Shown here: piece by piece, positions 1 to 64,000 of the stretch | Layout of the letters: the number at the start of each line of letters is the position of its first letter | Numbering within the stretch: the stretch's first letter is position 1 | Assembly: GCA_016841185.1 (NCBI GenBank) | Contig: JAENZQ010000002.1 | Coordinates: 1-64,000 of the forward strand | DNA from: Anaerovorax odorimutans | GTDB taxonomy: Bacteria; Bacillota; Clostridia; Peptostreptococcales; JAAYPU01 | Length of the DNA stretch: 64,000 nucleotides | Direction: 5' to 3' | Made by a program: the position numbers and the translations under genes | Notes under the pieces: model-generated | Databases searched by the model: none | What the model saw: the letters and a program-made list of their open reading frames with translations, nothing else | What the model was told of the DNA's origin: nothing

Positions 1-2621
1 GTGCCAAAGGGCAGTTCAACATAATATTCTTCAACAGAAGGATCAAAGCCGCTTACGGTTGTACCGCCTACCGTCAAACCACTCAAAGAAGCATCATTAG
101 ATGGTGATTTATATACCGTTACGGTTTTCGGAGAACCTGAAATCGAGTAGCCTGAAGGAGCCGTTACAGCCAACTCTACTTCACCTTGAGCAGTCACCGA
201 TGCCAAAGCGAGGGACCAATTTGATCCACTGCCTGTCAGTGCTCCTTTGATGGCAGCTCCGGTTCTGTTGGTAATGGTGATATTATCCGCTGTCAACCCT
301 GAAATGGCCGTATCGAAGGCAAGGTCAATTTTAGTAGATGTTAGTGTATCCGCACTGCCATCCGCTGTAACAGAATTCAACATGACCGGAATTATTTCCG
401 TCAGTGTCACAGGAATAAATTCCGCTTGTTCATCCACGTCAAAGCTTCCGGAAACATCCGTATACCCCGTTGCTGTAACAAGATAGGTATAACTGCCTCC
501 TGATAGGATAAAAGTGGATTGTCCATTTCCGTCTGTATTATTTGTCGTTTCATCTACTTGTATCTGAGCGTTCTCTATAGGATTTGTACCATCGGTTATG
601 GTAAAGGTAACGTCTCCTTTGATCTCAAAGTTATTGGGAGATATTGCATTAGAAATATTTCCGTAATCATCCACACACACCAGATATAACTTATAATTAT
701 CAGGCGACACACCCGAAACATCTATAGAAACCGTGGTATGACCTCCTGCATAAACCTGCTCACCTGAAAGATAAGCAGGATTACCTGAAGCATCCTGACC
801 GGCGGCAACTTGTTCATTTGTAGGTTGCGCATCTCCGGCAGGTATGGCAATATATTTAAATGTACCTGTTTCATTAAATTGGCAATTGAAAGATGCTGTT
901 CCTCCTGACATAGTTACAGAATGACCATAAGATATAAATTCAGGAGGCGTTTGATCCTCCAGAGTCGTAAACGCTTTACTGGCTACATTGGATACATTTC
1001 CGGCTGTGTCTACTCCTACTGCGTAGGCTATATAGTCTGATGAATGCTGCAAGCTGCCGACGGATGCCGTAAACGCTGTACCACTGCCGCTTTTTGTACT
1101 TGCGTCTGCAATAATATCCCCTTCATCAGGTGCTGCTTCGGATGAGAGCCTGGCCAAAATATAAATATCGGCAGATTCATCGGATGTAACAGGTATGCTT
1201 GATGAAAAGTCTGAAGGGATTATATCTCCTATCGTTACATCAGGAGGCGTCGTATCACTGGGGTCTACTCCGGATTTGCACAAAACAGTATATTGTTTGC
1301 TTGCTCCCGAAGAAAGCTCTGCTGTTATCAAAACTTCCGTATTATTTACAGGACTGGTAAAATCCACTGACCCATTGTCAAATGATAGTATCCCGGTAGG
1401 ATCCGCACTAAAAGTGATTCCACTCATAGTTCGTACTGTAAAGTCATGTCTTACGTTTGCTCTTGTATCGCTCAATTCGGCAAAAGAAGTATTTTCAAAC
1501 AGGAAAAGAGGCAGGGTACTCACTACTGAGCTGTCACTTCCGCTAAAAACCCTGAGCTGCGGATATGAATCCTCTTCCGCCAGCCATACGGATGTATCAT
1601 CCCATCCATCAGGCAGAGCACTCGTAGCGGTCATAGCAGAAGTAAGCTTTCCTTCCACACCGGCAAAATCTACGCCGGCACTGCTGAATCCATAGCCGAT
1701 TCCTGCAGCCTGCGTGTCAAATATACAGTCCTCCATAGTAACTTGACTCGACGTATTTACATAACCGCCAAAACCACCCGTATAAGTTCTGTCGGGAACA
1801 ACGGTAGTAACTCTCGAAGCAGCATAACAATTATTCATAGTAAATGGCACATTGGTTCCGCCGAAATGATTAATCCAGGCAATGAATCCTCCAACATATC
1901 GTTGATACCACTCTTCACTATTGGTACATGCAGCAGAAATATCACATGCAGCATAGCAGTTTTGAATGGTCAATGAACTATTTTGTGCGTTAATTAGTTG
2001 AATATGTCCGATAAGCCCTCCAAGGCATGACACGGTTAAATCAGAGGAAATATTTCCTGTTGCAAAACAGTTTTCGATTACAGAGTTCCTGCCACCCTGT
2101 CCGTCAATCCCGATATATCCTGCCAAACCGGCACCGTATCTTACTGCGCCGTCAATATTGACGTTGGCAACACCCAGATTTTTAATACTGCAGGTTCCCG
2201 AATACTGTCCGAGATATCCGAATAATGCTGCACAACTATCATTTTCTGCATAAATCGTAATATTGCTGATAATATGACCATCACCGTCAAAAATTCCATA
2301 AAATTTATTGCTATTGGTACCGATAGGTACCCATTCCTTACCGGACAAGTCGATGTCTGCCCCAAGCTGTATAAATTGATCTGCAAATTTATTCCCACCG
2401 TTTACGAGGAGGGCAAAACCGGCAAGTTCGTCCGCCGTATCGATCATATAGGGATTACCGCTTGTTCCTTGTCCGGCATCTGTCTGGTCAGTATACCACT
2501 GTATATCCGCGCTGTCCTGCCAGTTTTCCGTTGGCCAGTCAGCCCATACAATACCCGGCAATATCATGTTACATAACATGATCAAGCTTATAAGGATTGA
2601 TTTGATTTTCTTTTTTTTCAT
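1..2621 (-). CDS. Large secreted GLUG / beta-sandwich surface protein, 3' end beyond the window
   Basis: The frame opened by the ATG at 2621 stays open to base 1, giving at least 873 residues without a stop. A GGAGG lies 12 bases before the ATG. The N-terminus is a signal peptide (KKKKIK, a hydrophobic run, then WADWP). Residues about 30-330 contain repeated glycine-rich strand-turn units (GLAGYIG, GGLIGHI, GGFIAWI, GGFGGYV, each followed by an ENC/NNCYA-type strand), which fits GLUG-type repeats. Further on come Ig-like or fibronectin-like segments starting with DxTPP, a carboxypeptidase-regulatory-like segment, and at the truncated end NDASLSGLTVGG, the start of a cadherin-like beta-sandwich repeat. 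Such proteins are exported or wall-associated and often adhesive. The anchor would lie in the missing C-terminus. The specific function is unknown. Confidence 0.82.
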   Translation of the reverse strand, partial: MKKKKIKSILISLIMLCNMILPGIVWADWPTENWQDSADIQWYTDQTDAGQGTSGNPYMIDTADELAGFALLVNGGNKFADQFIQLGADIDLSGKEWVPIGTNSNKFYGIFDGDGHIISNITIYAENDSCAALFGYLGQYSGTCSIKNLGVANVNIDGAVRYGAGLAGYIGIDGQGGRNSVIENCFATGNISSDLTVSCLGGLIGHIQLINAQNSSLTIQNCYAACDISAACTNSEEWYQRYVGGFIAWINHFGGTNVPFTMNNCYAASRVTTVVPDRTYTGGFGGYVNTSSQVTMEDCIFDTQAAGIGYGFSSAGVDFAGVEGKLTSAMTATSALPDGWDDTSVWLAEEDSYPQLRVFSGSDSSVVSTLPLFLFENTSFAELSDTRANVRHDFTVRTMSGITFSADPTGILSFDNGSVDFTSPVNNTEVLITAELSSGASKQYTVLCKSGVDPSDTTPPDVTIGDIIPSDFSSSIPVTSDESADIYILARLSSEAAPDEGDIIADASTKSGSGTAFTASVGSLQHSSDYIAYAVGVDTAGNVSNVASKAFTTLEDQTPPEFISYGHSVTMSGGTASFNCQFNETGTFKYIAIPAGDAQPTNEQVAAGQDASGNPAYLSGEQVYAGGHTTVSIDVSGVSPDNYKLYLVCVDDYGNISNAISPNNFEIKGDVTFTITDGTNPIENAQIQVDETTNNTDGNGQSTFILSGGSYTYLVTATGYTDVSGSFDVDEQAEFIPVTLTEIIPVMLNSVTADGSADTLTSTKIDLAFDTAISGLTADNITITNRTGAAIKGALTGSGSNWSLALASVTAQGEVELAVTAPSGYSISGSPKTVTVYKSPSNDASLSGLTVGGTTVSGFDPSVEEYYVELPFG

Positions 2622-3000
2622 AATGATTCACTACCTCCGTGTACAATAATTTTAAACACTGTGTAATCTAATTTCCATATAACCATTTTTTTATAACAGA
2701 AGATTATCATAATACCTAAAAGTTGAAATCACCCAAAAGTGTGATAATATAGTTCGTATGGATCTTTCTGCTAAATATTGGAAAGGTATTATGCTACTAT
2801 AATATGCAATGGGATTTAATTAAATAAAAAATCCTATACTACAATTAGTGTAGTATAGGGCTTTAAATCTGCCTATCGTCCGAATGGACGATTTTTTATT
2901 ATTTTATTGATTTATAGATAGCGGTCACATTTTTCTTAGTGTAATAAAAAGCCAAAGCATGAACCCTTTTCTCATCCATCTCTGAAACTTGTTAAATGTA
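2622..3000. other. Intergenic region between the surface protein and the CHR operon
   Basis: No credible gene. It holds the promoter side of the surface-protein gene (RBS at about 2633-2638), the CHR terminator hairpin at 2833-2859, and a second hairpin at 2875-2892 (arms ATCGTCC/GGACGAT) followed by T-rich sequence on the plus strand. No plus-strand gene ends nearby, so the second hairpin may be a remnant or stop antisense transcription. Confidence 0.6.
2833..2859 (-). terminator. Rho-independent terminator of the CHR operon
   Basis: A perfect 10-bp stem (CCTATACTAC / GTAGTATAGG) with a 7-nt loop. On the minus strand it is followed by ATTTTTTATTT, about 140 bases after the stop of the second CHR gene. 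Confidence 0.75.
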
Positions 3001-3570
3001 CTAAATTGAATAAACCATCATTCCCATGCAAGCAGAAATAACAATTAACAAAATAGGAGAAAGGCTCTTTTTAAAAATCTTCTTTTGCATGACTATTGCC
3101 AACGTAAGAAGCCCGAGAATAATCGCACCGCGCCAGTCTATAACAATACGCGAAACGAGAGGACCTCTCATCAAATTGTCAGAAATCATAAATACACCTG
3201 TTGCAATAATAATTCCGACAAGTGCGGGCTTTATCCCTTTTAATGTTGCTTGGATATTTTTGTTTTTCAGGAATCCCTTAAATACCGCCGTTACCAACAG
3301 AATAATGATAAAGGAAGGAAGTACTACGCCTACCGTAGCGGCAACTGCCCCAAATACCCCTCCCTGCTGACTTCCAACATAGGTAGCAGGATTGACCATA
3401 ATTGGCCCAGGTGTTGACTCGCTTACTGCAATAAAATAAATCAGCGTTTCCGGATCAATCCAAGAATGAGATAGTACGACTTCCTGAATTAGGGGAATTG
3501 CCCCATATGCACCACCGAAAGCAAAACAACCGATTTTAAGGAAGGCAAGAAACAGCTCAAGATAGATCAT
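3001..3570 (-). CDS. CHR-family (chromate-type) transporter, second half-subunit
   Basis: A 189-residue hydrophobic protein with the family hallmarks FGGAYGA (18-24) and ESTPGP (51-56), followed by four to five membrane segments. It is about half the length of a bidomain ChrA and overlaps the preceding half-subunit by 14 bases, so the two are translated as a pair. Paired short CHR proteins are thought to form an antiparallel heterodimer in the membrane. Some family members export chromate, but in anaerobes the natural substrate is mostly unknown, so chromate is not a safe call. It ends before a strong terminator. Confidence 0.85.
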   Translation of the reverse strand: MIYLELFLAFLKIGCFAFGGAYGAIPLIQEVVLSHSWIDPETLIYFIAVSESTPGPIMVNPATYVGSQQGGVFGAVAATVGVVLPSFIIILLVTAVFKGFLKNKNIQATLKGIKPALVGIIIATGVFMISDNLMRGPLVSRIVIDWRGAIILGLLTLAIVMQKKIFKKSLSPILLIVISACMGMMVYSI

Positions 3571-4171
3571 TATGTATCGCCCCCCGTTTTTTTATAGCGC
3601 CGCCCTTGCGAAATAACAAGAAACCAAGAGCTCCGGCAATCAATATCAAATAAAATGTTGAAAAATCTAATGTGAAAATGTCAATAATGAGCATTACCAA
3701 AAACCCGCATACCATAAAAACTAAAGGCAGCTTTTTACCTTGTTTTTTCATCTGCCTTATCATTTTTTGAAGCATTTTGATCCCCGCGCTTAATATCAAA
3801 ATACCGACAGCAACCTTAATCCCCTTGAATGCACTGGCAATGATCGAAATTTCCAGAAAATGATCAAGAAACATGGAAACTATGTACATAATCATGAAGG
3901 ACGGAAAGACAATTCCGAAGGTGGCAATCAACGAGCCCCAAAATCCCGCTTGTTTATAACCGACATAAGTAGCGCAATTGATGGCGATTGGTCCTGGCGT
4001 AGACTCGGCAATAGCGGTCACGTCCATCAACTCGTCTGAGGTAATCCATTCCTTCTTATCCACACATTCACTGTCAATAAGTGCGATCATTGCATAGCCA
4101 CCGCCGAAAGTAAATAATCCTACTTTCATAAAAGTTTGCAGAAGACTTAACCATATGTTCTTATTTTTCAA
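3557..4171 (-). CDS. CHR-family (chromate-type) transporter, first half-subunit
   Basis: A 204-residue membrane protein with FGGGYA (22-27) and ESTPGP (56-61), the same CHR signature as its downstream partner but clearly diverged from it. The C-terminus is basic and probably cytoplasmic. It is the first of two overlapping genes and lies 92 bases after the small Cys-rich gene on the same strand, separated by a hairpin that may reduce read-through. Family membership is certain. The transported ion is inferred only by name and could be another oxyanion. Confidence 0.85.
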   Translation of the reverse strand: MKNKNIWLSLLQTFMKVGLFTFGGGYAMIALIDSECVDKKEWITSDELMDVTAIAESTPGPIAINCATYVGYKQAGFWGSLIATFGIVFPSFMIMYIVSMFLDHFLEISIIASAFKGIKVAVGILILSAGIKMLQKMIRQMKKQGKKLPLVFMVCGFLVMLIIDIFTLDFSTFYLILIAGALGFLLFRKGGAIKKRGAIHNDLS

Positions 4172-4214
4172 GATATCCCTCTTTTCCTACATGTATGGAA
4201 TTTGTTCAGACAAA

Positions 4215-4254
4215 ACAAAGCGATTATTCTATACACTGAAAATAACCGCTTTGT
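4215..4254 (-). terminator. Intercistronic hairpin between the Cys-rich gene and the CHR pair
   Basis: A 14-bp stem (plus-strand arms ACAAAGCGATTATT and AATAACCGCTTTGT, one G-T pair) with a 12-nt loop. On the minus strand only a short T-rich stretch follows. This suits a leaky terminator or an mRNA-stabilising hairpin after a highly expressed first gene. Confidence 0.55.
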
Positions 4255-4263
4255 ATGCTATCC

Positions 4264-4395
4264 TTATTTCTCTTTCTTAGATTCACAGGGATGCTCTTTT
4301 GTGTCACCGTGGCATTTCTTGATTAGTTCTTCGCTGCATTTCCCGTCTGCCGGTCTCAGTTCAGGATGATCACATTTGTCGTTTTTATTGCACAT
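4264..4395 (-). CDS. Small Cys/His-rich protein, 43 residues
   Basis: An ATG at 4395 preceded by GGAGG (spacing about 8) opens a 44-codon frame ending in TAA. The product is hydrophilic and charged, with five cysteines (C2, C8, C20, C28, C37) and three histidines, including CDHPELRPADGKC and KKCHGD. The spacing suggests metal or thiol binding. I have an unverified impression that similar 'HPELRP..GKC' proteins occur in other anaerobes, with no known function. A perfect palindrome lies upstream and the CHR pair downstream, so it may belong to a metal or oxyanion response unit. The coding call rests on the ribosome site, the non-random composition and its position at the head of the operon. Confidence 0.7.
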   Translation of the reverse strand: MCNKNDKCDHPELRPADGKCSEELIKKCHGDTKEHPCESKKEK

Positions 4396-4450
4396 GATTT
4401 ACACCTCCATTTTATTATTGTGAATTGTAATCTGAAAAATACATGCTCGA

Positions 4451-4482
4451 TACAATTTAAGTATATACTTAATTAAATTGTA
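4451..4482. promoter_or_regulatory. Nested palindrome, operator candidate for the Cys-rich gene/CHR unit
   Basis: The 16-bp perfect palindrome TTAAGTATATACTTAA (4457-4472) sits inside a longer interrupted dyad (TACAATTTAA / TTAAATTGTA, 4451-4482). It lies 56 bases upstream of the 4395 start. The AAGTA...TACTT core resembles the dyad beside the ArsR gene at 12653-12676, so that ArsR is one possible binder; this is inference. Confidence 0.5.
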
Positions 4483-4528
4483 TACTGCTTATTTTATTTT
4501 GTCAATATGCAACAAAAAAAATCCTGTT

Positions 4529-5536
4529 TTATTTAATGTCATTCAGAATTCGGCCATTACGAAGCACTTCTCTGTATTTCATCAAATCATTGTCAATTTC
4601 TGTTAGTCTGAGCAAACCTTTTTTTTCATCCGGCGTGGTTTCAATAACCTTTTGAATACCACCATTTTTGATAACAATTCTTTTATTTCCCATTAGAGCA
4701 AGAAGGGGATCATGGGTAGCGATTAGTACAATTTTATTTTGCCCCACCAACAGGTCCAAAGCTTTGTTTCTATGAATCCCGGCATTTTCAATTTCATCAA
4801 TAAGCACAATAGGAGATGTGCTTAAGAAGGCAGTATCGGCCACCATCAAGGCTCTTGACTGTCCTCCGCTTAAAGAGGTAAGCGGCGTATTTAAGTCAAA
4901 TCTTTCACCGGACAACTCATTTGCATGAAATATGATTTGTCGCATTTTATCTTCAATATCATCTATCATTCTACTTTGTGCATGCAGTTTTATAAAATCT
5001 CCAGCACAAATATCCATGACAAAATTCATGTTCTGAGATAATTGGGCTACCAGCTTACGTTCAACCGAAAACCGCCAATCTCCCGGTGGAACAGACCCAT
5101 CAATCAATATTTGTCTTTTAGTGGGTGTATCCCTTTGCGCCATCCACTCAATATCGGCAAGCAGCCTGCTCTTTCCGGAGCCTGTAGGACCAACAATGCA
5201 TATTATTTCACCCATTCTGATCTTCAACTCAATTTCTTCGAGCTTTTCATTTTTATCTCTGCCACCTATAATAGTAATATCACGGATACTGAAAGTGTGT
5301 TCTTCTCTGATATCCTTCATACGACTCATAAATGAACGAAATCGTTTAAGTAAATCTTCTTGACTCAAACCCATATCTTCCAAAAATACATAAGAGAGTG
5401 AAGTGATATAGCCTATTACAGTATTATTTACATCATCAATCGGCAAACCATTAATATCGAAAAACTCCATGGAGTATGGGTATATTCTTAACAAGTCTTC
5501 TATAGTTAAATTCTCCAATGAAACCGAATTCTTCAT
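4529..5536 (-). CDS. DUF1858-like domain fused to an ABC-type ATPase
   Basis: 335 residues from the ATG at 5536, chosen because AAGGAA lies about 8 bases before it; a GTG three codons earlier touches the ribosome site. Residues about 5-75 resemble a DUF1858/ScdA-N module ('LTIEDLLRIYPYSMEFFDINGLP'), but the Cys motif usual at its end is replaced by GLPIDD. Residues about 85-300 are an ABC nucleotide-binding domain with Walker A GPTGSGKS (116-123), signature LSGGQS (222-227), Walker B IVLIDE (243-248) and an H-loop ATHD. It has no membrane segment and a separate FecE-type ATPase already serves the importer, so it may be a soluble ATPase acting on metal or cofactor inside the cell. It is the last gene of the eight-gene operon. 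Confidence 0.75.
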   Translation of the reverse strand: MKNSVSLENLTIEDLLRIYPYSMEFFDINGLPIDDVNNTVIGYITSLSYVFLEDMGLSQEDLLKRFRSFMSRMKDIREEHTFSIRDITIIGGRDKNEKLEEIELKIRMGEIICIVGPTGSGKSRLLADIEWMAQRDTPTKRQILIDGSVPPGDWRFSVERKLVAQLSQNMNFVMDICAGDFIKLHAQSRMIDDIEDKMRQIIFHANELSGERFDLNTPLTSLSGGQSRALMVADTAFLSTSPIVLIDEIENAGIHRNKALDLLVGQNKIVLIATHDPLLALMGNKRIVIKNGGIQKVIETTPDEKKGLLRLTEIDNDLMKYREVLRNGRILNDIK

Positions 5537-5556
5537 TTGAATCACTTCCTTTCAGC

Positions 5557-6243
5557 CTAATCCAACTTCATTTTTCTTATATTTCCTTTTTGTTTATCCA
5601 TTCCGATCTGCGTTTCGCCAAGACAGTATGAGCAAAGAGCAGATGGCATACTTATTCTCAATTCCTTTCCTTTCAATGTTTCAGTCTGTGCGGCATTCTC
5701 TATCAATACCGCTAACTCACCAGCTCCCTGCCCTGTAAGTCCGTTGACATGTAATATAATTCCATCCGGATTGGCCTGTCTGATTTTCAAGGCAAATATC
5801 TCTCTTTCTGCCTGTGAAACAATATCTCCCTTTGTAATCACAATAATATCTGCCATTTTTAACATGGGACCGATTTTTTTAGGCGTATTTATGCCCATTA
5901 GGTTATCTATAACACATACGGCCGTACATCCAATAATATGGGGGGAACAGCGATTACATAGCCCTGCGCTTTCACTGATTAAAATATCATAGGAGCGCCT
6001 TATGCCCCAATCGAGACAATCATCGATGTTGCTGACAAAAAAATGGTCAGGACACATACTGCCTGATAGACCAACTCTGCTGTCAATATTCTGTGCAGCA
6101 TACAGTTTATCGTCATCGGTTACCAAGCAGTCAAATTTCAATACTCCAATTTTATAATGTTTATCCTTTAATTCCTCCATTGCTTTTAAAATAACCGAAG
6201 TTTTTCCGGATGAGGGCGGTCCGGAAAACGTAATAAATTTCAT
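5557..6243 (-). CDS. HypB/UreG/CobW-like P-loop GTPase
   Basis: 228 residues. Walker A GPPSSGKTS (8-16), a switch-region ESAGLCNRCS (91-100) carrying a CxxC, and the G4 guanine-specificity motif TKGD (137-140) mark a SIMIBI-class GTPase of the kind that delivers Ni, Co or other metals to enzymes. A second Cys pair (CSYC) lies near the C-terminus. It lies 13 bases after the permease gene and 20 bases before the ATPase fusion, so it is part of the importer operon. This suggests cytosolic handling of the imported metal. The metal is not known; a Cys-lined site would suit Ni, Zn or Co. Domain assignment is firm, cargo is inferred. Confidence 0.8.
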   Translation of the reverse strand: MKFITFSGPPSSGKTSVILKAMEELKDKHYKIGVLKFDCLVTDDDKLYAAQNIDSRVGLSGSMCPDHFFVSNIDDCLDWGIRRSYDILISESAGLCNRCSPHIIGCTAVCVIDNLMGINTPKKIGPMLKMADIIVITKGDIVSQAEREIFALKIRQANPDGIILHVNGLTGQGAGELAVLIENAAQTETLKGKELRISMPSALCSYCLGETQIGMDKQKGNIRKMKLD

Positions 6244-6272
6244 AAAAACATCACCTTTCGAATCATAATATA

Positions 6273-7298
6273 TTAAAGCCTCTTTTCTTTTCCTTTTTTA
6301 TATAAAAGCAATAGAAAGAAAGGCGCCCCCAATACCGATGTAATAATACCAACCGATAATTCAACCGGCTGAAAAATTGTCCTTGCAACGGTATCGGATA
6401 AAATAAGCAAAACAGCTCCCAGTATTGCAGATAACGGTACAAGATATCGATGATCGCTGCCGATTAAAAGCCTTGCCGAGTGGGGAGCAATAAGTCCTAC
6501 AAAGCCGATAGTTCCTGTCACACTCACAGCGCTTCCCGCCAATACTGCAGCAGTAAGCATAATGACAATTCTATATAAACGGATTGGCAGACCAACACTG
6601 CTGGCAACTTCATCTCCTAATCCAAAAAGATTAACTTTAGGACTGATAAACATGGCTGCTGTCAAGGCAACAAGACTGTACGGCCAGATAATATTTACTG
6701 CCGTCCAGCTTCTGCCTGAAAGGCTGCCCAGCAACCAGGAATAAGTTACTTCCAGTACATCACTGTTAATCATCATTAAAGCGGAGGTTACCGCACTTAG
6801 AAGATTTGAAACCGCAATACCGGCTAAAACGATATGAACGGTACCGGAACTTCCCGAAGCTGTAGAAAGCATGTAAATTAACAGTACCGCCAGCAAAGCT
6901 CCAATAAAAGAAGTCAAAGGTATCATCCCGATTTCGCCGGGCAATATGGTCATAATAATAACTGCGGCTAACCCGGCTCCCGCGTTAACACCAATGATAT
7001 TGGGTGAAGCCATTGGATTACGTAAAATGCCTTGCAGCAAAACACCTGCAACCGCCAAATTCATTCCGACAAATACTCCGGTAAAAACTCTGGGCATTCG
7101 CACATTGAAAATTATTTGATTTGCCAGACTTTCCTGCAGATCACCTTTCAGCAAACTTATTATCTCATGTACAGAGAATTGTATGGTGCCGGTCACTATG
7201 CTAAAAAAAGCAACAAACACAAGGATGACCGTTGCTGCCAATATAACTGTTAATCGGTATGCTTTCAGATGAGCAGGTTTTTTTTCAACTTGATTCAA
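6273..7298 (-). CDS. FecCD/BtuC-type ABC importer permease
   Basis: About 341 residues with roughly ten hydrophobic segments and the family features RMPRVFTGVFVGMNLAVAG, GIAVSNLLSA and the C-terminal GLIAPHSARLLIGSDHR coupling region. The family moves siderophores, haem, vitamin B12 and other metal chelates across the cytoplasmic membrane. A GTG at 7310 abuts the ribosome site, so the TTG at 7298, eight bases after GAGGTG, is the likelier start. The two binding-protein genes are directly upstream and the FecE-type ATPase heads the same operon, so the importer is complete. No B12-riboswitch consensus was seen upstream, which weakens a corrinoid assignment. Confidence 0.87.
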   Translation of the reverse strand: MNQVEKKPAHLKAYRLTVILAATVILVFVAFFSIVTGTIQFSVHEIISLLKGDLQESLANQIIFNVRMPRVFTGVFVGMNLAVAGVLLQGILRNPMASPNIIGVNAGAGLAAVIIMTILPGEIGMIPLTSFIGALLAVLLIYMLSTASGSSGTVHIVLAGIAVSNLLSAVTSALMMINSDVLEVTYSWLLGSLSGRSWTAVNIIWPYSLVALTAAMFISPKVNLFGLGDEVASSVGLPIRLYRIVIMLTAAVLAGSAVSVTGTIGFVGLIAPHSARLLIGSDHRYLVPLSAILGAVLLILSDTVARTIFQPVELSVGIITSVLGAPFFLLLLYKKGKEKRL

Positions 7299-7438
7299 CA
7301 GATAAGTCACCTCATTTATTTACAATTTATAATGGTTTATATATAACAATATTTTGCCGAGCATACAATTTGGCCTTGAACCAATAGCGGAACGAGAGAA
7401 TGCACAGTTCCATCGTTCCACAGATTTTTTTATGATAT

Positions 7439-8437
7439 TTATTTACCACCTGCTGTTAAAATAGTCTCTGCTGTTGTTCTCAGCATTTCTTCTGCCGATG
7501 ATCTTCCCATTTTTACTTTGAAGGGAAGAGTCATGATTTTATTATTTTTAACAGCAGACAAGCCCTGCCATTTTGAATCGTTCTTATATTTTTGTATGAT
7601 AGCTTTATTCTGCTCAGCATCGTTGCTGGAAGCAATAACAAAAATCATGTCGGGATCTTCCTGTATAATTGTTTCTACATCAAAAGGTATCAGGCAGGCG
7701 TCCTTTGACCCCGGCAAATCGTCCGGCACAATGTTTTCGAGACCTAGTAAAGACAGGATTGATCCGTATGAGGTAGTTTTTTGTGCAGCTAAAATAGTGT
7801 CTCCGTCTTGGAGAATCACAACTCTATTAATATCCGTCTCTTCCTCTATTCTTTGTTTGAGTTCATTTGCAATTTTTCTGATATATTCGGTATATTCTTT
7901 AGCATTTTCCGTCTCGTCAAAAACTTCCCCCCAATATGCAGCACTGTCTATTAAAGGTATTTCTCCTATGCTTTCCGGATCAACCATAATGACTGTAGCA
8001 CCTGTCGCTTCTAATGATTCAAGAATAGAGCTTTGATATCTTGTATTTCCGATAATAACATCCGGCTGCAATTCATATACCGCTTCAATATTAACATTCG
8101 TATAGGAACCCACTGAAGGCAAAGCAACACCTTCTTCTCTGATTTTATATTCATCAATTTTACCTACCGGAATGATACCTATACAAAAAAGTGATTCCAT
8201 AATAGACGCTTGCAAAGCTAAAATCTTTTCTGGGCTTTCAGGAATTGTTACATTCCGCCCCATATGATCTGTCATCGTTTTTCCTGACTTTACCGTCGCT
8301 CCATCATTAGCGTTGTTAACTGCTTCACCGTCTGAAGATGTTGTGTTTTGAGCACACCCCCAAAATAGCGAAACGATGATCGCAAGTATGATGAAAAGTG
8401 GAAAAATTTTATGCTTTCTTATTAATATGTTGCTCAT
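7439..8437 (-). CDS. Periplasmic-binding-type lipoprotein, metal-chelate family (copy 2)
   Basis: 332 residues with a basic N-terminus, a hydrophobic stretch and a lipobox LFWGC, so it is probably tethered to the outer face of the membrane. The mature part has the TroA/BtuF fold signature: MGRNVTIPESPEKILAL near the start, LQPDVIIG in the middle and the long helix-linked second lobe. About half the residues match the gene just upstream by eye, so this is a tandem duplicate. The two copies may bind different ligands or different metal states of one ligand. GAGGAGG precedes the ATG. Confidence 0.85.
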   Translation of the reverse strand: MSNILIRKHKIFPLFIILAIIVSLFWGCAQNTTSSDGEAVNNANDGATVKSGKTMTDHMGRNVTIPESPEKILALQASIMESLFCIGIIPVGKIDEYKIREEGVALPSVGSYTNVNIEAVYELQPDVIIGNTRYQSSILESLEATGATVIMVDPESIGEIPLIDSAAYWGEVFDETENAKEYTEYIRKIANELKQRIEEETDINRVVILQDGDTILAAQKTTSYGSILSLLGLENIVPDDLPGSKDACLIPFDVETIIQEDPDMIFVIASSNDAEQNKAIIQKYKNDSKWQGLSAVKNNKIMTLPFKVKMGRSSAEEMLRTTAETILTAGGK

Positions 8438-8489
8438 ATATATTCCTCCTCTTTACCGTGATTGAAAGGCTCTTGCATTCCGGCAAAAA

Positions 8490-9464
8490 TTAAGGCTGCC
8501 GGTTATTTTTTAATACTGCTTCTGCCGTTGCTTTGACCATCTTTTCAGGAGTCGACCTGTTGGGGTTAACAGAGAATGGCAGGATTAAAAGTCTATTTTT
8601 CTTTACAGCATCCAATGCTGCCCACTGCGAATCGCTTTTGAATTTTTTTAGGATCGCTTTATTTTTTTCAGCATCTTTACTTGATGTCATGATAAAAACA
8701 AGGTCCGGATTGCTTGCTAAAATGGTTTCAACATCAAAGGGAACAAAAGAAGATTTTTTGGCGTTTGGTAAATTATCAGGAACAATATTGTCAATTCCCA
8801 GTAATTTAAGCATAGAACCGTAAGAAGAAGCGTTTTGTGCCGCAACGATTGTGTCACCCTCCTGTATAACAATACCGGTTTTAATATCCGTTTCGGAGGC
8901 TATCTTCTCTTTTAATTCATCCGCAACCGTAAATACCGACTGCACATATTGTTCGGCTACGTCTTCTTTACCCAGCAGCTTCCCAATGTATGCCGTCACT
9001 TCCACTACAGGGATATCCCCAACCTTATCCGGATCAAAATAGTAAACCACCGCCCCTGTTTTTTCCAGTTCCTCCTCAAGCCCGGAATGGAATCTGCTGC
9101 TGGCGATAATCAAATCGGGTTGAAGAGCATAAACCGATTCAATATTTACGCTGGACGCAGATCCGACAGAGGGAAGGCCCATCCCTTCTTCTGTTACTTT
9201 ATATTCATCAACTTTTCCGACAGGAGTAATGTCAATGTTGAAAAGCGACTGCATAACAGCGGAGGTCAGTGCCAGTACTTTTTCGGGATTTTCCGGGATC
9301 GTTACCTCGCGTCCAAGCTCGTCCGTAACGGTATTTTCTATTTCTGCAGGCTGGTCAGCGGACTGATTTGTGGACTGGACCTGAGAATTACTATTGCAAC
9401 CGATAAGTCCAATCGCCAGTGCCAATACAACTGCAACAACCACCACTTTTTTATTCCATTTCAT
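8490..9464 (-). CDS. Periplasmic-binding-type lipoprotein, metal-chelate family (copy 1)
   Basis: 324 residues. The signal peptide ends in a lipobox LIGC (about residues 20-23), followed by a Ser/Asn/Gln linker and a FepB/BtuF-type body (LGREVTIPENPEKVLAL, LQPDLIIAS, FDPDKVGDIPVVE). It captures the chelate outside the cell and hands it to the FecCD permease two genes downstream. It starts three bases after the methyltransferase stop, with GAGGAGG before the ATG, so the two are tightly coupled. Near-identical architecture to copy 2 shows a local duplication followed by divergence. Confidence 0.86.
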   Translation of the reverse strand: MKWNKKVVVVAVVLALAIGLIGCNSNSQVQSTNQSADQPAEIENTVTDELGREVTIPENPEKVLALTSAVMQSLFNIDITPVGKVDEYKVTEEGMGLPSVGSASSVNIESVYALQPDLIIASSRFHSGLEEELEKTGAVVYYFDPDKVGDIPVVEVTAYIGKLLGKEDVAEQYVQSVFTVADELKEKIASETDIKTGIVIQEGDTIVAAQNASSYGSMLKLLGIDNIVPDNLPNAKKSSFVPFDVETILASNPDLVFIMTSSKDAEKNKAILKKFKSDSQWAALDAVKKNRLLILPFSVNPNRSTPEKMVKATAEAVLKNNRQP

Positions 9465-9466
9465 TA

Positions 9467-10087
9467 TTATTCCTCCTCACTACTTTGTTTCATTTTTCTG
9501 ATTTCAACCCATTTTCCGCTGCTCGTGTCTCCATCCGTAAAAATTCGATAATCAGGCAGTTCGGCTTTCTTCACCATAGCCTCAAACTCCTCAAGGCTGG
9601 GCCTTTTCTCTTTTCTTTCTTTCAGCCCTTGCTTAAGGGCTGCCTGCAATCTGTTGCGCATGGTTTCAGGAAGATACCTTCCTAATCCCCCGCCGACTAC
9701 CGCAACACCGCCTGGCTTTAAAATGCGATGAATCTCCCTTAATCCCTTCTCTGGCTCCGTCCAAAACCAAATAGAGCCTCTGCTCATAATAAAATCTGCA
9801 AAGTTGTCATCCATAGGAATTGCTTGGACATCTGCATTGATGAAATCTACCTCGTTGTCAACGTCCATCGCTTGAAAATTCTTTTTTGTTAAATCCAAGG
9901 ATTCTTGGCTGATATCCAAGAAAACAATTTTCATATTGGTAATCTTAGCCATCTCCAGTCCCAGCCAGCCGGGACCAACACCGATATCCACGGCGATTCC
10001 CTTACTAAGATTATAATCATCCACAAATTGTTGAATCAGAAGTGGATACATGGGTTGAAGCTTTGAATAGTTGTCTGACTTTAGCAT
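9467..10087 (-). CDS. Class I SAM-dependent methyltransferase in the metal-chelate operon
   Basis: 206 residues with the SAM motif VDIGVGPGWLGLEMA (about 34-48), an acidic loop ending strand 2 (VFLDIS), NADVQAIPMDDNFADFIMSRG and the post-motif ILKPGGVAVVGGG. This is UbiE/Methyltransf_11 type; the acceptor is unknown. It sits between the cytosolic binding-fold protein and the binding lipoproteins, so it may modify the imported chelator or a cognate cofactor rather than act in housekeeping. A second methyltransferase of the same class at 52246-52857 has the same candidate operator in its promoter. Confidence 0.82.
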   Translation of the reverse strand: MLKSDNYSKLQPMYPLLIQQFVDDYNLSKGIAVDIGVGPGWLGLEMAKITNMKIVFLDISQESLDLTKKNFQAMDVDNEVDFINADVQAIPMDDNFADFIMSRGSIWFWTEPEKGLREIHRILKPGGVAVVGGGLGRYLPETMRNRLQAALKQGLKERKEKRPSLEEFEAMVKKAELPDYRIFTDGDTSSGKWVEIRKMKQSSEEE

Positions 10088-10105
10088 TTTAATTTTCTCC
10101 TTCCT

Positions 10106-11020
10106 TTACACCGTAAATTTATCAAATTCGTAAACTTCCTCAATATAAGCTTCCCAGCCTTGCCAATTCCTCAGCCTGCCGTTATATGCAATCGTCTCAC
10201 CCATCGGGATGCCTTTAAGAGCCGGCCAGGTTCCCTGCTGACTCAGATAATTTTGCATCTCCTCGCCCATCAGCAGGTCGGCAATAATTTTAAGCTTTTC
10301 ATCAGAACCTTTTTTCCACACAAGAACCTGTGGCAAAAAAACAAATCCTTCTTGGGGATAATTAATCGAAATACTTCTGTTTTCTGCCATCAGAGCAAAT
10401 GATAAATTAGTCATGCCCATATCATATTCTCCTGAAGCAACCGACTTAATGACATTGGTCGGAGAGCCTTCATATACGGCTCTTTTTTCAAATTCAGGAA
10501 ATTGTTCCGGGAATTCATGTTTTAAATAAGCTCCTACCGCTCTGCTTAAAGGTTTATCCCGTTCAGGAAATATAATTTTAAATTTTTCATTAAAGAGATC
10601 AGTCCAAGAGTGTCTTAATTCCTCCGCCTTTATTTTTTTCGTGTTATAGAACATAGCCAGAGGAACTACAAATAGGGGATAAAACAATCCATGGGAATCT
10701 GTCAGCATGTTTAATTCTTCTCTTACGGGTTTTTCATTTGCATACCGACCCGCCAAATCTGAAAGCAGACCGCTTTCTACTCTGTTTCTTAAAGCGGCAA
10801 ATTCAGAGGCATGGGTTACCATCAAGTCGGGAACAATTCCTTTTTCAATCGATGGACCTAGCCATTCCTCGCTGCAATTCGAAGAATATTCGGGATCATG
10901 CGGCGTGTAGAGCGTAATTTTATCACCAATAATTTTTTCCAGGTCGGCCAGATTATTTTTTAAATAATCCAGCATACGGCCTCTTAGGTTAACCGGAGTG
11001 TGAAGCATAATACGTATCAA
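10106..11020 (-). CDS. Cytosolic solute-binding-fold protein (Fbp/ModA-like), no signal peptide
   Basis: 304 residues. Its middle and C-terminal parts look like periplasmic binding protein type II (PDLMVTHASEFAALRNRV, LFYPLFVVPLAMFYN, GEYDMGMTNLSFAL, PQEGFVFLPQVLVWKKGSDEKLKIIADLLM), the fold of ferric, molybdate and spermidine binding proteins. The N-terminus MIRIMLHTPVNLRG has no signal peptide or lipobox, so the protein should stay in the cytosol. The start is a TTG, nine bases after GAGG and inside the end of the ATPase gene; an ATG four codons later is possible. A metal or chelate carrier or a ligand sensor are both plausible; no experimental role is known to me. Confidence 0.68.
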   Translation of the reverse strand: MIRIMLHTPVNLRGRMLDYLKNNLADLEKIIGDKITLYTPHDPEYSSNCSEEWLGPSIEKGIVPDLMVTHASEFAALRNRVESGLLSDLAGRYANEKPVREELNMLTDSHGLFYPLFVVPLAMFYNTKKIKAEELRHSWTDLFNEKFKIIFPERDKPLSRAVGAYLKHEFPEQFPEFEKRAVYEGSPTNVIKSVASGEYDMGMTNLSFALMAENRSISINYPQEGFVFLPQVLVWKKGSDEKLKIIADLLMGEEMQNYLSQQGTWPALKGIPMGETIAYNGRLRNWQGWEAYIEEVYEFDKFTV

Positions 11021-11858
11021 ATCTGATCATCCTCTTTCTATTTTTTATTTTTAAACTTTTAAGCGGAGTATCCGTTGAACCGTCATGTACGCCTGCCGGA
11101 ACAACTACATTGCGACAGCATCTTTTAAACTTGCAAATATGTGCATATACCCCATACACATCTTTAATGGCCTGCTCCGTAATCACCTGTTCGCTGTTCC
11201 CAGCCTTATAAACGTTTCCATTTTTCAGAAGATATACAGAATCGGATATCTCAATGGCGTGGTTGATGTCATGAAAAACCGCAACAACAGATTTTTGGAA
11301 ATTATCTTTCAAATCTTTAATTATTCTGAGCAGTTCGCACTGGTATTTCAAATCCATATATGTAACCGGTTCATCCAATAGAATGATCGGCGTATCCTGA
11401 GCGAGCACCATGGCAATCCAAGCACGCTGTTTTTCTCCCCCGGAAAGCATTTCTATCAATCTGTGCGTCAAATGGCCTATTTGCATATAGTCGATAGCCC
11501 AAGCGATTTTCTCCTGATCCTCCTTGGTATTTACCCATCCGGAGCGATGGTAAGGAGCTCTCCCCATTGAAATTAATTCGTACACCGTCACGCCTTGCAA
11601 TCGTTCATGAAATTGTGGAAGAAAGGCTACTTTCCTCGAAATCTCCTTCACTCCCAATGTTTCTATGGGTCTGTCAAACAAAAACACCGAATTTCTCTTT
11701 ACAGGTATCAAGCCGCATAAGCAGCGCAGCAATGTCGACTTCCCCGACCCGTTAGGACCAATAAGCGAGATAACCTGTCCTTTTTCGGCTATAAAATTTA
11801 CATTTTTCAAAATATTTCGTTTACCATAGCTAAAATTAAGCTCTTTTGCAACCAACAC
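10989..11858 (-). CDS. FecE/FepC-type ABC importer ATPase
   Basis: 289 residues with Walker A GPNGSGKST, signature LSGGEKQR, Walker B IILLDEP and H-loop FHD, all standard for the ATPase of FecCD-type importers. The C-terminus is extended by about 40 residues and contains a basic Cys cluster (CKFKRCC) that is not part of the core fold. It is the first gene of the operon, starting from a GTG, and overlaps the next gene by 32 bases. A GTTAG-N6-CTAAC palindrome ends 26 bases upstream of the start and a Fur-box-like sequence lies further up, which points to metal-controlled transcription. Confidence 0.87.
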   Translation of the reverse strand: MLVAKELNFSYGKRNILKNVNFIAEKGQVISLIGPNGSGKSTLLRCLCGLIPVKRNSVFLFDRPIETLGVKEISRKVAFLPQFHERLQGVTVYELISMGRAPYHRSGWVNTKEDQEKIAWAIDYMQIGHLTHRLIEMLSGGEKQRAWIAMVLAQDTPIILLDEPVTYMDLKYQCELLRIIKDLKDNFQKSVVAVFHDINHAIEISDSVYLLKNGNVYKAGNSEQVITEQAIKDVYGVYAHICKFKRCCRNVVVPAGVHDGSTDTPLKSLKIKNRKRMIRFDTYYASHSG

Positions 11859-11883
11859 AACATTTCACCACCCATTCACTATA

Positions 11884-11899
11884 GTTAGATCACACTAAC
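11884..11899. promoter_or_regulatory. GTTAG-N6-CTAAC operator candidate, copy 1
   Basis: Perfect 5-bp arms (GTTAG ATCACA CTAAC, extended by A/T to 6 bp), 26 bases upstream of the first gene of the metal-chelate operon. The half-site resembles the TTAGG/CCTAA arms of DtxR/IdeR-family operators. Confidence 0.65.
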
Positions 11900-12178
11900 T
11901 TATTTTTTTACTTTTCCTTCCGAAACAAGAGAATTAAATAAAGAATTGACATTGAATTTCATTATCAATTTAAAAGTAAAAAATCCCTCTTTGGCAAAAT
12001 ATTCATTTAATTTATGGTTGTTAGGGGCATGATTTATGCTTTAAATATTTCACCTTTGACTACAACTGAAAACGATCAGCCCATATACATATAATAGTGC
12101 ATCTTTTTCAATGCCTATCCGCAAACAACTTGCTTTTTTTCAGAACCACACCGTTCAAAATAAGATTTCTTTCGATAT

Positions 12179-12193
12179 TGATATTCATTATCA
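12179..12193. promoter_or_regulatory. Fur-box-like dyad
   Basis: TGATATTCATTATCA matches the 7-1-7 Fur consensus TGATAAT-N-ATTATCA at 13 of 14 arm positions. A Fur-family gene lies at 24833-25282. Binding is inferred. Confidence 0.5.
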
Positions 12194-12246
12194 ACACATA
12201 CATAAAAAAAATATCTTTCAATAATTAATATTCATTATATAATAAT

Positions 12247-12262
12247 GTTAGTACAGCCTAAC
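12247..12262. promoter_or_regulatory. GTTAG-N6-CTAAC operator candidate, copy 2
   Basis: GTTAG TACAGC CTAAC, perfect arms, just after the ArsR stop and 389 bases upstream of the ABC operon. It may belong to a distal promoter of that operon. Confidence 0.55.
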
Positions 12263-12280
12263 TTATATTGCAAAATTTTT

Positions 12281-12622
12281 TTATTTTTCGCTACATTGAC
12301 AATCACATCCACACTCACCCGTTTCTTCACGTTGACATCCGCCGTCATATGGTTTAGATGCAATTTCGATCATTTTTTCTCCAAGCTGCTTTAGAAGAGA
12401 CCGGTTTACAATGTAATGTGTATAATAGCCTCTTTTTTCTCCAGTAACCAAGCCAATCTTCCTTAGCATCTGAAGATGCTGTGAAACAGCTGGTTTAGAT
12501 ATATCAAGCTGTTTTGCCAACCCTCCGACACATAAGTCGTGGTTTAATAATATATTTATGATTTTAAATCTGGATTCGTCTGATATTATTTTTAAAATAT
12601 CATTATATTGTTTTAATTCCAC
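12281..12622 (-). CDS. ArsR-family winged-helix regulator with Cys-rich tail
   Basis: 113 residues from a GTG preceded by AAAGGGG. A winged helix-turn-helix (LDISKPAVSQHLQMLRKIGLVTGEKRGYYTHYIV, about 39-73) fits ArsR/SmtB repressors. The N-terminal half has one Cys next to the recognition helix (HDLCVGGLA). The C-terminus ends in a cluster of five cysteines (CQREETGECGCDCQC), a likely metal or metalloid sensing site that replaces the classic alpha-3 Cys pair. An imperfect palindrome at 12653-12676 in its promoter is the obvious autoregulatory site. The effector could be a soft metal. It lies between the AOR operon and the ABC operon and could serve either. Confidence 0.85.
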   Translation of the reverse strand: MELKQYNDILKIISDESRFKIINILLNHDLCVGGLAKQLDISKPAVSQHLQMLRKIGLVTGEKRGYYTHYIVNRSLLKQLGEKMIEIASKPYDGGCQREETGECGCDCQCSEK

Positions 12623-12652
12623 TTTAAAGCCCCTTTCGGGATAAGCAGTAAC

Positions 12653-12676
12653 TTAAATAAAGTATATTTTACTTAA
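12653..12676. promoter_or_regulatory. ArsR autoregulatory operator candidate
   Basis: An imperfect palindrome (arms TTAAATAAA / TTTACTTAA, one mismatch, 6-base centre) ends 31 bases upstream of the ArsR start. Confidence 0.5.
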
Positions 12677-12754
12677 ACAAAATTGTCAATAGCTTATCGG
12701 AATATATTACAATTAATCAAACAGCAGGACAAGGAGCTTGAGCACTGTTTGCTC

Positions 12755-12979
12755 TCAGCCGCCTCCTACTGCTGGAAAAAAAGACACTACATCATTCTCA
12801 TATAATGTAAAGTTCATATTTTGAACCTTGCCATTTACAAGAACTATCTTAACCTCTTTAGGATCTATTTGGGCTAATGAAGCTAAAACCAGCGGTGTTG
12901 ATTCCGCCTCAATTTCAAATTGGTATTTACTGTTTCTGTTTTTTCTCAAACTCATAAAAAGCTTTAATTCAACCTTCAT
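12755..12979 (-). CDS. MoaD/ThiS-like sulfur carrier of the AOR operon
   Basis: 74 residues from the ATG at 12979, seven bases after GGAGG; an ATG one codon earlier is possible. The beta-grasp pattern (VELKLFMSL at the start, VKIVLVNGK, LYENDVVSFFPAVGGG at the end) and the terminal Gly-Gly are those of ubiquitin-like sulfur carriers that build the dithiolene of molybdo/tungstopterin. Many AOR loci have a dedicated MoaD copy. The tail reads GGG rather than the usual GG preceded by another residue. It overlaps the upstream ferredoxin gene and is the last gene of the glycyl radical operon. Confidence 0.82.
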   Translation of the reverse strand: MKVELKLFMSLRKNRNSKYQFEIEAESTPLVLASLAQIDPKEVKIVLVNGKVQNMNFTLYENDVVSFFPAVGGG

Positions 12980-13394
12980 CATTCTGCCTCCATCCAAACG
13001 ATAAACCCTTTTTGTTTGCTCTTATTAATTGAAATAAAGAGATTTTTTCTGCAATATCACATACTCTGCATTCTGGACATAGCTCATATGATTTTATCCC
13101 TTTTCTTACTTTTTTGCTTATATAAGAATTTATGGCTGCATCTATCGGGTTACCACAATTTCTGCAATTAAGAGTATTTTTGTCTTGGATATATACTTCA
13201 TCAATTGAATTGAATTTGCATTTACTTACACATATGCCGCAATTAATACATTTAGCCGTATCTATAAAAAATGATTCTTTAATTTTTCCTTCAATAGCTT
13301 CTGCAGGGCAGAATCTTTTACACAAACCACATTTCTTACATTCATTATCGTTTATCTTATAAATTCGGCGCATCCCGGTTTCATTTTTGCTCAT
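12969..13394 (-). CDS. Ferredoxin-like 2[4Fe-4S] protein with extra Cys cluster
   Basis: 141 residues. Two CxxCxxCxxxC(P/K) motifs (CKKCGLCKRFCP and CINCGICVSKCK, about 18-60) bind two [4Fe-4S] clusters. The C-terminal half adds CRNCG and CPECRVC, which could bind Zn or another cluster. It follows the AOR gene after a 73-base gap with a hairpin and overlaps the MoaD-like gene. It probably passes electrons from AOR to the ferredoxin pool or helps assemble the tungsten enzyme. Confidence 0.78.
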   Translation of the reverse strand: MSKNETGMRRIYKINDNECKKCGLCKRFCPAEAIEGKIKESFFIDTAKCINCGICVSKCKFNSIDEVYIQDKNTLNCRNCGNPIDAAINSYISKKVRKGIKSYELCPECRVCDIAEKISLFQLIRANKKGLSFGWRQNDEG

Positions 13395-13433
13395 GTTCTT
13401 AACCTCCCAAAACTCTGGTAGTAAATAATATCA

Positions 13434-13459
13434 GGCACCTGAGCAATTATTCAGGTGCC
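13434..13459 (-). other. Intercistronic hairpin between AOR and the second ferredoxin gene
   Basis: A perfect 9-bp GC-rich stem (GGCACCTGA / TCAGGTGCC) with an 8-nt loop, followed on the minus strand by only moderately T-rich sequence. It is likely an mRNA-end stabiliser or a leaky terminator rather than a full stop. Confidence 0.6.
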
Positions 13460-13467
13460 CAAAATAA

Positions 13468-15291
13468 TTATAAGTTTTTAATATTGTTCAAGCCAAGTTC
13501 ATCAAGTAAGGCCTGGGTCGGTACTCCCTTTTCATCCCATCTTCTAAGCGTATAATATTCGTCTAACATTTCCGAAAGCCTGTTGACATACCCCTTGCTT
13601 GGACCATCTATTACCGGTTCTTCTAACATTCTCTTTGGCAATATATCGTCATCTTTTGTGAATCCTATTTTTAAGTTGATCAGCCTTTCAAGATTCCATA
13701 TTCTTTCTCCTGCTTTTACGAAATCTTCTACGCTATAATCCACTCCGGTCACTGCTGTCATTTCCATTGCAAGTTCTTCAACCGATATACCGAAAGTAAC
13801 AAATAAGCATGTCCCGCTGGCATCTACTGCGGCTGAATTATTGTGAAAATCTATGGTGTGTTTAGCCTTTCCCTCTGTTGCAAACCTATCTACAACTTCA
13901 GGCAATCCGTAAATCTCAAGAGCCGGCATAAATCCTCTTACATGGCATGCCCCACGGTTACTGACTGCATAATTCAGTCCCATCGCCTGAAGCCCTCTTG
14001 GGTCATAAGCCGATAATTCTTGTTTCTTAACCGTCATAGATAGTTCAGGATGACCGTATTTTTCTGCCATACGATATGATCCTTCCGAAAGATCTCTTCC
14101 AAATCCTTGTTTATAAGCTGTTCTTTTAATAAGCTCTACCATGCTTTGAACATTGCCAAAAGAAATATCCATATCGGTCTGTTCCTTTGTGATATAACCA
14201 TTCTCATATAGTTCCATTGCACAAGCAATTGTCGCACCCATGGAGATTGTATCTATCCCCAACAAGTTGCATAACCTTCCTGCTGCCATTACTGCAGCCA
14301 TGTTATCATGTCCGCAGTTTGAACCAAAGGACCAAATGGTTTCAAGTTCAGGCCCTTCCCCATAGGTTTGAAATTCACCTTCCGAACGTGTGATCCTGCC
14401 GCATCTTATCGGACACGCATTACACCCTTTGGTCCGAACAAGCCATTTTTCGGTTTGTGCTTCTCCTGCTAATGCATCTGCATTGATATCTGTCCCGGTA
14501 TCACGGAAATTCCTAATGGGAAGAACACCTGCTTCATCAAGAAAGCTGTAAGTTACATTACTCCCATATATATGAAGCCCGCCTTCTGTTCCTGTACTTT
14601 CATTCGTTCTGAGAATTTTATTTACTTTTTCCATGGTTTTTCTAAAACCTTCAGGATCGGCAATATCTACTCCTCCTGTGCCTCTTACTGCTATTGCTTT
14701 CAGGTTTTTGCTCCCCATTACAGCACCTACTCCCGTACGGGCAGTTGCCCTGGCATAATCGTTCATGATGGCTGCAATTAATACCTGATTCTCTCCAGCT
14801 GGGCCTATACAATTAATTCGAGCCTTCTTATTTGTCTCTCCTAAAATCATATCTGTTGATTCATATGAATCTCTGCCCCATAAATGACCGGCGTCGCGCA
14901 GCTCTATCTCATCGTCATTGACCCATAAATACACCGGATTCTTCGACTTTCCTTCAACGATAATGCCGTCATAGCCGGCATATTTCAATTCTGGCCCAAA
15001 ATATCCACCGGAATTTGATGCTGCGATGGTTCCGGTCAATGGTCCTTTGCATACTACTTGATATCTTCCTGAGCAAACAGCCAAAGTCCCGGTTAAGGCA
15101 CCTGTCATAAAAATCAGCTTGTTATCTGAACTTAGAGGATCAACATTGGGATCGCATTCATCGATCCACATGCGTGTTCCCAATCCTCTACATCCTATAT
15201 ATTGTTTTGCATATTCATAATTCAGAGGCTCTTTTGTAATGACTTTATCAGTCAAGTTAACTCTGATGATCTGACCTTTCCATCCATGCAT
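13468..15291 (-). CDS. aor: Tungsten-dependent aldehyde:ferredoxin oxidoreductase
   Basis: 607 residues, full length for the AOR family. The N-terminal domain (MHGWKGQIIRVNLTDK...) and the CxxCxxxC at C290, C293 and C297 with a distal Cys in GTCLF near 495 form the [4Fe-4S] site beside the bis-pterin tungsten centre. The family oxidises aldehydes to carboxylic acids and reduces ferredoxin. Its ATG overlaps the stop of the upstream ferredoxin gene (TAATG), giving translational coupling. In this operon the likely substrate is the aldehyde made by the glycyl radical enzyme or the alcohol dehydrogenase. The exact aldehyde, and tungsten versus molybdenum, are family-based inference. Confidence 0.9.
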   Translation of the reverse strand: MHGWKGQIIRVNLTDKVITKEPLNYEYAKQYIGCRGLGTRMWIDECDPNVDPLSSDNKLIFMTGALTGTLAVCSGRYQVVCKGPLTGTIAASNSGGYFGPELKYAGYDGIIVEGKSKNPVYLWVNDDEIELRDAGHLWGRDSYESTDMILGETNKKARINCIGPAGENQVLIAAIMNDYARATARTGVGAVMGSKNLKAIAVRGTGGVDIADPEGFRKTMEKVNKILRTNESTGTEGGLHIYGSNVTYSFLDEAGVLPIRNFRDTGTDINADALAGEAQTEKWLVRTKGCNACPIRCGRITRSEGEFQTYGEGPELETIWSFGSNCGHDNMAAVMAAGRLCNLLGIDTISMGATIACAMELYENGYITKEQTDMDISFGNVQSMVELIKRTAYKQGFGRDLSEGSYRMAEKYGHPELSMTVKKQELSAYDPRGLQAMGLNYAVSNRGACHVRGFMPALEIYGLPEVVDRFATEGKAKHTIDFHNNSAAVDASGTCLFVTFGISVEELAMEMTAVTGVDYSVEDFVKAGERIWNLERLINLKIGFTKDDDILPKRMLEEPVIDGPSKGYVNRLSEMLDEYYTLRRWDEKGVPTQALLDELGLNNIKNL

Positions 15292-15770
15292 TATACAACA
15301 TCCTCCTTTTCTGCATTTCTGACTTTAGAAACGTATTTTTCCAGTTTCATTGTTGCTACATCCTCTGAATTGATATATAAAAGTGCATTAGAAGGACACC
15401 CTTTAACACATGCAGGATCTCCGCCGCATTGGTCACATTTTATCGGTTCTTTTCTCACCGGATCAAACTTCATACATCCAAACGGGCAGGCTGAAATACA
15501 AGCCTTACATTTTATGCAAAGACTATTATCAATTTTAACAACTCCGTCGGCCCCTCTTTCAATTGCATTTGTTGGACATACATTTTTACATGGCGAATCA
15601 TTGCATTGAAAACATAAAACAGGCGTTGCTATACCTACTTTTTCCCATGATGCAACTGATATTCTTGAAGCACTTGGCCTGCACTCCCTTGTATGGTTGA
15701 ATGCACACTCAAGCTCGCAGATCAAACAACTGGTACATTTTTCGGGATCGATCATAATTGTTTTTTCCAT
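15291..15770 (-). CDS. HycB-like electron-transfer ferredoxin, AOR partner subunit
   Basis: 159 residues with four Cys clusters in the HycB/DmsB pattern: CTSCLICELECAF, CFQCNDSPCKNVCP, CIKCKACISACP and CDQCGGDPACVKGCP, enough for four [4Fe-4S] centres. This is the usual small subunit of multi-subunit AOR and DMSO-reductase-type enzymes. It overlaps the AOR start by one base, so it is probably made in stoichiometric amounts with AOR and forms an electron path away from it. No NADH-binding subunit follows, so the acceptor is more likely ferredoxin. Confidence 0.85.
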   Translation of the reverse strand: MEKTIMIDPEKCTSCLICELECAFNHTRECRPSASRISVASWEKVGIATPVLCFQCNDSPCKNVCPTNAIERGADGVVKIDNSLCIKCKACISACPFGCMKFDPVRKEPIKCDQCGGDPACVKGCPSNALLYINSEDVATMKLEKYVSKVRNAEKEDVV

Positions 15771-15869
15771 TGTCGGCCCCTATATAACGGGGCACTCCAC
15801 CTCCTTTAAGTAGATAAAATATTGGTATCGACACAAATTGCATTCTCAGGGAACCAGTAAATCAGGCTT

Positions 15870-16787
15870 TCACTTAACATCTAAACCTAAATTTCTGAAT
15901 ATCTGTTTTCTTTCTTCAAGGTATTTCTTATTTCTGTCCGGTTTAACCGGTTCAATAGATTTCAGCAAATACTCTTTACCCAGCTGTTCGTATTTCGTTT
16001 GGCCAAGGCGATGATAGAGCAAAAGCGTTACACTCTTCAACCCTAGCTCATTCTTAACAAATTTCCCGGTACATGATAGATTATCCTGTTGGTCGTTAAT
16101 ACCGAGTATTAATGGAATCCTGATCTCTATTTCCTTCTTTTCTTTTGATAGTTTTTTCAGGTTGTCCAATATGAGAGAATTTTCAACACCGATATATTTT
16201 TTATGTTCCGGGGAACTCATGTGTTTGATATCAATTAAAAACAAATCTACAAACGGCAGTAGCTTCTCTATATTTTCCCAACCGCAATAAGCGGTTGTTT
16301 CTATAGCTGTATGGAGCTTTTTCTCTTTTAAAGCTTTAAGCAATTCCAAACAAAAATCGAATTGGTAAAGCGGTTCTCCTCCCGAAAGCGTAACGCCGCC
16401 ATTACTACGGTTATAGAAGTCAATGTCCTTCATGACATAATCTGTTATTTCTTCAGCGGTCATAACGCGATTTGTATTTCTAAGAGTATCGTTGGGACAT
16501 ACTTTTGCACAATTGCCACATCTGCTGCATAATTCTCTGTCTATAAAAACGCCCTTTCCCTCTTTTCGCTGAATTGCACTATTCCCACAAGCAGTAATAC
16601 ATAAACCACATTTATCTGCACCGATGCATTCTTGCTCCATCAGCATAATCTCGTTATTTATACTCTGCGATTCCGGATTGGAACACCATTGACAGCTTAA
16701 GGGACAACCTTTAAAAAATACCAGCGTTCTTATCCCCGGACCATCATGAACTGCAAACCGTTGAATATCAAAAATTAAACCTCTCAT
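15870..16787 (-). CDS. Glycyl radical enzyme activating enzyme (radical SAM)
   Basis: 305 residues. The radical SAM motif CPLSCQWC (C28, C32, C35) lies in the signature FFKGCPLSCQWCSNPES, and a 2[4Fe-4S] insert follows (C54-C67 and CSRCGNCAKVCP near 86-97). This is the PflA-like group that activates glycerol or diol dehydratases and C-X lyases rather than PFL itself, which lacks the insert. The enzyme cleaves SAM and abstracts hydrogen from the glycine of its partner. It starts 33 bases after the partner's stop, with AGGAGAG before the ATG. Confidence 0.9.
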   Translation of the reverse strand: MRGLIFDIQRFAVHDGPGIRTLVFFKGCPLSCQWCSNPESQSINNEIMLMEQECIGADKCGLCITACGNSAIQRKEGKGVFIDRELCSRCGNCAKVCPNDTLRNTNRVMTAEEITDYVMKDIDFYNRSNGGVTLSGGEPLYQFDFCLELLKALKEKKLHTAIETTAYCGWENIEKLLPFVDLFLIDIKHMSSPEHKKYIGVENSLILDNLKKLSKEKKEIEIRIPLILGINDQQDNLSCTGKFVKNELGLKSVTLLLYHRLGQTKYEQLGKEYLLKSIEPVKPDRNKKYLEERKQIFRNLGLDVK

Positions 16788-16820
16788 AAATACTCTCCTA
16801 ATTCTTTATACATAGCGATA

Positions 16821-19265
16821 CTAAATAACAAACTCTGTTCTTTCAATAATGTCGTTTTGCAGAGCAGGACCCAATCTAACAAAGTATGCGCTGTATCCGG
16901 CAACACGAACTACCAAGCTCTTATATTTTTCCGGATTTTTTTGAGCATCTCTTAGCATATCTGCACTTACTACATTTATTTGATTATGGAATCCACCTTT
17001 TTCAAAATATACCTTGGCGGCATTCATAAAATTCCTGTTTCCTTCCAGTCCCGAAAGAGCGCTTGGGTGGTACTTCTGGTTGAGAAGTGTTCCGTTAGAA
17101 GCAATTACATGGTCTACTTTTGCGACAGATTTTAATGCTGCAGTCGGTCCGCTGATATCTCTCCCATGTACCGGTGATATACCATCTGCCAGTGCAACAC
17201 CGGCTTGCCTTCCATCTGCGCTTGCCCATGTTGTTTTTCCAAAAGGAATGTTGGCGGAAACGGGATATAAGCCTGGCTGGAATATACCGCCTCTGGCATT
17301 GGGCTTATTTTCTATTTCCTTGCAATATGTTAAAGCTGCAAAATGTCCAAATGCATCCACATAATCATCATCATTCCCGAAATGAGGTGCTTGCGCCATC
17401 TGCTGCTGTAAAACTTCATAGCCTTCCCAATTGGCCAATAATGCTTTATACAACTCTGAAGCAGTGACCTTCTTTTCTTTAAATACCATCGTATCAATTG
17501 CAGCCAGACAATCAGCTACATTTGAAATAGCAATTCCCTGAGGCCCTGTAAAGTTATATTTTGCACCGCCGTGAGAAACCCCAATTCCCCTTTCAACGCA
17601 AGGGTCTATCAATAATGAAGGAATTAAAACAGGAGACATTTCCTGATGAACTTTGTCCTCGATATTATTGGTCATAATAATTAACTCTGCAAAATAACTT
17701 ACTTGCTTCTTATATGCATCCATTACATCTTCAATGCTTTTCATATCCGGCAGTCTCCCTGTCGGAACACCGACACGGCCGTATTCCTTATATTTCGGAT
17801 CCATTGGGTACCCATCGTTGATAGCAAGTTCCAGGCATTTCAAGAGGTTAAAAAAACCCGAATCATGCCAAGCGTATGTCTTTCCGGGGACATCCGGCTC
17901 TACACACCCAACAATACTGAAATCTCTTGCATCTTCTAAATCCACACCTCTATTCAAAAGCATCTGAATAGTAACTTCATCATTATAAAAAGCAGGCATG
18001 CCTAAACCGAGTTTATTGACTTCAATGGCCTTTTCCCATAAAGAATCCGGGTTTTTTACAGACAGACGGACAGATATTGCCGGTTCACACATCTTCGTCC
18101 TACCGGAAGCATTTAATACCATATAAGACAACTCATTGGTTGCATCCAATCCATCTCTGGTAAGTCCTCCTGCTTGTAAATTCTGAGACTTACATGCACC
18201 TGAAAAGCATTCTGTAACAGGAGTACTCTTAATTTTTTCTGTTTCTCCAAGTTTGACCCAGACACTGTCAATAAGCTCTTGAGCCTCTCTCATTGAAATA
18301 ACGTTGCTTTCGATATCATTTTTAAAATAAGGATACATATACTGATCCCAACGGCCGGGTGAGATTGAATGCCCATTGGATTCAATTTGTATGGCAACTT
18401 GAATAAACCAAAATGATTGAATTGCTTCCCAGAAACTCCTGGCAGGATACATGGGTACATGATCACAATTTTCGGCTATTTTAGACAGCTCCCATTTTCT
18501 CTGCAGGTCATTTTCTTTTTCTGCCAAATCCCTTGCCATTTGTGCATATCTCTTCGAAAAGACTTCCATGGCATCAATGCTGATTACTGCAGCATCATAA
18601 AATGTCACTTTATCCCCATAATCAGGATCTAAATGATTCAGACATGATTTTCTATCCAAAATTTCTTCTTTAATGGAAGCTAATCCTCTATTAATAGCTT
18701 TATCATAGCCACAGGTAAAGTGACCAATTCCTCCCGTAATATAATTCCCTACATCAAATACATTTGCTGCCAGTGCAGATTTTGCTTTTTCGGGAATCAT
18801 GCTGTATGATCGATCATATACTGTGTGCCCAAGCCAGTAATCTTTTATGGAACGAAGTTTCTCTTTTGTTTCCTCAGTAATGATATATGGTTCCAGTTCT
18901 CTTTGATCAAAGGGCTGGTTTTCCATTTCATCCATAATCCAATCATATGAATACTCAGGATAGATCATAGATGAAAGCGGCTTGAATGCCAAATTACCAA
19001 CAATCAACTCGTCCGGTTTAATATAAATTGTTTTCTCCTTCAACATTTTGTAAAGAGCCTTTGCTCTTCTCATATGAATCGGTTCATTTTCTGTTTCTTT
19101 ATAAGATTCTGTTATAATAACAGCTCTCTCCGGATCGATTTCGCTATTATGACTTAAAACATACTCTACATTTTTCTGTATACGCTCGCTTGGAGTAAAA
19201 TCATGTTCCAACGGATCAAATGGCTCCTCCCAATTAGGAACAAGATGAAATTTTTTATTACCCAT
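16821..19265 (-). CDS. Glycyl radical enzyme, dehydratase/C-X lyase (PFL2) group
   Basis: 814 residues from the ATG at 19265, six bases after AAGGAGG; an in-frame ATG 19 codons upstream lies inside the previous gene and has no ribosome site. The thiyl Cys and its base are in GCVEP (C454, E456). The radical glycine is G790 in RVAGYSAYF, close to the C-terminus. GCVEP places it with the glycerol/diol dehydratase, CutC and sulfonate-lyase types; the substrate cannot be read reliably. With a GldA-type dehydrogenase and AOR in the same operon, a polyol such as glycerol or 1,2-propanediol giving an aldehyde is reasonable. No microcompartment shell genes are present, nor an N-terminal targeting peptide. 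Confidence 0.88.
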   Translation of the reverse strand: MGNKKFHLVPNWEEPFDPLEHDFTPSERIQKNVEYVLSHNSEIDPERAVIITESYKETENEPIHMRRAKALYKMLKEKTIYIKPDELIVGNLAFKPLSSMIYPEYSYDWIMDEMENQPFDQRELEPYIITEETKEKLRSIKDYWLGHTVYDRSYSMIPEKAKSALAANVFDVGNYITGGIGHFTCGYDKAINRGLASIKEEILDRKSCLNHLDPDYGDKVTFYDAAVISIDAMEVFSKRYAQMARDLAEKENDLQRKWELSKIAENCDHVPMYPARSFWEAIQSFWFIQVAIQIESNGHSISPGRWDQYMYPYFKNDIESNVISMREAQELIDSVWVKLGETEKIKSTPVTECFSGACKSQNLQAGGLTRDGLDATNELSYMVLNASGRTKMCEPAISVRLSVKNPDSLWEKAIEVNKLGLGMPAFYNDEVTIQMLLNRGVDLEDARDFSIVGCVEPDVPGKTYAWHDSGFFNLLKCLELAINDGYPMDPKYKEYGRVGVPTGRLPDMKSIEDVMDAYKKQVSYFAELIIMTNNIEDKVHQEMSPVLIPSLLIDPCVERGIGVSHGGAKYNFTGPQGIAISNVADCLAAIDTMVFKEKKVTASELYKALLANWEGYEVLQQQMAQAPHFGNDDDYVDAFGHFAALTYCKEIENKPNARGGIFQPGLYPVSANIPFGKTTWASADGRQAGVALADGISPVHGRDISGPTAALKSVAKVDHVIASNGTLLNQKYHPSALSGLEGNRNFMNAAKVYFEKGGFHNQINVVSADMLRDAQKNPEKYKSLVVRVAGYSAYFVRLGPALQNDIIERTEFVI

Positions 19266-19284
19266 AAAAAGTCCTCCTTTCAGA

Positions 19285-19698
19285 CTATCGGCTCCTATAC
19301 TTTTCGTAATATTTCTTAACACCTGCCTGTGCTATGGCGATATCCTGTTCAACTGACCCTCCTGAAACGCCAATTGCACCAACTAATACGTCATCCCGAA
19401 ATAAGGGAATCCCTCCGCCAAATATGACATATCTACATTGATTTGTCGTATTTAGTCCAAATAATGATTGCCCGGTTTGTGACAATTTTCCTAATTCTTC
19501 AGTAGTCGTTTTTGTAGCAGCAGCTGTAAATGCTTTATCTTTTGAAATATCTATACTTCCAAAAATAGCGCCATCCATCCTTTTGAGTGCCACTAAATGC
19601 CCGCCGGCATCTACTACTGAAATAATAACCGGAATACCAAGATTTTTTGCCTTTTCAAAAGAAGCATTTATTATTTCTTCGGCAAGCTGCAGATACAT
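19285..19698 (-). CDS. GlcG/HbpS-like (DUF336-type) small protein
   Basis: 137 residues from the ATG at 19698; a GTG three codons earlier lies inside the AGAGGTGAGG ribosome site. The sequence has the whole GlcG/HbpS pattern: SVVDAGGHLVALKRMDGA, DKAFTAA and the terminal GGGIPLFRDDVLVGAIGVSGGSVEQDIAIAQAG. Members are found beside glycolate oxidase, diol dehydratase and dehydrogenase genes; some bind haem or cobalamin-like cofactors, but the biochemical role is mostly unsettled. It lies 19 bases before the glycyl radical enzyme start. Confidence 0.82.
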   Translation of the reverse strand: MYLQLAEEIINASFEKAKNLGIPVIISVVDAGGHLVALKRMDGAIFGSIDISKDKAFTAAATKTTTEELGKLSQTGQSLFGLNTTNQCRYVIFGGGIPLFRDDVLVGAIGVSGGSVEQDIAIAQAGVKKYYEKYRSR

Positions 19699-19734
19699 CG
19701 TCCTCACCTCTTTGAATATAAAATGACTTGTATA

Positions 19735-19770
19735 TTAGATATTACTGCTGTATACAGCAGTAATATCTAA
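19735..19770 (-). other. Strong intercistronic hairpin before the GlcG-like gene
   Basis: A perfect 16-bp inverted repeat (TTAGATATTACTGCTG and its complement) with a TATA loop, between the membrane-protein gene and the GlcG-like gene. No T-run follows on the minus strand, so termination is unlikely. It may shield the 5' end of the abundant glcG/glycyl-radical mRNA. Confidence 0.7.
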
Positions 19771-19815
19771 TTGTAAGAAGGTTAAACATATTTTATTTAG
19801 CATTATTGTGAACAT

Positions 19816-20856
19816 TTATACAAGCTCAGTCTGGCTGCCAATTAATTTGTCTTTGTTTCTTTTGATATATGATTGTTGATAAACAGACAGAATAATTGAA
19901 AGTGCAATAATGATTGCAGGTAAAACAATAATCAATTGTTCATTAAAAAGATTCAATTTCGGCGCTATGACGAAAAATAAAAATGACGTAAAACTGATGG
20001 ACATTCCAGGGGGATCAACCCAACAGTCACCGTAAACCAAGAATAGTCTTGCAAGATAGTCTCCTGCAAAAGCACCAATAATACCGCCGGCTACCCCCCA
20101 CATAAGGCTGCCGCTCATAAGAACTCCATAAGATGCTCCAAGCGCTATATGATGGAAAATCGGAACATTGATACCTGAAAGCAACAGAAGGAATGCCGCA
20201 ACACCTATACAAAATCCAACAAAAGGCGCACCTGCAGCAGTTTCCGGAATTTGAAGCATAAGATAAGTCACATACCCGGAAAGTCCACCGATAACGATAC
20301 CCATAAGTGTCAGCTCTGTCGCGGTATTTTGCCATGGAAGCCATACATTATCATGAAGTACGCTGAATCTTCCACCGGCTTGTTTTACTTTATCCGGTGT
20401 TTTACCGAATATCTCTGCTAATCCTGTTGTGCCAAATGAAACCTTCGCAATGATTGCTGAAAGAAATACTGTAAATGCAACAGTATCGATCATGCCTGTC
20501 ATAATGACATTAAGCCCGGTTGATATTACATATGCTATAATTCCAAATATTCCACCTACTATCAGAACATCCGGCCTTCTCAGGGTTATTAATGCTTTTC
20601 CTATATCTTTTCCACTTTCAATATAACCTCTTCTTGAAGCATATGCTGCTGCAGCACAAGCCCCTCCAAAGGAGATATGCGGACCAAAGAATGGACCAAA
20701 GGTAATAACGCCAAGCCAGTCAAAGGTGGATCCTGCAACGCTCAATGCTATGCCAATAAGCCCTGTCACACCAACAAATGCAAATGCCCCCAGGGCACCC
20801 ATAGCTGATGCTAATAGACCGCCACAAAAAGAAACAAATACCAGAACTATATCCAT
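19816..20856 (-). CDS. Multi-pass membrane protein of unknown family, possible substrate permease
   Basis: 346 residues with about ten hydrophobic segments and a glycine-rich first helix (VSFCGGLLASAMGALGAFAFVG). Characteristic pieces are GPFFGPHISFGGACAAAAYASRRGY, a soluble loop about residues 145-170, and GGIIGAFAGDYLARLF. I do not recognise the family. It is the second gene of the glycyl radical operon, after the dehydrogenase, so an uptake or facilitator role for the diol or product is a reasonable guess. It is preceded by GGGAGG. It lacks ABC, MFS, TRAP or aquaglyceroporin (NPA) motifs. Confidence 0.7.
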   Translation of the reverse strand: MDIVLVFVSFCGGLLASAMGALGAFAFVGVTGLIGIALSVAGSTFDWLGVITFGPFFGPHISFGGACAAAAYASRRGYIESGKDIGKALITLRRPDVLIVGGIFGIIAYVISTGLNVIMTGMIDTVAFTVFLSAIIAKVSFGTTGLAEIFGKTPDKVKQAGGRFSVLHDNVWLPWQNTATELTLMGIVIGGLSGYVTYLMLQIPETAAGAPFVGFCIGVAAFLLLLSGINVPIFHHIALGASYGVLMSGSLMWGVAGGIIGAFAGDYLARLFLVYGDCWVDPPGMSISFTSFLFFVIAPKLNLFNEQLIIVLPAIIIALSIILSVYQQSYIKRNKDKLIGSQTELV

Positions 20857-20892
20857 AATTTATAAACCTCCCTAAGTTGCTGTTATTTTTTT

Positions 20893-20924
20893 AAGAGGTA
20901 TTGTTTTTAATAACGATACCTCTT
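20893..20924. other. Intercistronic hairpin between the dehydrogenase and membrane-protein genes
   Basis: A 13-bp stem (AAGAGGTAT.. / ..ATACCTCTT, one G-T pair) with a 6-nt loop. The T-run is on the plus-strand side only, so it is not a terminator for the minus-strand operon. Confidence 0.55.
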
Positions 20925-20951
20925 TTATATAAATCATCCGAAATACAATAA

Positions 20952-22073
20952 TTAAACGATTGATAGTCCTTGTTTAACTCTTTTGCCCATTGCATCTGCA
21001 GTAATTACTGCATCATAAACCATTTGATCGGTAATCGGGAATGCATGATTATGCATGATTTTATCAGGCAGAGTTGATAAATGAACAGCCTCCATCAACT
21101 TTTCAGGACCAACTTTATCAATATTAAGATCTGCAAGAGTTATTGGAAGCCCAACTTTATGGCAGAAATCAAAAACTTGCTGAATCGTTTCTTTTGGTCT
21201 GCACTCAAGAACCAATTGAGTCAATGTTAAGAAAGCAACTTTTTCTCCGTGATAATAATCATGAATTTCCGGAAATATTGTAAACCCGTCCTGAAGTGAA
21301 TGTGCAGCTGCAAGACCACCGCTTTCAAAGCCTATCCCGCTTAACAATGTATTGGCTTCAACCACTTTTTCTAAGGCAGGTGTAACCACTTTGCTTTCTG
21401 CGGCAATTTTAGCTTGCATACCATATTCCATCAAGATATCAAAACATAATTTTGCTACTGCTATTGCCGTTGCCGTTGGTTGTCCCCCCGGTAGGTTAAT
21501 GCTGCAAGCTCTGTTACAAGCATCTGCTTCAAACCAAGTAGCAAGTGCGTCTCCCATACCCGCAACAAGCAATCTGGAAGGCGCCTGAGCAATGATTTCC
21601 GTATCAACCAAAACAATATCGGGGTTTCTTCTTGGGATATAGAACTCTACAAACACACCTTCTTCGTCATAAACAACAGACAATGCACTTGTAGGCGCAT
21701 CTGTAGAAGCGATAGTTGGCAGAATAACTGTTGCAACATTCGCTTTATCAGCTGCAGCTTTTACTGTGTCCATCGTTTTCCCGCCGCCGCTTGCAATTAT
21801 CACATCACATTTATTCTTTATGGCCAGTTCTTTGACTCTTTCGATCTCATTATAAGTTACTTCGCCGTTAAACAGCTCTTCTATTTGTTCAATGCCTTTT
21901 TCTTTAAAACTTTTTTCTCTTCCTGATCTGGTAGTTGATAAGCCTGTTTTCCCTCCAATTACCAATGCCTTTTTACAGCCTAATGTAGAAAGATGGTCTC
22001 CCAACTCATACATAGCTCTTCTTCCTTGTACATATCTGCCAGGTGCAATCATAACGTTTGTAAATTTTCCCAT
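20952..22073 (-). CDS. Iron-type alcohol dehydrogenase, glycerol dehydrogenase (GldA) subgroup
   Basis: 373 residues. The NAD-binding GGGKTMDTVKA (about 95-105), the metal-site stretch GMGDALATWFEAD (about 170-182), and later histidines in AAHSLQDGF and HDYYHGEKVAF are those of GldA-type enzymes, which use a metal (usually Zn) to oxidise glycerol and other vicinal diols with NAD+. It is the first gene of the nine-gene operon, 68 bases downstream of a sigma-54 promoter, with GGAGG before the ATG. It may oxidise the diol or reduce the aldehyde formed by the glycyl radical enzyme; direction cannot be inferred. Confidence 0.85.
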   Translation of the reverse strand: MGKFTNVMIAPGRYVQGRRAMYELGDHLSTLGCKKALVIGGKTGLSTTRSGREKSFKEKGIEQIEELFNGEVTYNEIERVKELAIKNKCDVIIASGGGKTMDTVKAAADKANVATVILPTIASTDAPTSALSVVYDEEGVFVEFYIPRRNPDIVLVDTEIIAQAPSRLLVAGMGDALATWFEADACNRACSINLPGGQPTATAIAVAKLCFDILMEYGMQAKIAAESKVVTPALEKVVEANTLLSGIGFESGGLAAAHSLQDGFTIFPEIHDYYHGEKVAFLTLTQLVLECRPKETIQQVFDFCHKVGLPITLADLNIDKVGPEKLMEAVHLSTLPDKIMHNHAFPITDQMVYDAVITADAMGKRVKQGLSIV

Positions 22074-22140
22074 TATTGATCCTCCTTCATTTTTTCTTTA
22101 GAATCATTTTGTATTACACTAGTGTATGTACTTATCTAAG

Positions 22141-22156
22141 AGCAATAACTATGCCA
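22141..22156 (-). promoter_or_regulatory. Sigma-54 (-24/-12) promoter
   Basis: On the minus strand the sequence is TGGCATAGTTATTGCT. The invariant GG (22155-22154) and GC (22143-22142) are separated by exactly 10 bases, and TGGCA/TTGCT match the consensus TGGCAC-N5-TTGCW with few changes. It lies 68 bases before the dehydrogenase start and next to a sigma-54 activator gene. Confidence 0.82.
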
Positions 22157-22234
22157 TAATGATTTTATTTCTAAAAACCGGTGAATTTAAAAGATTTCAG
22201 AGTCTTTTTACCTATTTCACAGCTGTAACGATAC

Positions 22235-22284
22235 TGTAACATCTGTGTCAACCCCCTACTCTCACGCGTGACACTCCTGTTACA
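22235..22284. promoter_or_regulatory. Upstream activator sequence: 16-base inverted repeat
   Basis: The arms TGTAACATCTGTGTCA (22235-22250) and TGACACTCCTGTTACA (22269-22284) are inverted copies matching at 13 of 16 positions, 18 bases apart. A further CTGTAAC lies at 22223-22229. The repeat ends about 80-130 bases upstream of the -24 box, the usual place for enhancer sites of NtrC-family activators. Confidence 0.72.
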
Positions 22285-22421
22285 CCTATGTTCAGTATTA
22301 AATTATATTTTTCTATAGCTTTTATCCAATTGAGAATAAACCCAACCGAAGTGCATATACAAAGCAATATATCTCAATTATTAATATATAATTTGGAACT
22401 TTCATTCCATTTTGTAAAAAA

Positions 22422-22454
22422 AAAAGGTGTTAGCCTAATGAGCTATCACCTTTT
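22422..22454 (-). terminator. Terminator of the sigma-54 activator gene
   Basis: A 13-bp stem with one mismatch (AAAAGGTGTTAGC / GCTATCACCTTTT) and a 7-nt loop. On the minus strand it is followed by a run of nine or more T, nine bases after the gene's stop. Confidence 0.8.
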
Positions 22455-22462
22455 ATCAAGAA

Positions 22463-24478
22463 CTAAATCTTAATGCCGTATTTTTTTAACTTCCTGTATA
22501 CCGTGTTCCTGGACACTCCCATGGCATGAGCAACTTGTGTAATGTTCCCTCCAAAATCCAAAAGTTTTTTTTCAATCAACATCCGCTCTTCTTCTTCCAG
22601 ATTCGCTTTTTTCTTTAATCTTACTTCATCAATGGATACTTCCTTGGTCTCTATCAAATGATCCAAGCTTTTGTTTTTATTTGCATTCATATCTTTGTTG
22701 CAAAATATCTCTTCAGGAAGGTTCTCTATTGTAAGAATATCCGAATTATTAATGCTCATCATTCTTTCCACAATATTTTGAAGCTCCCTGACATTTCCCG
22801 GCCAAGGATATTTAAATAAATGAGGAAAAATGTGGGGATCGATAGTTTTTATCACATAACCGCTTTTTCTCCCTATGGCATTCACAAAATATCTAAAGAG
22901 TAATTCGATATCTTTCTCTCTCTCACGAAGCGGAGGGATTTTTATAGAAATTACATTCAGCCTATAATATAGATCCTGTCTGAAATTTCCTCTTTCTACT
23001 TCATTATAAAGTGACTTATTGCTGGCACAAATAACGCGTACATCTACCGGAATTTCCTTGTTATCGCCAATACGAATGACCTTTCTTTCCTGTATTACTC
23101 TTAAGAGACTTACTTGCTGTTCAAGCGGCATGTCACCTATTTCATCCAAGAAAATGGTGCCTTGTGAAGCCTGCTCGAATTTCCCGGACCTACCTCCCCG
23201 AACTGCACCGGTAAAAGCGCCTTCAATATATCCAAACAATTCACTGCCTACCAATTCTCTTGGAATAGCGCCGCAATTCACACAAACAAAAGGACCTTTT
23301 CTTCTTCGGCTTTGATTGTGAATTGCCTGAGCAAAAACTTCCTTCCCAGTTCCGCTTTCACCTTCCAGCAAAACTGTGGCTTCATTTTCAGATGCTTTTA
23401 AAGCAATATTCATAACTTCCTTTATTTTAGTGCTTTCTCCAATGATATCTTCAAAATTCATTTGTGCCCGATGGCTGCCGTATTTGGTAACCAATTTTTG
23501 AATTTTATCCATTGGCCTTATTACAGTAACCATACCTGTAAAGCCGTCTTCATCGTCTTTAATGGGTACGCCGGAAATCAGGCACTCTGCCATACCATTT
23601 GATGTTTTTAATGAGATTTCTATATCATGAAACTCAGAATCAGATGTAAGAACCCTTTTAGCATAATGATTTCCTTTAATTATTTCATCCATTGACTTTC
23701 CTAAAGCAAAATCCTTGCCGAGGATTTCTTCTGCTGCCGGGTTCATCATTTCTATCTTCTTGTTATCATCATAAATGATGATCGCTTCGGATACTTTGTG
23801 AAATATATTGATCATTCTTTCATTAATGGCCTGTAATTCTCTGTTTTTTTGTCTTATGGTAAGCAAGTGCTGAATGGCTTCAACAGCTGCTACGACCATC
23901 CCCAATGTATGCTTATGCACACTATAAGAAGGCCCGGATACATTAACAATCCCTATCAGTTTTCCTGCCTTATCAAGAATAGGCGCCCCTGAGCATGTGA
24001 AGTTATGACTTTTCTTGCAATAATGTTCCGCTCCAGTCATTTGTATCGGCTTTTTATGGTGAAGAATAATACCCATGGTAGTAGAACCTACATACTCTTC
24101 TTTCCAGCAGGCGCCCTTCATAAAGTTAATATTTGAGGCTTCTTCCTCCATAACTGTGTCTCCAAAAAAATCTAAAATATAACCCTCTGAATTTAACAAC
24201 ACCACATAAAAGCCCGAGTTTTTGAAAAATTTGTATAATTTGTACAAAAATGGCCTGGATACTTCAATAAGTTCTTCATGGTTTTCCAACAAATTTTCCA
24301 GTTCAATCCCTTTTAATATATGGTTACAAACCCCTCCGTAAGGGTCAACATTCGCTCTTCTGCACCTCTTCCAAGACTCGGCTATCTCCGGTCTGACAAT
24401 CTGATTATTATAGTTTTCGCTATTGATATATTCTTTCCACTCATTATAAATGCTTTCATTAAAATCATTATTAATCAT
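22463..24478 (-). CDS. Sigma-54-dependent activator, GAF-PAS-AAA+-Fis (AcoR-like)
   Basis: 671 residues. Residues about 75-205 form a GAF-like sensor with CSGAPILDKAGKLIGIVNVSGP, as in AcoR-type regulators. About 220-330 is a PAS domain (IFHKVSEAIIIYDDNKKIEMMNPAAEEILG). The AAA+ domain has Walker A GESGTGKE (373-380) and the sigma-54 contact motif GAFTGA (420-425). The C-terminus is a Fis-type helix-turn-helix (ITQVAHAMGVSRNTVYRKLKKYG). There is no receiver domain, so it senses a small molecule directly. The gene is just upstream of, and codirectional with, the glycyl radical operon, whose promoter is -24/-12 with an inverted repeat, so it is the probable regulator. Confidence 0.92.
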   Translation of the reverse strand: MINNDFNESIYNEWKEYINSENYNNQIVRPEIAESWKRCRRANVDPYGGVCNHILKGIELENLLENHEELIEVSRPFLYKLYKFFKNSGFYVVLLNSEGYILDFFGDTVMEEEASNINFMKGACWKEEYVGSTTMGIILHHKKPIQMTGAEHYCKKSHNFTCSGAPILDKAGKLIGIVNVSGPSYSVHKHTLGMVVAAVEAIQHLLTIRQKNRELQAINERMINIFHKVSEAIIIYDDNKKIEMMNPAAEEILGKDFALGKSMDEIIKGNHYAKRVLTSDSEFHDIEISLKTSNGMAECLISGVPIKDDEDGFTGMVTVIRPMDKIQKLVTKYGSHRAQMNFEDIIGESTKIKEVMNIALKASENEATVLLEGESGTGKEVFAQAIHNQSRRRKGPFVCVNCGAIPRELVGSELFGYIEGAFTGAVRGGRSGKFEQASQGTIFLDEIGDMPLEQQVSLLRVIQERKVIRIGDNKEIPVDVRVICASNKSLYNEVERGNFRQDLYYRLNVISIKIPPLREREKDIELLFRYFVNAIGRKSGYVIKTIDPHIFPHLFKYPWPGNVRELQNIVERMMSINNSDILTIENLPEEIFCNKDMNANKNKSLDHLIETKEVSIDEVRLKKKANLEEEERMLIEKKLLDFGGNITQVAHAMGVSRNTVYRKLKKYGIKI

Positions 24479-24832
24479 AATAGCCTTCTCCCCCTAAATC
24501 GTTTAAAAATCAATAATAACACATTATATATACTTTGTATATACATTATCATTACTTAATAATTTCCATTCCGCTCTTTATTCTAATTCACCTATTAAGA
24601 CTTTTCCCCACGTAATAATAAATATAATTTTCTATTAAGCAATATCCTTTTTTTTCTTTAATTTTCCGTATTGTCTCTATGAACTTGGTACATTCTGATT
24701 CCTCTTAGCATAATTTAAAATGGTCTGCCCCGCGATGAAGTGCTCTATTTCAATCTGCGGATCAAAAAAAGTAGCAAATCACATTTCCGTTTGCTACTTT
24801 ATCTACATTCTGAAGCCTCATTGAGATGTTTT
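24479..24832. other. Intergenic region between the activator gene and fur
   Basis: 354 AT-rich bases with no supported gene. It contains the fur terminator (24768-24800) and, on the right-to-left path, the promoter area of the activator gene, in which no clear operator was seen. Confidence 0.5.
24768..24800 (-). terminator. Terminator of the Fur-family gene
   Basis: A perfect 11-bp stem (AAAGTAGCAAA / TTTGCTACTTT) followed by TTTTTTTGAT on the minus strand, 33 bases after the Fur stop. Confidence 0.85.
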
Positions 24833-25282
24833 TTAATTCTTGTCTTTACAGTTGTCACATTCTCCATAAAACTTCAGGCAATGATCCTGTACCTTAAAAT
24901 GATAATCCTTAAATATTTGTTTTTCTAAATCTTTCAATAAATCCTTTTTTATATCTATAATTGAACCGCATTTAGAACAGATCAGATGATGGTGAGCATG
25001 CTCTTCATCATGGTTTAAAAGCTCATATCTTGTAAAACCGTCATCTAAATTAATACTCCTGACAATTTGCATTTTTTCCAATAATATCAGTGTTCTATAA
25101 ACAGTTGATTGTCCGATATTTATATTTTTTTGTTTGAAATATTCGCAAATATCCTCGCTGCTCAAGTGCAGAACCGGATGTTCAAATAAAACATCCACCA
25201 CCATTTGACGTTGTTCCGTATATTTATATCCCAGCTTATGAAACCTGTCCTTAAGATTTATTGCATTAATCTTGTTGGCCAT
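24833..25282 (-). CDS. Fur-family metalloregulator (Fur/PerR/Zur type)
   Basis: 149 residues from the ATG at 25282, eight bases after AAGGAG; a GTG three codons upstream is less likely. The N-terminal winged helix includes KYTEQRQMVVDVLFEH and NIGQSTVYRTLILLEKMQIV. The metal-site region has HAHHHLICSKCGSIIDI (CxxC) and the second structural CxxC (CDNC) at the C-terminus, giving the Cys4 zinc site. Regulatory His residues are present (HDEEHAHHH). Fur, PerR and Zur cannot be told apart with certainty. A Fur-box-like dyad occurs at 12179. Confidence 0.88.
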   Translation of the reverse strand: MANKINAINLKDRFHKLGYKYTEQRQMVVDVLFEHPVLHLSSEDICEYFKQKNINIGQSTVYRTLILLEKMQIVRSINLDDGFTRYELLNHDEEHAHHHLICSKCGSIIDIKKDLLKDLEKQIFKDYHFKVQDHCLKFYGECDNCKDKN

Positions 25283-25434
25283 TATGAGCACTCCTTATAT
25301 GACATCCTTCTTTAAAGCAGTATTGCATTTCAATTTCATTATACTTTAACGATTAAACATGTCAACCAAAACAAACCATGTATTGCCAACTGAAGAACCA
25401 GTTATTTAGTGTATTTTAGCCTATTAGGCTGTAT

Positions 25435-25506
25435 CAGAGTTCCCGAATAAGTAATCCATAATCTTAATTCTCTGTGTTAGCCGAGGGAATCAATATCTCG
25501 TCAACT
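25435..25506 (-). pseudogene. Remnant of the 3' part of a helD-type gene
   Basis: Bases 25435-25460 are identical over 26 positions to 44936-44961 inside the helD gene. Bases 25464-25506 closely match 45020-45064. The fragment lacks about 59 bases of the parent (44962-45020). The minus-strand reading gives VDEILIPSANTEN then a stop, and after it RLWITYSGTL, both found in HelD. It lies at the 3' end of the MBL-hydrolase gene, so an end-joining or recombination event probably left it here. Confidence 0.75.
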
Positions 25507-26239
25507 ACAGGACTTTCACCATCTGTTCTTCTTTATTTTTATAGAGATTATTTTTAAGTTTTTCTATTCCAAAGGGTTTCCCATGGGCAGAATATATCGT
25601 CTTGACATTTTGTTTAATAAGCCTTTCCCAATTCTTATAATATTGTTTTAAATCCTCAATAAATATAACGCAATATTTTGTTCCCATAAACCGCAGCATA
25701 TTAGAAGCAGCATCTCCTGCAAAGCACATTCCATTACCAAGTAATAATGTAATGGAGTCATCGGTATGCCCGGGAGTATAGATTATTTTTCCGGGGATAT
25801 TTATTCCTATTGCCTTTAATGTTGTTTCCTTTTCAATAACAATATCATTACTATGTACTTTATACGGCGGGAAGGCGAAGTCCCATTCTTTATTAAACCT
25901 TTTTACTATCTTTATCATCATCCCTACTCTTGCATTAATGTATTTACAGTTTATAAGATCATCTTTTCCTTTTTGAAGATGTGGTATTGCCTTGACATGC
26001 ATTATAATTCTGCAAGACGGATTATGTATCTTAATTTCATTAAGAAGCCCTGAATGGTCATCGTGATGATGCGTTAATAAAACATAAGCTATATCATTAA
26101 TACTGATATTCAAGTCTTTTAATCTCTTGTAGAATAAATTCTTATGTTTTTGGTAACCTGTATCGATAAGCAAATACTTATTATCAATCGGAACAAGATA
26201 GCATACTGTCTCGTTTAATTTAAGATTAACTATTTTCAT
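25505..26239 (-). CDS. Metallo-beta-lactamase-fold hydrolase
   Basis: 244 residues. The metal motif THHHDDHSG (56-64) is a proper HxHxDH, followed by later conserved GHTDDS and GDAASN pieces and a C-terminal SAHGKP histidine. The fold covers glyoxalase II, persulfide dioxygenase and lactonase-type enzymes; the substrate is open. AGGAG precedes the ATG. It is the last gene of a possible MarR-flavodoxin/ferredoxin-hydrolase unit. The last residues and stop touch the helD remnant, so its original C-terminus may have been changed by that event. Confidence 0.82.
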   Translation of the reverse strand: MKIVNLKLNETVCYLVPIDNKYLLIDTGYQKHKNLFYKRLKDLNISINDIAYVLLTHHHDDHSGLLNEIKIHNPSCRIIMHVKAIPHLQKGKDDLINCKYINARVGMMIKIVKRFNKEWDFAFPPYKVHSNDIVIEKETTLKAIGINIPGKIIYTPGHTDDSITLLLGNGMCFAGDAASNMLRFMGTKYCVIFIEDLKQYYKNWERLIKQNVKTIYSAHGKPFGIEKLKNNLYKNKEEQMVKVL

Positions 26240-26328
26240 CTTTTTTTCTCTCCTTTATTTTGATTAAAAGGATTCCTTGCTTCCTGTTGAACTTTGATGT
26301 CAATTTACTTTTCGGGAGTTATTAGATT

Positions 26329-27207
26329 TTACTCTTTCGGATAAATCGCCGACTGTTCTTTTTCTAATTCTATATAGCCATCCTTAAGTCGTTTTCTTGC
26401 AACTTCAATATATGGGTAATTTATGGCATTAACAGGACACTTGTGATAGCATTCGGCACACAGAATGCATTCCTTTTTATCCAGCACCATCTTAACTATA
26501 TCATCCGAATAATCAAACATATTTACAGGGCAAACCGATATGCATTTTTTACATTTTATGCATTTTTGAGTATCAATGGATACTTCTTTGAATTTCTTAT
26601 GAAAAAATTCCTGGCTAAAAGCATTAAATAATATTCTTTCCGGCAGCCCGGAATACAAAAATGACTTGCTTTCGTCCTTTATCTTTTCATAGTCTCCCCC
26701 TGTTATCTTTGCAATTCTTTCAACAGCATCAGCAATAATCTTTTCCTCAAATTGTCCCGGTTTTTTTTCGTTGATTACATTTGATAAGGTTTTTGTCAGT
26801 GTGTGTTCCGCAGCTATCTTGACACTTAAAATCGATTTACGATTTTTTCTTTTTAAATACCTCCCCATTTCCTCCAGTGCTATACTGCTGTGTACGCCTC
26901 CATAAGTTACAAACGGAACAGCCAGGCATCCATGCTTGCCTCCGGCTTCCGGAAGCTGTTCAATTAATCGCAGTATGCTTTTTTCAACATGTCCGGCATA
27001 TACAGGACCACCGATGAGAATAACATCGTGTTCTTCAAGTTCTTCCTCCAAATATTGCTTCATATTATTACTGTATAGATAGTTTTGATTTTTTGTAATA
27101 TTAATCAACTGAACTTTTATATCCTTTTTTTCAAATTCTTGTTTGAACAATTGAGACACTTTAAGTGTATGACCAGATGGACTGAATACAATTATGGATA
27201 TTTTCAT
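26329..27207 (-). CDS. Flavodoxin-2[4Fe-4S] fusion protein (EFR1-type)
   Basis: 292 residues from the ATG at 27207, placed after GGGAG; an upstream in-frame start would remove that spacing. Residues 1-150 form a flavodoxin-like domain with the FMN phosphate loop SPSGHTLKV (9-17) and GGPVYAGHV. The C-terminus has two ferredoxin motifs, CIKCKKCISVCP and CILCAECYHKCP. The architecture is that of the EFR1 'ferredoxin-flavodoxin' group, soluble electron carriers of anaerobes. It lies between MarR and the MBL hydrolase, which may form a redox-responsive unit. Confidence 0.85.
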   Translation of the reverse strand: MKISIIVFSPSGHTLKVSQLFKQEFEKKDIKVQLINITKNQNYLYSNNMKQYLEEELEEHDVILIGGPVYAGHVEKSILRLIEQLPEAGGKHGCLAVPFVTYGGVHSSIALEEMGRYLKRKNRKSILSVKIAAEHTLTKTLSNVINEKKPGQFEEKIIADAVERIAKITGGDYEKIKDESKSFLYSGLPERILFNAFSQEFFHKKFKEVSIDTQKCIKCKKCISVCPVNMFDYSDDIVKMVLDKKECILCAECYHKCPVNAINYPYIEVARKRLKDGYIELEKEQSAIYPKE

Positions 27208-27284
27208 CACAAATCTCCCTTTCATAAATATAAATTTCTTTTTTGACAATGATAATTGATATCAATTTGTTGGTAAAAAAAAGC

Positions 27285-27728
27285 TTATAGCTTCGGAAGA
27301 TATTTGTCGGCAATAGCTATAAGCCCTAATAGCCCTTCGATTTGTTCAGGATTTAGCCCTTTTAAATACTCTATTATTTTATCATCGAGCTTTTTATGAA
27401 ACGCCTTATGATTCTCATATGCTATTTTCCCTTGCTCGGTTAATTTAAAGTATACTTCTTTCTTGTTTGTTTCTTTTTTATATTTTTTTATCAGTTTTTT
27501 CTGTATTAGCTTTTGAGCAAATTGTGTTACGGCTCCGTTTGTAATATCCAATTTGCTTGAAAGTTGTGAAGCATTCATTTCTTCACTTATCCCTATGGCA
27601 TCAATAAAGTGAATTTCTGATTGATACAATCGCTGATTTGTGCCAAAATTCTTTGGTTTTTTATCATTTAAATTAATTCGATATTGAATTGCGTTCATTT
27701 TTTCAATTATTTTAATACAATTATTCAT
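27285..27728 (-). CDS. MarR-family transcriptional regulator
   Basis: 147 residues. The winged helix is visible as MNASQLSSKLDITNGAVTQFAQKLIQKKLIKKYKKETNKKEVYFKLTEQGK. GAGGAG precedes the ATG. It is the first gene of the three-gene stretch ending with the MBL hydrolase. Two TTTAG-N3-CTAAA dyads in its upstream region, 46 bases apart, are the likely autoregulatory sites. The ligand is unknown; the neighbouring flavodoxin/ferredoxin suggests a redox or toxic-compound response. Confidence 0.87.
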   Translation of the reverse strand: MNNCIKIIEKMNAIQYRINLNDKKPKNFGTNQRLYQSEIHFIDAIGISEEMNASQLSSKLDITNGAVTQFAQKLIQKKLIKKYKKETNKKEVYFKLTEQGKIAYENHKAFHKKLDDKIIEYLKGLNPEQIEGLLGLIAIADKYLPKL

Positions 27729-27839
27729 TTCAGCTCCTCTTACATCGCTCAGTTTTTATTGATTTTTTTTCTTTGAGTTAAACAAATATTTGAATTCGTA
27801 TTATTTAAAAATCAATATTTCCTGCTTAAATAATAATAT

Positions 27840-27898
27840 TTTAGCAACTAAAATATATCACAAAGGTATTAATACGTCAATATTTTTTAGTTACTAAA
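27840..27898. promoter_or_regulatory. Two MarR operator candidates
   Basis: TTTAGCAACTAAA (27840-27852) and TTTAGTTACTAAA (27886-27898) share arms TTTAG/CTAAA with a 3-base centre. Their centres are 46 bases apart, 112-170 bases upstream of the MarR start. Confidence 0.65.
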
Positions 27899-28069
27899 AT
27901 ATATGCTCATAGAAAAATATGATGCTCAAATACTATTGGAATATAACATGAAAAACAATAATCATTATGCCTCCGTGCAGCTTTTCTTTACCCATGAAGG
28001 TAAGATAAGTTATGTAACACCTTTTTCTGAATTGAAGGATTTCTCCTTCTTTATAAGCGGCTGGCATAA

Positions 28070-28594
28070 TTATTCTATCTGAGATGAAATAAAGGAAATT
28101 GAGAATGCCGTTTTTTGTTTTTTTGTCTTTTTTTGTGTATGACAAATTGGATTAAGCAAATCTTCTTCCTGTCTGTCTTTTTGTATTTTAAGGTAATAGT
28201 TTATTTTGAACTGTAAAAGCTGCAGGTTATATTGCATTTGTTCAATCTGTTGTCTCAATAATGCTTCATGCTTTTTTATGATTTCTACCCGTTCGTCTAT
28301 CGTTGAGTTTCCTTCAAGACATAAACAGACATAATTCTGGACTTCATGTATAGGCATGTCCGTTCTTCTCAGACATTCTACTATTCTGATCCATTCTAAA
28401 TCCGCCTCAGAAAAAAGTCGCACATTTGCAGCATTTCTCTTTACTAGCGGAAAAAGTTTCATCTTATCATAATAACGTAACGTATGTGCTGAGATACCGA
28501 CTTTCTCGGATGCTTCTTTCACGGTATAAGCAGGTTCATCACTTAAATTTTTATTCATAGAAATTGATTTTATGCAATCCGTAAGATCAAACAT
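28070..28594 (-). CDS. MerR-family regulator, aldehyde/stress type
   Basis: 174 residues. The N-terminal winged helix AYTVKEASEKVGISAHTLRYYDKMKLFPLV is followed by the family linker (VRLFSEADLEWIRIVECLRRTDMPIHEVQNYV) and a long coiled-coil dimerisation helix (about 100-145). There are no paired cysteines in the effector part, so it is not a metal-sensing MerR; it fits the AdhR/BltR type. AAGGAGG precedes the ATG. It faces away from the aldehyde dehydrogenase operon. Both promoters contain the same AGAGTTACTCT dyad, so it probably controls itself and the operon. Confidence 0.88.
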   Translation of the reverse strand: MFDLTDCIKSISMNKNLSDEPAYTVKEASEKVGISAHTLRYYDKMKLFPLVKRNAANVRLFSEADLEWIRIVECLRRTDMPIHEVQNYVCLCLEGNSTIDERVEIIKKHEALLRQQIEQMQYNLQLLQFKINYYLKIQKDRQEEDLLNPICHTQKKTKKQKTAFSISFISSQIE

Positions 28595-28626
28595 AATCGT
28601 ATCCTCCTTTAAAAAGTATTTGGTTA

Positions 28627-28637
28627 AGAGTTACTCT
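28627..28637. promoter_or_regulatory. MerR operator candidate, copy 1 (merR side)
   Basis: AGAGTTACTCT, a perfect dyad around a single base, 33 bases upstream of the merR start. A minus-strand TATAAT (28656-28651) lies just upstream, so the dyad sits just after the predicted transcription start, as for autorepression. Confidence 0.65.
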
Positions 28638-28841
28638 AAACTGAAAATACATTATAAAAGTCTAAATACTTATTCAAAAACGATTATATTTGAATAGATC
28701 GTGCATATATTGCAATTTTCTATACAGTATTATTCTAAGCTTTAATCAATTGTAAATTAATAAAATATTTGCATGAATCTCTTTAAAAAAGGAGGGTCTA
28801 TCTTTCTAAAAAATATGCTTTCATTATTCTAAAAAAATGTA

Positions 28842-28871
28842 TTGACTTAGAGTTACTCTAAAGCTTAATCT
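28842..28871 (+). promoter_or_regulatory. MerR-type promoter of the aldehyde/aryl-alcohol operon
   Basis: TTGACT (28842-28847), the dyad AGAGTTACTCT (28849-28859) in the spacer, and TAATCT (28866-28871) with an 18-base spacer. A dyad inside an over-long spacer is the hallmark of MerR-activated promoters. Confidence 0.7.
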
Positions 28872-29176
28872 TAATTATATCATAGTAAATCTAACCCTTC
28901 AATAAGTACAAAGAGCATTTCAGTCATTTCTAGTTTAAATTTTTTCAATTTTCTGTCTAATTATTACTAACTATCCCTGGTGATTCAAAAAAACCCGGCT
29001 ATAAATCATTTTGCAAAAAAGAATCATATTCTCTCGACGTAATTTAGTTTCGAAATCAATTACAAATATTTTAAAAAATTCAAAAAGGAGGTAATGCCTA
29101 TAATATTTAACTTAAGTGACTCACTAAAACGTGCATTGTATTTGTTAACAGTTTATTTAAAAGAAAGGAGTATTCT

Positions 29177-30616
29177 ATGGAAAATTTAAAAATGTTTATT
29201 AATAACGAATGGGTTGATGCAAAATCCGGTTTAACTTTTGATGATTTTGATCCGTTTTCAGGAGAGATCTATGCAAAGGTTCCGAAAGGAGGCGCCGAAG
29301 ATGTGGAAGCGGTTATGAAAGCTGCTGATGATGCCCGTGCCGGTTGGGCAAACACGCCCCCTGCAGAAAGAGCACAGCTTCTTAGAACCGTTGCTCATCA
29401 AATTGAAAGTAAGCGCATGGATTTTGCGAATATCCTTCAGAGAGAGAGCGGAAGTTCTTTCGGAAAAGCAATGTTTGAAATTGGTGCAACCACTGATTTG
29501 CTCTACACTGCGGCGGGCGATGCAAAATTGGTTATGGGTGAAACATATCATACCAATCTTGGCCGTTTCAATATGAGCGTCCGAAGACCGAGAGGGACCA
29601 TCGTCACCATTTCTCCATGGAACTTCCCAATGATTTTGTCGATGTATAAAATCGCTTACGGGCTGGCTACAGGAAATACAATAGTACATAAACCTTCCTC
29701 TGATACACCTCACATCGCATTAAAAGTAGCTGAAGTTTTTAAAGAAGCGGGACTTCCTCCCGGAGCATTGAATGTCATTACAGGGCCTGGAAGCACACTT
29801 GGTGATCTACTTATTGCTGACAAACGCTGTTCCTATGTAGCTGTTACAGGTGAAACGGTTACCGGCCGTCATGTGGCAGAGCAAGCCGCTAAATATTTCA
29901 AACAATTTTACTTGGAGCTTGGAGGAAAAAATCCTCTCATCATATTAAAGGATGCCGACATGGAGTATGCTGTTAAGACCACGATTATGAGTGGGTTTTT
30001 GCATCAAGGAGAAATATGCATGTCTGCAGACAGGATCATTGTTGAAGAGCCTCTTGTCTGTGAATTTGCAAAGCAACTGGCAGGCTTTGTTTCTCATCTA
30101 CCGGCCGGAGATCCTAAAGACCCACAGACATTTATCGGTCCTGTTATTCATGACGGACAGGTTAAAGCTATTGATGCTCACGTTAAAGATGCGGTTGCGA
30201 AAGGTGCAGAGCTCTTAACGGGTGGGACGTATGAAGGCAGGGTATATGCCCCGACAGTACTGAAAAATATTACTCCAGATATGAAGATATACTATGAGGA
30301 AACTTTTGGGCCTGTTGTTTCAATTATTCCGGTTAAAAATGCAGAAGAAGCATTAAAGGTTGCTAACGATACCAAATACGGTCTTTCAGCCGGTGTTGTT
30401 ACAAACGATTATGAGAAGGCCATGTTCTTTGCAAATGGACTCGAAGCGGGAATGATCCATATCAACGGCGGAACAGTGGATGCTGATTCGGTAGCTCCCT
30501 TCGGCGGCGTTAAAGAGTCCGGTATGGGACGTGAAGGCGGTCGTTATTCTTGGGAAGAATTCACGGAAGTGCACTGGCTTACAATGGATATTAAAAAACA
30601 GCAATATCCATTTTAG
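29177..30616 (+). CDS. NAD(P)-dependent aldehyde dehydrogenase
   Basis: 479 residues, the usual ALDH length. The oxyanion Asn is in SPWNFP (N149), the general base Glu in ELGGKNP (E247) and the nucleophile Cys in GEICMS (C281), all at typical positions. The sequence type is close to benzaldehyde, salicylaldehyde or vanillin dehydrogenases. AAAGGAG precedes the ATG. It is the first gene of an operon with an MFS transporter and an aryl-alcohol-type dehydrogenase, so alcohol to aldehyde to acid is the natural reading. Aromatic specificity is inferred. Confidence 0.9.
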   Translation: MENLKMFINNEWVDAKSGLTFDDFDPFSGEIYAKVPKGGAEDVEAVMKAADDARAGWANTPPAERAQLLRTVAHQIESKRMDFANILQRESGSSFGKAMFEIGATTDLLYTAAGDAKLVMGETYHTNLGRFNMSVRRPRGTIVTISPWNFPMILSMYKIAYGLATGNTIVHKPSSDTPHIALKVAEVFKEAGLPPGALNVITGPGSTLGDLLIADKRCSYVAVTGETVTGRHVAEQAAKYFKQFYLELGGKNPLIILKDADMEYAVKTTIMSGFLHQGEICMSADRIIVEEPLVCEFAKQLAGFVSHLPAGDPKDPQTFIGPVIHDGQVKAIDAHVKDAVAKGAELLTGGTYEGRVYAPTVLKNITPDMKIYYEETFGPVVSIIPVKNAEEALKVANDTKYGLSAGVVTNDYEKAMFFANGLEAGMIHINGGTVDADSVAPFGGVKESGMGREGGRYSWEEFTEVHWLTMDIKKQQYPF

Positions 30617-30693
30617 TTAAATCTATGACATAAAAAATAGTCAATAACACCTTAGATTGTGCCTTTATAGAATATTTAAGAAAGGAGAGTATA

Positions 30694-30720
30694 ATGCTGG
30701 AGGCGTTATACAAGGCTTAA
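30694..30720 (+). CDS. Eight-residue leader cistron before the MFS gene
   Basis: An ATG eight bases after AAAGGAG opens MLEALYKA and stops at 30720, one base before the MFS ATG. The MFS gene itself has no good ribosome site, so ribosomes finishing this mini-frame could restart at 30722. It is inferred from spacing only. Confidence 0.45.
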   Translation: MLEALYKA

Positions 30721-30721
30721 T

Positions 30722-31891
30722 ATGGAATCAAAAATGAAGATTAAGCTGGCGATCTATAGTTTTTCTATTTTAATGATGGGCGTTATTGCAATTGCTGGGG
30801 GAATGGGTGTTTTGGGTGCCAAATTCGGGCCCGAAGGGTATGATGTTGCTCAACTCATTGCTATACCATCTATTCCCATCATAATCGTTACAATCGTTGC
30901 AGGTAAGCTTCAGGAATATATTCCTATAAAAGCTTTGGTAATCGTAGGTATATTATGTTTTATTATCGGTGGGATAGGTCCGGCATTCATGGAATCTTTC
31001 TCTATCATATTGGTGTTTCGTGTTATTTTCGGAGTAGGTGTAGGATTATCTCAGACATTGTCTTCCGCATTAGTTGGAATGCATTTTGATGGAGCTGAAC
31101 GTCAGAAAGTAATGGGCGTCCAGACATCAGCCCAAATGATTGGTGCCGCTATTATGATGTTTGCGAGCGGATACTTGGCAAGAATCAACTGGGAAGCTAT
31201 TTTCTATGTTCATATCTTGGCGGTTATTTCTTTAATCGTTGTTCTTATCTTCCTTCCTACAAACAAACCAATGCGCAGCGAAGGCGGAAATGTGGAAAAA
31301 GTAAGTCTTACCGGAACAGCAATTCGTTGGGCTGTCACCCTTACAGTTTTCTTTGTCTGCGGCATGATATTAGCTCAATTTTTATCAATTTTCATGCAGG
31401 AACATGGAATCGGAGGTCCGGCAGAGTCAGGAAATGCAACGATGATTTTTGCAATGGGCGGTTTCTTGATGGGGCTTGTTTACGGTAAGCTAAACAGCAT
31501 TACTAAGAATTTCACTTTAACAGTGGGTTGCTTTATCGGGGCCGTTGCTTACCTTATCGTAGCATATTCAACGACTGTAACGATGGCTTATGTGGGCTCT
31601 TTCCTCTACGGGCTATGTGTAACGATTGTAATGGCCAGCATAATGACTGCAACGGCAATGTCAGTTAAGCCGGTTGCAATTCCTTTAGCGATTGCAGTCA
31701 CAACTTGTGGCCAGAATTTAGGCTCATATTTCTGCCCTCTGATTTCAAGATGGGGAGCCGCATTGATAGGAAAAGACATTACCATGAATGTATTTATATT
31801 TGGCGCTATCGTCTTTTTCGTAATCGGCGTAGTCTATATCTTTTGGGCCATTAGCGAAACCAGCAGGCAAAAGAAGCTTCAAAAATCTTAA
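30722..31891 (+). CDS. Major facilitator superfamily transporter
   Basis: 389 residues with about twelve hydrophobic segments. The loop-2/3 region reads EYIPIKALVIVG, with a clear two-halves pattern around a charged central loop (PTNKPMRSEGGNVEKVS). The start follows the tiny leader frame directly and lacks its own clear ribosome site, suggesting coupling. It sits between the aldehyde dehydrogenase and the alcohol dehydrogenase, so it could import the aromatic substrate or export an acid or inhibitor. Direction and substrate are not visible. Confidence 0.85.
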   Translation: MESKMKIKLAIYSFSILMMGVIAIAGGMGVLGAKFGPEGYDVAQLIAIPSIPIIIVTIVAGKLQEYIPIKALVIVGILCFIIGGIGPAFMESFSIILVFRVIFGVGVGLSQTLSSALVGMHFDGAERQKVMGVQTSAQMIGAAIMMFASGYLARINWEAIFYVHILAVISLIVVLIFLPTNKPMRSEGGNVEKVSLTGTAIRWAVTLTVFFVCGMILAQFLSIFMQEHGIGGPAESGNATMIFAMGGFLMGLVYGKLNSITKNFTLTVGCFIGAVAYLIVAYSTTVTMAYVGSFLYGLCVTIVMASIMTATAMSVKPVAIPLAIAVTTCGQNLGSYFCPLISRWGAALIGKDITMNVFIFGAIVFFVIGVVYIFWAISETSRQKKLQKS

Positions 31892-32003
31892 AGGTAAGTG
31901 TACCTATTATGATCGATATTTTATTTATGAAGCATATTGAATATAGGTAATAAATGTACGGTAAATATATTTTTTAAGTCCATATAAATAAGGAGGTTAT
32001 ATT

Positions 32004-33110
32004 ATGGAAATCAAAGCTGCAGTAACAAAAGAAAAAGGCGCTCTTTCCATTGAAAAAGCTGAATTATCAGGACCAAAAGCTACGGAAGTTCTGGTGAAAA
32101 TCATTGCATCCGGCGTTTGCCATACGGATGCCGCGGGTATTCAGGGATTTATCCCCTGGGTCAAATTCCCTATGGTTTTTGGACATGAAGGCGTAGGGAT
32201 TGTCAAAGAGGTCGGTTCCGCTGTCGATTCTCTGAAGATCGGCGATCGCGTCGGATTAACTTTTCCCTCTTGCGGAGCTTGTAGTTACTGCCTGAACGAA
32301 GCACCGTATGCTTGTGACCATGTCAATGAATTATTCTTTAGCGGTGCTTACAAGGATGGTACATTTCGTATTAGACAAAACGGCAGGGAACTCGGCTCTT
32401 TCTTTGGGCAAGGTGCTTTCGCCGACTATGTTGTAGTAGATGCAAGAAATGCTGTTAAAATAGACGGCGTGACCGACGAGAAGGTCAAGTATCTATGTTC
32501 ACTGGGATGTGGCGCTCAGACCGGTGCCGGAGCAGTCCTGAATCGATGCAAGCCTGAACCTGCGAGTACGCTTGTAGTCTTTGGTGCAGGCGGAGTCGGG
32601 ATGGCTGCGATAATGGCTGCAAAAATTGCCGGCTGTGTTAAGATCATTGCAGTTGATATTGTTGCAGAGAGATTAGAACTTGCAAAAGAATTTGGAGCAA
32701 CTGATATTATCAATGCAAAAGAAATTCCAGATGTTGCCGCTAAAATCAAAGATTTAACCGACGGTGGTGCGCACTACAGCATTGAAGTGTCCGGAGTTCC
32801 TGAACTGTCACTCCAAGCGATTCAATGTCTGAGAAGGCTCGGAACAGCTGTTGTCAGCAGTGTTACTGGCCCTGCTGAAATCAGCGTAGTCATTGAGCCA
32901 ATGATAATGAATCCGAGCATAACTTTTGCTGGACTGGTAGAAGGCGGCTCAAATCCCCAGGCCTTTATACCGCGGCTTGTTGAGTATTATAAAGCAGGCC
33001 AGTTTCCCATTGACAGACTGGTGGAATTCTACCCCTTTGAAGATATCGGAAAGGCTTTCGAGGATTCTCATTCAGGAAAAGTCATCAAACCAATCTTACT
33101 CTTTGATTGA
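32004..33110 (+). CDS. Zinc-type alcohol dehydrogenase, aryl/benzyl-alcohol subgroup
   Basis: 368 residues. Catalytic zinc ligands are visible in GVCHTD (near residue 37) and GHEGVG, with the third Cys in LGCGAQTGAG; the structural zinc cluster is CGACSYCLNEAPYACDH. A GxGxxG Rossmann segment (VVFGAGGVGMAAIMAA) follows. LGCGAQTGAGAVLN is typical of aryl-alcohol and benzyl-alcohol dehydrogenases. AAGGAGG precedes the ATG. It is the last gene of the operon, ahead of a strong terminator, and should work with the aldehyde dehydrogenase. Confidence 0.88.
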   Translation: MEIKAAVTKEKGALSIEKAELSGPKATEVLVKIIASGVCHTDAAGIQGFIPWVKFPMVFGHEGVGIVKEVGSAVDSLKIGDRVGLTFPSCGACSYCLNEAPYACDHVNELFFSGAYKDGTFRIRQNGRELGSFFGQGAFADYVVVDARNAVKIDGVTDEKVKYLCSLGCGAQTGAGAVLNRCKPEPASTLVVFGAGGVGMAAIMAAKIAGCVKIIAVDIVAERLELAKEFGATDIINAKEIPDVAAKIKDLTDGGAHYSIEVSGVPELSLQAIQCLRRLGTAVVSSVTGPAEISVVIEPMIMNPSITFAGLVEGGSNPQAFIPRLVEYYKAGQFPIDRLVEFYPFEDIGKAFEDSHSGKVIKPILLFD

Positions 33111-33158
33111 CATTGGCATAAACATATTTTTAAATCTTAGTGGGCAAGTAAACTATAT

Positions 33159-33179
33159 AGGACGGTTTTAAACCGTCCT
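33159..33179 (+). terminator. Terminator of the aldehyde/aryl-alcohol operon
   Basis: A 21-base perfect dyad (AGGACGGTTT / AAACCGTCCT) followed by TATTTTGCTT, 49 bases after the dehydrogenase stop. Confidence 0.8.
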
Positions 33180-33395
33180 TATTTTGCTTCAACTCTATAG
33201 AACATTCATCACAAGGGATATAATCGTAACAGAAGAAAGCAGTGTACTTGTAAATACAATCCTTGAAGCATAATGTGACTGTCATTAACCAAATTTTTCA
33301 GCTAACAATGGCGAACTGGCTGCCGCAGGCATACTTATCTGAATTGAAATCCCAAGGCAGGATATCACTCCTTTCATTTTGCTTATGTATAAAAA

Positions 33396-33417
33396 AAGAC
33401 CAGATTTCTCTGATCTT
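33396..33417 (-). terminator. Terminator downstream of the chemoreceptor-like gene
   Basis: A 9-bp stem (AAGATCAGA / TCTGGTCTT, one G-T pair) with a GAAA loop and then TTTTTTTATA on the minus strand, about 50 bases after the stop at 33467. Confidence 0.82.
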
Positions 33418-33466
33418 TCAATCACAATTTATACTGAAAAATCGGTCTCATTTTGGAAATGAAAAA

Positions 33467-34300
33467 TTACAATTTTTCAGATAATCCTTCAAGCATACCT
33501 ACAGTCGTATCCAATTCTTTAATGGCCGATGCTATTTGCTCCAAATCCGCAGTTTGATTCTGAAAAATAGCAGTAGATTCGGACAGTTGGTCATTAATAG
33601 AATGGATAGCCATTTCAATATTTCTTAATACCGTATCTATTTTTTTTATGGATTCACTTGTCGAATACGATAATCTACCGATTTCCTGAGCAACAACTTT
33701 GAATCCTTTTCCGTAATCACCAGCTCTGGCTGCCTCAATTGAAGCATTGACACCCAATAGATTTGTCTGTACAGATACATCCTTGATAAATTTAATGATA
33801 TCTTCAGTGTCTTTAGCCTTTTCGTTGGTTTCGTTTGTACTGATCAATAGTTCAGAATTCATGGAATCTACCTTCTGAACACCGGATACCAGATCATCGA
33901 TTGCTGATGATATTTGCTGAATAGCTGTCGATAAGTTTGTTACAATAGACATGACTTCATTCTTTTTTTCAAAGCTTTTGGCAAGCACGACGACACCTAC
34001 AATCTGGTTTCCTTCTCTCAGTGGGATTGCATAAGATCGGAAAGGAATGCCGTATACTTCCTTTGGTACATTTTTAACTTGAGATATTCCTGTTTGCAAT
34101 GCCGCAGTCACCCCTCCGCCCTCAGGTATAGGGTCTCCCGGCTTGTTGTTGAAAACAAGATCTTTGCCATCCTGCTGTATAAGAAATTTTTCTCTATCCG
34201 TTATCGCAAAGGATACATCCTCTTCAAAAAATAAAGGCATATAGGGTGCTATCTTAGCGAAAGAACTCAAAATCTCACTTTCAGAAATACGCCCATACAT
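33467..34300 (-). CDS. Soluble methyl-accepting chemotaxis-type protein
   Basis: 277 residues with no transmembrane segment and no HAMP domain. Residues about 20-130 form a small sensor module containing YGIPFRSYAIPLREGNQIVGVVVLA, like an isolated cache/PAS core. The C-terminal half is an MCP signalling hairpin with the tip QTNLLGVNASIEAARAGDYGKGFKVVA. The hairpin is shorter than in classical receptors. It is 110 bases after the TRAP large permease gene on the same strand and may be co-transcribed, linking transport of the TRAP substrate to taxis or cytosolic sensing. Confidence 0.8.
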   Translation of the reverse strand: MYGRISESEILSSFAKIAPYMPLFFEEDVSFAITDREKFLIQQDGKDLVFNNKPGDPIPEGGGVTAALQTGISQVKNVPKEVYGIPFRSYAIPLREGNQIVGVVVLAKSFEKKNEVMSIVTNLSTAIQQISSAIDDLVSGVQKVDSMNSELLISTNETNEKAKDTEDIIKFIKDVSVQTNLLGVNASIEAARAGDYGKGFKVVAQEIGRLSYSTSESIKKIDTVLRNIEMAIHSINDQLSESTAIFQNQTADLEQIASAIKELDTTVGMLEGLSEKL

Positions 34301-34410
34301 CCGAATATTTCCCCCTTAACCGTCTATTGGGATTAATATATCATTAAATCAAACTACAAAAACCCATGAATGTTTCATCGATTAGTATTCTTTCACTACA
34401 TGAATTCTTG

Positions 34411-35706
34411 CTATTTAGCCATTAGACTTGGCAAGTAAGTTGCAATAGCAGGAAAGAAAATCATTAAAAATGTTGATACAACCAGTGCAATCCAGAATGG
34501 GATAACGCCTTTAAACACCGTTTCTAATTTTATTTTTGTTATACCGGATGTTACGATTGCCACAACACCCACCGGTGGTGTAAGAAATCCAATAAGAAGC
34601 ATTAAGATTGTAACAACACCATACCAGATACCGCTATAACCTGCTGCAATAATCAGAGGATAGAACAAACCTGTAAATATGATCATAATAGCCATGGCAT
34701 CCATAAAAAATCCTGCAATAAAGTAGCACATAAAAATAGATGTCATAAGTGCCAATGGAGGTAAATCCACAAAGTATGTACCAAGGTATTGTGGGATTTT
34801 AGTTACTGATAAGAAGTTGCCGAACATAACCCCTCCTATAAGAAGAATCATAAGCATAGCAACTATTTTTACAGTTCCCATTAAAGCATCTTTGAAGCTT
34901 CCCCAGGTAAAGCGTCTTCCTACGATACTTACCAGTAACGCAACAAAGGCACCTATAGCCCCACCTTCAGTAGGTGTAAAATATCCCAGGTAAATACCAC
35001 CCATACTAATAATAAAAATTAAAGGCACCGGCCAAATCAACTTTATGGAATTCATCTTTTCAGCGAAAGTAGTTATTACTGACCCGGGAGCCAGTTCTGG
35101 TTTTATCCTGACCATAATGTATGCAGTCAAAGCTAATAGAACCGCTGTTATTAGTCCGGGTATAACACCTGCTATCAATAACTGTCCAATGGATTCCTCC
35201 GTAAGTAATCCATAAATAATCAAAACAGAGCTGGGCGGAATAAGAATTCCCAACGTACTTCCAGAAGCGACACATCCTGCAGATAAGGAATCATGATACT
35301 TCTTAGCACGCATCTCCGGAACAGCTACGTTGGCAATGGTTGCTGTTGTTGCAATAACCGAACCGGAAACAGCAGCAAATGCTGCACATGTTGCAATGGT
35401 TGCAATCGCGAGGCCTCCACGGATATGACCCAGCCAGGCATTAAAGCCTTTAAAAAGATCACTCCCCAAACCCGTATGTCCCAATAGCATTCCCATTAGA
35501 GTGAACATGGGGATAACACTTAGTCCATAATTGTGGGCATTATTAAAAAGATCAGTTCCAAGTTTTGCAAAAGCTGCTGTAGGGCTGATAATTACTCCAT
35601 AGCCAGCAGCTCCTACTATCATCATAGAAAAACCGATAGGCACTTTTAAAAACATTAAAACAAAAAGCATTATAATTCCAATTAAACCAATCAACTCAGG
35701 ACTCAT
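34411..35706 (-). CDS. dctM: TRAP transporter large permease (DctM)
   Basis: 431 residues, the standard length, with about twelve hydrophobic helices and the family stretches GSVIATTATIANVAVPEM, GSTLGILIPPSSVLIIYG and GFFMDAMAIMIIF. It carries out Na+-driven import of an organic acid with the small subunit and the extracellular binding protein. Its start overlaps the DctQ stop by 11 bases. The substrate is not assignable from the permease. Confidence 0.93.
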   Translation of the reverse strand: MSPELIGLIGIIMLFVLMFLKVPIGFSMMIVGAAGYGVIISPTAAFAKLGTDLFNNAHNYGLSVIPMFTLMGMLLGHTGLGSDLFKGFNAWLGHIRGGLAIATIATCAAFAAVSGSVIATTATIANVAVPEMRAKKYHDSLSAGCVASGSTLGILIPPSSVLIIYGLLTEESIGQLLIAGVIPGLITAVLLALTAYIMVRIKPELAPGSVITTFAEKMNSIKLIWPVPLIFIISMGGIYLGYFTPTEGGAIGAFVALLVSIVGRRFTWGSFKDALMGTVKIVAMLMILLIGGVMFGNFLSVTKIPQYLGTYFVDLPPLALMTSIFMCYFIAGFFMDAMAIMIIFTGLFYPLIIAAGYSGIWYGVVTILMLLIGFLTPPVGVVAIVTSGITKIKLETVFKGVIPFWIALVVSTFLMIFFPAIATYLPSLMAK

Positions 35707-36199
35707 CTTTAATCTCTCCTTTGAAGTTTAGTACGTTATTTAATAAGTCCAATATCAGAGCCAGTATTAAAACTCCAACGCCAATTGCACTAATATAAAT
35801 CCAGGGGTGCACCGGCAAACGTAGGACACTGGTTATCTGATCGGCATTAGAAATCCGAGCAGCATATTTGAGTGTATTAATAAATACAATGCAAAATAAC
35901 CCTATGCTCCCTAAAGCAATTATTATATCAAGAACTTTTTTAACAATACTCGGAAACCTTTCGTATAAGATGGTTATCCCTATATTTTCTCCCTCAATTT
36001 GTGCATAGGCTAAACCAAAAGAAACAATCAGTACTAAACCAAATCGTGTTAACTCAAATGTCCCAGGTATAGGCATGTGCAAAAACCGCCTTCCTAAGAC
36101 ATCTGCTACAGTTAAAAACATCATCGCTGCAGTAATAATGGCACCTATGAATGCAATATTCTTGGCGAAAACTTGAATAGCTTTATTAATCCTTTGCAT
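35696..36199 (-). CDS. dctQ: TRAP transporter small permease (DctQ)
   Basis: 167 residues from the ATG at 36199, placed after GGAGG; a GTG three codons earlier overlaps that site. Four hydrophobic helices and the R-R-F-L / F-E-L-T-R-F-G pattern (LGRRFLHMPIPGTFELTRFG) match DctQ. The subunit scaffolds DctM in the membrane. It follows the binding-protein gene after a gap that contains a very stable hairpin, and overlaps dctM. Confidence 0.9.
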   Translation of the reverse strand: MQRINKAIQVFAKNIAFIGAIITAAMMFLTVADVLGRRFLHMPIPGTFELTRFGLVLIVSFGLAYAQIEGENIGITILYERFPSIVKKVLDIIIALGSIGLFCIVFINTLKYAARISNADQITSVLRLPVHPWIYISAIGVGVLILALILDLLNNVLNFKGEIKDES

Positions 36200-36234
36200 C
36201 AAAACCACCTCCGTTAGCTAACATAAATCTTAAA

Positions 36235-36268
36235 TTTCTGCCTAAGGGCAGTTACCCTTAGGCAGAAA
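36235..36268 (-). other. Very stable hairpin between dctP and dctQ
   Basis: A perfect 14-bp stem (TTTCTGCCTAAGGG and its complement) with a 6-nt loop, 14 bases after the dctP stop. The flanks are not T-rich in the minus direction. Such hairpins keep binding-protein mRNA levels above those of the permeases. Confidence 0.8.
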
Positions 36269-36281
36269 TAAAGTTATTGTA

Positions 36282-37343
36282 CTATTTATATTTCTCTGCA
36301 CTATTCTTTACTAATTCATATGTTGATTCGCCAGGAAGTCCTGCTGCTTCCATATCAGCTATCCATTTGTCGATAAGCGGATCTACAAGATCATGGAACT
36401 TAGCCATCTCCTCATCGGAAAATTCAGAAAACTTAACGCCTTTATCTTTGGCCGCTTGGATAGCCCCTTCTACTTCTGAGTCGTATAGCTCTCCAATTTT
36501 CTGTGGGAATTCGGATAAAAGTTCTTCCATGATTTTTTGATCGCCTTCAGACAGCTTATTCCATGAATCTATATTCATGGTCATGACTAAAGGAGTACTA
36601 TACATATTTACTTGTACAATATCGCTTGTAACTTCGTTGAGTTTAAAGGATGATAAAGCAGTGATTGCCATAAAAGTACCATCACAGATACCGCGATCTA
36701 AAGCATCATACAAATCACTTACAGGAAGTGAAACTTCAACAGCACCTAATTCTTTTATAACATCGTTATAAATTGGACCCGGCGATCTAAGTTTTAGACC
36801 TTGTAATCCGTCCACAGTTGTAATTGATTGCTTTAAGAATATATCACCAATGTCTGTACCACCAAACCACAATAACTTCATGGTCTTATAGTCATGTTCC
36901 TGTAAAACATCAAACATATCTTTTGCTGTCATATTGGCTTGCAAAGCTGATTCAAACATAAAAGGAAACTCAAGGAACGTTGATAGTTTAAATCTGCCAG
37001 GTGTATAGGCAGGTAATACAAAACCAATGTCCACTACACCGGACTCTACAGCATCCATAGTATCAGGAGGTGCAGCTAGTCCGTTGTTGGGATGAATAAC
37101 GATCTCAACTCTTCCTTCAGTCTTTTCCAATAGCTGTTGCGAAAATGGCTCTAAAATATGTGCATGTACCGGATGCATAGGAGACATAAAATGGTTTAGA
37201 TTTAAGGTAATTGCTTCAACATGGCCACCAGTATCTGCATCTGCACTTTCATTAGCAGTTTCTGAAGAACACCCAGCCAGCATGGAGATAATTAACATTG
37301 AGGTAATGAATATGTACCCTTTACTTCTCACTTTCTTAAACAA
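36282..37343 (-). CDS. dctP: TRAP transporter substrate-binding lipoprotein (DctP)
   Basis: 353 residues from a TTG, eight bases after AAAGGGGG. The lipobox SMLAGC (Cys about 25) ends the signal peptide, and a DctP-type fold follows with LKLRSPGPIYNDVIKELGAVEVSLPVSDLYDALDRGICDG, where the conserved Arg (in LRSP) usually contacts the ligand carboxylate. It binds an organic acid outside the cell. The adjacent FAD/Fe-S oxidoreductase operon may use the imported compound. Confidence 0.92.
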   Translation of the reverse strand: MFKKVRSKGYIFITSMLIISMLAGCSSETANESADADTGGHVEAITLNLNHFMSPMHPVHAHILEPFSQQLLEKTEGRVEIVIHPNNGLAAPPDTMDAVESGVVDIGFVLPAYTPGRFKLSTFLEFPFMFESALQANMTAKDMFDVLQEHDYKTMKLLWFGGTDIGDIFLKQSITTVDGLQGLKLRSPGPIYNDVIKELGAVEVSLPVSDLYDALDRGICDGTFMAITALSSFKLNEVTSDIVQVNMYSTPLVMTMNIDSWNKLSEGDQKIMEELLSEFPQKIGELYDSEVEGAIQAAKDKGVKFSEFSDEEMAKFHDLVDPLIDKWIADMEAAGLPGESTYELVKNSAEKYK

Positions 37344-37964
37344 ATTATTTTCCCCCTTTACAATCTTAATTAATTAGCTTATATAACAGGATGTTGTTAT
37401 TAGCCGAATGTGCCATTATAACAACAGCTAAATATCAATAGCTACGTTTTGGATAGAAATGGCACATCACATTCATTAAATGCATTCACCTAATGTGTTC
37501 AGTATATAATGTTTTGAATATTCTGTCAATATGGATGACAGCGTTCTTAGCTACAGGCGGAGTTTTATACTCCATCCGTAGGTTGGAAACGTTCCTTTCT
37601 GCCACAGCTTTTAGCTGTAATGGCAAAACGGACAGCATCGCAAGCTCTGCTTGCGTAGGAGCGAGACGATGCCTATGGCTGTTGAATTCTTAGCCATCGG
37701 ATAAAAATTATTGGCGTCAGCTCCCATATTTCTTCCAATATATCCATTCTTTTGACTACTTTTTATATTTTATCAGATAATTAAGAATTTGTCTGTAACG
37801 AAAAGGTAATGTCATTGGGTGTCATTGCGCGTGTCGTTGGAGACGGTTCTTTTTGACACGAATCTAATCTTTTTTTACTCTTTCTTAACGTGTTGTCATT
37901 AGTATAGTTGCAATAACGTCCTGCCAAATGATATTTTCACTTGACAGGTCGTTATGGAAAAATT
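37344..37964. other. Intergenic region with a multi-hairpin element
   Basis: 620 bases between the TRAP operon and the FAD operon. Two TGAA-NNC-ATT-like sequences (37477-37488, 37491-37502) resemble the dyads near the TetR gene. A structured element covers about 37551-37690. The remainder, to 37964, has no visible feature and no clear terminator for the TRAP side. Confidence 0.5.
37551..37690. repeat. Three-hairpin element, possible repeat or structured RNA
   Basis: Three consecutive inverted repeats: 37551-37581 (CTAC..GGAGT / ACTCC..TAG), 37601-37623 (CCACAGCT / AGCTGT..TGG), and 37634-37672 (GCATCG / CGATGC enclosing CAAGC / GCTTG). A plus-strand frame through it has no protein character. 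It could be a palindromic repeat unit or a structured leader RNA. Confidence 0.45.
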
Positions 37965-39626
37965 TTACTTAGCTTTGCTTGGTGTCAATGTTCTAAGGTA
38001 GCTTCCACATAAATTGTTAGGATTAACTACTTCTCTTATTTTGTATTGATAAGCATAAACTAAAGGTTGAGGTGCATTCTTGAATATTTCATCATGTTCT
38101 TCCTGAGTATAGTTATATCCATTCATATGTCTTACGTCTGCATTCCATCTACAGAAATCCGGACCGAAACCATGCTTAGTTTGGAATTCTTGATTACCAT
38201 CAATAAACTTACATGTTCCTCTAACCGATTCTTTGTCATATGCATCAAAGTTCGTGAAGAATTCCCAACCGGTCCAGCCACCGCCGCCAAGTGCCGATGT
38301 ACCGCCCATTGCAGAGTCTCCACCGGTAGCAGCAATGTGATCATAATTTATTTCCCAATCTCTTTTGATTTTAACAGCATCTTCAACCACTTGAATGGTT
38401 TTCCATACGTTACCGGATAAACCGAATGTACCTTCATAAGCACCGCACATAACATAATTAAGATTTTTATGACCTAATCTTAATAGATACAGTAATGCGA
38501 AATCATGCATATCTTTTTCAAGCATCATCTCGTTTTTCCAGCCACCAGTCTGTGCAAGTATTTCATCCACTGCTTTTTCTTTATATTCCATGTCTCTTTC
38601 TGTCATACCTGCAATAACTATTTGATAATCCAACTTCATACTTTCATTTTGCTTCTTTATTTCTTCATCTTCTAATAAAGTCGGCAAATCACAAAGCTGC
38701 TTATCCGGATCTGTAATGATCCGTAACATAGCTGCTTTTAAATTCCTGCCAAACATAGTAAATTGTCTGTGTCCTATATAAAGTACATCACTTTCATGGA
38801 AATATTGTACACTTCGTGCCCAAGATTGCCAATCAGGGAAGCAAAGGGTATAACACTTGAAGTTATCCCCCATATCAGCCTTATATGCAGGTATTGTGCC
38901 TCTTGTAGGGAAATCCGCAGGACCTGGCCATGGGTGAAGTCTTACAGCTATTTTAGTACAGACACCCATTGATCCGGCAGGTCCAAAAATACCTCTCAGT
39001 ATTCCTCTTGTACTTGGCCCGGGGCCTTCTCCACAGAACCAGCCATCGCCAGAACCGAGCGAACCGGTTCTGAGCACTTCTCCATTTGGAAGAACCCATT
39101 CTGCACTAAGCAAGTTCTCTGGACTCGCTCCCATAAATATTGATGCCGGGCCAAAGCCTGCCCATCCGGCAGTACTTGCTAAAGTAGAACTGCTGCATCC
39201 TACACCCGGTATATTTAGATTTAATCCTACTTTCATGGCTTCTGCCTGAACAGTTGCTGCAACAGCAAACGGCTCAACAATTGCCGTCATATTTTTAACA
39301 TCGATCTCGACGCTTTTCATCCTTCTCATGTCAAGCTGAATCGCATAATCTGAACCGATATAACCCATAGTTGCCCAAAAAGTAGTTGATGCTTTGAACT
39401 CTATACCATATTTATTACAAATCCTTATGATATTCTGCACTTCTTCCGTACTTCCTGGCATAATTACAGCCTGTGGAAGTGGTGTCCAATGTTCTGACGG
39501 ACCATAGTGTGCTGAACTTTGAGAAGGAATAGATCTATAAGTTTCACATACACCTATATCCTCAGAAATATTTCTTTTTCCTACTATATCTTCAAGTGCT
39601 TGGTATATTTCTCTTGATAAAGCCAT
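37965..39626 (-). CDS. FAD-linked oxidase (PCMH/GlcD-like), large catalytic subunit
   Basis: 553 residues from the ATG at 39626, seven bases after GAGGAGG. A PCMH-type FAD domain (VIMPGSTEEVQNIIRICNKYGI, MTAIVEPFAVAATVQAEAMKVGLNLNIPGVGCSSSTLA) is followed by a C-terminal cap domain (ends REVVNPNNLCGSYLRTLTP). The family includes GlcD, D-lactate dehydrogenase, alkyl-DHAP synthase and vanillyl-alcohol oxidase; 553 residues is close to the last two. It shares an operon with a CCG-type Fe-S protein and a second FAD protein, an arrangement like GlcD-GlcF-GlcE. The substrate is likely a hydroxy acid or an aromatic compound. Confidence 0.83.
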   Translation of the reverse strand: MALSREIYQALEDIVGKRNISEDIGVCETYRSIPSQSSAHYGPSEHWTPLPQAVIMPGSTEEVQNIIRICNKYGIEFKASTTFWATMGYIGSDYAIQLDMRRMKSVEIDVKNMTAIVEPFAVAATVQAEAMKVGLNLNIPGVGCSSSTLASTAGWAGFGPASIFMGASPENLLSAEWVLPNGEVLRTGSLGSGDGWFCGEGPGPSTRGILRGIFGPAGSMGVCTKIAVRLHPWPGPADFPTRGTIPAYKADMGDNFKCYTLCFPDWQSWARSVQYFHESDVLYIGHRQFTMFGRNLKAAMLRIITDPDKQLCDLPTLLEDEEIKKQNESMKLDYQIVIAGMTERDMEYKEKAVDEILAQTGGWKNEMMLEKDMHDFALLYLLRLGHKNLNYVMCGAYEGTFGLSGNVWKTIQVVEDAVKIKRDWEINYDHIAATGGDSAMGGTSALGGGGWTGWEFFTNFDAYDKESVRGTCKFIDGNQEFQTKHGFGPDFCRWNADVRHMNGYNYTQEEHDEIFKNAPQPLVYAYQYKIREVVNPNNLCGSYLRTLTPSKAK

Positions 39627-39640
39627 TATATTACCTCCTC

Positions 39641-40915
39641 TCACATTGCTTGCCGTACGAGTTCAATGATATCTAAGACTTCAATCTTATTACCATTTTC
39701 ATCTACAGCATCCAGAAAGTTATCTTTACACCACGGACATGCCGTGACCATTGCATCTGCACCTGTTGCATTTGCTTCAGTTACTCTTTCGCCTGCAGTC
39801 CACTGAGAAAACTCAGGATTCGAAACGTTACATCCACCACCTGCACCACAACACCATGAATATTCACGGATTCTTTCCATTTCGACAAGTTTTAAACCCG
39901 GGATAGCTTCTAATATATTTCTTGGAGCATCATAAATTCCATAAGCTCCGTTGTATCTTGGTCTTCTTGGTTCCCAAGTATGAATTTGATTTAAGATTTT
40001 CTTTTCTTTGCCTTCCCATGGAATGTAATCTTCTCCAAGTCTCCCCAGATGACAAGGATCATGGTATGTTACAGTCATAGGTACAGATTTAGTAAATTTA
40101 ATTTTGCCTTCTTGGATCAACTTATCAACATACTCAACAATATGTAGCACTTCTACCTCTAATCCTAACTTCGCATATTGACGTTTAAAAGCATGATAAC
40201 AATCTGAACACGGCGTTACAATTGTTTTTACACCGGATTTTTGGAAAGCTTTGATATTGTTATTGGCACTGTTATCAAATTCTTCAAAGAATCCCATTTG
40301 TTTTGCACGTCCTGCACAGCAATTATCTGCAGCACCCAGATATCCTAGATCTACTCCTGCACTTTGCAGTAATTTAACTGTATTTTGTGCTATTTTTTGA
40401 AGCTTTTCATCATAACTGTATTTACAGCCGGCAAAGAAACACACTTCTGCTTTTTCTTTGAATAGATCCTTAAGATTTAGATCTTTCGCCCAATCTATAC
40501 GATTTGCTTTTTTAGCTTTAGGAATCATAGTGTTTTCTTTTTTAAGATTTTCAATAACAGGTTTTTGCCCTTCTAATACTTTTCCGTTTTCTACTGCATA
40601 TGCTTTCAGCTCAATATTATGCTCCAATGGTTCCAGATTGTATCTGCATACTTTACAAGTTACATCACATGCCCCACAAGAAGTACATGAATGAATGGTT
40701 TCTGTAACCGTTTCATTAAGATCTGTTCTGCCGTCAAGTATACTTTGCGCTAATTGAAACCGTCCACGAGCAGAATAAGTATTAAAATTGTAGTATCCGA
40801 TACTTGGACAGTTTTCTGCAAATCTTATGCTTTTTATTTTATCGAATGGAATAAATTTGCAGTGTGTACAAGTACTGCATCGTTCCATCATAGGTCTGAA
40901 ATCTTTTAATGCCAT
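39641..40915 (-). CDS. CCG-domain Fe-S oxidoreductase (GlcF/HdrD-like)
   Basis: 424 residues. N-terminal Fe-S motif CSTCTHC and CTSCGACDVTCKVC give cubane clusters, and two CCG domains follow (AGCKYSYD ... DNCCAG ... CSDCYHAF and DPCHLGR ... WCCGAGGGC ... CPWCKDNF), the binding sites of heterodisulfide-reductase-type clusters. It should take electrons from the flanking FAD subunits to ferredoxin, menaquinone or a disulfide. No membrane anchor subunit is present. AAGGAGGG precedes the ATG, 25 bases after the upstream FAD gene. Confidence 0.87.
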   Translation of the reverse strand: MALKDFRPMMERCSTCTHCKFIPFDKIKSIRFAENCPSIGYYNFNTYSARGRFQLAQSILDGRTDLNETVTETIHSCTSCGACDVTCKVCRYNLEPLEHNIELKAYAVENGKVLEGQKPVIENLKKENTMIPKAKKANRIDWAKDLNLKDLFKEKAEVCFFAGCKYSYDEKLQKIAQNTVKLLQSAGVDLGYLGAADNCCAGRAKQMGFFEEFDNSANNNIKAFQKSGVKTIVTPCSDCYHAFKRQYAKLGLEVEVLHIVEYVDKLIQEGKIKFTKSVPMTVTYHDPCHLGRLGEDYIPWEGKEKKILNQIHTWEPRRPRYNGAYGIYDAPRNILEAIPGLKLVEMERIREYSWCCGAGGGCNVSNPEFSQWTAGERVTEANATGADAMVTACPWCKDNFLDAVDENGNKIEVLDIIELVRQAM

Positions 40916-40940
40916 CCTTAAACCCTCCTTATCTTATTTT

Positions 40941-42404
40941 CTATTTTAATGTAAGTTTTCCTGTATTCATGATGTCATTAGGATCAAAAATATTTTTTAA
41001 TTGCTTTAAAATATTATATGATTTAGCATCTTTATTCAGTTGAATATTTGCCCAGATATCATATGGTCTCGCATAATAACCACCTAGTTGTGACATTTTT
41101 TTACTTGCCTTCGTATATAGTTCTTTAGCTTTGTTTACTTCTTTTGAATCTTCTGGATTGTAAGGTAAATTGAACTCCAAATGAACAGATGTACCCATAT
41201 GTTGTGGTTGTATATAAACCCCAATATCTTCCGTTGGATACCCTTCTTCAATTGCTAATTCATACATTGCCTCAATAAATATAGAAGTCTTATCAAGAGT
41301 TGTAATAAAGAATATATCTTGGAATGAACCTTTATAAGTTTGCTTCCAATATTTTTCATCGGATGGATTAATTGATTTTGTTAACACTTCTTCTCCTGTT
41401 GCTCCAGGCACTTTTGAAAGAAAATGTACACCACATTCTTTCGCAAAGTCTTCAATATCCTTTTCTTGACTTCTTACTTTTAGTTCAGGTAATAGGATAT
41501 CTCCTGAAATGCCAACAGCGGCTACCCAATTTGGCAAGTCTTTTTTTAATTTAACTATTTTTTCTGAATTTTCGCCAAGTAAATTAGCAAGATATGCTTT
41601 ATTCATGACATAGAGCTTATCACTGAATCTTACTTTTATTACTTTATAAACGAAGTCTTCTAAATCAACTGATTTTTTAGCTGGTACTAGATACATTCTT
41701 TTTATACTTGGAAGCAGCTCGCATTTTAATGATACCCAAGTCACTATCCCCATACTACCTTGTGCTTGGATTACCATTCTTAACAAGTCCATCATATTCG
41801 GACCATTCGATTGAACTTGGAATTTTTCAGCTTCAAGCTGTTTTTGTAAATCTTTTGGTCCGTTACCTGCTTCTCCGGTAAATAGTTGGTTTCCGTCTCC
41901 CCAAGTAACCTCACAACATCTTAATGGCTCTGTATAGTTAAACTGATGTATACAGTTAAGTCTCGGTTCCATTTCTAAAACACTCGTTAAGACAGATTTG
42001 TTTGCTCTTGGTGCTAATGAAGTGGAAAGCGTTAAACCTTCTTTTGCCAAAGCAGCTTGAAGTTGCCCATAAGTCACTCCAGGCTCAACAATAGCCATTC
42101 TTTGTTGACGGCTTATGTTAATAATTTTGTTCATTCCACTCAAATCAACTATAACGGATTGGGGAACACTTGGGACTGTATCACCTTTAAAATGCGGTGC
42201 ACCGGAGCTTACCGGTATAAGAGGTGTTCTTGTTTCGTTAGCCCATTTTACCAATCCCTGAACCTGTACAGAATTGGCGGGTTTAACGACAAACCAGGGT
42301 TTCATGGATTTTGCAAAACTCTGATCTTTAGAAAAAGATTCAAGAATTTCTGCATTGTCTGAAAAGTTTTCTTTTCCGACAATTTCAATTAATTTCTCTT
42401 TCAT
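40941..42404 (-). CDS. Second FAD-linked oxidase subunit (PCMH family)
   Basis: 487 residues, a PCMH FAD domain (WFVVKPANSVQVQGLVKWANETRTPLIPVSSGAPHFKG, QQRMAIVEPGVTYGQLQAALAKEGLTL) plus a C-terminal region ending IFDPNDIMNTGKLTL. Only its FAD domain is close to that of the 553-residue partner, so this is not a recent duplicate. It is the first gene of the three-gene operon, next to the divergent TetR gene. In GlcDEF-type complexes one FAD subunit is catalytic and the other helps relay electrons; which is which here is open. Confidence 0.83.
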   Translation of the reverse strand: MKEKLIEIVGKENFSDNAEILESFSKDQSFAKSMKPWFVVKPANSVQVQGLVKWANETRTPLIPVSSGAPHFKGDTVPSVPQSVIVDLSGMNKIINISRQQRMAIVEPGVTYGQLQAALAKEGLTLSTSLAPRANKSVLTSVLEMEPRLNCIHQFNYTEPLRCCEVTWGDGNQLFTGEAGNGPKDLQKQLEAEKFQVQSNGPNMMDLLRMVIQAQGSMGIVTWVSLKCELLPSIKRMYLVPAKKSVDLEDFVYKVIKVRFSDKLYVMNKAYLANLLGENSEKIVKLKKDLPNWVAAVGISGDILLPELKVRSQEKDIEDFAKECGVHFLSKVPGATGEEVLTKSINPSDEKYWKQTYKGSFQDIFFITTLDKTSIFIEAMYELAIEEGYPTEDIGVYIQPQHMGTSVHLEFNLPYNPEDSKEVNKAKELYTKASKKMSQLGGYYARPYDIWANIQLNKDAKSYNILKQLKNIFDPNDIMNTGKLTLK

Positions 42405-42466
42405 GTTTTTAAACCTCCTTTTGTATTAATTGAGACAGAAATATAATAGACAAATAGGAAAGTGTT

Positions 42467-42504
42467 TGAATACGTTCACTGTATTAATTCACTGAATACA
42501 TTCA
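42467..42504. promoter_or_regulatory. TetR operator candidates between the FAD operon and tetR
   Basis: Two copies of TGAATAC(G/A)TTCA (42467-42478 and 42493-42504), 26 bases apart. The second is extended to the 16-bp palindrome ACTGAATACATTCAGT. They lie between the divergent genes at a suitable distance from both starts. Confidence 0.65.
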
Positions 42505-42631
42505 GTATAATCTATTGCTTAGCTTTTGTAAAGTATATTTTTTGAATATTCATTCATTTTCGAAAAAGTATTTGACATTACAAATTAGATACATTATCAT
42601 GAAGTAAGTAAATTCTGGGCAGGTGAGATGA

Positions 42632-43231
42632 ATGTCATCGAAACAAAAACTAACGTCAAGACAAGTGCAAGCAATCAAAACAAAAAATAAAATATATAAA
42701 ATTGCTATCGACCTCATGGAAAAAAAAGGCTTTGAAAATATCACCATTGAAGAAATAAGCAAAAAAGCCGGCGTATCTGTAGGTGCTTTCTATCATTATT
42801 TTGAATCTAAAAATGATATCTTGATTGAGATATTCAATAGATTTGATGGCTATTTCAGAAATGAAGTTAAAGATAAATTAATAAAAGAAAATGCTTACGA
42901 TCAGATTGTCTTATTTTTTGATTATTATGCAAAATACTGCAAAATTACCGGAATAGATACTACAAAGCAAGTATATAACACAAAGAATAAACCTTTTATC
43001 GCTAAAGACAGATATATGATCAATCTTTTGAATGAAATCATTAAAGAAGGACAGGAAAAAAATCAACTTATTAAGGATATGCCTGCGGAAGAGATTGGTA
43101 AATATATGATAATAGCAGCCCGGGGGATTATTTTTGACTGGTGTCTTCATGAAGGAGACTACGATATCGAAGAAGCTACAATAAAATACTTCAAACGTCT
43201 TGTCAAAGTTTTTAAAACTGAAAACAAATAG
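42632..43231 (+). CDS. TetR-family transcriptional regulator
   Basis: 199 residues. The N-terminal helix-turn-helix ITIEEISKKAGVSVGAFYHYFESKNDILIEIF (about residues 35-66) is textbook TetR. The effector half has no recognisable ligand pocket motif. AGGTGAG lies before the ATG. It is one of the few plus-strand genes here and is divergent from the FAD/Fe-S operon; the two TGAATAC(G/A)TTCA dyads between them make that operon the obvious target. Similar half-sites near the TRAP promoter suggest wider control. Confidence 0.88.
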   Translation: MSSKQKLTSRQVQAIKTKNKIYKIAIDLMEKKGFENITIEEISKKAGVSVGAFYHYFESKNDILIEIFNRFDGYFRNEVKDKLIKENAYDQIVLFFDYYAKYCKITGIDTTKQVYNTKNKPFIAKDRYMINLLNEIIKEGQEKNQLIKDMPAEEIGKYMIIAARGIIFDWCLHEGDYDIEEATIKYFKRLVKVFKTENK

Positions 43232-43245
43232 AAAAACAAAGGGAG

Positions 43246-43278
43246 AACAGACAAGTCCCTGTCCCCTTGTCTTGTCTT
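43246..43278. repeat. Short dispersed hairpin repeat, copy 1
   Basis: AACAGACAAGTCCCTGTCCC followed by CTTGTCTTGTCTT, partly self-complementary. A close relative lies at 48195-48225. Both copies are at the 3' ends of genes; here it sits between the convergent TetR and AraC genes. Confidence 0.55.
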
Positions 43279-43290
43279 ACCCTTGATTCA

Positions 43291-44157
43291 TTATTTGTTT
43301 TCAATTGGTATATAAATTTCACTAATGGAGTTTTCATTATACGGCCCCAAATATTCATCACCATAATATTCAAAGTTAAAATGGCTTGGCAGCTTATAAT
43401 CCGTTGAGGGTAACCATTCTTCATATATATAACGATAAGTATGTCCAACTTGATTAGCCAATCCTTTGTGTCTAAATTTAAAATAGGTCTGAGCTGGAAT
43501 AGTCTTCGCTGTCAATTGAATCGGAATTAATTCAAGTTTATCAGCTGCCACTGCTATAAAAAAATATAGACTTTCATTATCCTGGGTTGGAAACCAGAAT
43601 TGCATTTGATAAAATTCTGCAGGCTTTTTCAAATTTGGAATAATAGAAAGATTTTGCGTTAACAGGGACCATTGTTCCGTCAAATCATTTCCCATTGATA
43701 AATCATAGTAAAATGGGATTCCCACCAGCTTTATTTCTTTCAGCGATACAATTTCCGGTTCTTTATCTAAGGAATGCTCAATTTTTTTTAATTTATGATT
43801 AGTAATCGGCTGGAGCAACAGTTGTCTATTAATCCTGCCTTCTTTACGAATTTCAGAAGGGTTCTTTTTAACAATTTTGTGAAATGCCCTTGTATAAGCT
43901 TCTGAGCTTCCAAAACCGTATTCAAGTGCTAAATCAATAATTCTTATATCCGTTTCAATAAGGTCGGTAATGGACTCAGTAATTTTTCTGGCCAATATAT
44001 ATGATTTGGGCGAGTATCCTGTAATAGATTTGAACAACCTACAATAGTAATAGGTAGAAAACCCTAATTCTTTAGATACGTCAAAAACAGATATTTTCGA
44101 GTTAAGGTTATTTTCAATAATTTGAATAGACGATAATATTAGTTCTGTATTATTCAT
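43291..44157 (-). CDS. AraC-family regulator with GyrI-like ligand-binding domain
   Basis: 288 residues from the ATG at 44157, after AAAGGGAAATGTGGT; longer upstream frames run through the TrmO gene. Residues 1-105 form the double helix-turn-helix (FDVSKELGFSTYYYCRLFKSITGYSPKSYI, IDLALEYGFGSSEAYTRAFHKIVKKNPSEI). Residues about 125-288 resemble the GyrI/SoxS-effector domain (LVGIPFYYDLSMG, EYYGDEYLGPYNENSISEIYIPI), which binds hydrophobic drugs in related regulators. It follows trmO with a 13-base gap. Confidence 0.85.
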   Translation of the reverse strand: MNNTELILSSIQIIENNLNSKISVFDVSKELGFSTYYYCRLFKSITGYSPKSYILARKITESITDLIETDIRIIDLALEYGFGSSEAYTRAFHKIVKKNPSEIRKEGRINRQLLLQPITNHKLKKIEHSLDKEPEIVSLKEIKLVGIPFYYDLSMGNDLTEQWSLLTQNLSIIPNLKKPAEFYQMQFWFPTQDNESLYFFIAVAADKLELIPIQLTAKTIPAQTYFKFRHKGLANQVGHTYRYIYEEWLPSTDYKLPSHFNFEYYGDEYLGPYNENSISEIYIPIENK

Positions 44158-44170
44158 ACCACATTTCCCT

Positions 44171-44635
44171 TTAAAAATTGAAATACGTACTCCAATCAAA
44201 ATCAGCTGAATCTTCAATGCAGCTTGGTAATCCTGAGCACCACTTCGGCAATTTTGTCTCCCTAACAATATCGGAACATGGATAATATGGTTTGATATCA
44301 AGAACAGGAGTTCCATCTTCCGCATCTATATACGAAGTATATATGATTCCTTGGTCATAATCAATCTCTCTAACATCAATTACGCTTATACAAATTGGAT
44401 TAGGCCTAAGTGGTGATCTGGTTGCAAATATCCCTATGACATCCGGACCTGTTTTATATGGTTTTTCTGTAGTCATGACTTTACGTGAATCAGAATTATC
44501 TACCTGATTCGCCCACCAAAGAACTATCAGGTGCCCAAATCCATCCATCGCCGTCAACGCTTCCTTATAGGCTTCATCAATGTCAACCTTAAAACCCTGT
44601 TTAGTGCTCACTTTTCCTATTGATTTTAATTCCAT
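44171..44635 (-). CDS. trmO: tRNA (adenine37-N6)-methyltransferase TrmO-like (TsaA/YaeB)
   Basis: 154 residues from the ATG at 44635, eight bases after AAGGAGG. The TsaA core is complete: SIGKVST, DGFGHLIVLWWAN, GIFATRSPLRPNPICISVIDV and YIDAEDGTPVLDIKPYYPCSD. The family uses SAM to methylate t6A37 of some tRNAs, but single-domain versions in Firmicutes have been linked to less specific roles. The 13-base gap to the AraC-GyrI gene suggests joint transcription. Confidence 0.85.
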   Translation of the reverse strand: MELKSIGKVSTKQGFKVDIDEAYKEALTAMDGFGHLIVLWWANQVDNSDSRKVMTTEKPYKTGPDVIGIFATRSPLRPNPICISVIDVREIDYDQGIIYTSYIDAEDGTPVLDIKPYYPCSDIVRETKLPKWCSGLPSCIEDSADFDWSTYFNF

Positions 44636-44860
44636 TATAACTGCCTCCTTAATAATTAAATTGGATACAGTTATATTATAAAGAATGATTATTGTTAACT
44701 CTTGATTGAATTTGCTCAATACAAATCACAAATTGATATTATTTGCTTAATTCATATATTCAAATTATTATTCTTATGAAACGATTTGTTGCTTAATGAT
44801 AGATACTTTTTTTGATTCCTTTGTAAGAACTACATGTTCAGGCAGTAATATAAACCTGAA

Positions 44861-47029
44861 TCATCTGCACATGACGAAATGAGGGTGCTCAGCTATTTTT
44901 TTCTTTTCATTATTATTTCCCCCGATTAGTCTGGACAGAGTTCCCGAATAAGTAATCCATAAGCGGTGCAGGGCACGGGTACAGGCAATGTATAGTAAGC
45001 AGCGGTCGAAATCTGTATGATAATTCTCTGTGTTGCCCGAGGGAATCAATACCTCGTCAAACTCCAGGCCTTTTGACATTTGAATTGAGGTAATTGTTAT
45101 GCCATTTTTAAAAATACTGCTATCCGATGAAATCAAATTCATCCTATATTCTCCTGACAGCTTATCATAAAACGCTTTCGCCTTGCTATCTGTTTTCAGG
45201 ATGATACCGAGAGTAACATTCTCACTGTCCAGAAAATCGTTAATTTGCCTTTTAATTTGCTGAATCTCCTCCTGCTCGTTACGGCAGCGAATAAGAACCG
45301 GTTCATCTCCGTGGCGCTCAACGGCTTTAAGTGTCGTTATGTTTTGAATACGCTTGGCAAAACTGATAATCTCGTAAGTTGAGCGATAGCTTTTATTCAA
45401 CATCAGTACTTCTGCACCATCATAAAGACTGCGTAAATCTTCGAGTGTGTGCAAGTGGTTTGGATTGATGAGTTGACCGAAGTCCCCTAAAATGGTCTTC
45501 CGGCATTTAAAAAGGACATTTATCACCGCATATTGAGCCGGTGTGTAATCCTGCATCTCATCGATTACCAAATGGCGAACCATTTGGCTTTCTTTCAAAC
45601 CCTCGAAAGCGGCGTGGAAGTATAAAAAAGGGTACACATCGGCCCATTCCAGAGTTTTCTTTGCAGGCATCATAAATTTATCCGCCTTACCCATATGTAT
45701 ATAGAAATCCTTGTACAATGTCTTCGTGTTCTTTACTTTCAGCATAGCCATCAGGCTTTTGAGAATCGTCCCAGGCTTTGGCAAAAGTTCATCCATATAG
45801 TTGTCGGTATCAAAGCGGTCATGAATGTCGTCAGCAATCATTTTTAGCCGCCGTTTGACCGGGTAATTGTTATAGGAGGAAAAGCAGCCGAGTATCCATT
45901 CCTTTGAAGCAGTAAATCTATCAAATTTATAGTCCTCAGCTGCAAAAATCCTGTCAGGCATCTTTTCAAGGTAATCATCCATCAACCGGACAAAATCCAT
46001 TGTGGATTTAAAGCGAACCCGCTCAGACCATTCAGGATCGTCCGTTTCAATTGAATCCTTATCAAACTCAAATCCCATCGTACCTTCAAGCTGCACATTG
46101 GCAATGTCCGCAAAACTCATGTCATAAATCGGTTCCTCCCCCAGTTCTGGCAGAACATTGGAAATATAGTCTCCGAATACCTTATTAGGGGAGATAATGG
46201 CGATGTTCTTTGCCGAAAGCCGGTCTTTGAAGCGGTAAAGAAGATAAGCAACACGGTGCAGTGCGATTGATGTTTTTCCGGAGCCTGCAACACCTTGGAT
46301 AATAAGGGTTTCGGCCTTCTCGTTCCGGATAATAATATTCTGTTCCTTCTGGATGGTAGCAATAATGGATTTCATCTTCTCGTCTGAGGTATGACTTAAC
46401 TCGCGCTGGAGGATATCGTCCTGGATATTCACCGAACTCTCAAGTACATATTCCATCTCGCCGTTTATGATTTTGAATTGTCTCTTACATGTCAAATCTC
46501 CGCTAATTCGCCCAACCGGCGCATCGTATCCGGCACTCCCAACTTCACAATCATAAAACATACTTGCCACCGGAGAGCGCCAATCAGAAATCAGCAGTTC
46601 ATTATCGTGACTGAAAGCAAATCTGCCTATGTAGAATGTGGAAGGCGCTTCCTTGGCTTCCTGGAAATCGATCCGGGCAAAGTATGGTGAATCCAACAAT
46701 TTAACCAGCTTATTCCGCACATCAACTGCAAAAGCTCCATAATGGTCGATCTGTTTCAGTGCCAATTCGTTTTGGAACATCTCGTGAGGATCGATATCTC
46801 CCCAATGCTCTACCATGTAACGCTTGGCGTCCATGTATTCCTTATCATACCGCTCTACCGAGTCATCCGATTTTTGAAGGGCATCATCCAGTTTTTCCTT
46901 AATCTCTGCAAGATGCACGATTTCGTCGGAAAAAGCAGATGTTGTATCTGCCGATTTTCTAATTTTGCTTTTTTTAGTATGATCAGACGCTCTTAGGGTT
47001 CGGCTGCCCAATGGCTGCATATTAGTCAT
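44861..47029 (-). CDS. HelD/HelR-type UvrD-like helicase (RNA polymerase recycling)
   Basis: 722 residues from the ATG at 47029, six bases after AAGGAGG. An N-terminal coiled-coil arm (EIVHLAEIKEKLDDALQK) precedes the helicase domain with Walker A GVAGSGKTS, and later motifs include VIDEMQDYTPAQY, LNKSYRST and ITSIQMSKGLEFDEVLIPSG. This layout is that of HelD, which removes stalled RNA polymerase and in some bacteria gives rifamycin tolerance. The gene overlaps the end of the AraC-GNAT gene by eight bases, so the two are translated together. A 72-base remnant of a similar gene lies at 25435-25506. Confidence 0.88.
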   Translation of the reverse strand: MTNMQPLGSRTLRASDHTKKSKIRKSADTTSAFSDEIVHLAEIKEKLDDALQKSDDSVERYDKEYMDAKRYMVEHWGDIDPHEMFQNELALKQIDHYGAFAVDVRNKLVKLLDSPYFARIDFQEAKEAPSTFYIGRFAFSHDNELLISDWRSPVASMFYDCEVGSAGYDAPVGRISGDLTCKRQFKIINGEMEYVLESSVNIQDDILQRELSHTSDEKMKSIIATIQKEQNIIIRNEKAETLIIQGVAGSGKTSIALHRVAYLLYRFKDRLSAKNIAIISPNKVFGDYISNVLPELGEEPIYDMSFADIANVQLEGTMGFEFDKDSIETDDPEWSERVRFKSTMDFVRLMDDYLEKMPDRIFAAEDYKFDRFTASKEWILGCFSSYNNYPVKRRLKMIADDIHDRFDTDNYMDELLPKPGTILKSLMAMLKVKNTKTLYKDFYIHMGKADKFMMPAKKTLEWADVYPFLYFHAAFEGLKESQMVRHLVIDEMQDYTPAQYAVINVLFKCRKTILGDFGQLINPNHLHTLEDLRSLYDGAEVLMLNKSYRSTYEIISFAKRIQNITTLKAVERHGDEPVLIRCRNEQEEIQQIKRQINDFLDSENVTLGIILKTDSKAKAFYDKLSGEYRMNLISSDSSIFKNGITITSIQMSKGLEFDEVLIPSGNTENYHTDFDRCLLYIACTRALHRLWITYSGTLSRLIGGNNNEKKKIAEHPHFVMCR

Positions 47030-47870
47030 TTGAAACCTCCTTGAGCAAAACCATTCTCTGCGTCGGATATCCAAACTCCGTCAGCAGTTCCCTCTCGGCA
47101 AAACCCAGTTCCTTGAGGGCTTTACGATATCCGGTATCCGCTCTATCTCCCTCTCGGAAAGTAGTTATGCTGATTTGTTTTTTATCTAAAAGCTTATAAA
47201 TCGCCTTGTCTAAAAACAATCTGGCAAGCCCCTGCTTTCGGTAAAGTGGGTGAATTCCTAAAAAATCAATACTTCCCGTATGATAGGAAATCATAATAAT
47301 CCCAATGGCGATGGGACCTTCTTTCATAATAAATGCTTGTTTTTGTTTGATGTACTGATTGAGTACCTTGACATGTTCATCTTCTTTCAGGTTGGGGAAC
47401 CCGTCAATAACAAGGCGGACCAAATCCATCCAGAGAGGAATATCACTCTCAGCAGCGGGCAGGATTTCACGTTTGATGTTGGTTTCCTCGTTTTTAAGCA
47501 AGTCAGGAGAATTTCCGAATTCATATTCAAGCTGCAACGGATAGAACACTTCCTTTCTTCTGAATTGATTAGGAGACTGTTTGTACATTGCCTTGAAAAT
47601 GTCGGTAAAAGCCTGCTGGCTTTCATACCCTGCCTCCAATGCGATATCCATGATTGATTTTTCGGAAAACACCAGCAGTTTAGCTGCTTCGGTCAGTTGC
47701 CTCCGCTGCACATAGTCGTGTATGGTCAGTCCAACCGTATTCGTAAACATGCGATGCAAATGATATTTTGAATAATGCACAGCACTCGCAACGATATCTA
47801 AATCCAGCTTTTCTGTGAGATGCTGTTCAATAAAATTAATGGCTTTGATCACACTTTTTACCCTGCTCAA
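47022..47870 (-). CDS. AraC-type helix-turn-helix fused to a GNAT acetyltransferase
   Basis: About 282 residues. The start is probably the TTG at 47870, nine bases after GGGAGG; the GTG at 47882 is too close to that site. Residues about 1-105 are an AraC DNA-binding domain (VASAVHYSKYHLHRMFTNTVGLTIHDYVQRRQL, IALEAGYESQQAFTDIFKAMYKQSPNQFRR). Residues about 135-282 match a GNAT fold with the acetyl-CoA loop IHPLYRKQGLARLF. It may modify an antibiotic and regulate its own operon. The last bases overlap helD, suggesting a shared resistance task. Confidence 0.82.
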   Translation of the reverse strand: MSRVKSVIKAINFIEQHLTEKLDLDIVASAVHYSKYHLHRMFTNTVGLTIHDYVQRRQLTEAAKLLVFSEKSIMDIALEAGYESQQAFTDIFKAMYKQSPNQFRRKEVFYPLQLEYEFGNSPDLLKNEETNIKREILPAAESDIPLWMDLVRLVIDGFPNLKEDEHVKVLNQYIKQKQAFIMKEGPIAIGIIMISYHTGSIDFLGIHPLYRKQGLARLFLDKAIYKLLDKKQISITTFREGDRADTGYRKALKELGFAERELLTEFGYPTQRMVLLKEVSND

Positions 47871-47882
47871 TCCAAAGCTCAC

Positions 47883-48248
47883 CTCCCGTCATATTATTAT
47901 AACAATCCAAGCTTTGCGTGTTTTCATAATTCTTGCGCATTTGATTATGTATCATGTCATTTAAACAGGATATATTTATTTTATCAAAACAAGTAAACGT
48001 TTATCTGGAGGGAAAATTCAAGATAATTCTTTTATTTATATATAGTATTCAACTGATTTCTTCCATGTAGAATCAATATTTAGAGTAGCTTTTCAGGTAG
48101 GGGAGTTTAAACCGTGAAATAAACAATCTTATTTCACAGGCCGCATAAAGCATTTTTCAGTTGACTATCTTATGGTTGTATCATTTTCTTTCGTAACAGA
48201 TAAGTCCCTGCCTCCTTGTCTGTTATGTCCCTTTGTCTGTTACCGGCG
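47883..48248. other. Intergenic region upstream of the AraC-GNAT/helD operon
   Basis: 366 bases with no gene. Contains a perfect 9-bp hairpin (GTGAAATAA / TTATTTCAC, 48114-48137) of unknown role and the second copy of the AACAGA(C/T)AAGTCCCTG repeat (48195-48225) beyond the VOC stop. Confidence 0.5.
48195..48240. repeat. Short dispersed hairpin repeat, copy 2
   Basis: AACAGATAAGTCCCTGCCTC followed by CTTGTCTGTTA forms an 8-9-bp stem. A third, partial TTTGTCTGTTA follows at 48232-48242. It resembles the copy at 43246. On the minus strand it follows the VOC stop, so it may act in 3'-end formation. Confidence 0.55.
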
Positions 48249-48896
48249 TTATTTATAATAAGGCTTGTTAAATGTTTCTTCGTCCCATCCATCAATAATA
48301 ATTTTTTGAAATCCATGGCCCTCAATTAATTGAAGTATATTGTCATTTAATAGTCTATTAATATTCGGAATGTTCTTTTTATCTGTGCCCCATATTAACC
48401 GTTTAACTTCTTTAGCTCCATTTATGTGTTTTATCCTCCGGGGTCTTGGATTTATACTATAAGCAGACATTAAAAATGGAAAACTTGAATCAAAGGGAAT
48501 TGAAAGTTTCCATTTTAACTTATTGCCATTGATGTCTGTTCTAAAACCCGGCATTGTAGAAAACTTATATCCCATTTCTTTCAGTAGTAAATTTTCTTCT
48601 GTTAAATCTCTCCTATCATTTTCAATTGAATAATCCACCCATCCATAATTTGAATTTTGAAAATGAGAAAACCTATTTGCCAGTCCTTTTTTCCCTAATA
48701 ATTTCATTGCATTTATTATAAACTTGTTTTTGTTAATCTGATACAATTCAATAAAAGGTCCTTTTTCAAACCAAATTAAGGCATTAAAGGCTTTTTCCGG
48801 CTTTGTTCCATAAACAACCGTAAAACCCATGTTTTTAAAATCCTCTACCGCTTTGTGTAAATTGTCAACTCTATATAGAATGTGGCTTAACTTCAT
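48249..48896 (-). CDS. VOC-family (glyoxalase-like) protein
   Basis: 215 residues from the ATG at 48896, seven bases after GAGGAGG. The first 65 residues show the betaalphabetabetabeta pattern of vicinal-oxygen-chelate proteins (MKLSHILYRVDNLHKAVEDFKNMGFTV, then FIELYQI), and the rest resembles the glyoxalase-like domain 3 group. The first metal ligand would be H5 in LSHILYRV. Activity is unknown: isomerase, dioxygenase and antibiotic-binding roles all occur in the family. Confidence 0.72.
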   Translation of the reverse strand: MKLSHILYRVDNLHKAVEDFKNMGFTVVYGTKPEKAFNALIWFEKGPFIELYQINKNKFIINAMKLLGKKGLANRFSHFQNSNYGWVDYSIENDRRDLTEENLLLKEMGYKFSTMPGFRTDINGNKLKWKLSIPFDSSFPFLMSAYSINPRPRRIKHINGAKEVKRLIWGTDKKNIPNINRLLNDNILQLIEGHGFQKIIIDGWDEETFNKPYYK

Positions 48897-49237
48897 ATTT
48901 TCTACCTCCTCATTTTTTTCGCCCATCCCTATAAACTCAAATCCCCATAGCAACCTGAAAAACACCAAATCAGCCTCTAAGGATTATATTGGTCGGCTAA
49001 AGGCAGTTCGGTAATACCCGCACCCCTGGATTTAAAAGTTCTCTGATCTTTTTTTACCTTTTTTTGTAATAACAGATCACCCCCAAAGCGTTTATTTTCA
49101 CAAATTTCCCTGACTCCGATTGGGTAGGTGAAAAGCTCGCGATTTTTGCTTTAAAATAGACAAGAATGAGGAAATTTAGACAGAAACAAAATTTTAAGAG
49201 CTTTAACAATTAATAGGGCATTAACCTGTGTATAAAA
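48897..49237. other. Intergenic region downstream of the ECF operon
   Basis: 341 bases with no supported gene. No convincing terminator for the ECF operon: the best candidate is TTAATAGGGCATTAA (49209-49223), a short AT-rich hairpin. No repeat or operator was recognised. Confidence 0.4.
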
Positions 49238-50779
49238 TTATGTTTTATTAGCTCTTTGTAAACGGCAATTGAAGGTGAAATTTGCTTTTTTTCGTACATC
49301 AATAAAGTCAGTCTCAACAGTACTGCCAAAGGACAATTTAAGCCTTTTGCATCCTTCAAAATCAAGAGGATAGTTCCCGATTACCTTTCCATTTTCTAAA
49401 TGCAATATATGGGTACAGCACTCAAAGATCAATTCAAGGTCATGTGTAATAATAAACAAGCTTTTTCCTTGTTCGCTAAGCTGTTTTAAATTTTCCGATA
49501 CCTCTTTCATATGCCGCAGGTCAAGACCGCTTGTAGGCTCATCGAATACAATAACCTCTTTACAGGACGCCACGGCACTGGCAATTGCCACACGCTGCTT
49601 CTGTCCGCCGGAAAGCGACATTGGATGCAATTCCTTCATCGGCAAAAGATTAAGGCTATCAAGAATTTTTACCGCCGCAGCTTCATCCGGTTCCTTCATA
49701 CTGAGCAGCACTTCGTCCAAAACGCTTTCGGTAAAAAGCTGGTGATTGACATCCTGCATCACCATGTAGCAGCATTTTAGCCTTTGCTTCGCTTTCTTTT
49801 CTTTCCCCGCTTCATTCAGTATACCCCTACAGCGTTTTTCCAGGCCGCAAAGACAACGGGCAAAAGTAGATTTCCCCGAGCCGTTATAACCGATTATGGC
49901 AACAATCTTACCTTTAGGCAATTCCAGTTGCCTTATATCGAGGGCAGGGGTTTTCGCCTGTTTGTAACAAAAGAAGAAGTCCGACAGGAAAATACTTCCC
50001 CCATGTTCTTTACGGCTGCCGTTCATGTGGGCAAAATTTTTAAGATATAACGGACGCAGGCCCATCTCTGTAAGCCTGTTGTCCCCCTTTAAAATAAATT
50101 CCCGCATGCTGCAGTCCGTTTCGACCTTGCCCCTGCTCATATACACCACACGATCGCAAATATCCATTAGCCAGTGAAGACGATGTTCAGCGATGATGAT
50201 CGTCTTGCCCTGTTTTTTCCACAGCAGTAGGACTTCCCACAACTTTTCTATCGCAGCCATATCCAGATTGGAAGTCGGTTCGTCCAGCACCAGCACCTCC
50301 GGCTGCAGAGCCGAGACAGATGCACAGGCCACGCGCTGCTTTTCCCCGCCCGACAGCTTGAAAATGCTGCGCCTAAGCAGAGCAATCACATCCATTTCTT
50401 CTGCGGCCCTGGCAATACGCTGCCCGATTTCGTCCTCCGGCAAGCCCATGTTTTCGCAGCCAAATGCAATCTCACTGGTGGTATCTACACAGAAGAACTG
50501 ACTGCGCGGATTCTGAAACACGCTGCCCACAACCCGCGCAGTCTCATAAAGCTCAGCTTTGGAAACATCCAGCTCTCCGACGCGTACACTGCCAAACATC
50601 TCCCCCTCATAGTAATGAGGAATCAACCCGTTTATCAAACGCGTAACGGTGGTTTTTCCGCAGCCCGATTCTCCACATAGCAGAACGGCTTCCCCTTTTT
50701 GAATATGGAGAGACACATCCGACAACGAAACGGCTTTGGAATTAGAGTAGGAAAAACTAACGTTTTTAATCTCTATCAA
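49238..50779 (-). CDS. ECF transporter fused double ATPase (EcfA1-EcfA2 type)
   Basis: 513 residues from the TTG at 50779, placed after GAGGTG just past the EcfT stop; a GTG at 50800 lacks a ribosome site. Two ABC domains are in tandem: Walker A GESGCGKTT and signature LSGGEKQR in the first; GYNGSGKST and LSGGQKQR in the second, each with its own Walker B (VLVLDEP, VIVFDEP). It energises the ECF importer encoded with it. A short C-terminal extension (about 30 residues) has no known role. Confidence 0.9.
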   Translation of the reverse strand: MIEIKNVSFSYSNSKAVSLSDVSLHIQKGEAVLLCGESGCGKTTVTRLINGLIPHYYEGEMFGSVRVGELDVSKAELYETARVVGSVFQNPRSQFFCVDTTSEIAFGCENMGLPEDEIGQRIARAAEEMDVIALLRRSIFKLSGGEKQRVACASVSALQPEVLVLDEPTSNLDMAAIEKLWEVLLLWKKQGKTIIIAEHRLHWLMDICDRVVYMSRGKVETDCSMREFILKGDNRLTEMGLRPLYLKNFAHMNGSRKEHGGSIFLSDFFFCYKQAKTPALDIRQLELPKGKIVAIIGYNGSGKSTFARCLCGLEKRCRGILNEAGKEKKAKQRLKCCYMVMQDVNHQLFTESVLDEVLLSMKEPDEAAAVKILDSLNLLPMKELHPMSLSGGQKQRVAIASAVASCKEVIVFDEPTSGLDLRHMKEVSENLKQLSEQGKSLFIITHDLELIFECCTHILHLENGKVIGNYPLDFEGCKRLKLSFGSTVETDFIDVRKKANFTFNCRLQRANKT

Positions 50780-50789
50780 TTCATTCACC

Positions 50790-51527
50790 TCACAATACAC
50801 CGCACCGGCTCAGCAGCAACCCTGCATACGGTGCAGCACAAAGTGTAATCACAACAGCATCAGCAAGATGAAAGCCAATGCGACACACGTTTGTTCGGCG
50901 TACACTTCCGCCCAGCCCTCTTGTCAGCGCAGCCGCCGAAAGCTCCTCTCCGATCTTAACCGAGCAAGTCATCAGCGGTACCAGCCGATACTCCAGCATC
51001 TTACCGACATTTCCACCACCAAAGCTCACGCCGCGCATAAGCATAGCGTCATTGATGGAAGAAAACTCGTCTGCCACCGTGGGAAAAAAACGGAACATAA
51101 CCGAAAGCGGTATGGTGAGCTTTTCAGTGATATGCATTCTCTGCATCGCCGCCGTAAATTCACTGACAGTGGTACTGGAAAGGACATACATCCCCGTTAA
51201 AATGCCTGGCAGAAGGCGCATCACCACTACACTGGTCCCCAGCAGCAGGAAATTTATCAATCCCGTAGTATGCGGCATGACAAGCATCGTTACCAGATAG
51301 ATCAACGCATAAATCAAAAGCGACACCACCGCTACCTTAATCCTGCGGGAAAGGAGAAGCAGGCAAAACGGTATCAAGCATAAAACGGGATTAATAAAAG
51401 ATAATTGTGCAATTCCGACGCTACCGAGGACGAAAACCGCCATCGTAATGAGCAGCAGGAGCTTTGTCCTCGGGTCGATCACCAGGCCTCTGGCATCCAC
51501 GTCTGATTGAAGGATAGACTGCCGCAT
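50790..51527 (-). CDS. ECF transporter T component (EcfT)
   Basis: 245 residues from the ATG at 51527, which overlaps the stop of the S-component gene as TGATG. Five to six hydrophobic helices are followed by coupling-helix motifs in which the usual A-R-G appears as MLMRG (SINDAMLMRGVSFGG) and ALTRG (LSAAALTRGLGG). It joins the substrate-binding S component to the two ATPases. The stop is just before the ATPase start. Confidence 0.88.
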   Translation of the reverse strand: MRQSILQSDVDARGLVIDPRTKLLLLITMAVFVLGSVGIAQLSFINPVLCLIPFCLLLLSRRIKVAVVSLLIYALIYLVTMLVMPHTTGLINFLLLGTSVVVMRLLPGILTGMYVLSSTTVSEFTAAMQRMHITEKLTIPLSVMFRFFPTVADEFSSINDAMLMRGVSFGGGNVGKMLEYRLVPLMTCSVKIGEELSAAALTRGLGGSVRRTNVCRIGFHLADAVVITLCAAPYAGLLLSRCGVL

Positions 51528-52105
51528 CAGACAATACCAGCCTTGGCAAAGTGCTTTTTCAGCAGAGCACGGCCAAACAGCCCGCCGATAATACCGCTGA
51601 TAAACGCAGCCACCAGAAGAACGGGACACATCCAGGCAGGCATCAAGCCGGTCAGCGCGTCAATGTACTCCTGGCCGAAGCTCTGTCTGGTGGCAAAGTA
51701 TCCTTCGATGTTAGTAAACAACGGTATGTAGTTGCCTATTATCCAAATACTAAACAAGCCGGAGGTCAGAACTGCTTTAGAAGCGCTTTTGTAACCACCG
51801 CCTTTATAAACGAACTCGGCGATCAGCCCCGAAACCAAACCGACGATAATGGCATAGTAGCCCATACCGGTCAGCAGCATCAGAATGCCCATGAGGATGC
51901 TCATGATAAGGATCATGCCAAACTTCTTGACTTTGGTTAGAAAAAGCATAAATGGCACGCCGCCAATAATAGGCACGATCACGCACAGCAGCGGCATAAA
52001 GATTGGTATGACACCCAGCATGGCTACGGCAAATACCAAGACAAAATAGACTGCTGTGAAAATGCCCACGTTGATAAGGTCCTTTGCATTGAGTTTATTG
52101 TTCAT
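51527..52105 (-). CDS. ECF transporter S component, MptD/Trep_Strep family
   Basis: 192 residues, about six membrane helices, with the family start MNNKLNAKDLINVGIFTAVYFVLVFAVAMLGVIPIF and IIGGVPFMLFLTKVKKFGM. This S-component group occurs in many Firmicutes beside iron, siderophore or haem uptake genes, but its ligand is not firmly settled. AGGAGG precedes the ATG, and a GTTAG-N6-CTAAC palindrome lies 53 bases upstream, as in the FecCD operon. A metal chelate or tetrapyrrole is the best guess. Confidence 0.86.
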   Translation of the reverse strand: MNNKLNAKDLINVGIFTAVYFVLVFAVAMLGVIPIFMPLLCVIVPIIGGVPFMLFLTKVKKFGMILIMSILMGILMLLTGMGYYAIIVGLVSGLIAEFVYKGGGYKSASKAVLTSGLFSIWIIGNYIPLFTNIEGYFATRQSFGQEYIDALTGLMPAWMCPVLLVAAFISGIIGGLFGRALLKKHFAKAGIV

Positions 52106-52157
52106 AATATATCCTCCTATAATTTACAACATCACTGCTTTAGTTTAAATTTATTTT

Positions 52158-52173
52158 GTTAGTATTATCTAAC
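52158..52173. promoter_or_regulatory. GTTAG-N6-CTAAC operator candidate, copy 3 (ECF operon)
   Basis: GTTAG TATTAT CTAAC, perfect arms, 53 bases before the S-component start. Confidence 0.65.
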
Positions 52174-52245
52174 ATTTTATCCTTATTTTACGCTTATGAT
52201 AACTAAAGGCCCTCCTCATGATAGTAAAACAATTCTCTTCTTACC

Positions 52246-52857
52246 TTACTTTTCAGCATAACTTAATTGAATAAACTTTTCAGTTTTCACTTCAGCGATT
52301 TTAAATCCCGTCTGTTTGAACATATCCTCCATCTTGGAGTTTTTATATAGCTTCATGGAATGAAACCATATAGAAAACAAGCTTCTGATCCATGCCGAGT
52401 CTTCTGTTGAAGTAATGACCAGCCGCCCACCCGGTCGTAAAACCCGATGCCATTCTTGTAAAACAAGCATGGGATTTTCAATAAAGAAGAACATATTGGC
52501 AGCTGTGGCACAAGTGAAAGTGTTATCCTTCCAGGGCAGCGCTTCGGCATTGCCCTGAATAATTTCCAGCCTTCCCTCGGCTAACGCGGCTTGATTTCTT
52601 TCTCCGGCAAGCTGGACCATATCAAGGCTGTGATCGATAGCTTTGGCCTGTTTTACAGTTTTTAGGGCCATTTCCAGCAGAACCCCTCCCCCACAGCCGA
52701 TTTCAAGAAATATATCATCCGGTTTGAGCTGTAGTTTATCCAGAATTAAATGAAATGATTGATAATGGCCGTGCGGATTGCGGTACATCATTTTTCCGAG
52801 CTTTCCGGCTGGTTTTCTGGCCGTCTTGTCGACAAATGTATTTAACGCCTTCCCCAT
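52246..52857 (-). CDS. Class I SAM-dependent methyltransferase (UbiE type), ECF-linked
   Basis: 203 residues. The SAM motif is IFLEIGCGGGVLLEMALK, followed by IIQGNAEALPWKDNTFTCATAANMFFF and VLRPGGRLVITST, a standard Methyltransf_11 layout. The acceptor is unknown. AAGGAG precedes the ATG. It lies upstream of the ECF operon on the same strand with its own putative operators at 52888-52903 and 53013-53028, which ties it to the metal regulon. It is not a close copy of the methyltransferase at 9467-10087 but belongs to the same broad class. Confidence 0.82.
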   Translation of the reverse strand: MGKALNTFVDKTARKPAGKLGKMMYRNPHGHYQSFHLILDKLQLKPDDIFLEIGCGGGVLLEMALKTVKQAKAIDHSLDMVQLAGERNQAALAEGRLEIIQGNAEALPWKDNTFTCATAANMFFFIENPMLVLQEWHRVLRPGGRLVITSTEDSAWIRSLFSIWFHSMKLYKNSKMEDMFKQTGFKIAEVKTEKFIQLSYAEK

Positions 52858-52887
52858 TTAATTTTCTCCTTTCAGTTATATTAAATA

Positions 52888-52903
52888 GTTAGGTTTGCCT
52901 AAC
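52888..52903. promoter_or_regulatory. GTTAG-N6-CTAAC operator candidate, copy 4 (methyltransferase)
   Basis: GTTAG GTTTGC CTAAC, 31 bases before the methyltransferase start. The core TTAGGTTTGCCTAA is close to the DtxR/IdeR-type TTAGGTTAGSCTAACCTAA half-sites. Confidence 0.7.
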
Positions 52904-53012
52904 ATTATATCAGGTTATTAAAAAAAAGTATATAGAAACAATTATTTATGCTTAAATAGCTTTTATTGTTACAGGTAAATGCCCTTCTTTTTGTTATTCA
53001 TGCCCTGCCTTT

Positions 53013-53028
53013 GTTAGAAATATCTAAC
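53013..53028. promoter_or_regulatory. GTTAG-N6-CTAAC operator candidate, copy 5
   Basis: GTTAG AAATAT CTAAC, perfect arms, 125 bases upstream of copy 4. Confidence 0.6.
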
Positions 53029-53417
53029 TTTATGCTGATTTTTTTGAGGTTTTAAAACCTCATCAATTACGCATTAGCAAAAATTAAATATTTTTATTTT
53101 GATACTTCCTTTATTTACTCCGGCGGCAAGATATTAAAAAGTGTGTTCATCGCAGTAATTGCAGTCATATAAAGGATAAGTGGAAAATGATTTAACTTTA
53201 GCTTTAATATATCCTGTAAAGTTGTAGGATATTATATTCACTCCTGTTTTCATGAACTTGGTATGATCTTAGTAAAAAACCAGAATATTAAAATGTTTAG
53301 CAAACCCAAATATTTTATTAATTTTAATTTTCCTGCAAATTACAAAAGAAGCAACTTATTTATATATAAATTTCACATAAATTCCCCTGTGTTGTACAAT
53401 TTAGCCAGCCTTCTGCT

Positions 53418-54767
53418 TTATCTGGCAAGAAGGCAAACCGTCTCTATGTGCCCTGTATGAGGAAAATTATCGAAGACTTTCACCTTTTTCACCGTGTACC
53501 CGGCGTCCTGTATGACAGCCAAATTCTCAGCCAGGCTTTTGGGATTGCATGAAACATAAATAATATGTCCAGCCCTATACTCAATTATCTTATTCAACGC
53601 TTTTGGAAGTACCCCTGCCCTTGGCGGATCAAGAATAATCACTTCGGGTTTTTCATGTACTCTATCCAGCTGCTCGAAAACGTCCCCTGCAATAAAAGTA
53701 CAGTTATCTAAATCGTTGAGCTTTGCATTCTCATTAGCCATATTTACCGCTTCTTCTACCAACTCGATACCGATAACTTTTTCAGCCTTCAAGGCTACTA
53801 TCTGACTGATGGTTCCGGTTCCGCTGTACAGATCAAAAACGATTTTATGATCCAAATCATCAATATACTCCAATACTTTGGCATAGAGCTTTTCTGTCGA
53901 TAAAGGATTGGTCTGAAAAAATGAAAACGGAGATATTTTGAATTTCAGCCCCAGAAGTTCTTCATAATAATGATCTCTTCCCCATAGCACTTCAAGCTTA
54001 TCACAATAAACAAAATCGCTGACACTGTCATTAACGGTATGAACGATTCCAACTATCCTGCTTTCCAGTTCTAACGCACGAAGCACATCTACGAATCCTT
54101 CACGGTCAAAATTCATTTGCGAAGTCGTAACAATATTGACCAATAGCTCTTTTGTCTTTTCACCCCTTCTGACTATGAGGTTCCTCTGCAGCCCTATATG
54201 TGTCTTCTTATTGTAAAATGGATGGCGTTCTGAAAAAAAAACCAATGACGCTTTAGTAATAATATTGAAATCTTCGTGTACCAATTTGCACTGATCAGTC
54301 GTTATGATATTCATAAAACTGCCTCGTTTATGCATACCTAAAGCAGGTTTTCCGTCTTTCGACTCATCCCCAAACGTAAATTCCATTTTATTTCTGTAAC
54401 CAATATTTTCAGGACTCCCTTCAATCCCCTGGAATTCTTCTATCCATATACCGTGTTCTTTTAATATTCTCTGAACTTCTCTGCCCTTCATAATTACCTG
54501 TTGCTGATAAGGAACCGTCTGAAAAAAACAGCCGCCGCATTCTCCGAAATGAGAACAAGGCGCATCTGTTTCGTAATCAGCTTTTTTTATAAGCTCGACA
54601 GTTTTGGCAACGATCTGTTCTTTATTTTTTTTTACAATTTTTGCCTTTACCCTTTGTCCTTTTAAGGCCCTATCAACCTTAACTTTTACTCCATCTATAT
54701 AGCCAATACCCGTATTGGGATAAATAAAATCCTGTATTTCTACTTCGATAATATCACCTTTTTTCAA
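53418..54767 (-). CDS. 23S rRNA (uracil-5-)-methyltransferase, RlmD/RumA family
   Basis: 449 residues from a TTG, seven bases after GGAGG. An N-terminal TRAM domain (about 1-60) is followed by the [4Fe-4S] cysteines C71, C77 and C80 (CSHFGECGGC) with a fourth in TTDQCKLV. The C-terminal methyltransferase has SAM motif DLYSGTGTIS and the catalytic Cys in YVSCNPKSL. The family makes m5U in rRNA (m5U1939 or m5U747) or tRNA; exact position not assignable. Confidence 0.9.
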   Translation of the reverse strand: MKKGDIIEVEIQDFIYPNTGIGYIDGVKVKVDRALKGQRVKAKIVKKNKEQIVAKTVELIKKADYETDAPCSHFGECGGCFFQTVPYQQQVIMKGREVQRILKEHGIWIEEFQGIEGSPENIGYRNKMEFTFGDESKDGKPALGMHKRGSFMNIITTDQCKLVHEDFNIITKASLVFFSERHPFYNKKTHIGLQRNLIVRRGEKTKELLVNIVTTSQMNFDREGFVDVLRALELESRIVGIVHTVNDSVSDFVYCDKLEVLWGRDHYYEELLGLKFKISPFSFFQTNPLSTEKLYAKVLEYIDDLDHKIVFDLYSGTGTISQIVALKAEKVIGIELVEEAVNMANENAKLNDLDNCTFIAGDVFEQLDRVHEKPEVIILDPPRAGVLPKALNKIIEYRAGHIIYVSCNPKSLAENLAVIQDAGYTVKKVKVFDNFPHTGHIETVCLLAR

Positions 54768-55103
54768 TATCTCACCTCCATAAAGATTTAAGATTTAAAA
54801 ATTTAAGATTTATAGTTAAAGAAGCAATCTCGCTGATCCAATGATCTGTGCCCTGAAAAGTTCTCTGTACTCCGTCCTTTATGAGATCGCCGCGTCGCAA
54901 TCTCCTCGCGATGACAAAATCTCCGCCCTATTCTTAGACCCGAAATCTTACATCATAGATCTTATAATCTTACGGTTTTCTCAGTCCCTTCGGGTAATGG
55001 TTTTTCAGAATGCCTCCCGTAATTTTAGCCCATCCCAAAGAATACCCTTCAACTGTTATCAGTGTCCAGCCATCCTCTGCATCCACTGTAAAGCTCTCTC
55101 CTC
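54768..55103. other. Intergenic region with a REP-like repeat
   Basis: 336 bases. It contains tandem TTTAAGATT-type repeats (about 54788-54812), a REP-like element (54883-54921) and ATCTTA repeats (about 54945-54973) in inverted orientation relative to the first, so roughly 54784-54975 may be one small mobile unit. No gene. Confidence 0.5.
54883..54921. repeat. REP-like repeat of the widespread 'CTCCTCGCGATGACAA' type
   Basis: GAGATCGCCGCGTCGCAATC followed by TCCTCGCGATGACAAAATC. Palindromic GC-rich elements of this form occur in many unrelated bacterial genomes, usually in intergenic, clustered copies. It stands out against the AT-rich surroundings. Confidence 0.6.
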
Positions 55104-56336
55104 TTAAGTATTTTTTGATCTCTTTAGAACTGCTATTATAATCCAGGTATTGTATTGCCTTACTTCTTCTTTTTTCAATGAAAGAGCCAATCCGTGTGAC
55201 GGCTCAAACCTATTCTTTTTCAAATCTCCCAAATAAAATGCCCTGTTTAAAAATCGAATATTTTTCATGTGTAAAAATTTGGGGTCTATTATTTTATACA
55301 TTTTATCTTCATATTTTATGATATGACCTTCCTCAATATTTAAATTTTCTGTACAAAAACGTAAAAAATCAACTGGGATTTTAACTGTTACCGTCTTTTT
55401 TTTGTCTTCGTCGTTAAATTCCAATCCTTTATTCGTGTGTTTTCTGAGAACAGCAATAAAATGCCCTTCCCCTTTCACCCTTTGAGGCCATATCCGAATT
55501 GTATTCTCCAATTCTTTGCCTCCATTTTTGCTCCACTCCGGTTTACCCGGGCTAAAAAAAGGATTCGTGACCTTTAATATCTCATAATCCTTTTCTTTTA
55601 TAAATATGTTTATGACATCTTCATTTTCCTCCGGAGAAAAGGTACAGGTGGAATAAATAAGAATGCCTCCAGCCTTAAGCATTTTATCTGCAGATTTAAG
55701 TATTTTGAGCTGCCGGTCTGCACACATCAAAACATTATCCAAACACCACTGGCTTATGGTTTCCGGGTTTTTTCTAAACATCCCTTCTCCCGAACAGGGT
55801 GCATCCACCAATATCTTATCAAAGTAATTATTAAAAGGCACTTCGAGTTTATTCGGCCTTTCAGAAGTGACAATACAATTTTGGATCCCCATGCGCTCAA
55901 TATTCCGGGCCAATATCCTTGCCCGGCCGGAATTGATTTCATTGGAGACCAACACACCGTCTCCCTGCATTTTTGCTGCAATTTGAGTGGACTTTCCTCC
56001 CGGTGCGGCACACAAATCCAGTATCTTATCTCCTTTTTCCACGGGCATCAATTCTGCTACTGCCATAGCACTGGGTTCTTGAATATAGTAGAGGCCTGCA
56101 TCATGAAAAGGATGTTTTCCGGGCTTATCCATTTCATTATAAAGAAACCCCGTTGGACACCAAGGAATCTTTTCCAGATTAAATGGAGTAATGCTTAAAA
56201 AGGTTTCAGACGGAATCTTTATACTATTTACTCTTAACCCCGCCAATGGTTTACATTCATATGATTTTATGAATAATTCGAATTCTTTCCCTAACCCTAA
56301 CAAATCCCCCATCTTTGTAATATAATCCCTGTTCAT
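55104..56336 (-). CDS. RsmF/YebU-type rRNA (cytosine-5-)-methyltransferase (NOL1/NOP2/Sun)
   Basis: 410 residues. SAM site DLCAAPGGKSTQIAA, then VDAPCSGEGMFRK and the second cysteine in STCTFSPEENE, the two-Cys catalytic mechanism of the m5C family. A C-terminal PUA-like part (about 330-410) matches RsmF-type enzymes, which modify 16S rRNA. The ribosome site is weak (AAAGGATCGAAAG). It is in the same direction as the RlmD-like gene but 336 bases apart. Confidence 0.88.
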   Translation of the reverse strand: MNRDYITKMGDLLGLGKEFELFIKSYECKPLAGLRVNSIKIPSETFLSITPFNLEKIPWCPTGFLYNEMDKPGKHPFHDAGLYYIQEPSAMAVAELMPVEKGDKILDLCAAPGGKSTQIAAKMQGDGVLVSNEINSGRARILARNIERMGIQNCIVTSERPNKLEVPFNNYFDKILVDAPCSGEGMFRKNPETISQWCLDNVLMCADRQLKILKSADKMLKAGGILIYSTCTFSPEENEDVINIFIKEKDYEILKVTNPFFSPGKPEWSKNGGKELENTIRIWPQRVKGEGHFIAVLRKHTNKGLEFNDEDKKKTVTVKIPVDFLRFCTENLNIEEGHIIKYEDKMYKIIDPKFLHMKNIRFLNRAFYLGDLKKNRFEPSHGLALSLKKEEVRQYNTWIIIAVLKRSKNT

Positions 56337-56392
56337 CTTTCGATCCTTTGATTGTTAAAAAAAGAATTTGTTTACATTATTACAAACTCTTT

Positions 56393-57301
56393 TTATATCT
56401 CGTATATATTTTGCTTTTTCTTTTTTTCTACATACATGTATGTATCAACTTCTTCAATAATATCATATAAACTTTTGGTGGAATCCGGTTTATACAATGC
56501 CGTCCCCAAACTAACAGAAATGCAGTATGGCTTGTTTAATTCCCGGCTTCTTTCATTCAGGTTTTTATGAAGCCTTTCTTTAATCAAATCCTGATCCTGT
56601 TCATCTACATCTACAGCCAGCACAATAAATTCATCTCCACCATAACGTGCCAGAATATCCGATTCTCTGAAACTTTTCTTTAAAACATCCGCAAACTGTT
56701 TTAATACCAAATCTCCTTCAGGATGGCCATAATTGTCATTGATTATTTTAAGGTTATCTAAATCACAGAAAACAAAAAAAATATTAATACTCTTACGTTT
56801 TGCTACTTTTATCTGATGTTCGGCCAGATTGATGAAAGCACGCCTGTTGAAAAGTCCTGTCAGATCATCTAACAGCGCCAATTGCTTTAGAGCTGCCAGC
56901 ATATTAAATCTCTCAATGGCATAATAGATAGAACGGATGAGAGAATTCATATCATACTTGCCCTTAACAAGATAATCCTGAGCGCCACACTTTATTGTAT
57001 CATATGATAATTTAAAATCGTCTATTGACGATAGAACTATAATCGGTATATCAGGAAATTGATGACACAGGGAGTCTAAAGTTTCTAATCCTATGCTGTC
57101 CGGCAAATTTAAATCAAGTAATACAATATCAAAGTATTTTTTTGACAGTATTTTTATCGCCTCGCTTAATGTATGTACATGCCCCAATTCGAATTTATAT
57201 TCTACATAATTATAATGTATAGATTTTTCCAACATATTAAGAGTTATATTTGCACTTAAATCACTATCTTCAACTAATAAAACTTTTAACAGGCCTTTCA
57301 T
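56393..57301 (-). CDS. Response regulator with diguanylate cyclase (REC-GGDEF)
   Basis: 302 residues from the ATG at 57301; a TTG five codons upstream is less likely. The receiver domain has EDSD (11-14) and phospho-acceptor D63 in LLDLNLPDSIG. The GGDEF domain has the intact active site RYGGDEF and, five residues before it, RESD, the inhibitory I-site. It should make cyclic di-GMP under phosphorylation control and be product-inhibited. No histidine kinase gene is nearby, so the partner is elsewhere. Confidence 0.92.
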   Translation of the reverse strand: MKGLLKVLLVEDSDLSANITLNMLEKSIHYNYVEYKFELGHVHTLSEAIKILSKKYFDIVLLDLNLPDSIGLETLDSLCHQFPDIPIIVLSSIDDFKLSYDTIKCGAQDYLVKGKYDMNSLIRSIYYAIERFNMLAALKQLALLDDLTGLFNRRAFINLAEHQIKVAKRKSINIFFVFCDLDNLKIINDNYGHPEGDLVLKQFADVLKKSFRESDILARYGGDEFIVLAVDVDEQDQDLIKERLHKNLNERSRELNKPYCISVSLGTALYKPDSTKSLYDIIEEVDTYMYVEKKKKQNIYEI

Positions 57302-57772
57302 AAACGACACCACCAATTAGATATCCTTAAATCCCCATCAAGGTAATTCTATTATAACAGATGATATTGTTCATGCCAATGATTCGTTATAATATTTAAT
57401 GGACACAGAATTGTGCCAAACAAGCATATATTTACGCCATAAAACATTTCTTCATTATGCTACTTTTTAGGAGCAGAGTATCTTATGAAATATAATATTA
57501 TATCGGAGAATTTAGAAACGGAATATTACATGTTATGAGTAGCTAAAGCCTCAATTTAGCATTTTTTTGAGTGATGGGTCAATGGCAGCATGGAGGCTGT
57601 CCTTTGACCGTGCGAGAAATTCCAAGATTGAAATGTTGCTGATGCAGAAAGATTAGCACTAACGAAAAAATTTGCTAAATTAAGAGGCTGACTCTCGCCA
57701 GCCCCATTTGACTTTGTTTTACAAGTGCTCTACCCCAACATTTGACATAGAGCCATTATAAATAACTATATT
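57302..57772. other. Intergenic region with an inverted-repeat element
   Basis: 471 bases with no supported gene. Contains a 143-base unit bounded by imperfect terminal inverted repeats (57547-57689). Beside it, GGCTG...CAGCC (57687-57704) with a T-rich minus-strand flank might serve as the preA terminator. Confidence 0.5.
57547..57689. repeat. MITE-like element with imperfect terminal inverted repeats
   Basis: The left end AGCCTCAATTTAGCATTTTT and the right end, read inversely, AGCCTCTTAATTTAGCAAAT match except for a two-base insertion and a few changes. The 143-base size and non-coding interior are typical of small non-autonomous elements or structured RNAs. No target duplication was identified. 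Confidence 0.5.
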
Positions 57773-59026
57773 TTATTCGTATCTGGTTTTTAATGCAACA
57801 TCATGCGGTGTTCTTCCTTCTTTGAACTTCACTTCGCCCGGAGTAATGCATTCATGTACCGGGCAAACATTCAAGCAAAGGTGACAACCAACACAGTTAT
57901 CATTTATGATCGGTTTTCTGTTTTCTTCATCCCAATCAATGGCCTGATGTGCAGCATCATAACAGGATACATAACATCTGCCGCAACCGATACATTTTTC
58001 TTCATCAATATGTGGTATGATTTTAAAATCTCTGTCCAGATTTTCAGCAGGAATAATATTTGGAAGTGCCAATCCAACAAGATCTTCTACTTTATTAAAA
58101 CCTTTTTCTTCCATGAAATAAGACAATCCGCTGATCATGTCCTCGACGATTCTGTAACCATACTGCATAACCGCTGTTGTAACCTGAACAGTGGTACTTC
58201 CCACCAAGATATATTCCAGTGCGTCTTTCCATGTTTCGATTCCGCCGATACCACTCATTTGAATATCTTTTAAATCCGGATGCTGCTTCATCTGAGCAAT
58301 AAATCTTAATCCGATTGGCCTTGCAGCAGCTCCGGAATATCCTGAAATAGAAGATTTTCCATTTACCACAGGCATTGCTGTCATATGCTCGAAATCAATA
58401 TTAGTAATCGCTTTAATGGTATTGATAGCGGAAACTCCTTTTGCGCCACCCTCAATTGCAGCAATTGCAGGTATTTCCATATTTCCTATGTTCGGAGTCA
58501 TCTTTGCAATAACCGGAAGGTGTGTTACGCTTGAAACAGCCTTAGAGTACTGACGTACCAAGTCAGGACTCTGTCCTACGTCAGAACCCATAGCATGGCT
58601 GGTCATTTGCGGACATGAAAAGTTACATTCTATCAGATCTGCACCTGCCTGAGTAACTAATTTTGAAAGCTCTTTCCATTCTTCATCATTACTACCCATA
58701 ATAGTAGCAACCATAACCTTATCCGGATAATCTTTTTTCAATTTTGCAATTGCTTCAAGATTTTTTTCCAAGGGTTTATCAGAAATCTGCTCCATGTTTT
58801 TAAATCCAACCCATGGGGTTCCTTCTTTTACGTTATTGTCAAATCTTGGGGAACATTCATCAGCTATAAAAATACCAATTGTCTTGAAAAATACACCACC
58901 CCAGCCGCTTTCAAAAGCTTTTGCAACCATTTCATAGTTGCTTCCTACAGGGGACGAAGATAGAAAGAAAGGATTTTCACATTTTACACCTAAATAATCA
59001 ATTGATAAATCTTTTTTCAATGGCAT
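57773..59026 (-). CDS. preA: NAD-dependent dihydropyrimidine dehydrogenase, catalytic subunit (PreA)
   Basis: 417 residues from the ATG at 59026, after GAAGGTG; a GTG four codons upstream is possible. A dihydroorotate-dehydrogenase-type barrel ([64 protein letters not shown]) is followed by two [4Fe-4S] motifs ([23 protein letters not shown]). It interconverts uracil/thymine and the dihydro forms with PreT. It starts just after the preT stop. Confidence 0.9.
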
Positions 59027-59027
59027 A

Positions 59028-60314
59028 TTATTTTGCACCTTCTTTCTTCATAAGATATTCCATGATACTGTCTGCAGCATCTTTTCCCTGAGCAACTGCT
59101 TCAACAACAGTTTTCCCGCCGTTCACAATATCTCCGGCAGCAAATATACCTTCAACATTTGTAGCACCTTTCTCAGGATCTGCATTGATGCATCCAGTAG
59201 ACACAAGTTCAACACCTGCGATTGCCTTTACATCTTCCGGAGCTTGACCGATTGCAAAGACAATTGTATCTGCTTTTAACTTAAGTTCTGAATAATCATC
59301 TGTACCTTCTGCAATTAATCCAACCACTTTACCGTTTTCACCGACAACTTCCTTGGGTCGGAATTTGCTGAAAATATTAATTCCTAATGATTGAACATAT
59401 TTAATTTCTTCAATATCTGCCGGGGCTTCTTCAACTGTTCTTCTGTAAACAATAGTGACTCTGTTTGCACCTACAAGTTTCGCCGTTGCTGCACAATCCA
59501 TGGCGACGTCTCCGCCTCCAATAACTAAAACATTTTCGCCAACATCAATTTTTCCGTCATTAGATCTTGCTTTTTCCAGAAATTCTACAGCGTTTGTAAC
59601 GCCATCAAAATTGACTCCCGGCACATCTATCATCTTAGGCTTCCATAAACCTACACCAATAAAAAATGCCTGGAATCCTTGATTCTTAAGTTCTTCTAAG
59701 GTAACATCCCTGCCAACTTTTGTATTAAATACAAACTCAACACCCAAGTCTTTAACTTTCTGGATATCAAAATCTACTGTTTGCTGAGGCAATCTGGCTG
59801 GTGTGATGCCATAAGTCAGGACGCCTCCTGCTTTTTCTTTTTCTTCAAAAATAGTGACTTTATATCCTTGTAAAGCAAGTTTTGTCGCACATGCTAAAGA
59901 TGCAGGCCCTGAACCTATACAAGCAACCTTTTCTTTGGTCGCTTCAGGCGCAGTTAAGATATTCATATCAAAAAGTTTTTCCTGATCAACTGCAAATCTT
60001 TGAAGCAAACCAATTTGAATAGGTCTGTCAATACCGGTTCTGCTGCATGCTTCTTCACAAAGTCTGTCGTAAGGACATACTCTTGCACAAACGCCACCTA
60101 ATATATTGTTTTCTCTGATTGTTTCTGCCGCACCCTTAAAGTTTCTGAATCTAATAGAACGAATAAATTTGTCTGGTTCTGTACCCGCTGGACAACCTTT
60201 ACTGCAAGGTGCATCATGGCAAAGTGTACATCTGCTTGCTTCTTCAATTGCTGTTCGGATATTAAAGCCTTGAACCGCTTCATCCAAGTAATCTTTTTTT
60301 ACTACTTTGCTCAA
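59028..60314 (-). CDS. preT: NAD-dependent dihydropyrimidine dehydrogenase subunit (PreT), GltD-like
   Basis: 428 residues from a TTG, eight bases after AAAGGAGG. N-terminal Fe-S region ([30 protein letters not shown]) followed by FAD/NAD(P) Rossmann folds [12 protein letters not shown] and [12 protein letters not shown]. It passes electrons from NADH to PreA. The two genes are adjacent with no gap, and no hydantoinase or ureidopropionase gene follows in the window. Confidence 0.9.
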
Positions 60315-60360
60315 AAGCCATTCCTCCTTTAACTATAATATAAAATTAACGGTTATGCAG

Positions 60361-60404
60361 CTTACAGAAACAAAGAGGATTATATCATCTTTGTTCCCTG
60401 TAAG
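60361..60404 (-). other. Intercistronic hairpin between the M20 hydrolase gene and preT
   Basis: Arms CTTACAGAAACAAAGA and TCTTTGTTCCCTGTAAG pair over about 15 bp with one bulge and a mismatch. No T-run on the minus strand, so it is a processing or stabilising hairpin more than a terminator. Confidence 0.6.
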
Positions 60405-60435
60405 TCAAACATCATAGGACACCAATTTATGGGTG

Positions 60436-61761
60436 TTACCATTCTAAAGTCTTAAATGTATCGGGACCAGCTTCACCTGATTTAATGAAAATTGCAGCAC
60501 TTCCTGCTATAGCCTTTTCAATAAAATCTGTTCTCACTTTATCGTAAGGAGTATGTGCATATTGTTCCTGCATTGCAGAATAACCGATAGTCGGTTTTCT
60601 GTCGATTCCCGCAGTTTTGCTTCCGTCAGTTCCAAAATCCCAGTAGCCGTATTTGACTTCCTGTCCAACTGCTTCAAGTGCCTCAGCACACGCTTTTGTG
60701 AATGGATGGTCTTTTGGCGTTTTCCATGGATCCATATCTTTTGTTGCTTCGATTTCCATACCGGTATAAGATTTTTCAACCTTTGACTTCACAACAACAT
60801 CCGCTTTGAATTCAGGGTCCTTCTTTGCTAATTCATCAATAATATCCTGAATCTGCTGTCTTGCACTTTCTGCGGATTCGCCCGGTATTGTTCTTCTGTC
60901 AATTGAAAGCATACATTGATCCGGAACGATAGATAAAGCCCCTGGAGAACATTCTATGATATTCAAAGATAAGGATGCCTGACCTAATTCTTTGTCAGTT
61001 GGAAGAGATGGATAGAGTTCATCCTTTAATTTGGTAATCAACGGAATTGCTTTATAAATTGAATTGATTCCCAACCAAGGTGCACTGCCGTGGCTGGTTC
61101 TGCCGTACACAGTTGCATAGAATTCAACACGGCCTCTGTGACCCAGATACAGCTTAAGACTGGTAGCCTCTGAGGAAACCATTGCATCATAAGTCAAACC
61201 TTTTTCTTTAAAAGTCTTATCTATCATATAGGACATGCCTACCATTTCAGCAGGTTCTTCCTGAACAACTCCGGTATACATGTAATTTCCTTTGAATTTA
61301 TATCCCATCTTCTTTAATTCGGCAATGACAGCTCCGCCATAAATTTGAAATGCATGCCCTGCTTTTACATCAGATGCACCTCTTCCATGGATACATTCCG
61401 TCTTATCCTTACCTGTCTTATCCTGATTGTCGATCTCACAGATATCAATCTGTCCGCCATATGGATCATAGCCTTCCCAGTTATTAGGATCACCAGGAGC
61501 AACATGGTCCATATGAGAGTTATACATAATTGTAGGTCCTTCTTCATCTCCTTTTACAAGTCCGATTATGTTTCCCTGAGCGTCCCTGAAACACTCATCA
61601 TAACCCACTTTTTTCATTTCTGCCATAAGTAGTTCAGTCAAATCACCTTCTTCACCGCTGATGGAAGGAGTCTGTACTAATTTTTGGGTAAACTTTACTG
61701 CATCTTCCTTATACTTCGCAGCTAACTCAACCACTTTGTCAAATATTTCCTGATTTTTCAT
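60436..61761 (-). CDS. M20-family metallohydrolase, YgeY-like
   Basis: 441 residues. Dinuclear-metal motifs are YNSHMDHVAPGD (about 75-86), GRGASDVKAGHA and VQEEPAE; a lid domain (about 210-330) and the final metal His region follow. YgeY-type proteins sit in purine or selenium-linked catabolic clusters of anaerobes. With preT/preA downstream on the same strand, a role in degrading a nitrogen compound such as a ureido or carbamoyl acid is likely. Substrate not assigned. Confidence 0.85.
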   Translation of the reverse strand: MKNQEIFDKVVELAAKYKEDAVKFTQKLVQTPSISGEEGDLTELLMAEMKKVGYDECFRDAQGNIIGLVKGDEEGPTIMYNSHMDHVAPGDPNNWEGYDPYGGQIDICEIDNQDKTGKDKTECIHGRGASDVKAGHAFQIYGGAVIAELKKMGYKFKGNYMYTGVVQEEPAEMVGMSYMIDKTFKEKGLTYDAMVSSEATSLKLYLGHRGRVEFYATVYGRTSHGSAPWLGINSIYKAIPLITKLKDELYPSLPTDKELGQASLSLNIIECSPGALSIVPDQCMLSIDRRTIPGESAESARQQIQDIIDELAKKDPEFKADVVVKSKVEKSYTGMEIEATKDMDPWKTPKDHPFTKACAEALEAVGQEVKYGYWDFGTDGSKTAGIDRKPTIGYSAMQEQYAHTPYDKVRTDFIEKAIAGSAAIFIKSGEAGPDTFKTLEW

Positions 61762-62245
61762 TCAATTTCACTCCTTGTCTTTTTTATATTATTCTGGCAC
61801 ATCATACCAGAATATATGCTGAAATTTGAAACTTTTCTCCACCGTACACCAATAAGCCATTGACAGAAATCAACTATCTGACTGAGATCTCAATCCCGGC
61901 CTATTCTTGAGTTCATATTTAACAAAATACCTCCTTCTCATTGAGCATATGTATCGATACTTCGCTAAAGAATGCGAAAAGAAATTAGATTGTAACGGTA
62001 AAAAGGATAGATAGAAATGTGCAAAAACACAATATTAATAAAAAAGCAAAAAATATGCCAAGCCTTACATGTAAGCATTCATGAGATTAATTCAATTTTA
62101 CTTAGCTTAGTTTGATTTAATAATGAATCAATTATTCCTTTCATGCAGAATTATTCTTTTGATTTTCAATAACAAGCGAACCTTCAAACTATATATTATG
62201 GCTGATTCGATTGTGAATCTATCTGATTCATTATTTTATCATTCT
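61762..62245. other. Intergenic region upstream of the M20 hydrolase gene
   Basis: 484 AT-rich bases with no supported gene, riboswitch or convincing terminator for the MgtC-like gene. It must contain the hydrolase-preT-preA promoter. Confidence 0.45.
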
Positions 62246-62914
62246 TTAATCTTCCCAATAGCTGCTTTGAACATCTCTTATCTCATTGATTTCTTCTATC
62301 ACCGCATTAGTATCTGCTCTTTTAACCACTTTCAATACGAACTCGATATTCAAATATACTTCATCAGAGTTCTTTTTCTGCTTGATGGCAATATGTTTGA
62401 TAATAATGCTGTGCCTCGAAAAAGCGTTTCCTATTTCGCCTATTAGTCCCGGCCTCTCCGATGCCAAAACGTGAAGCACCCTATAACGCCTGACAAAAAT
62501 CAAATTTTCCACAAATCTTAAAATAATAAGGGTAAATAGAATAATAACCGTACATGCAATGCCGCCTATGTAATATCCTGCTCCAATAGCCAGACCTATA
62601 GCCGCACTGGTCCATAAACTGGCGGCTGTAGTAAGGCCATGGACAATATTTCCCTGCATGATAATAGTCCCGGCCCCTAAAAAGCCGATTCCGCTGACCA
62701 CTTGCGCCGCTAATCTTGCAGGATCACTATTCACAATACCCAAATCCAGAAATCCATACTTGGAAACCAACATTACTAAAGATGCACCCACAGTTACGAT
62801 CATATGAGTTCTGAGCCCCGCTGGCCGATTGTTTAACTCTCTTTCAACACCTATCAGCCCGCCAATAATAGCTGAGACTAAAAGCCTTACAACAACTTCT
62901 ACTTCCGTAATCAT
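62246..62914 (-). CDS. MgtC/SapB-family membrane protein
   Basis: 222 residues. The N-terminal membrane part has the MgtC signatures GGLIGVERELNNRPAGLRTHMIVTVGASLVMLVS and GIGFLGAGTIIMQGNIVHGLTTAASLWTSAAIGLAIGAG. A C-terminal soluble ACT-like domain (about 145-222) follows. Members affect magnesium homeostasis and stress survival; the mechanism is still debated. It is the last gene of a group with PrsW and an MBL protein. Confidence 0.88.
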   Translation of the reverse strand: MITEVEVVVRLLVSAIIGGLIGVERELNNRPAGLRTHMIVTVGASLVMLVSKYGFLDLGIVNSDPARLAAQVVSGIGFLGAGTIIMQGNIVHGLTTAASLWTSAAIGLAIGAGYYIGGIACTVIILFTLIILRFVENLIFVRRYRVLHVLASERPGLIGEIGNAFSRHSIIIKHIAIKQKKNSDEVYLNIEFVLKVVKRADTNAVIEEINEIRDVQSSYWED

Positions 62915-62926
62915 TGTTTCTCTCCC

Positions 62927-63628
62927 CTATTTTTTATATTTGATATTATTAAAATTATTTTTAGAAATGATTCTATATTCTCTGAGTTTTTTTAAATTAT
63001 AGATCCACAACAAAATGACAAAGGGAATAAAAACGCCCATTAACCAATGTATGCCCGCCATCAGAATAAAATCAAACAAACCATGAAAAACAACCGGGAT
63101 ATATAAAGAAAGCTTGTAATACTTTCTGCCTTGTTCATCTGTCTCTGCAAATTTAGAGAGTGACAGATAGTAACCCATGGTAATACCGAAAAGCATATGG
63201 GCCGGTACAGACAGAAATCCTCTCAGTATACCCACATAAGGGTTCGCACTATATCTGAAAACCACATATATAATATTTTCTACAGTTGCAAAGCCTAAAG
63301 CTGAAAAAGCACAATATACAATACCATCTAATTTTTCATTGAAAGCTTTATTGAATAATGCAAATTTTACGACTACGAGTCTTTTGAAGAATTCTTCTGT
63401 AAACCCTGCCACAACAAAAGATGTATAAGCCGCTGCAAGCAGACCTGCAAAAATATTGAACATGGATAAAAAGTTTTCTGCCAGTGCTGTCGGTATAACA
63501 CTTAACGCACCTAAAATAAAAATTTTTACCAATAACCTAAAAGGCTCCCGATCGTATCGGTCCGTAAGATATAATACCAGCGCAAATGCTATCCCCGGAG
63601 CGATTGCAATAACAAAAAGACTATTCAT
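62927..63628 (-). CDS. PrsW-family intramembrane protease
   Basis: 233 residues from the ATG at 63628, five bases after GGAAGGAG; a TTG five codons earlier is not needed. About eight hydrophobic segments, with the catalytic-type EE in FTEEFFKRLVV (about residue 75) and a membrane His in PAHMLFGITMGYY. PrsW cleaves anti-sigma factors in some Firmicutes; the target here is unknown. 12 bases separate it from the MgtC-like gene. Confidence 0.87.
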   Translation of the reverse strand: MNSLFVIAIAPGIAFALVLYLTDRYDREPFRLLVKIFILGALSVIPTALAENFLSMFNIFAGLLAAAYTSFVVAGFTEEFFKRLVVVKFALFNKAFNEKLDGIVYCAFSALGFATVENIIYVVFRYSANPYVGILRGFLSVPAHMLFGITMGYYLSLSKFAETDEQGRKYYKLSLYIPVVFHGLFDFILMAGIHWLMGVFIPFVILLWIYNLKKLREYRIISKNNFNNIKYKK

Positions 63629-63655
63629 AAATGCTCCTTCCAAACAAAAATCTTT

Positions 63656-64000
63656 TCAACTAAAACTAATATGCATACCCTTTCGGGCAATCATTATTTT
63701 GTCTTTATCGAACTCATTTCCAGCCTCTTGTCGGAGTTTGTCCAAATTTCCTACATGAGGGAAATGCGTCAGTAATAGCAAACCGGAACCGGATTTAAAT
63801 GCCATCTTACCGGCTTCTCCCGCAGTTAAGTGTCCTTCATTCAATCCTTTTTGATGATTAAACAAACTACTTTCACAAATCAACAAGTCTGTACCATTTG
63901 CAAAAGTTGCTAATTCGTCGATCCATCCTGTATCTCCGGTATACACCAGCACTTTATCTTCACATTCTATTCTCATGGCGTAGCAGATTTTTTGATGTTT
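63656..64000 (-). CDS. Metallo-beta-lactamase-fold protein (RNase Z/YhfI-like), 5' end beyond the window
   Basis: The frame is open to the right edge, with at least 114 residues seen and the preceding KHQKICYAMRIE continuing the fold, so the apparent ATG at 63976 is internal. Conserved pieces are YTGDTGW, LLICESSLF, HLTAGEAGKMA and LLLTHFPH, typical of the second half of RNase Z-like hydrolases that need metal ligands from the missing N-terminal part. It starts a probable unit with PrsW and MgtC. Function not assignable. Confidence 0.82.
   Translation of the reverse strand, partial: KHQKICYAMRIECEDKVLVYTGDTGWIDELATFANGTDLLICESSLFNHQKGLNEGHLTAGEAGKMAFKSGSGLLLLTHFPHVGNLDKLRQEAGNEFDKDKIMIARKGMHISFS

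Follow-up and report, generated by a model that had tools for sequence, protein, structure and literature searches.

The region at positions 22,141 to 22,284 of the window, the 64-kb stretch of Anaerovorax odorimutans DNA analysed here, is likely a standard sigma-54 enhancer-promoter that is driven by the adjacent activator through two tandem binding sites. The elements follow one another on the minus strand as the activator gene, its terminator, an A+T-rich spacer, repeats (22284-22224), a -24/-12 element, a leader, and a glycyl radical enzyme operon that begins with a gldA-like gene. A sequence-only reading had proposed a full sigma-54 circuit here, which is supported by the present analysis and also by two homologous loci, and the circuit is unremarkable in this genome.

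The -24/-12 element ATGGCATAGTTATTGCT (22157->22141, minus strand) matches 11 of the 12 fixed positions of TTGGCAT-N5-TTGCT, the sigma-54 consensus that Nie et al. 2019 (PMC6615313) give for Clostridiales. Its GG (22155-22154) and GC (22143-22142) are separated by N10, so both the exact GG-N10-GC spacing and the coordinates of the earlier reading were right, and it lies 68 bases 5' of the gldA-like gene (20952-22073). Taken alone, the 11/12 match is evidence of medium weight, with three sites of at least 11/12 found in the 64-kb window against 0.3 expected in order-1 random sequence; the promoter evidence is strong because the position and orientation of the match fit. The transcript start predicted from the element lies at about 22130, leaving 57 bases of leader, which include a strong ribosome site, before the gldA-like gene. 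No sigma-70-like match 5' of this gene rose above the background level.

The AcoR-like activator with GAFTGA that had been read beside the promoter is borne out by its domains. The gene (22463-24478, minus strand) encodes a DhaR/AcoR-type sigma-54 activator of 671 aa with the order GAF-PAS-AAA(GAFTGA)-HTH_8 by Pfam and NCBIfam, and the protein displays the features of an enhancer-binding protein, namely an AAA domain with GAFTGA and Walker motifs (PF00158, Sigma54_activat, 232 bits) and a C-terminal Fis-type HTH (PF02954, HTH_8, 47 bits). Its best NCBIfam model is DhaR (NF008485, residues 16-670), at 403 bits below the curated cut-off of 551, and it falls short of PrdR as well (NF041552, 400.4 bits against a curated cut-off of 795); the closest orthologues reach 44% identity at best. 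Although the domain order is common to DhaR/AcoR-type activators, the target in the window is neither dhaKLM nor acoABC; the nearest paralogue in the genome among the loci read, L074, adjoins an acoA-like gene. An intrinsic terminator at 22416-22452 (minus strand; hairpin plus 10 T, RNA fold -12.4 kcal/mol, z -4.4) sets the activator gene apart from the operon, whose start has no further regulator gene beside it. The genome contains about 37 sigma-54 activators and one complete sigma-54 gene (476 aa) with the RpoN box RRTIAKYRE.

Upstream of the promoter, the 16-base inverted repeat reported 80-130 bases away is present at a measured distance of about 78-127 bases 5' of the element, its left arm TGTAACAGGAGTGTCA (22284->22269, minus strand) and right arm TGACACAGATGTTACA (22250->22235, minus strand) being complementary at 13/16 positions around an 18-base loop. 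This repeat is not significant alone, since an equally good one occurs in 11% of random 389-base intergenic sequences (P ~0.11), and comparable inverted repeats form 31 clusters in the 64-kb window. A role as a terminator or RNA element was rejected, the repeat having no T-run and lying 5' of the predicted start; an Rfam search gave no match within the 64-kb window.

Because the inverted repeat lacks significance alone, the sites used by relatives of the activator were examined at seven loci whose activators are 40-44% identical to that of the window and carry a similar recognition helix (mostly GIGRxTLYRK, against GVSRNTVYRK in the window). The sites of these relatives lie 3' of the activator gene and follow TGTWYCA-N3-TGRWACA (TGT-N11-ACA), with pairs 43-45 bp apart in 6/7 loci and 61 bp apart in L157; the second site of L151 has 3 mismatches. 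The window differs in its half-site (TGTWACA rather than TGTWYCA) and spacer (N4 rather than N3). The paralogous loci L074 and L075 carry TGTTAGATTATCTAACA and TGTAATATAATTTTACA, with TGTWA half-sites as in the window, and A or S precedes the arginine of their recognition helices. The 43-45 bp pairing offers a search rule for enhancers of this activator type. Three loci with related activators (L156, L158, and L159) show three TGTWYCA-N3-TGRWACA-like sites spaced 19 and 43-45 bp; they precede small membrane-protein genes and form a clean set on which the geometry of enhancers could be modelled.

Read in this register, the window holds two candidate dimer sites on the minus strand exactly 43 bp apart. 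Site 1, TGTAACAGGAGTGTCACG (22284-22267), has 2 mismatches to TGTWNCA-N4-TGNWACA and a weak right half, and site 2, TGTTACAGTATCGTTACA (22241-22224), has 1 mismatch and is the better of the two, being the genome's only exact TGTWACA-N5-GTWACA; in terms of the TGT-N10-12-ACA class, the window contains one full TGT-N12-ACA and another whose right half is degenerate. An equally good pair was found in 0/4000 random intergenic sequences, an optimistic figure because the half-site and spacer had been loosened after the window was seen. The earlier proposal that the inverted repeat is the activator site therefore holds in part: the left arm lies in site 1 and probably makes up most of one dimer site, while the right arm merely overlaps, by its last heptamer only, the better site, which that proposal had missed and which reaches outside the repeat. 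To judge from this arrangement, the enhancer most likely consists of two tandem dimer sites rather than one large palindrome, the palindrome itself being most likely for the most part a by-product of half-site repetition.

Recognition by the activator of one long palindrome made of both arms (22284-22269 and 22250-22235) is accordingly unlikely. The 13/16 complementarity speaks for it, as does the scarcity of exact TGTAACA-N4-TGTCA in the genome, with two of the five copies at the window repeats. Against these stand the frequency of such repeats in random intergenic sequences, the tandem sites of the relatives, whose 43-45 bp register the window fits, and the extension of the better-fitting site beyond the repeat. 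A search of the whole genome for the repeat of the earlier reading yielded no second pair.

The homologous loci L148 and L190 contain no such repeat sites, though activator and promoter are kept, and the enhancer is therefore not conserved between these circuits. This would suit a real promoter whose neighbouring repeats bind another regulator, for example a repressor, with the adjacent activator acting at other sites; we consider this quite improbable, since the half-site class, the spacing, and the distance to the promoter suit the activator family and the activator gene is the only regulator gene at the operon start. The circuit was also examined by comparison, with gldA homologues sought in 395 genomes of the same order and 29 of their loci read. 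An adjacent sigma-54 activator was present at 2/29, both with an 11/12 or 12/12 promoter just upstream of gldA; among the 27 without one, 26 have no promoter of at least 9/12 within 400 bases, and the remaining locus has one of 10/12 at a distance of 300 bases. One of the two loci with an adjacent activator, L148, repeats the order of the window (activator, promoter, gldA, glycyl radical enzyme, activase), and circuit and operon therefore travel together outside this genome. That the -24/-12 match arose by chance, the operon being transcribed from a different promoter or by polymerase running on from the activator gene, is very hard to credit: chance would supply about 0.3 such matches in 64 kb, but the element is correctly placed and oriented beside an activator gene, no rival promoter exceeds background, a terminator follows the activator gene, and promoter and activator co-occur at gldA loci.

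From the sequence elements, gene content, and comparative association observed, we infer activator binding, a signal, and dependence on sigma-54 for the two-site circuit. Sigma-54 RNA polymerase would wait in a closed state on the -24/-12 element (22141-22157). Dimers of the GAF-PAS activator, supplied by a separately terminated gene, would occupy the tandem pair of TGTWACA-type sites, which are separated by four helical turns and centred near 22232 and 22275, about 103 and 145 bases upstream of the start. Sensing of a metabolite would trigger formation of the activator hexamer, DNA looping to the polymerase, and promoter opening. The genes switched on would be those for the gldA-like, membrane, and HbpS-like proteins, the glycyl radical dehydratase and its activase, followed by the ferredoxin, aldehyde ferredoxin oxidoreductase, and MoaD-like genes.

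The operon, all on the minus strand, starts with the glycerol dehydrogenase-like protein of the Fe-ADH family (GldA; NF006941, 487 bits, cut-off 336), followed by a 346-aa membrane protein (19816-20856) matching no Pfam or NCBIfam family and an HbpS-like protein of the PduO C-terminal type (19285-19707, PF03928). Relatives of the membrane protein occur in 23/395 genomes of the order; at L191 one lies beside pduO/pduP/pduS/pduL-like genes and gldA in a propanediol-utilisation-type locus. The protein was rejected as a marker of the same operon elsewhere, its relatives sitting in other contexts, one of them propanediol-type; it is a candidate diol transporter or channel. The joint recurrence of GldA-like, HbpS-like, and membrane protein genes at L191 points toward a diol or polyol as the substrate.

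The glycyl radical enzyme (16821-19322) belongs to the dehydratase type by TIGR01774 (774 bits, over cut-off), and an internal ATG 57 bases downstream may be its true start. Its nearest solved structures are 1r8w (glycerol dehydratase) and 5i2a (diol dehydratase), and alignment to 1r8w showed that the catalytic Cys-x-Glu, Asp, His, and His-Ser and the glycyl loop are retained. Serine replaces the tyrosine 339 of glycerol dehydratase; the glycerol dehydratase pocket is thus not matched, and the alignment points to no named substrate. No homologue above 48% identity was found in 395 genomes of the same order and 391 of the same class (~780), leaving no close orthologue for phylogenetic footprinting; the enzyme possibly represents a new substrate class. 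Next come the radical SAM activase (15870-16787, TIGR02494), a 4Fe-4S ferredoxin-type protein (15291-15770, Pfam), an aldehyde ferredoxin oxidoreductase (13468-15291; PF01314, PF02730), a second 4Fe-4S protein probably of the same operon (12969-13394, Pfam), and a ThiS/MoaD-like protein (12755-12997, PF02597), probably the last gene. A near-perfect sigma-70 promoter TTGACA-17-TATACT (12689-12661, minus strand), 3' of the MoaD-like gene, precedes an ArsR-type regulator (12281-12622) and probably marks the operon end. Strong minus-strand intercistronic hairpins without good T-runs (19720-19775, z -4.5; 20875-20925, z -2.3; 13431-13462, z -5.9) may serve to process or stabilise the mRNA and so set unequal levels along the operon.

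The dehydratase-type enzyme and activase are shared with B12-independent glycerol/propanediol dehydratase operons, whereas the window enzyme is remote from them in sequence (48% to the best homologue found) with serine for Tyr339, and its operon includes an aldehyde ferredoxin oxidoreductase, which would oxidise the aldehyde made by the dehydratase. We tentatively suggest, as a possibility short of an even chance, that an uncatalogued activator group here controls a new glycyl radical dehydratase pathway through an enhancer whose two N4-spaced dimer sites are separated by four turns. Such a pathway would act on a diol-like substrate, and the aldehyde would be oxidised by the aldehyde ferredoxin oxidoreductase, an enzyme of the tungsten type. 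In the predicted inducer-responsive switch, the metabolite that activates the GAF-PAS activator is probably the dehydratase substrate or one related to it.

The architecture is well made but common, the house style of this genome and well described in Clostridiales. A promoter of at least 10/12 precedes a nearby operon in 23/35 other activator neighbourhoods of the genome, mostly ordered as activator, terminator, promoter, and operon. Nie et al. 2019 (PMC6615313) describe the same arrangement for 263 activators, 65% of which control one operon and most of which adjoin it. The regulons presented there share with the window the promoter consensus, a local one-operon activator, PAS-bearing one-component activators, and aor-moaD among the targets (AorR); they also have several upstream TGT-N10-12-ACA sites, a class to which the candidate sites of the window would belong. 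The main text and Table 1 of that paper name neither a glycyl radical enzyme operon nor one led by gldA, and the target in the window is therefore possibly a new entry in that list, not a new kind. A 12/12 sigma-54 promoter with no activator gene nearby within the window, TTGGCATATTTTTTGCT, lies at 62045-62061 (minus strand); 284 bases separate it from the peptidase-like gene that follows (60436-61761).
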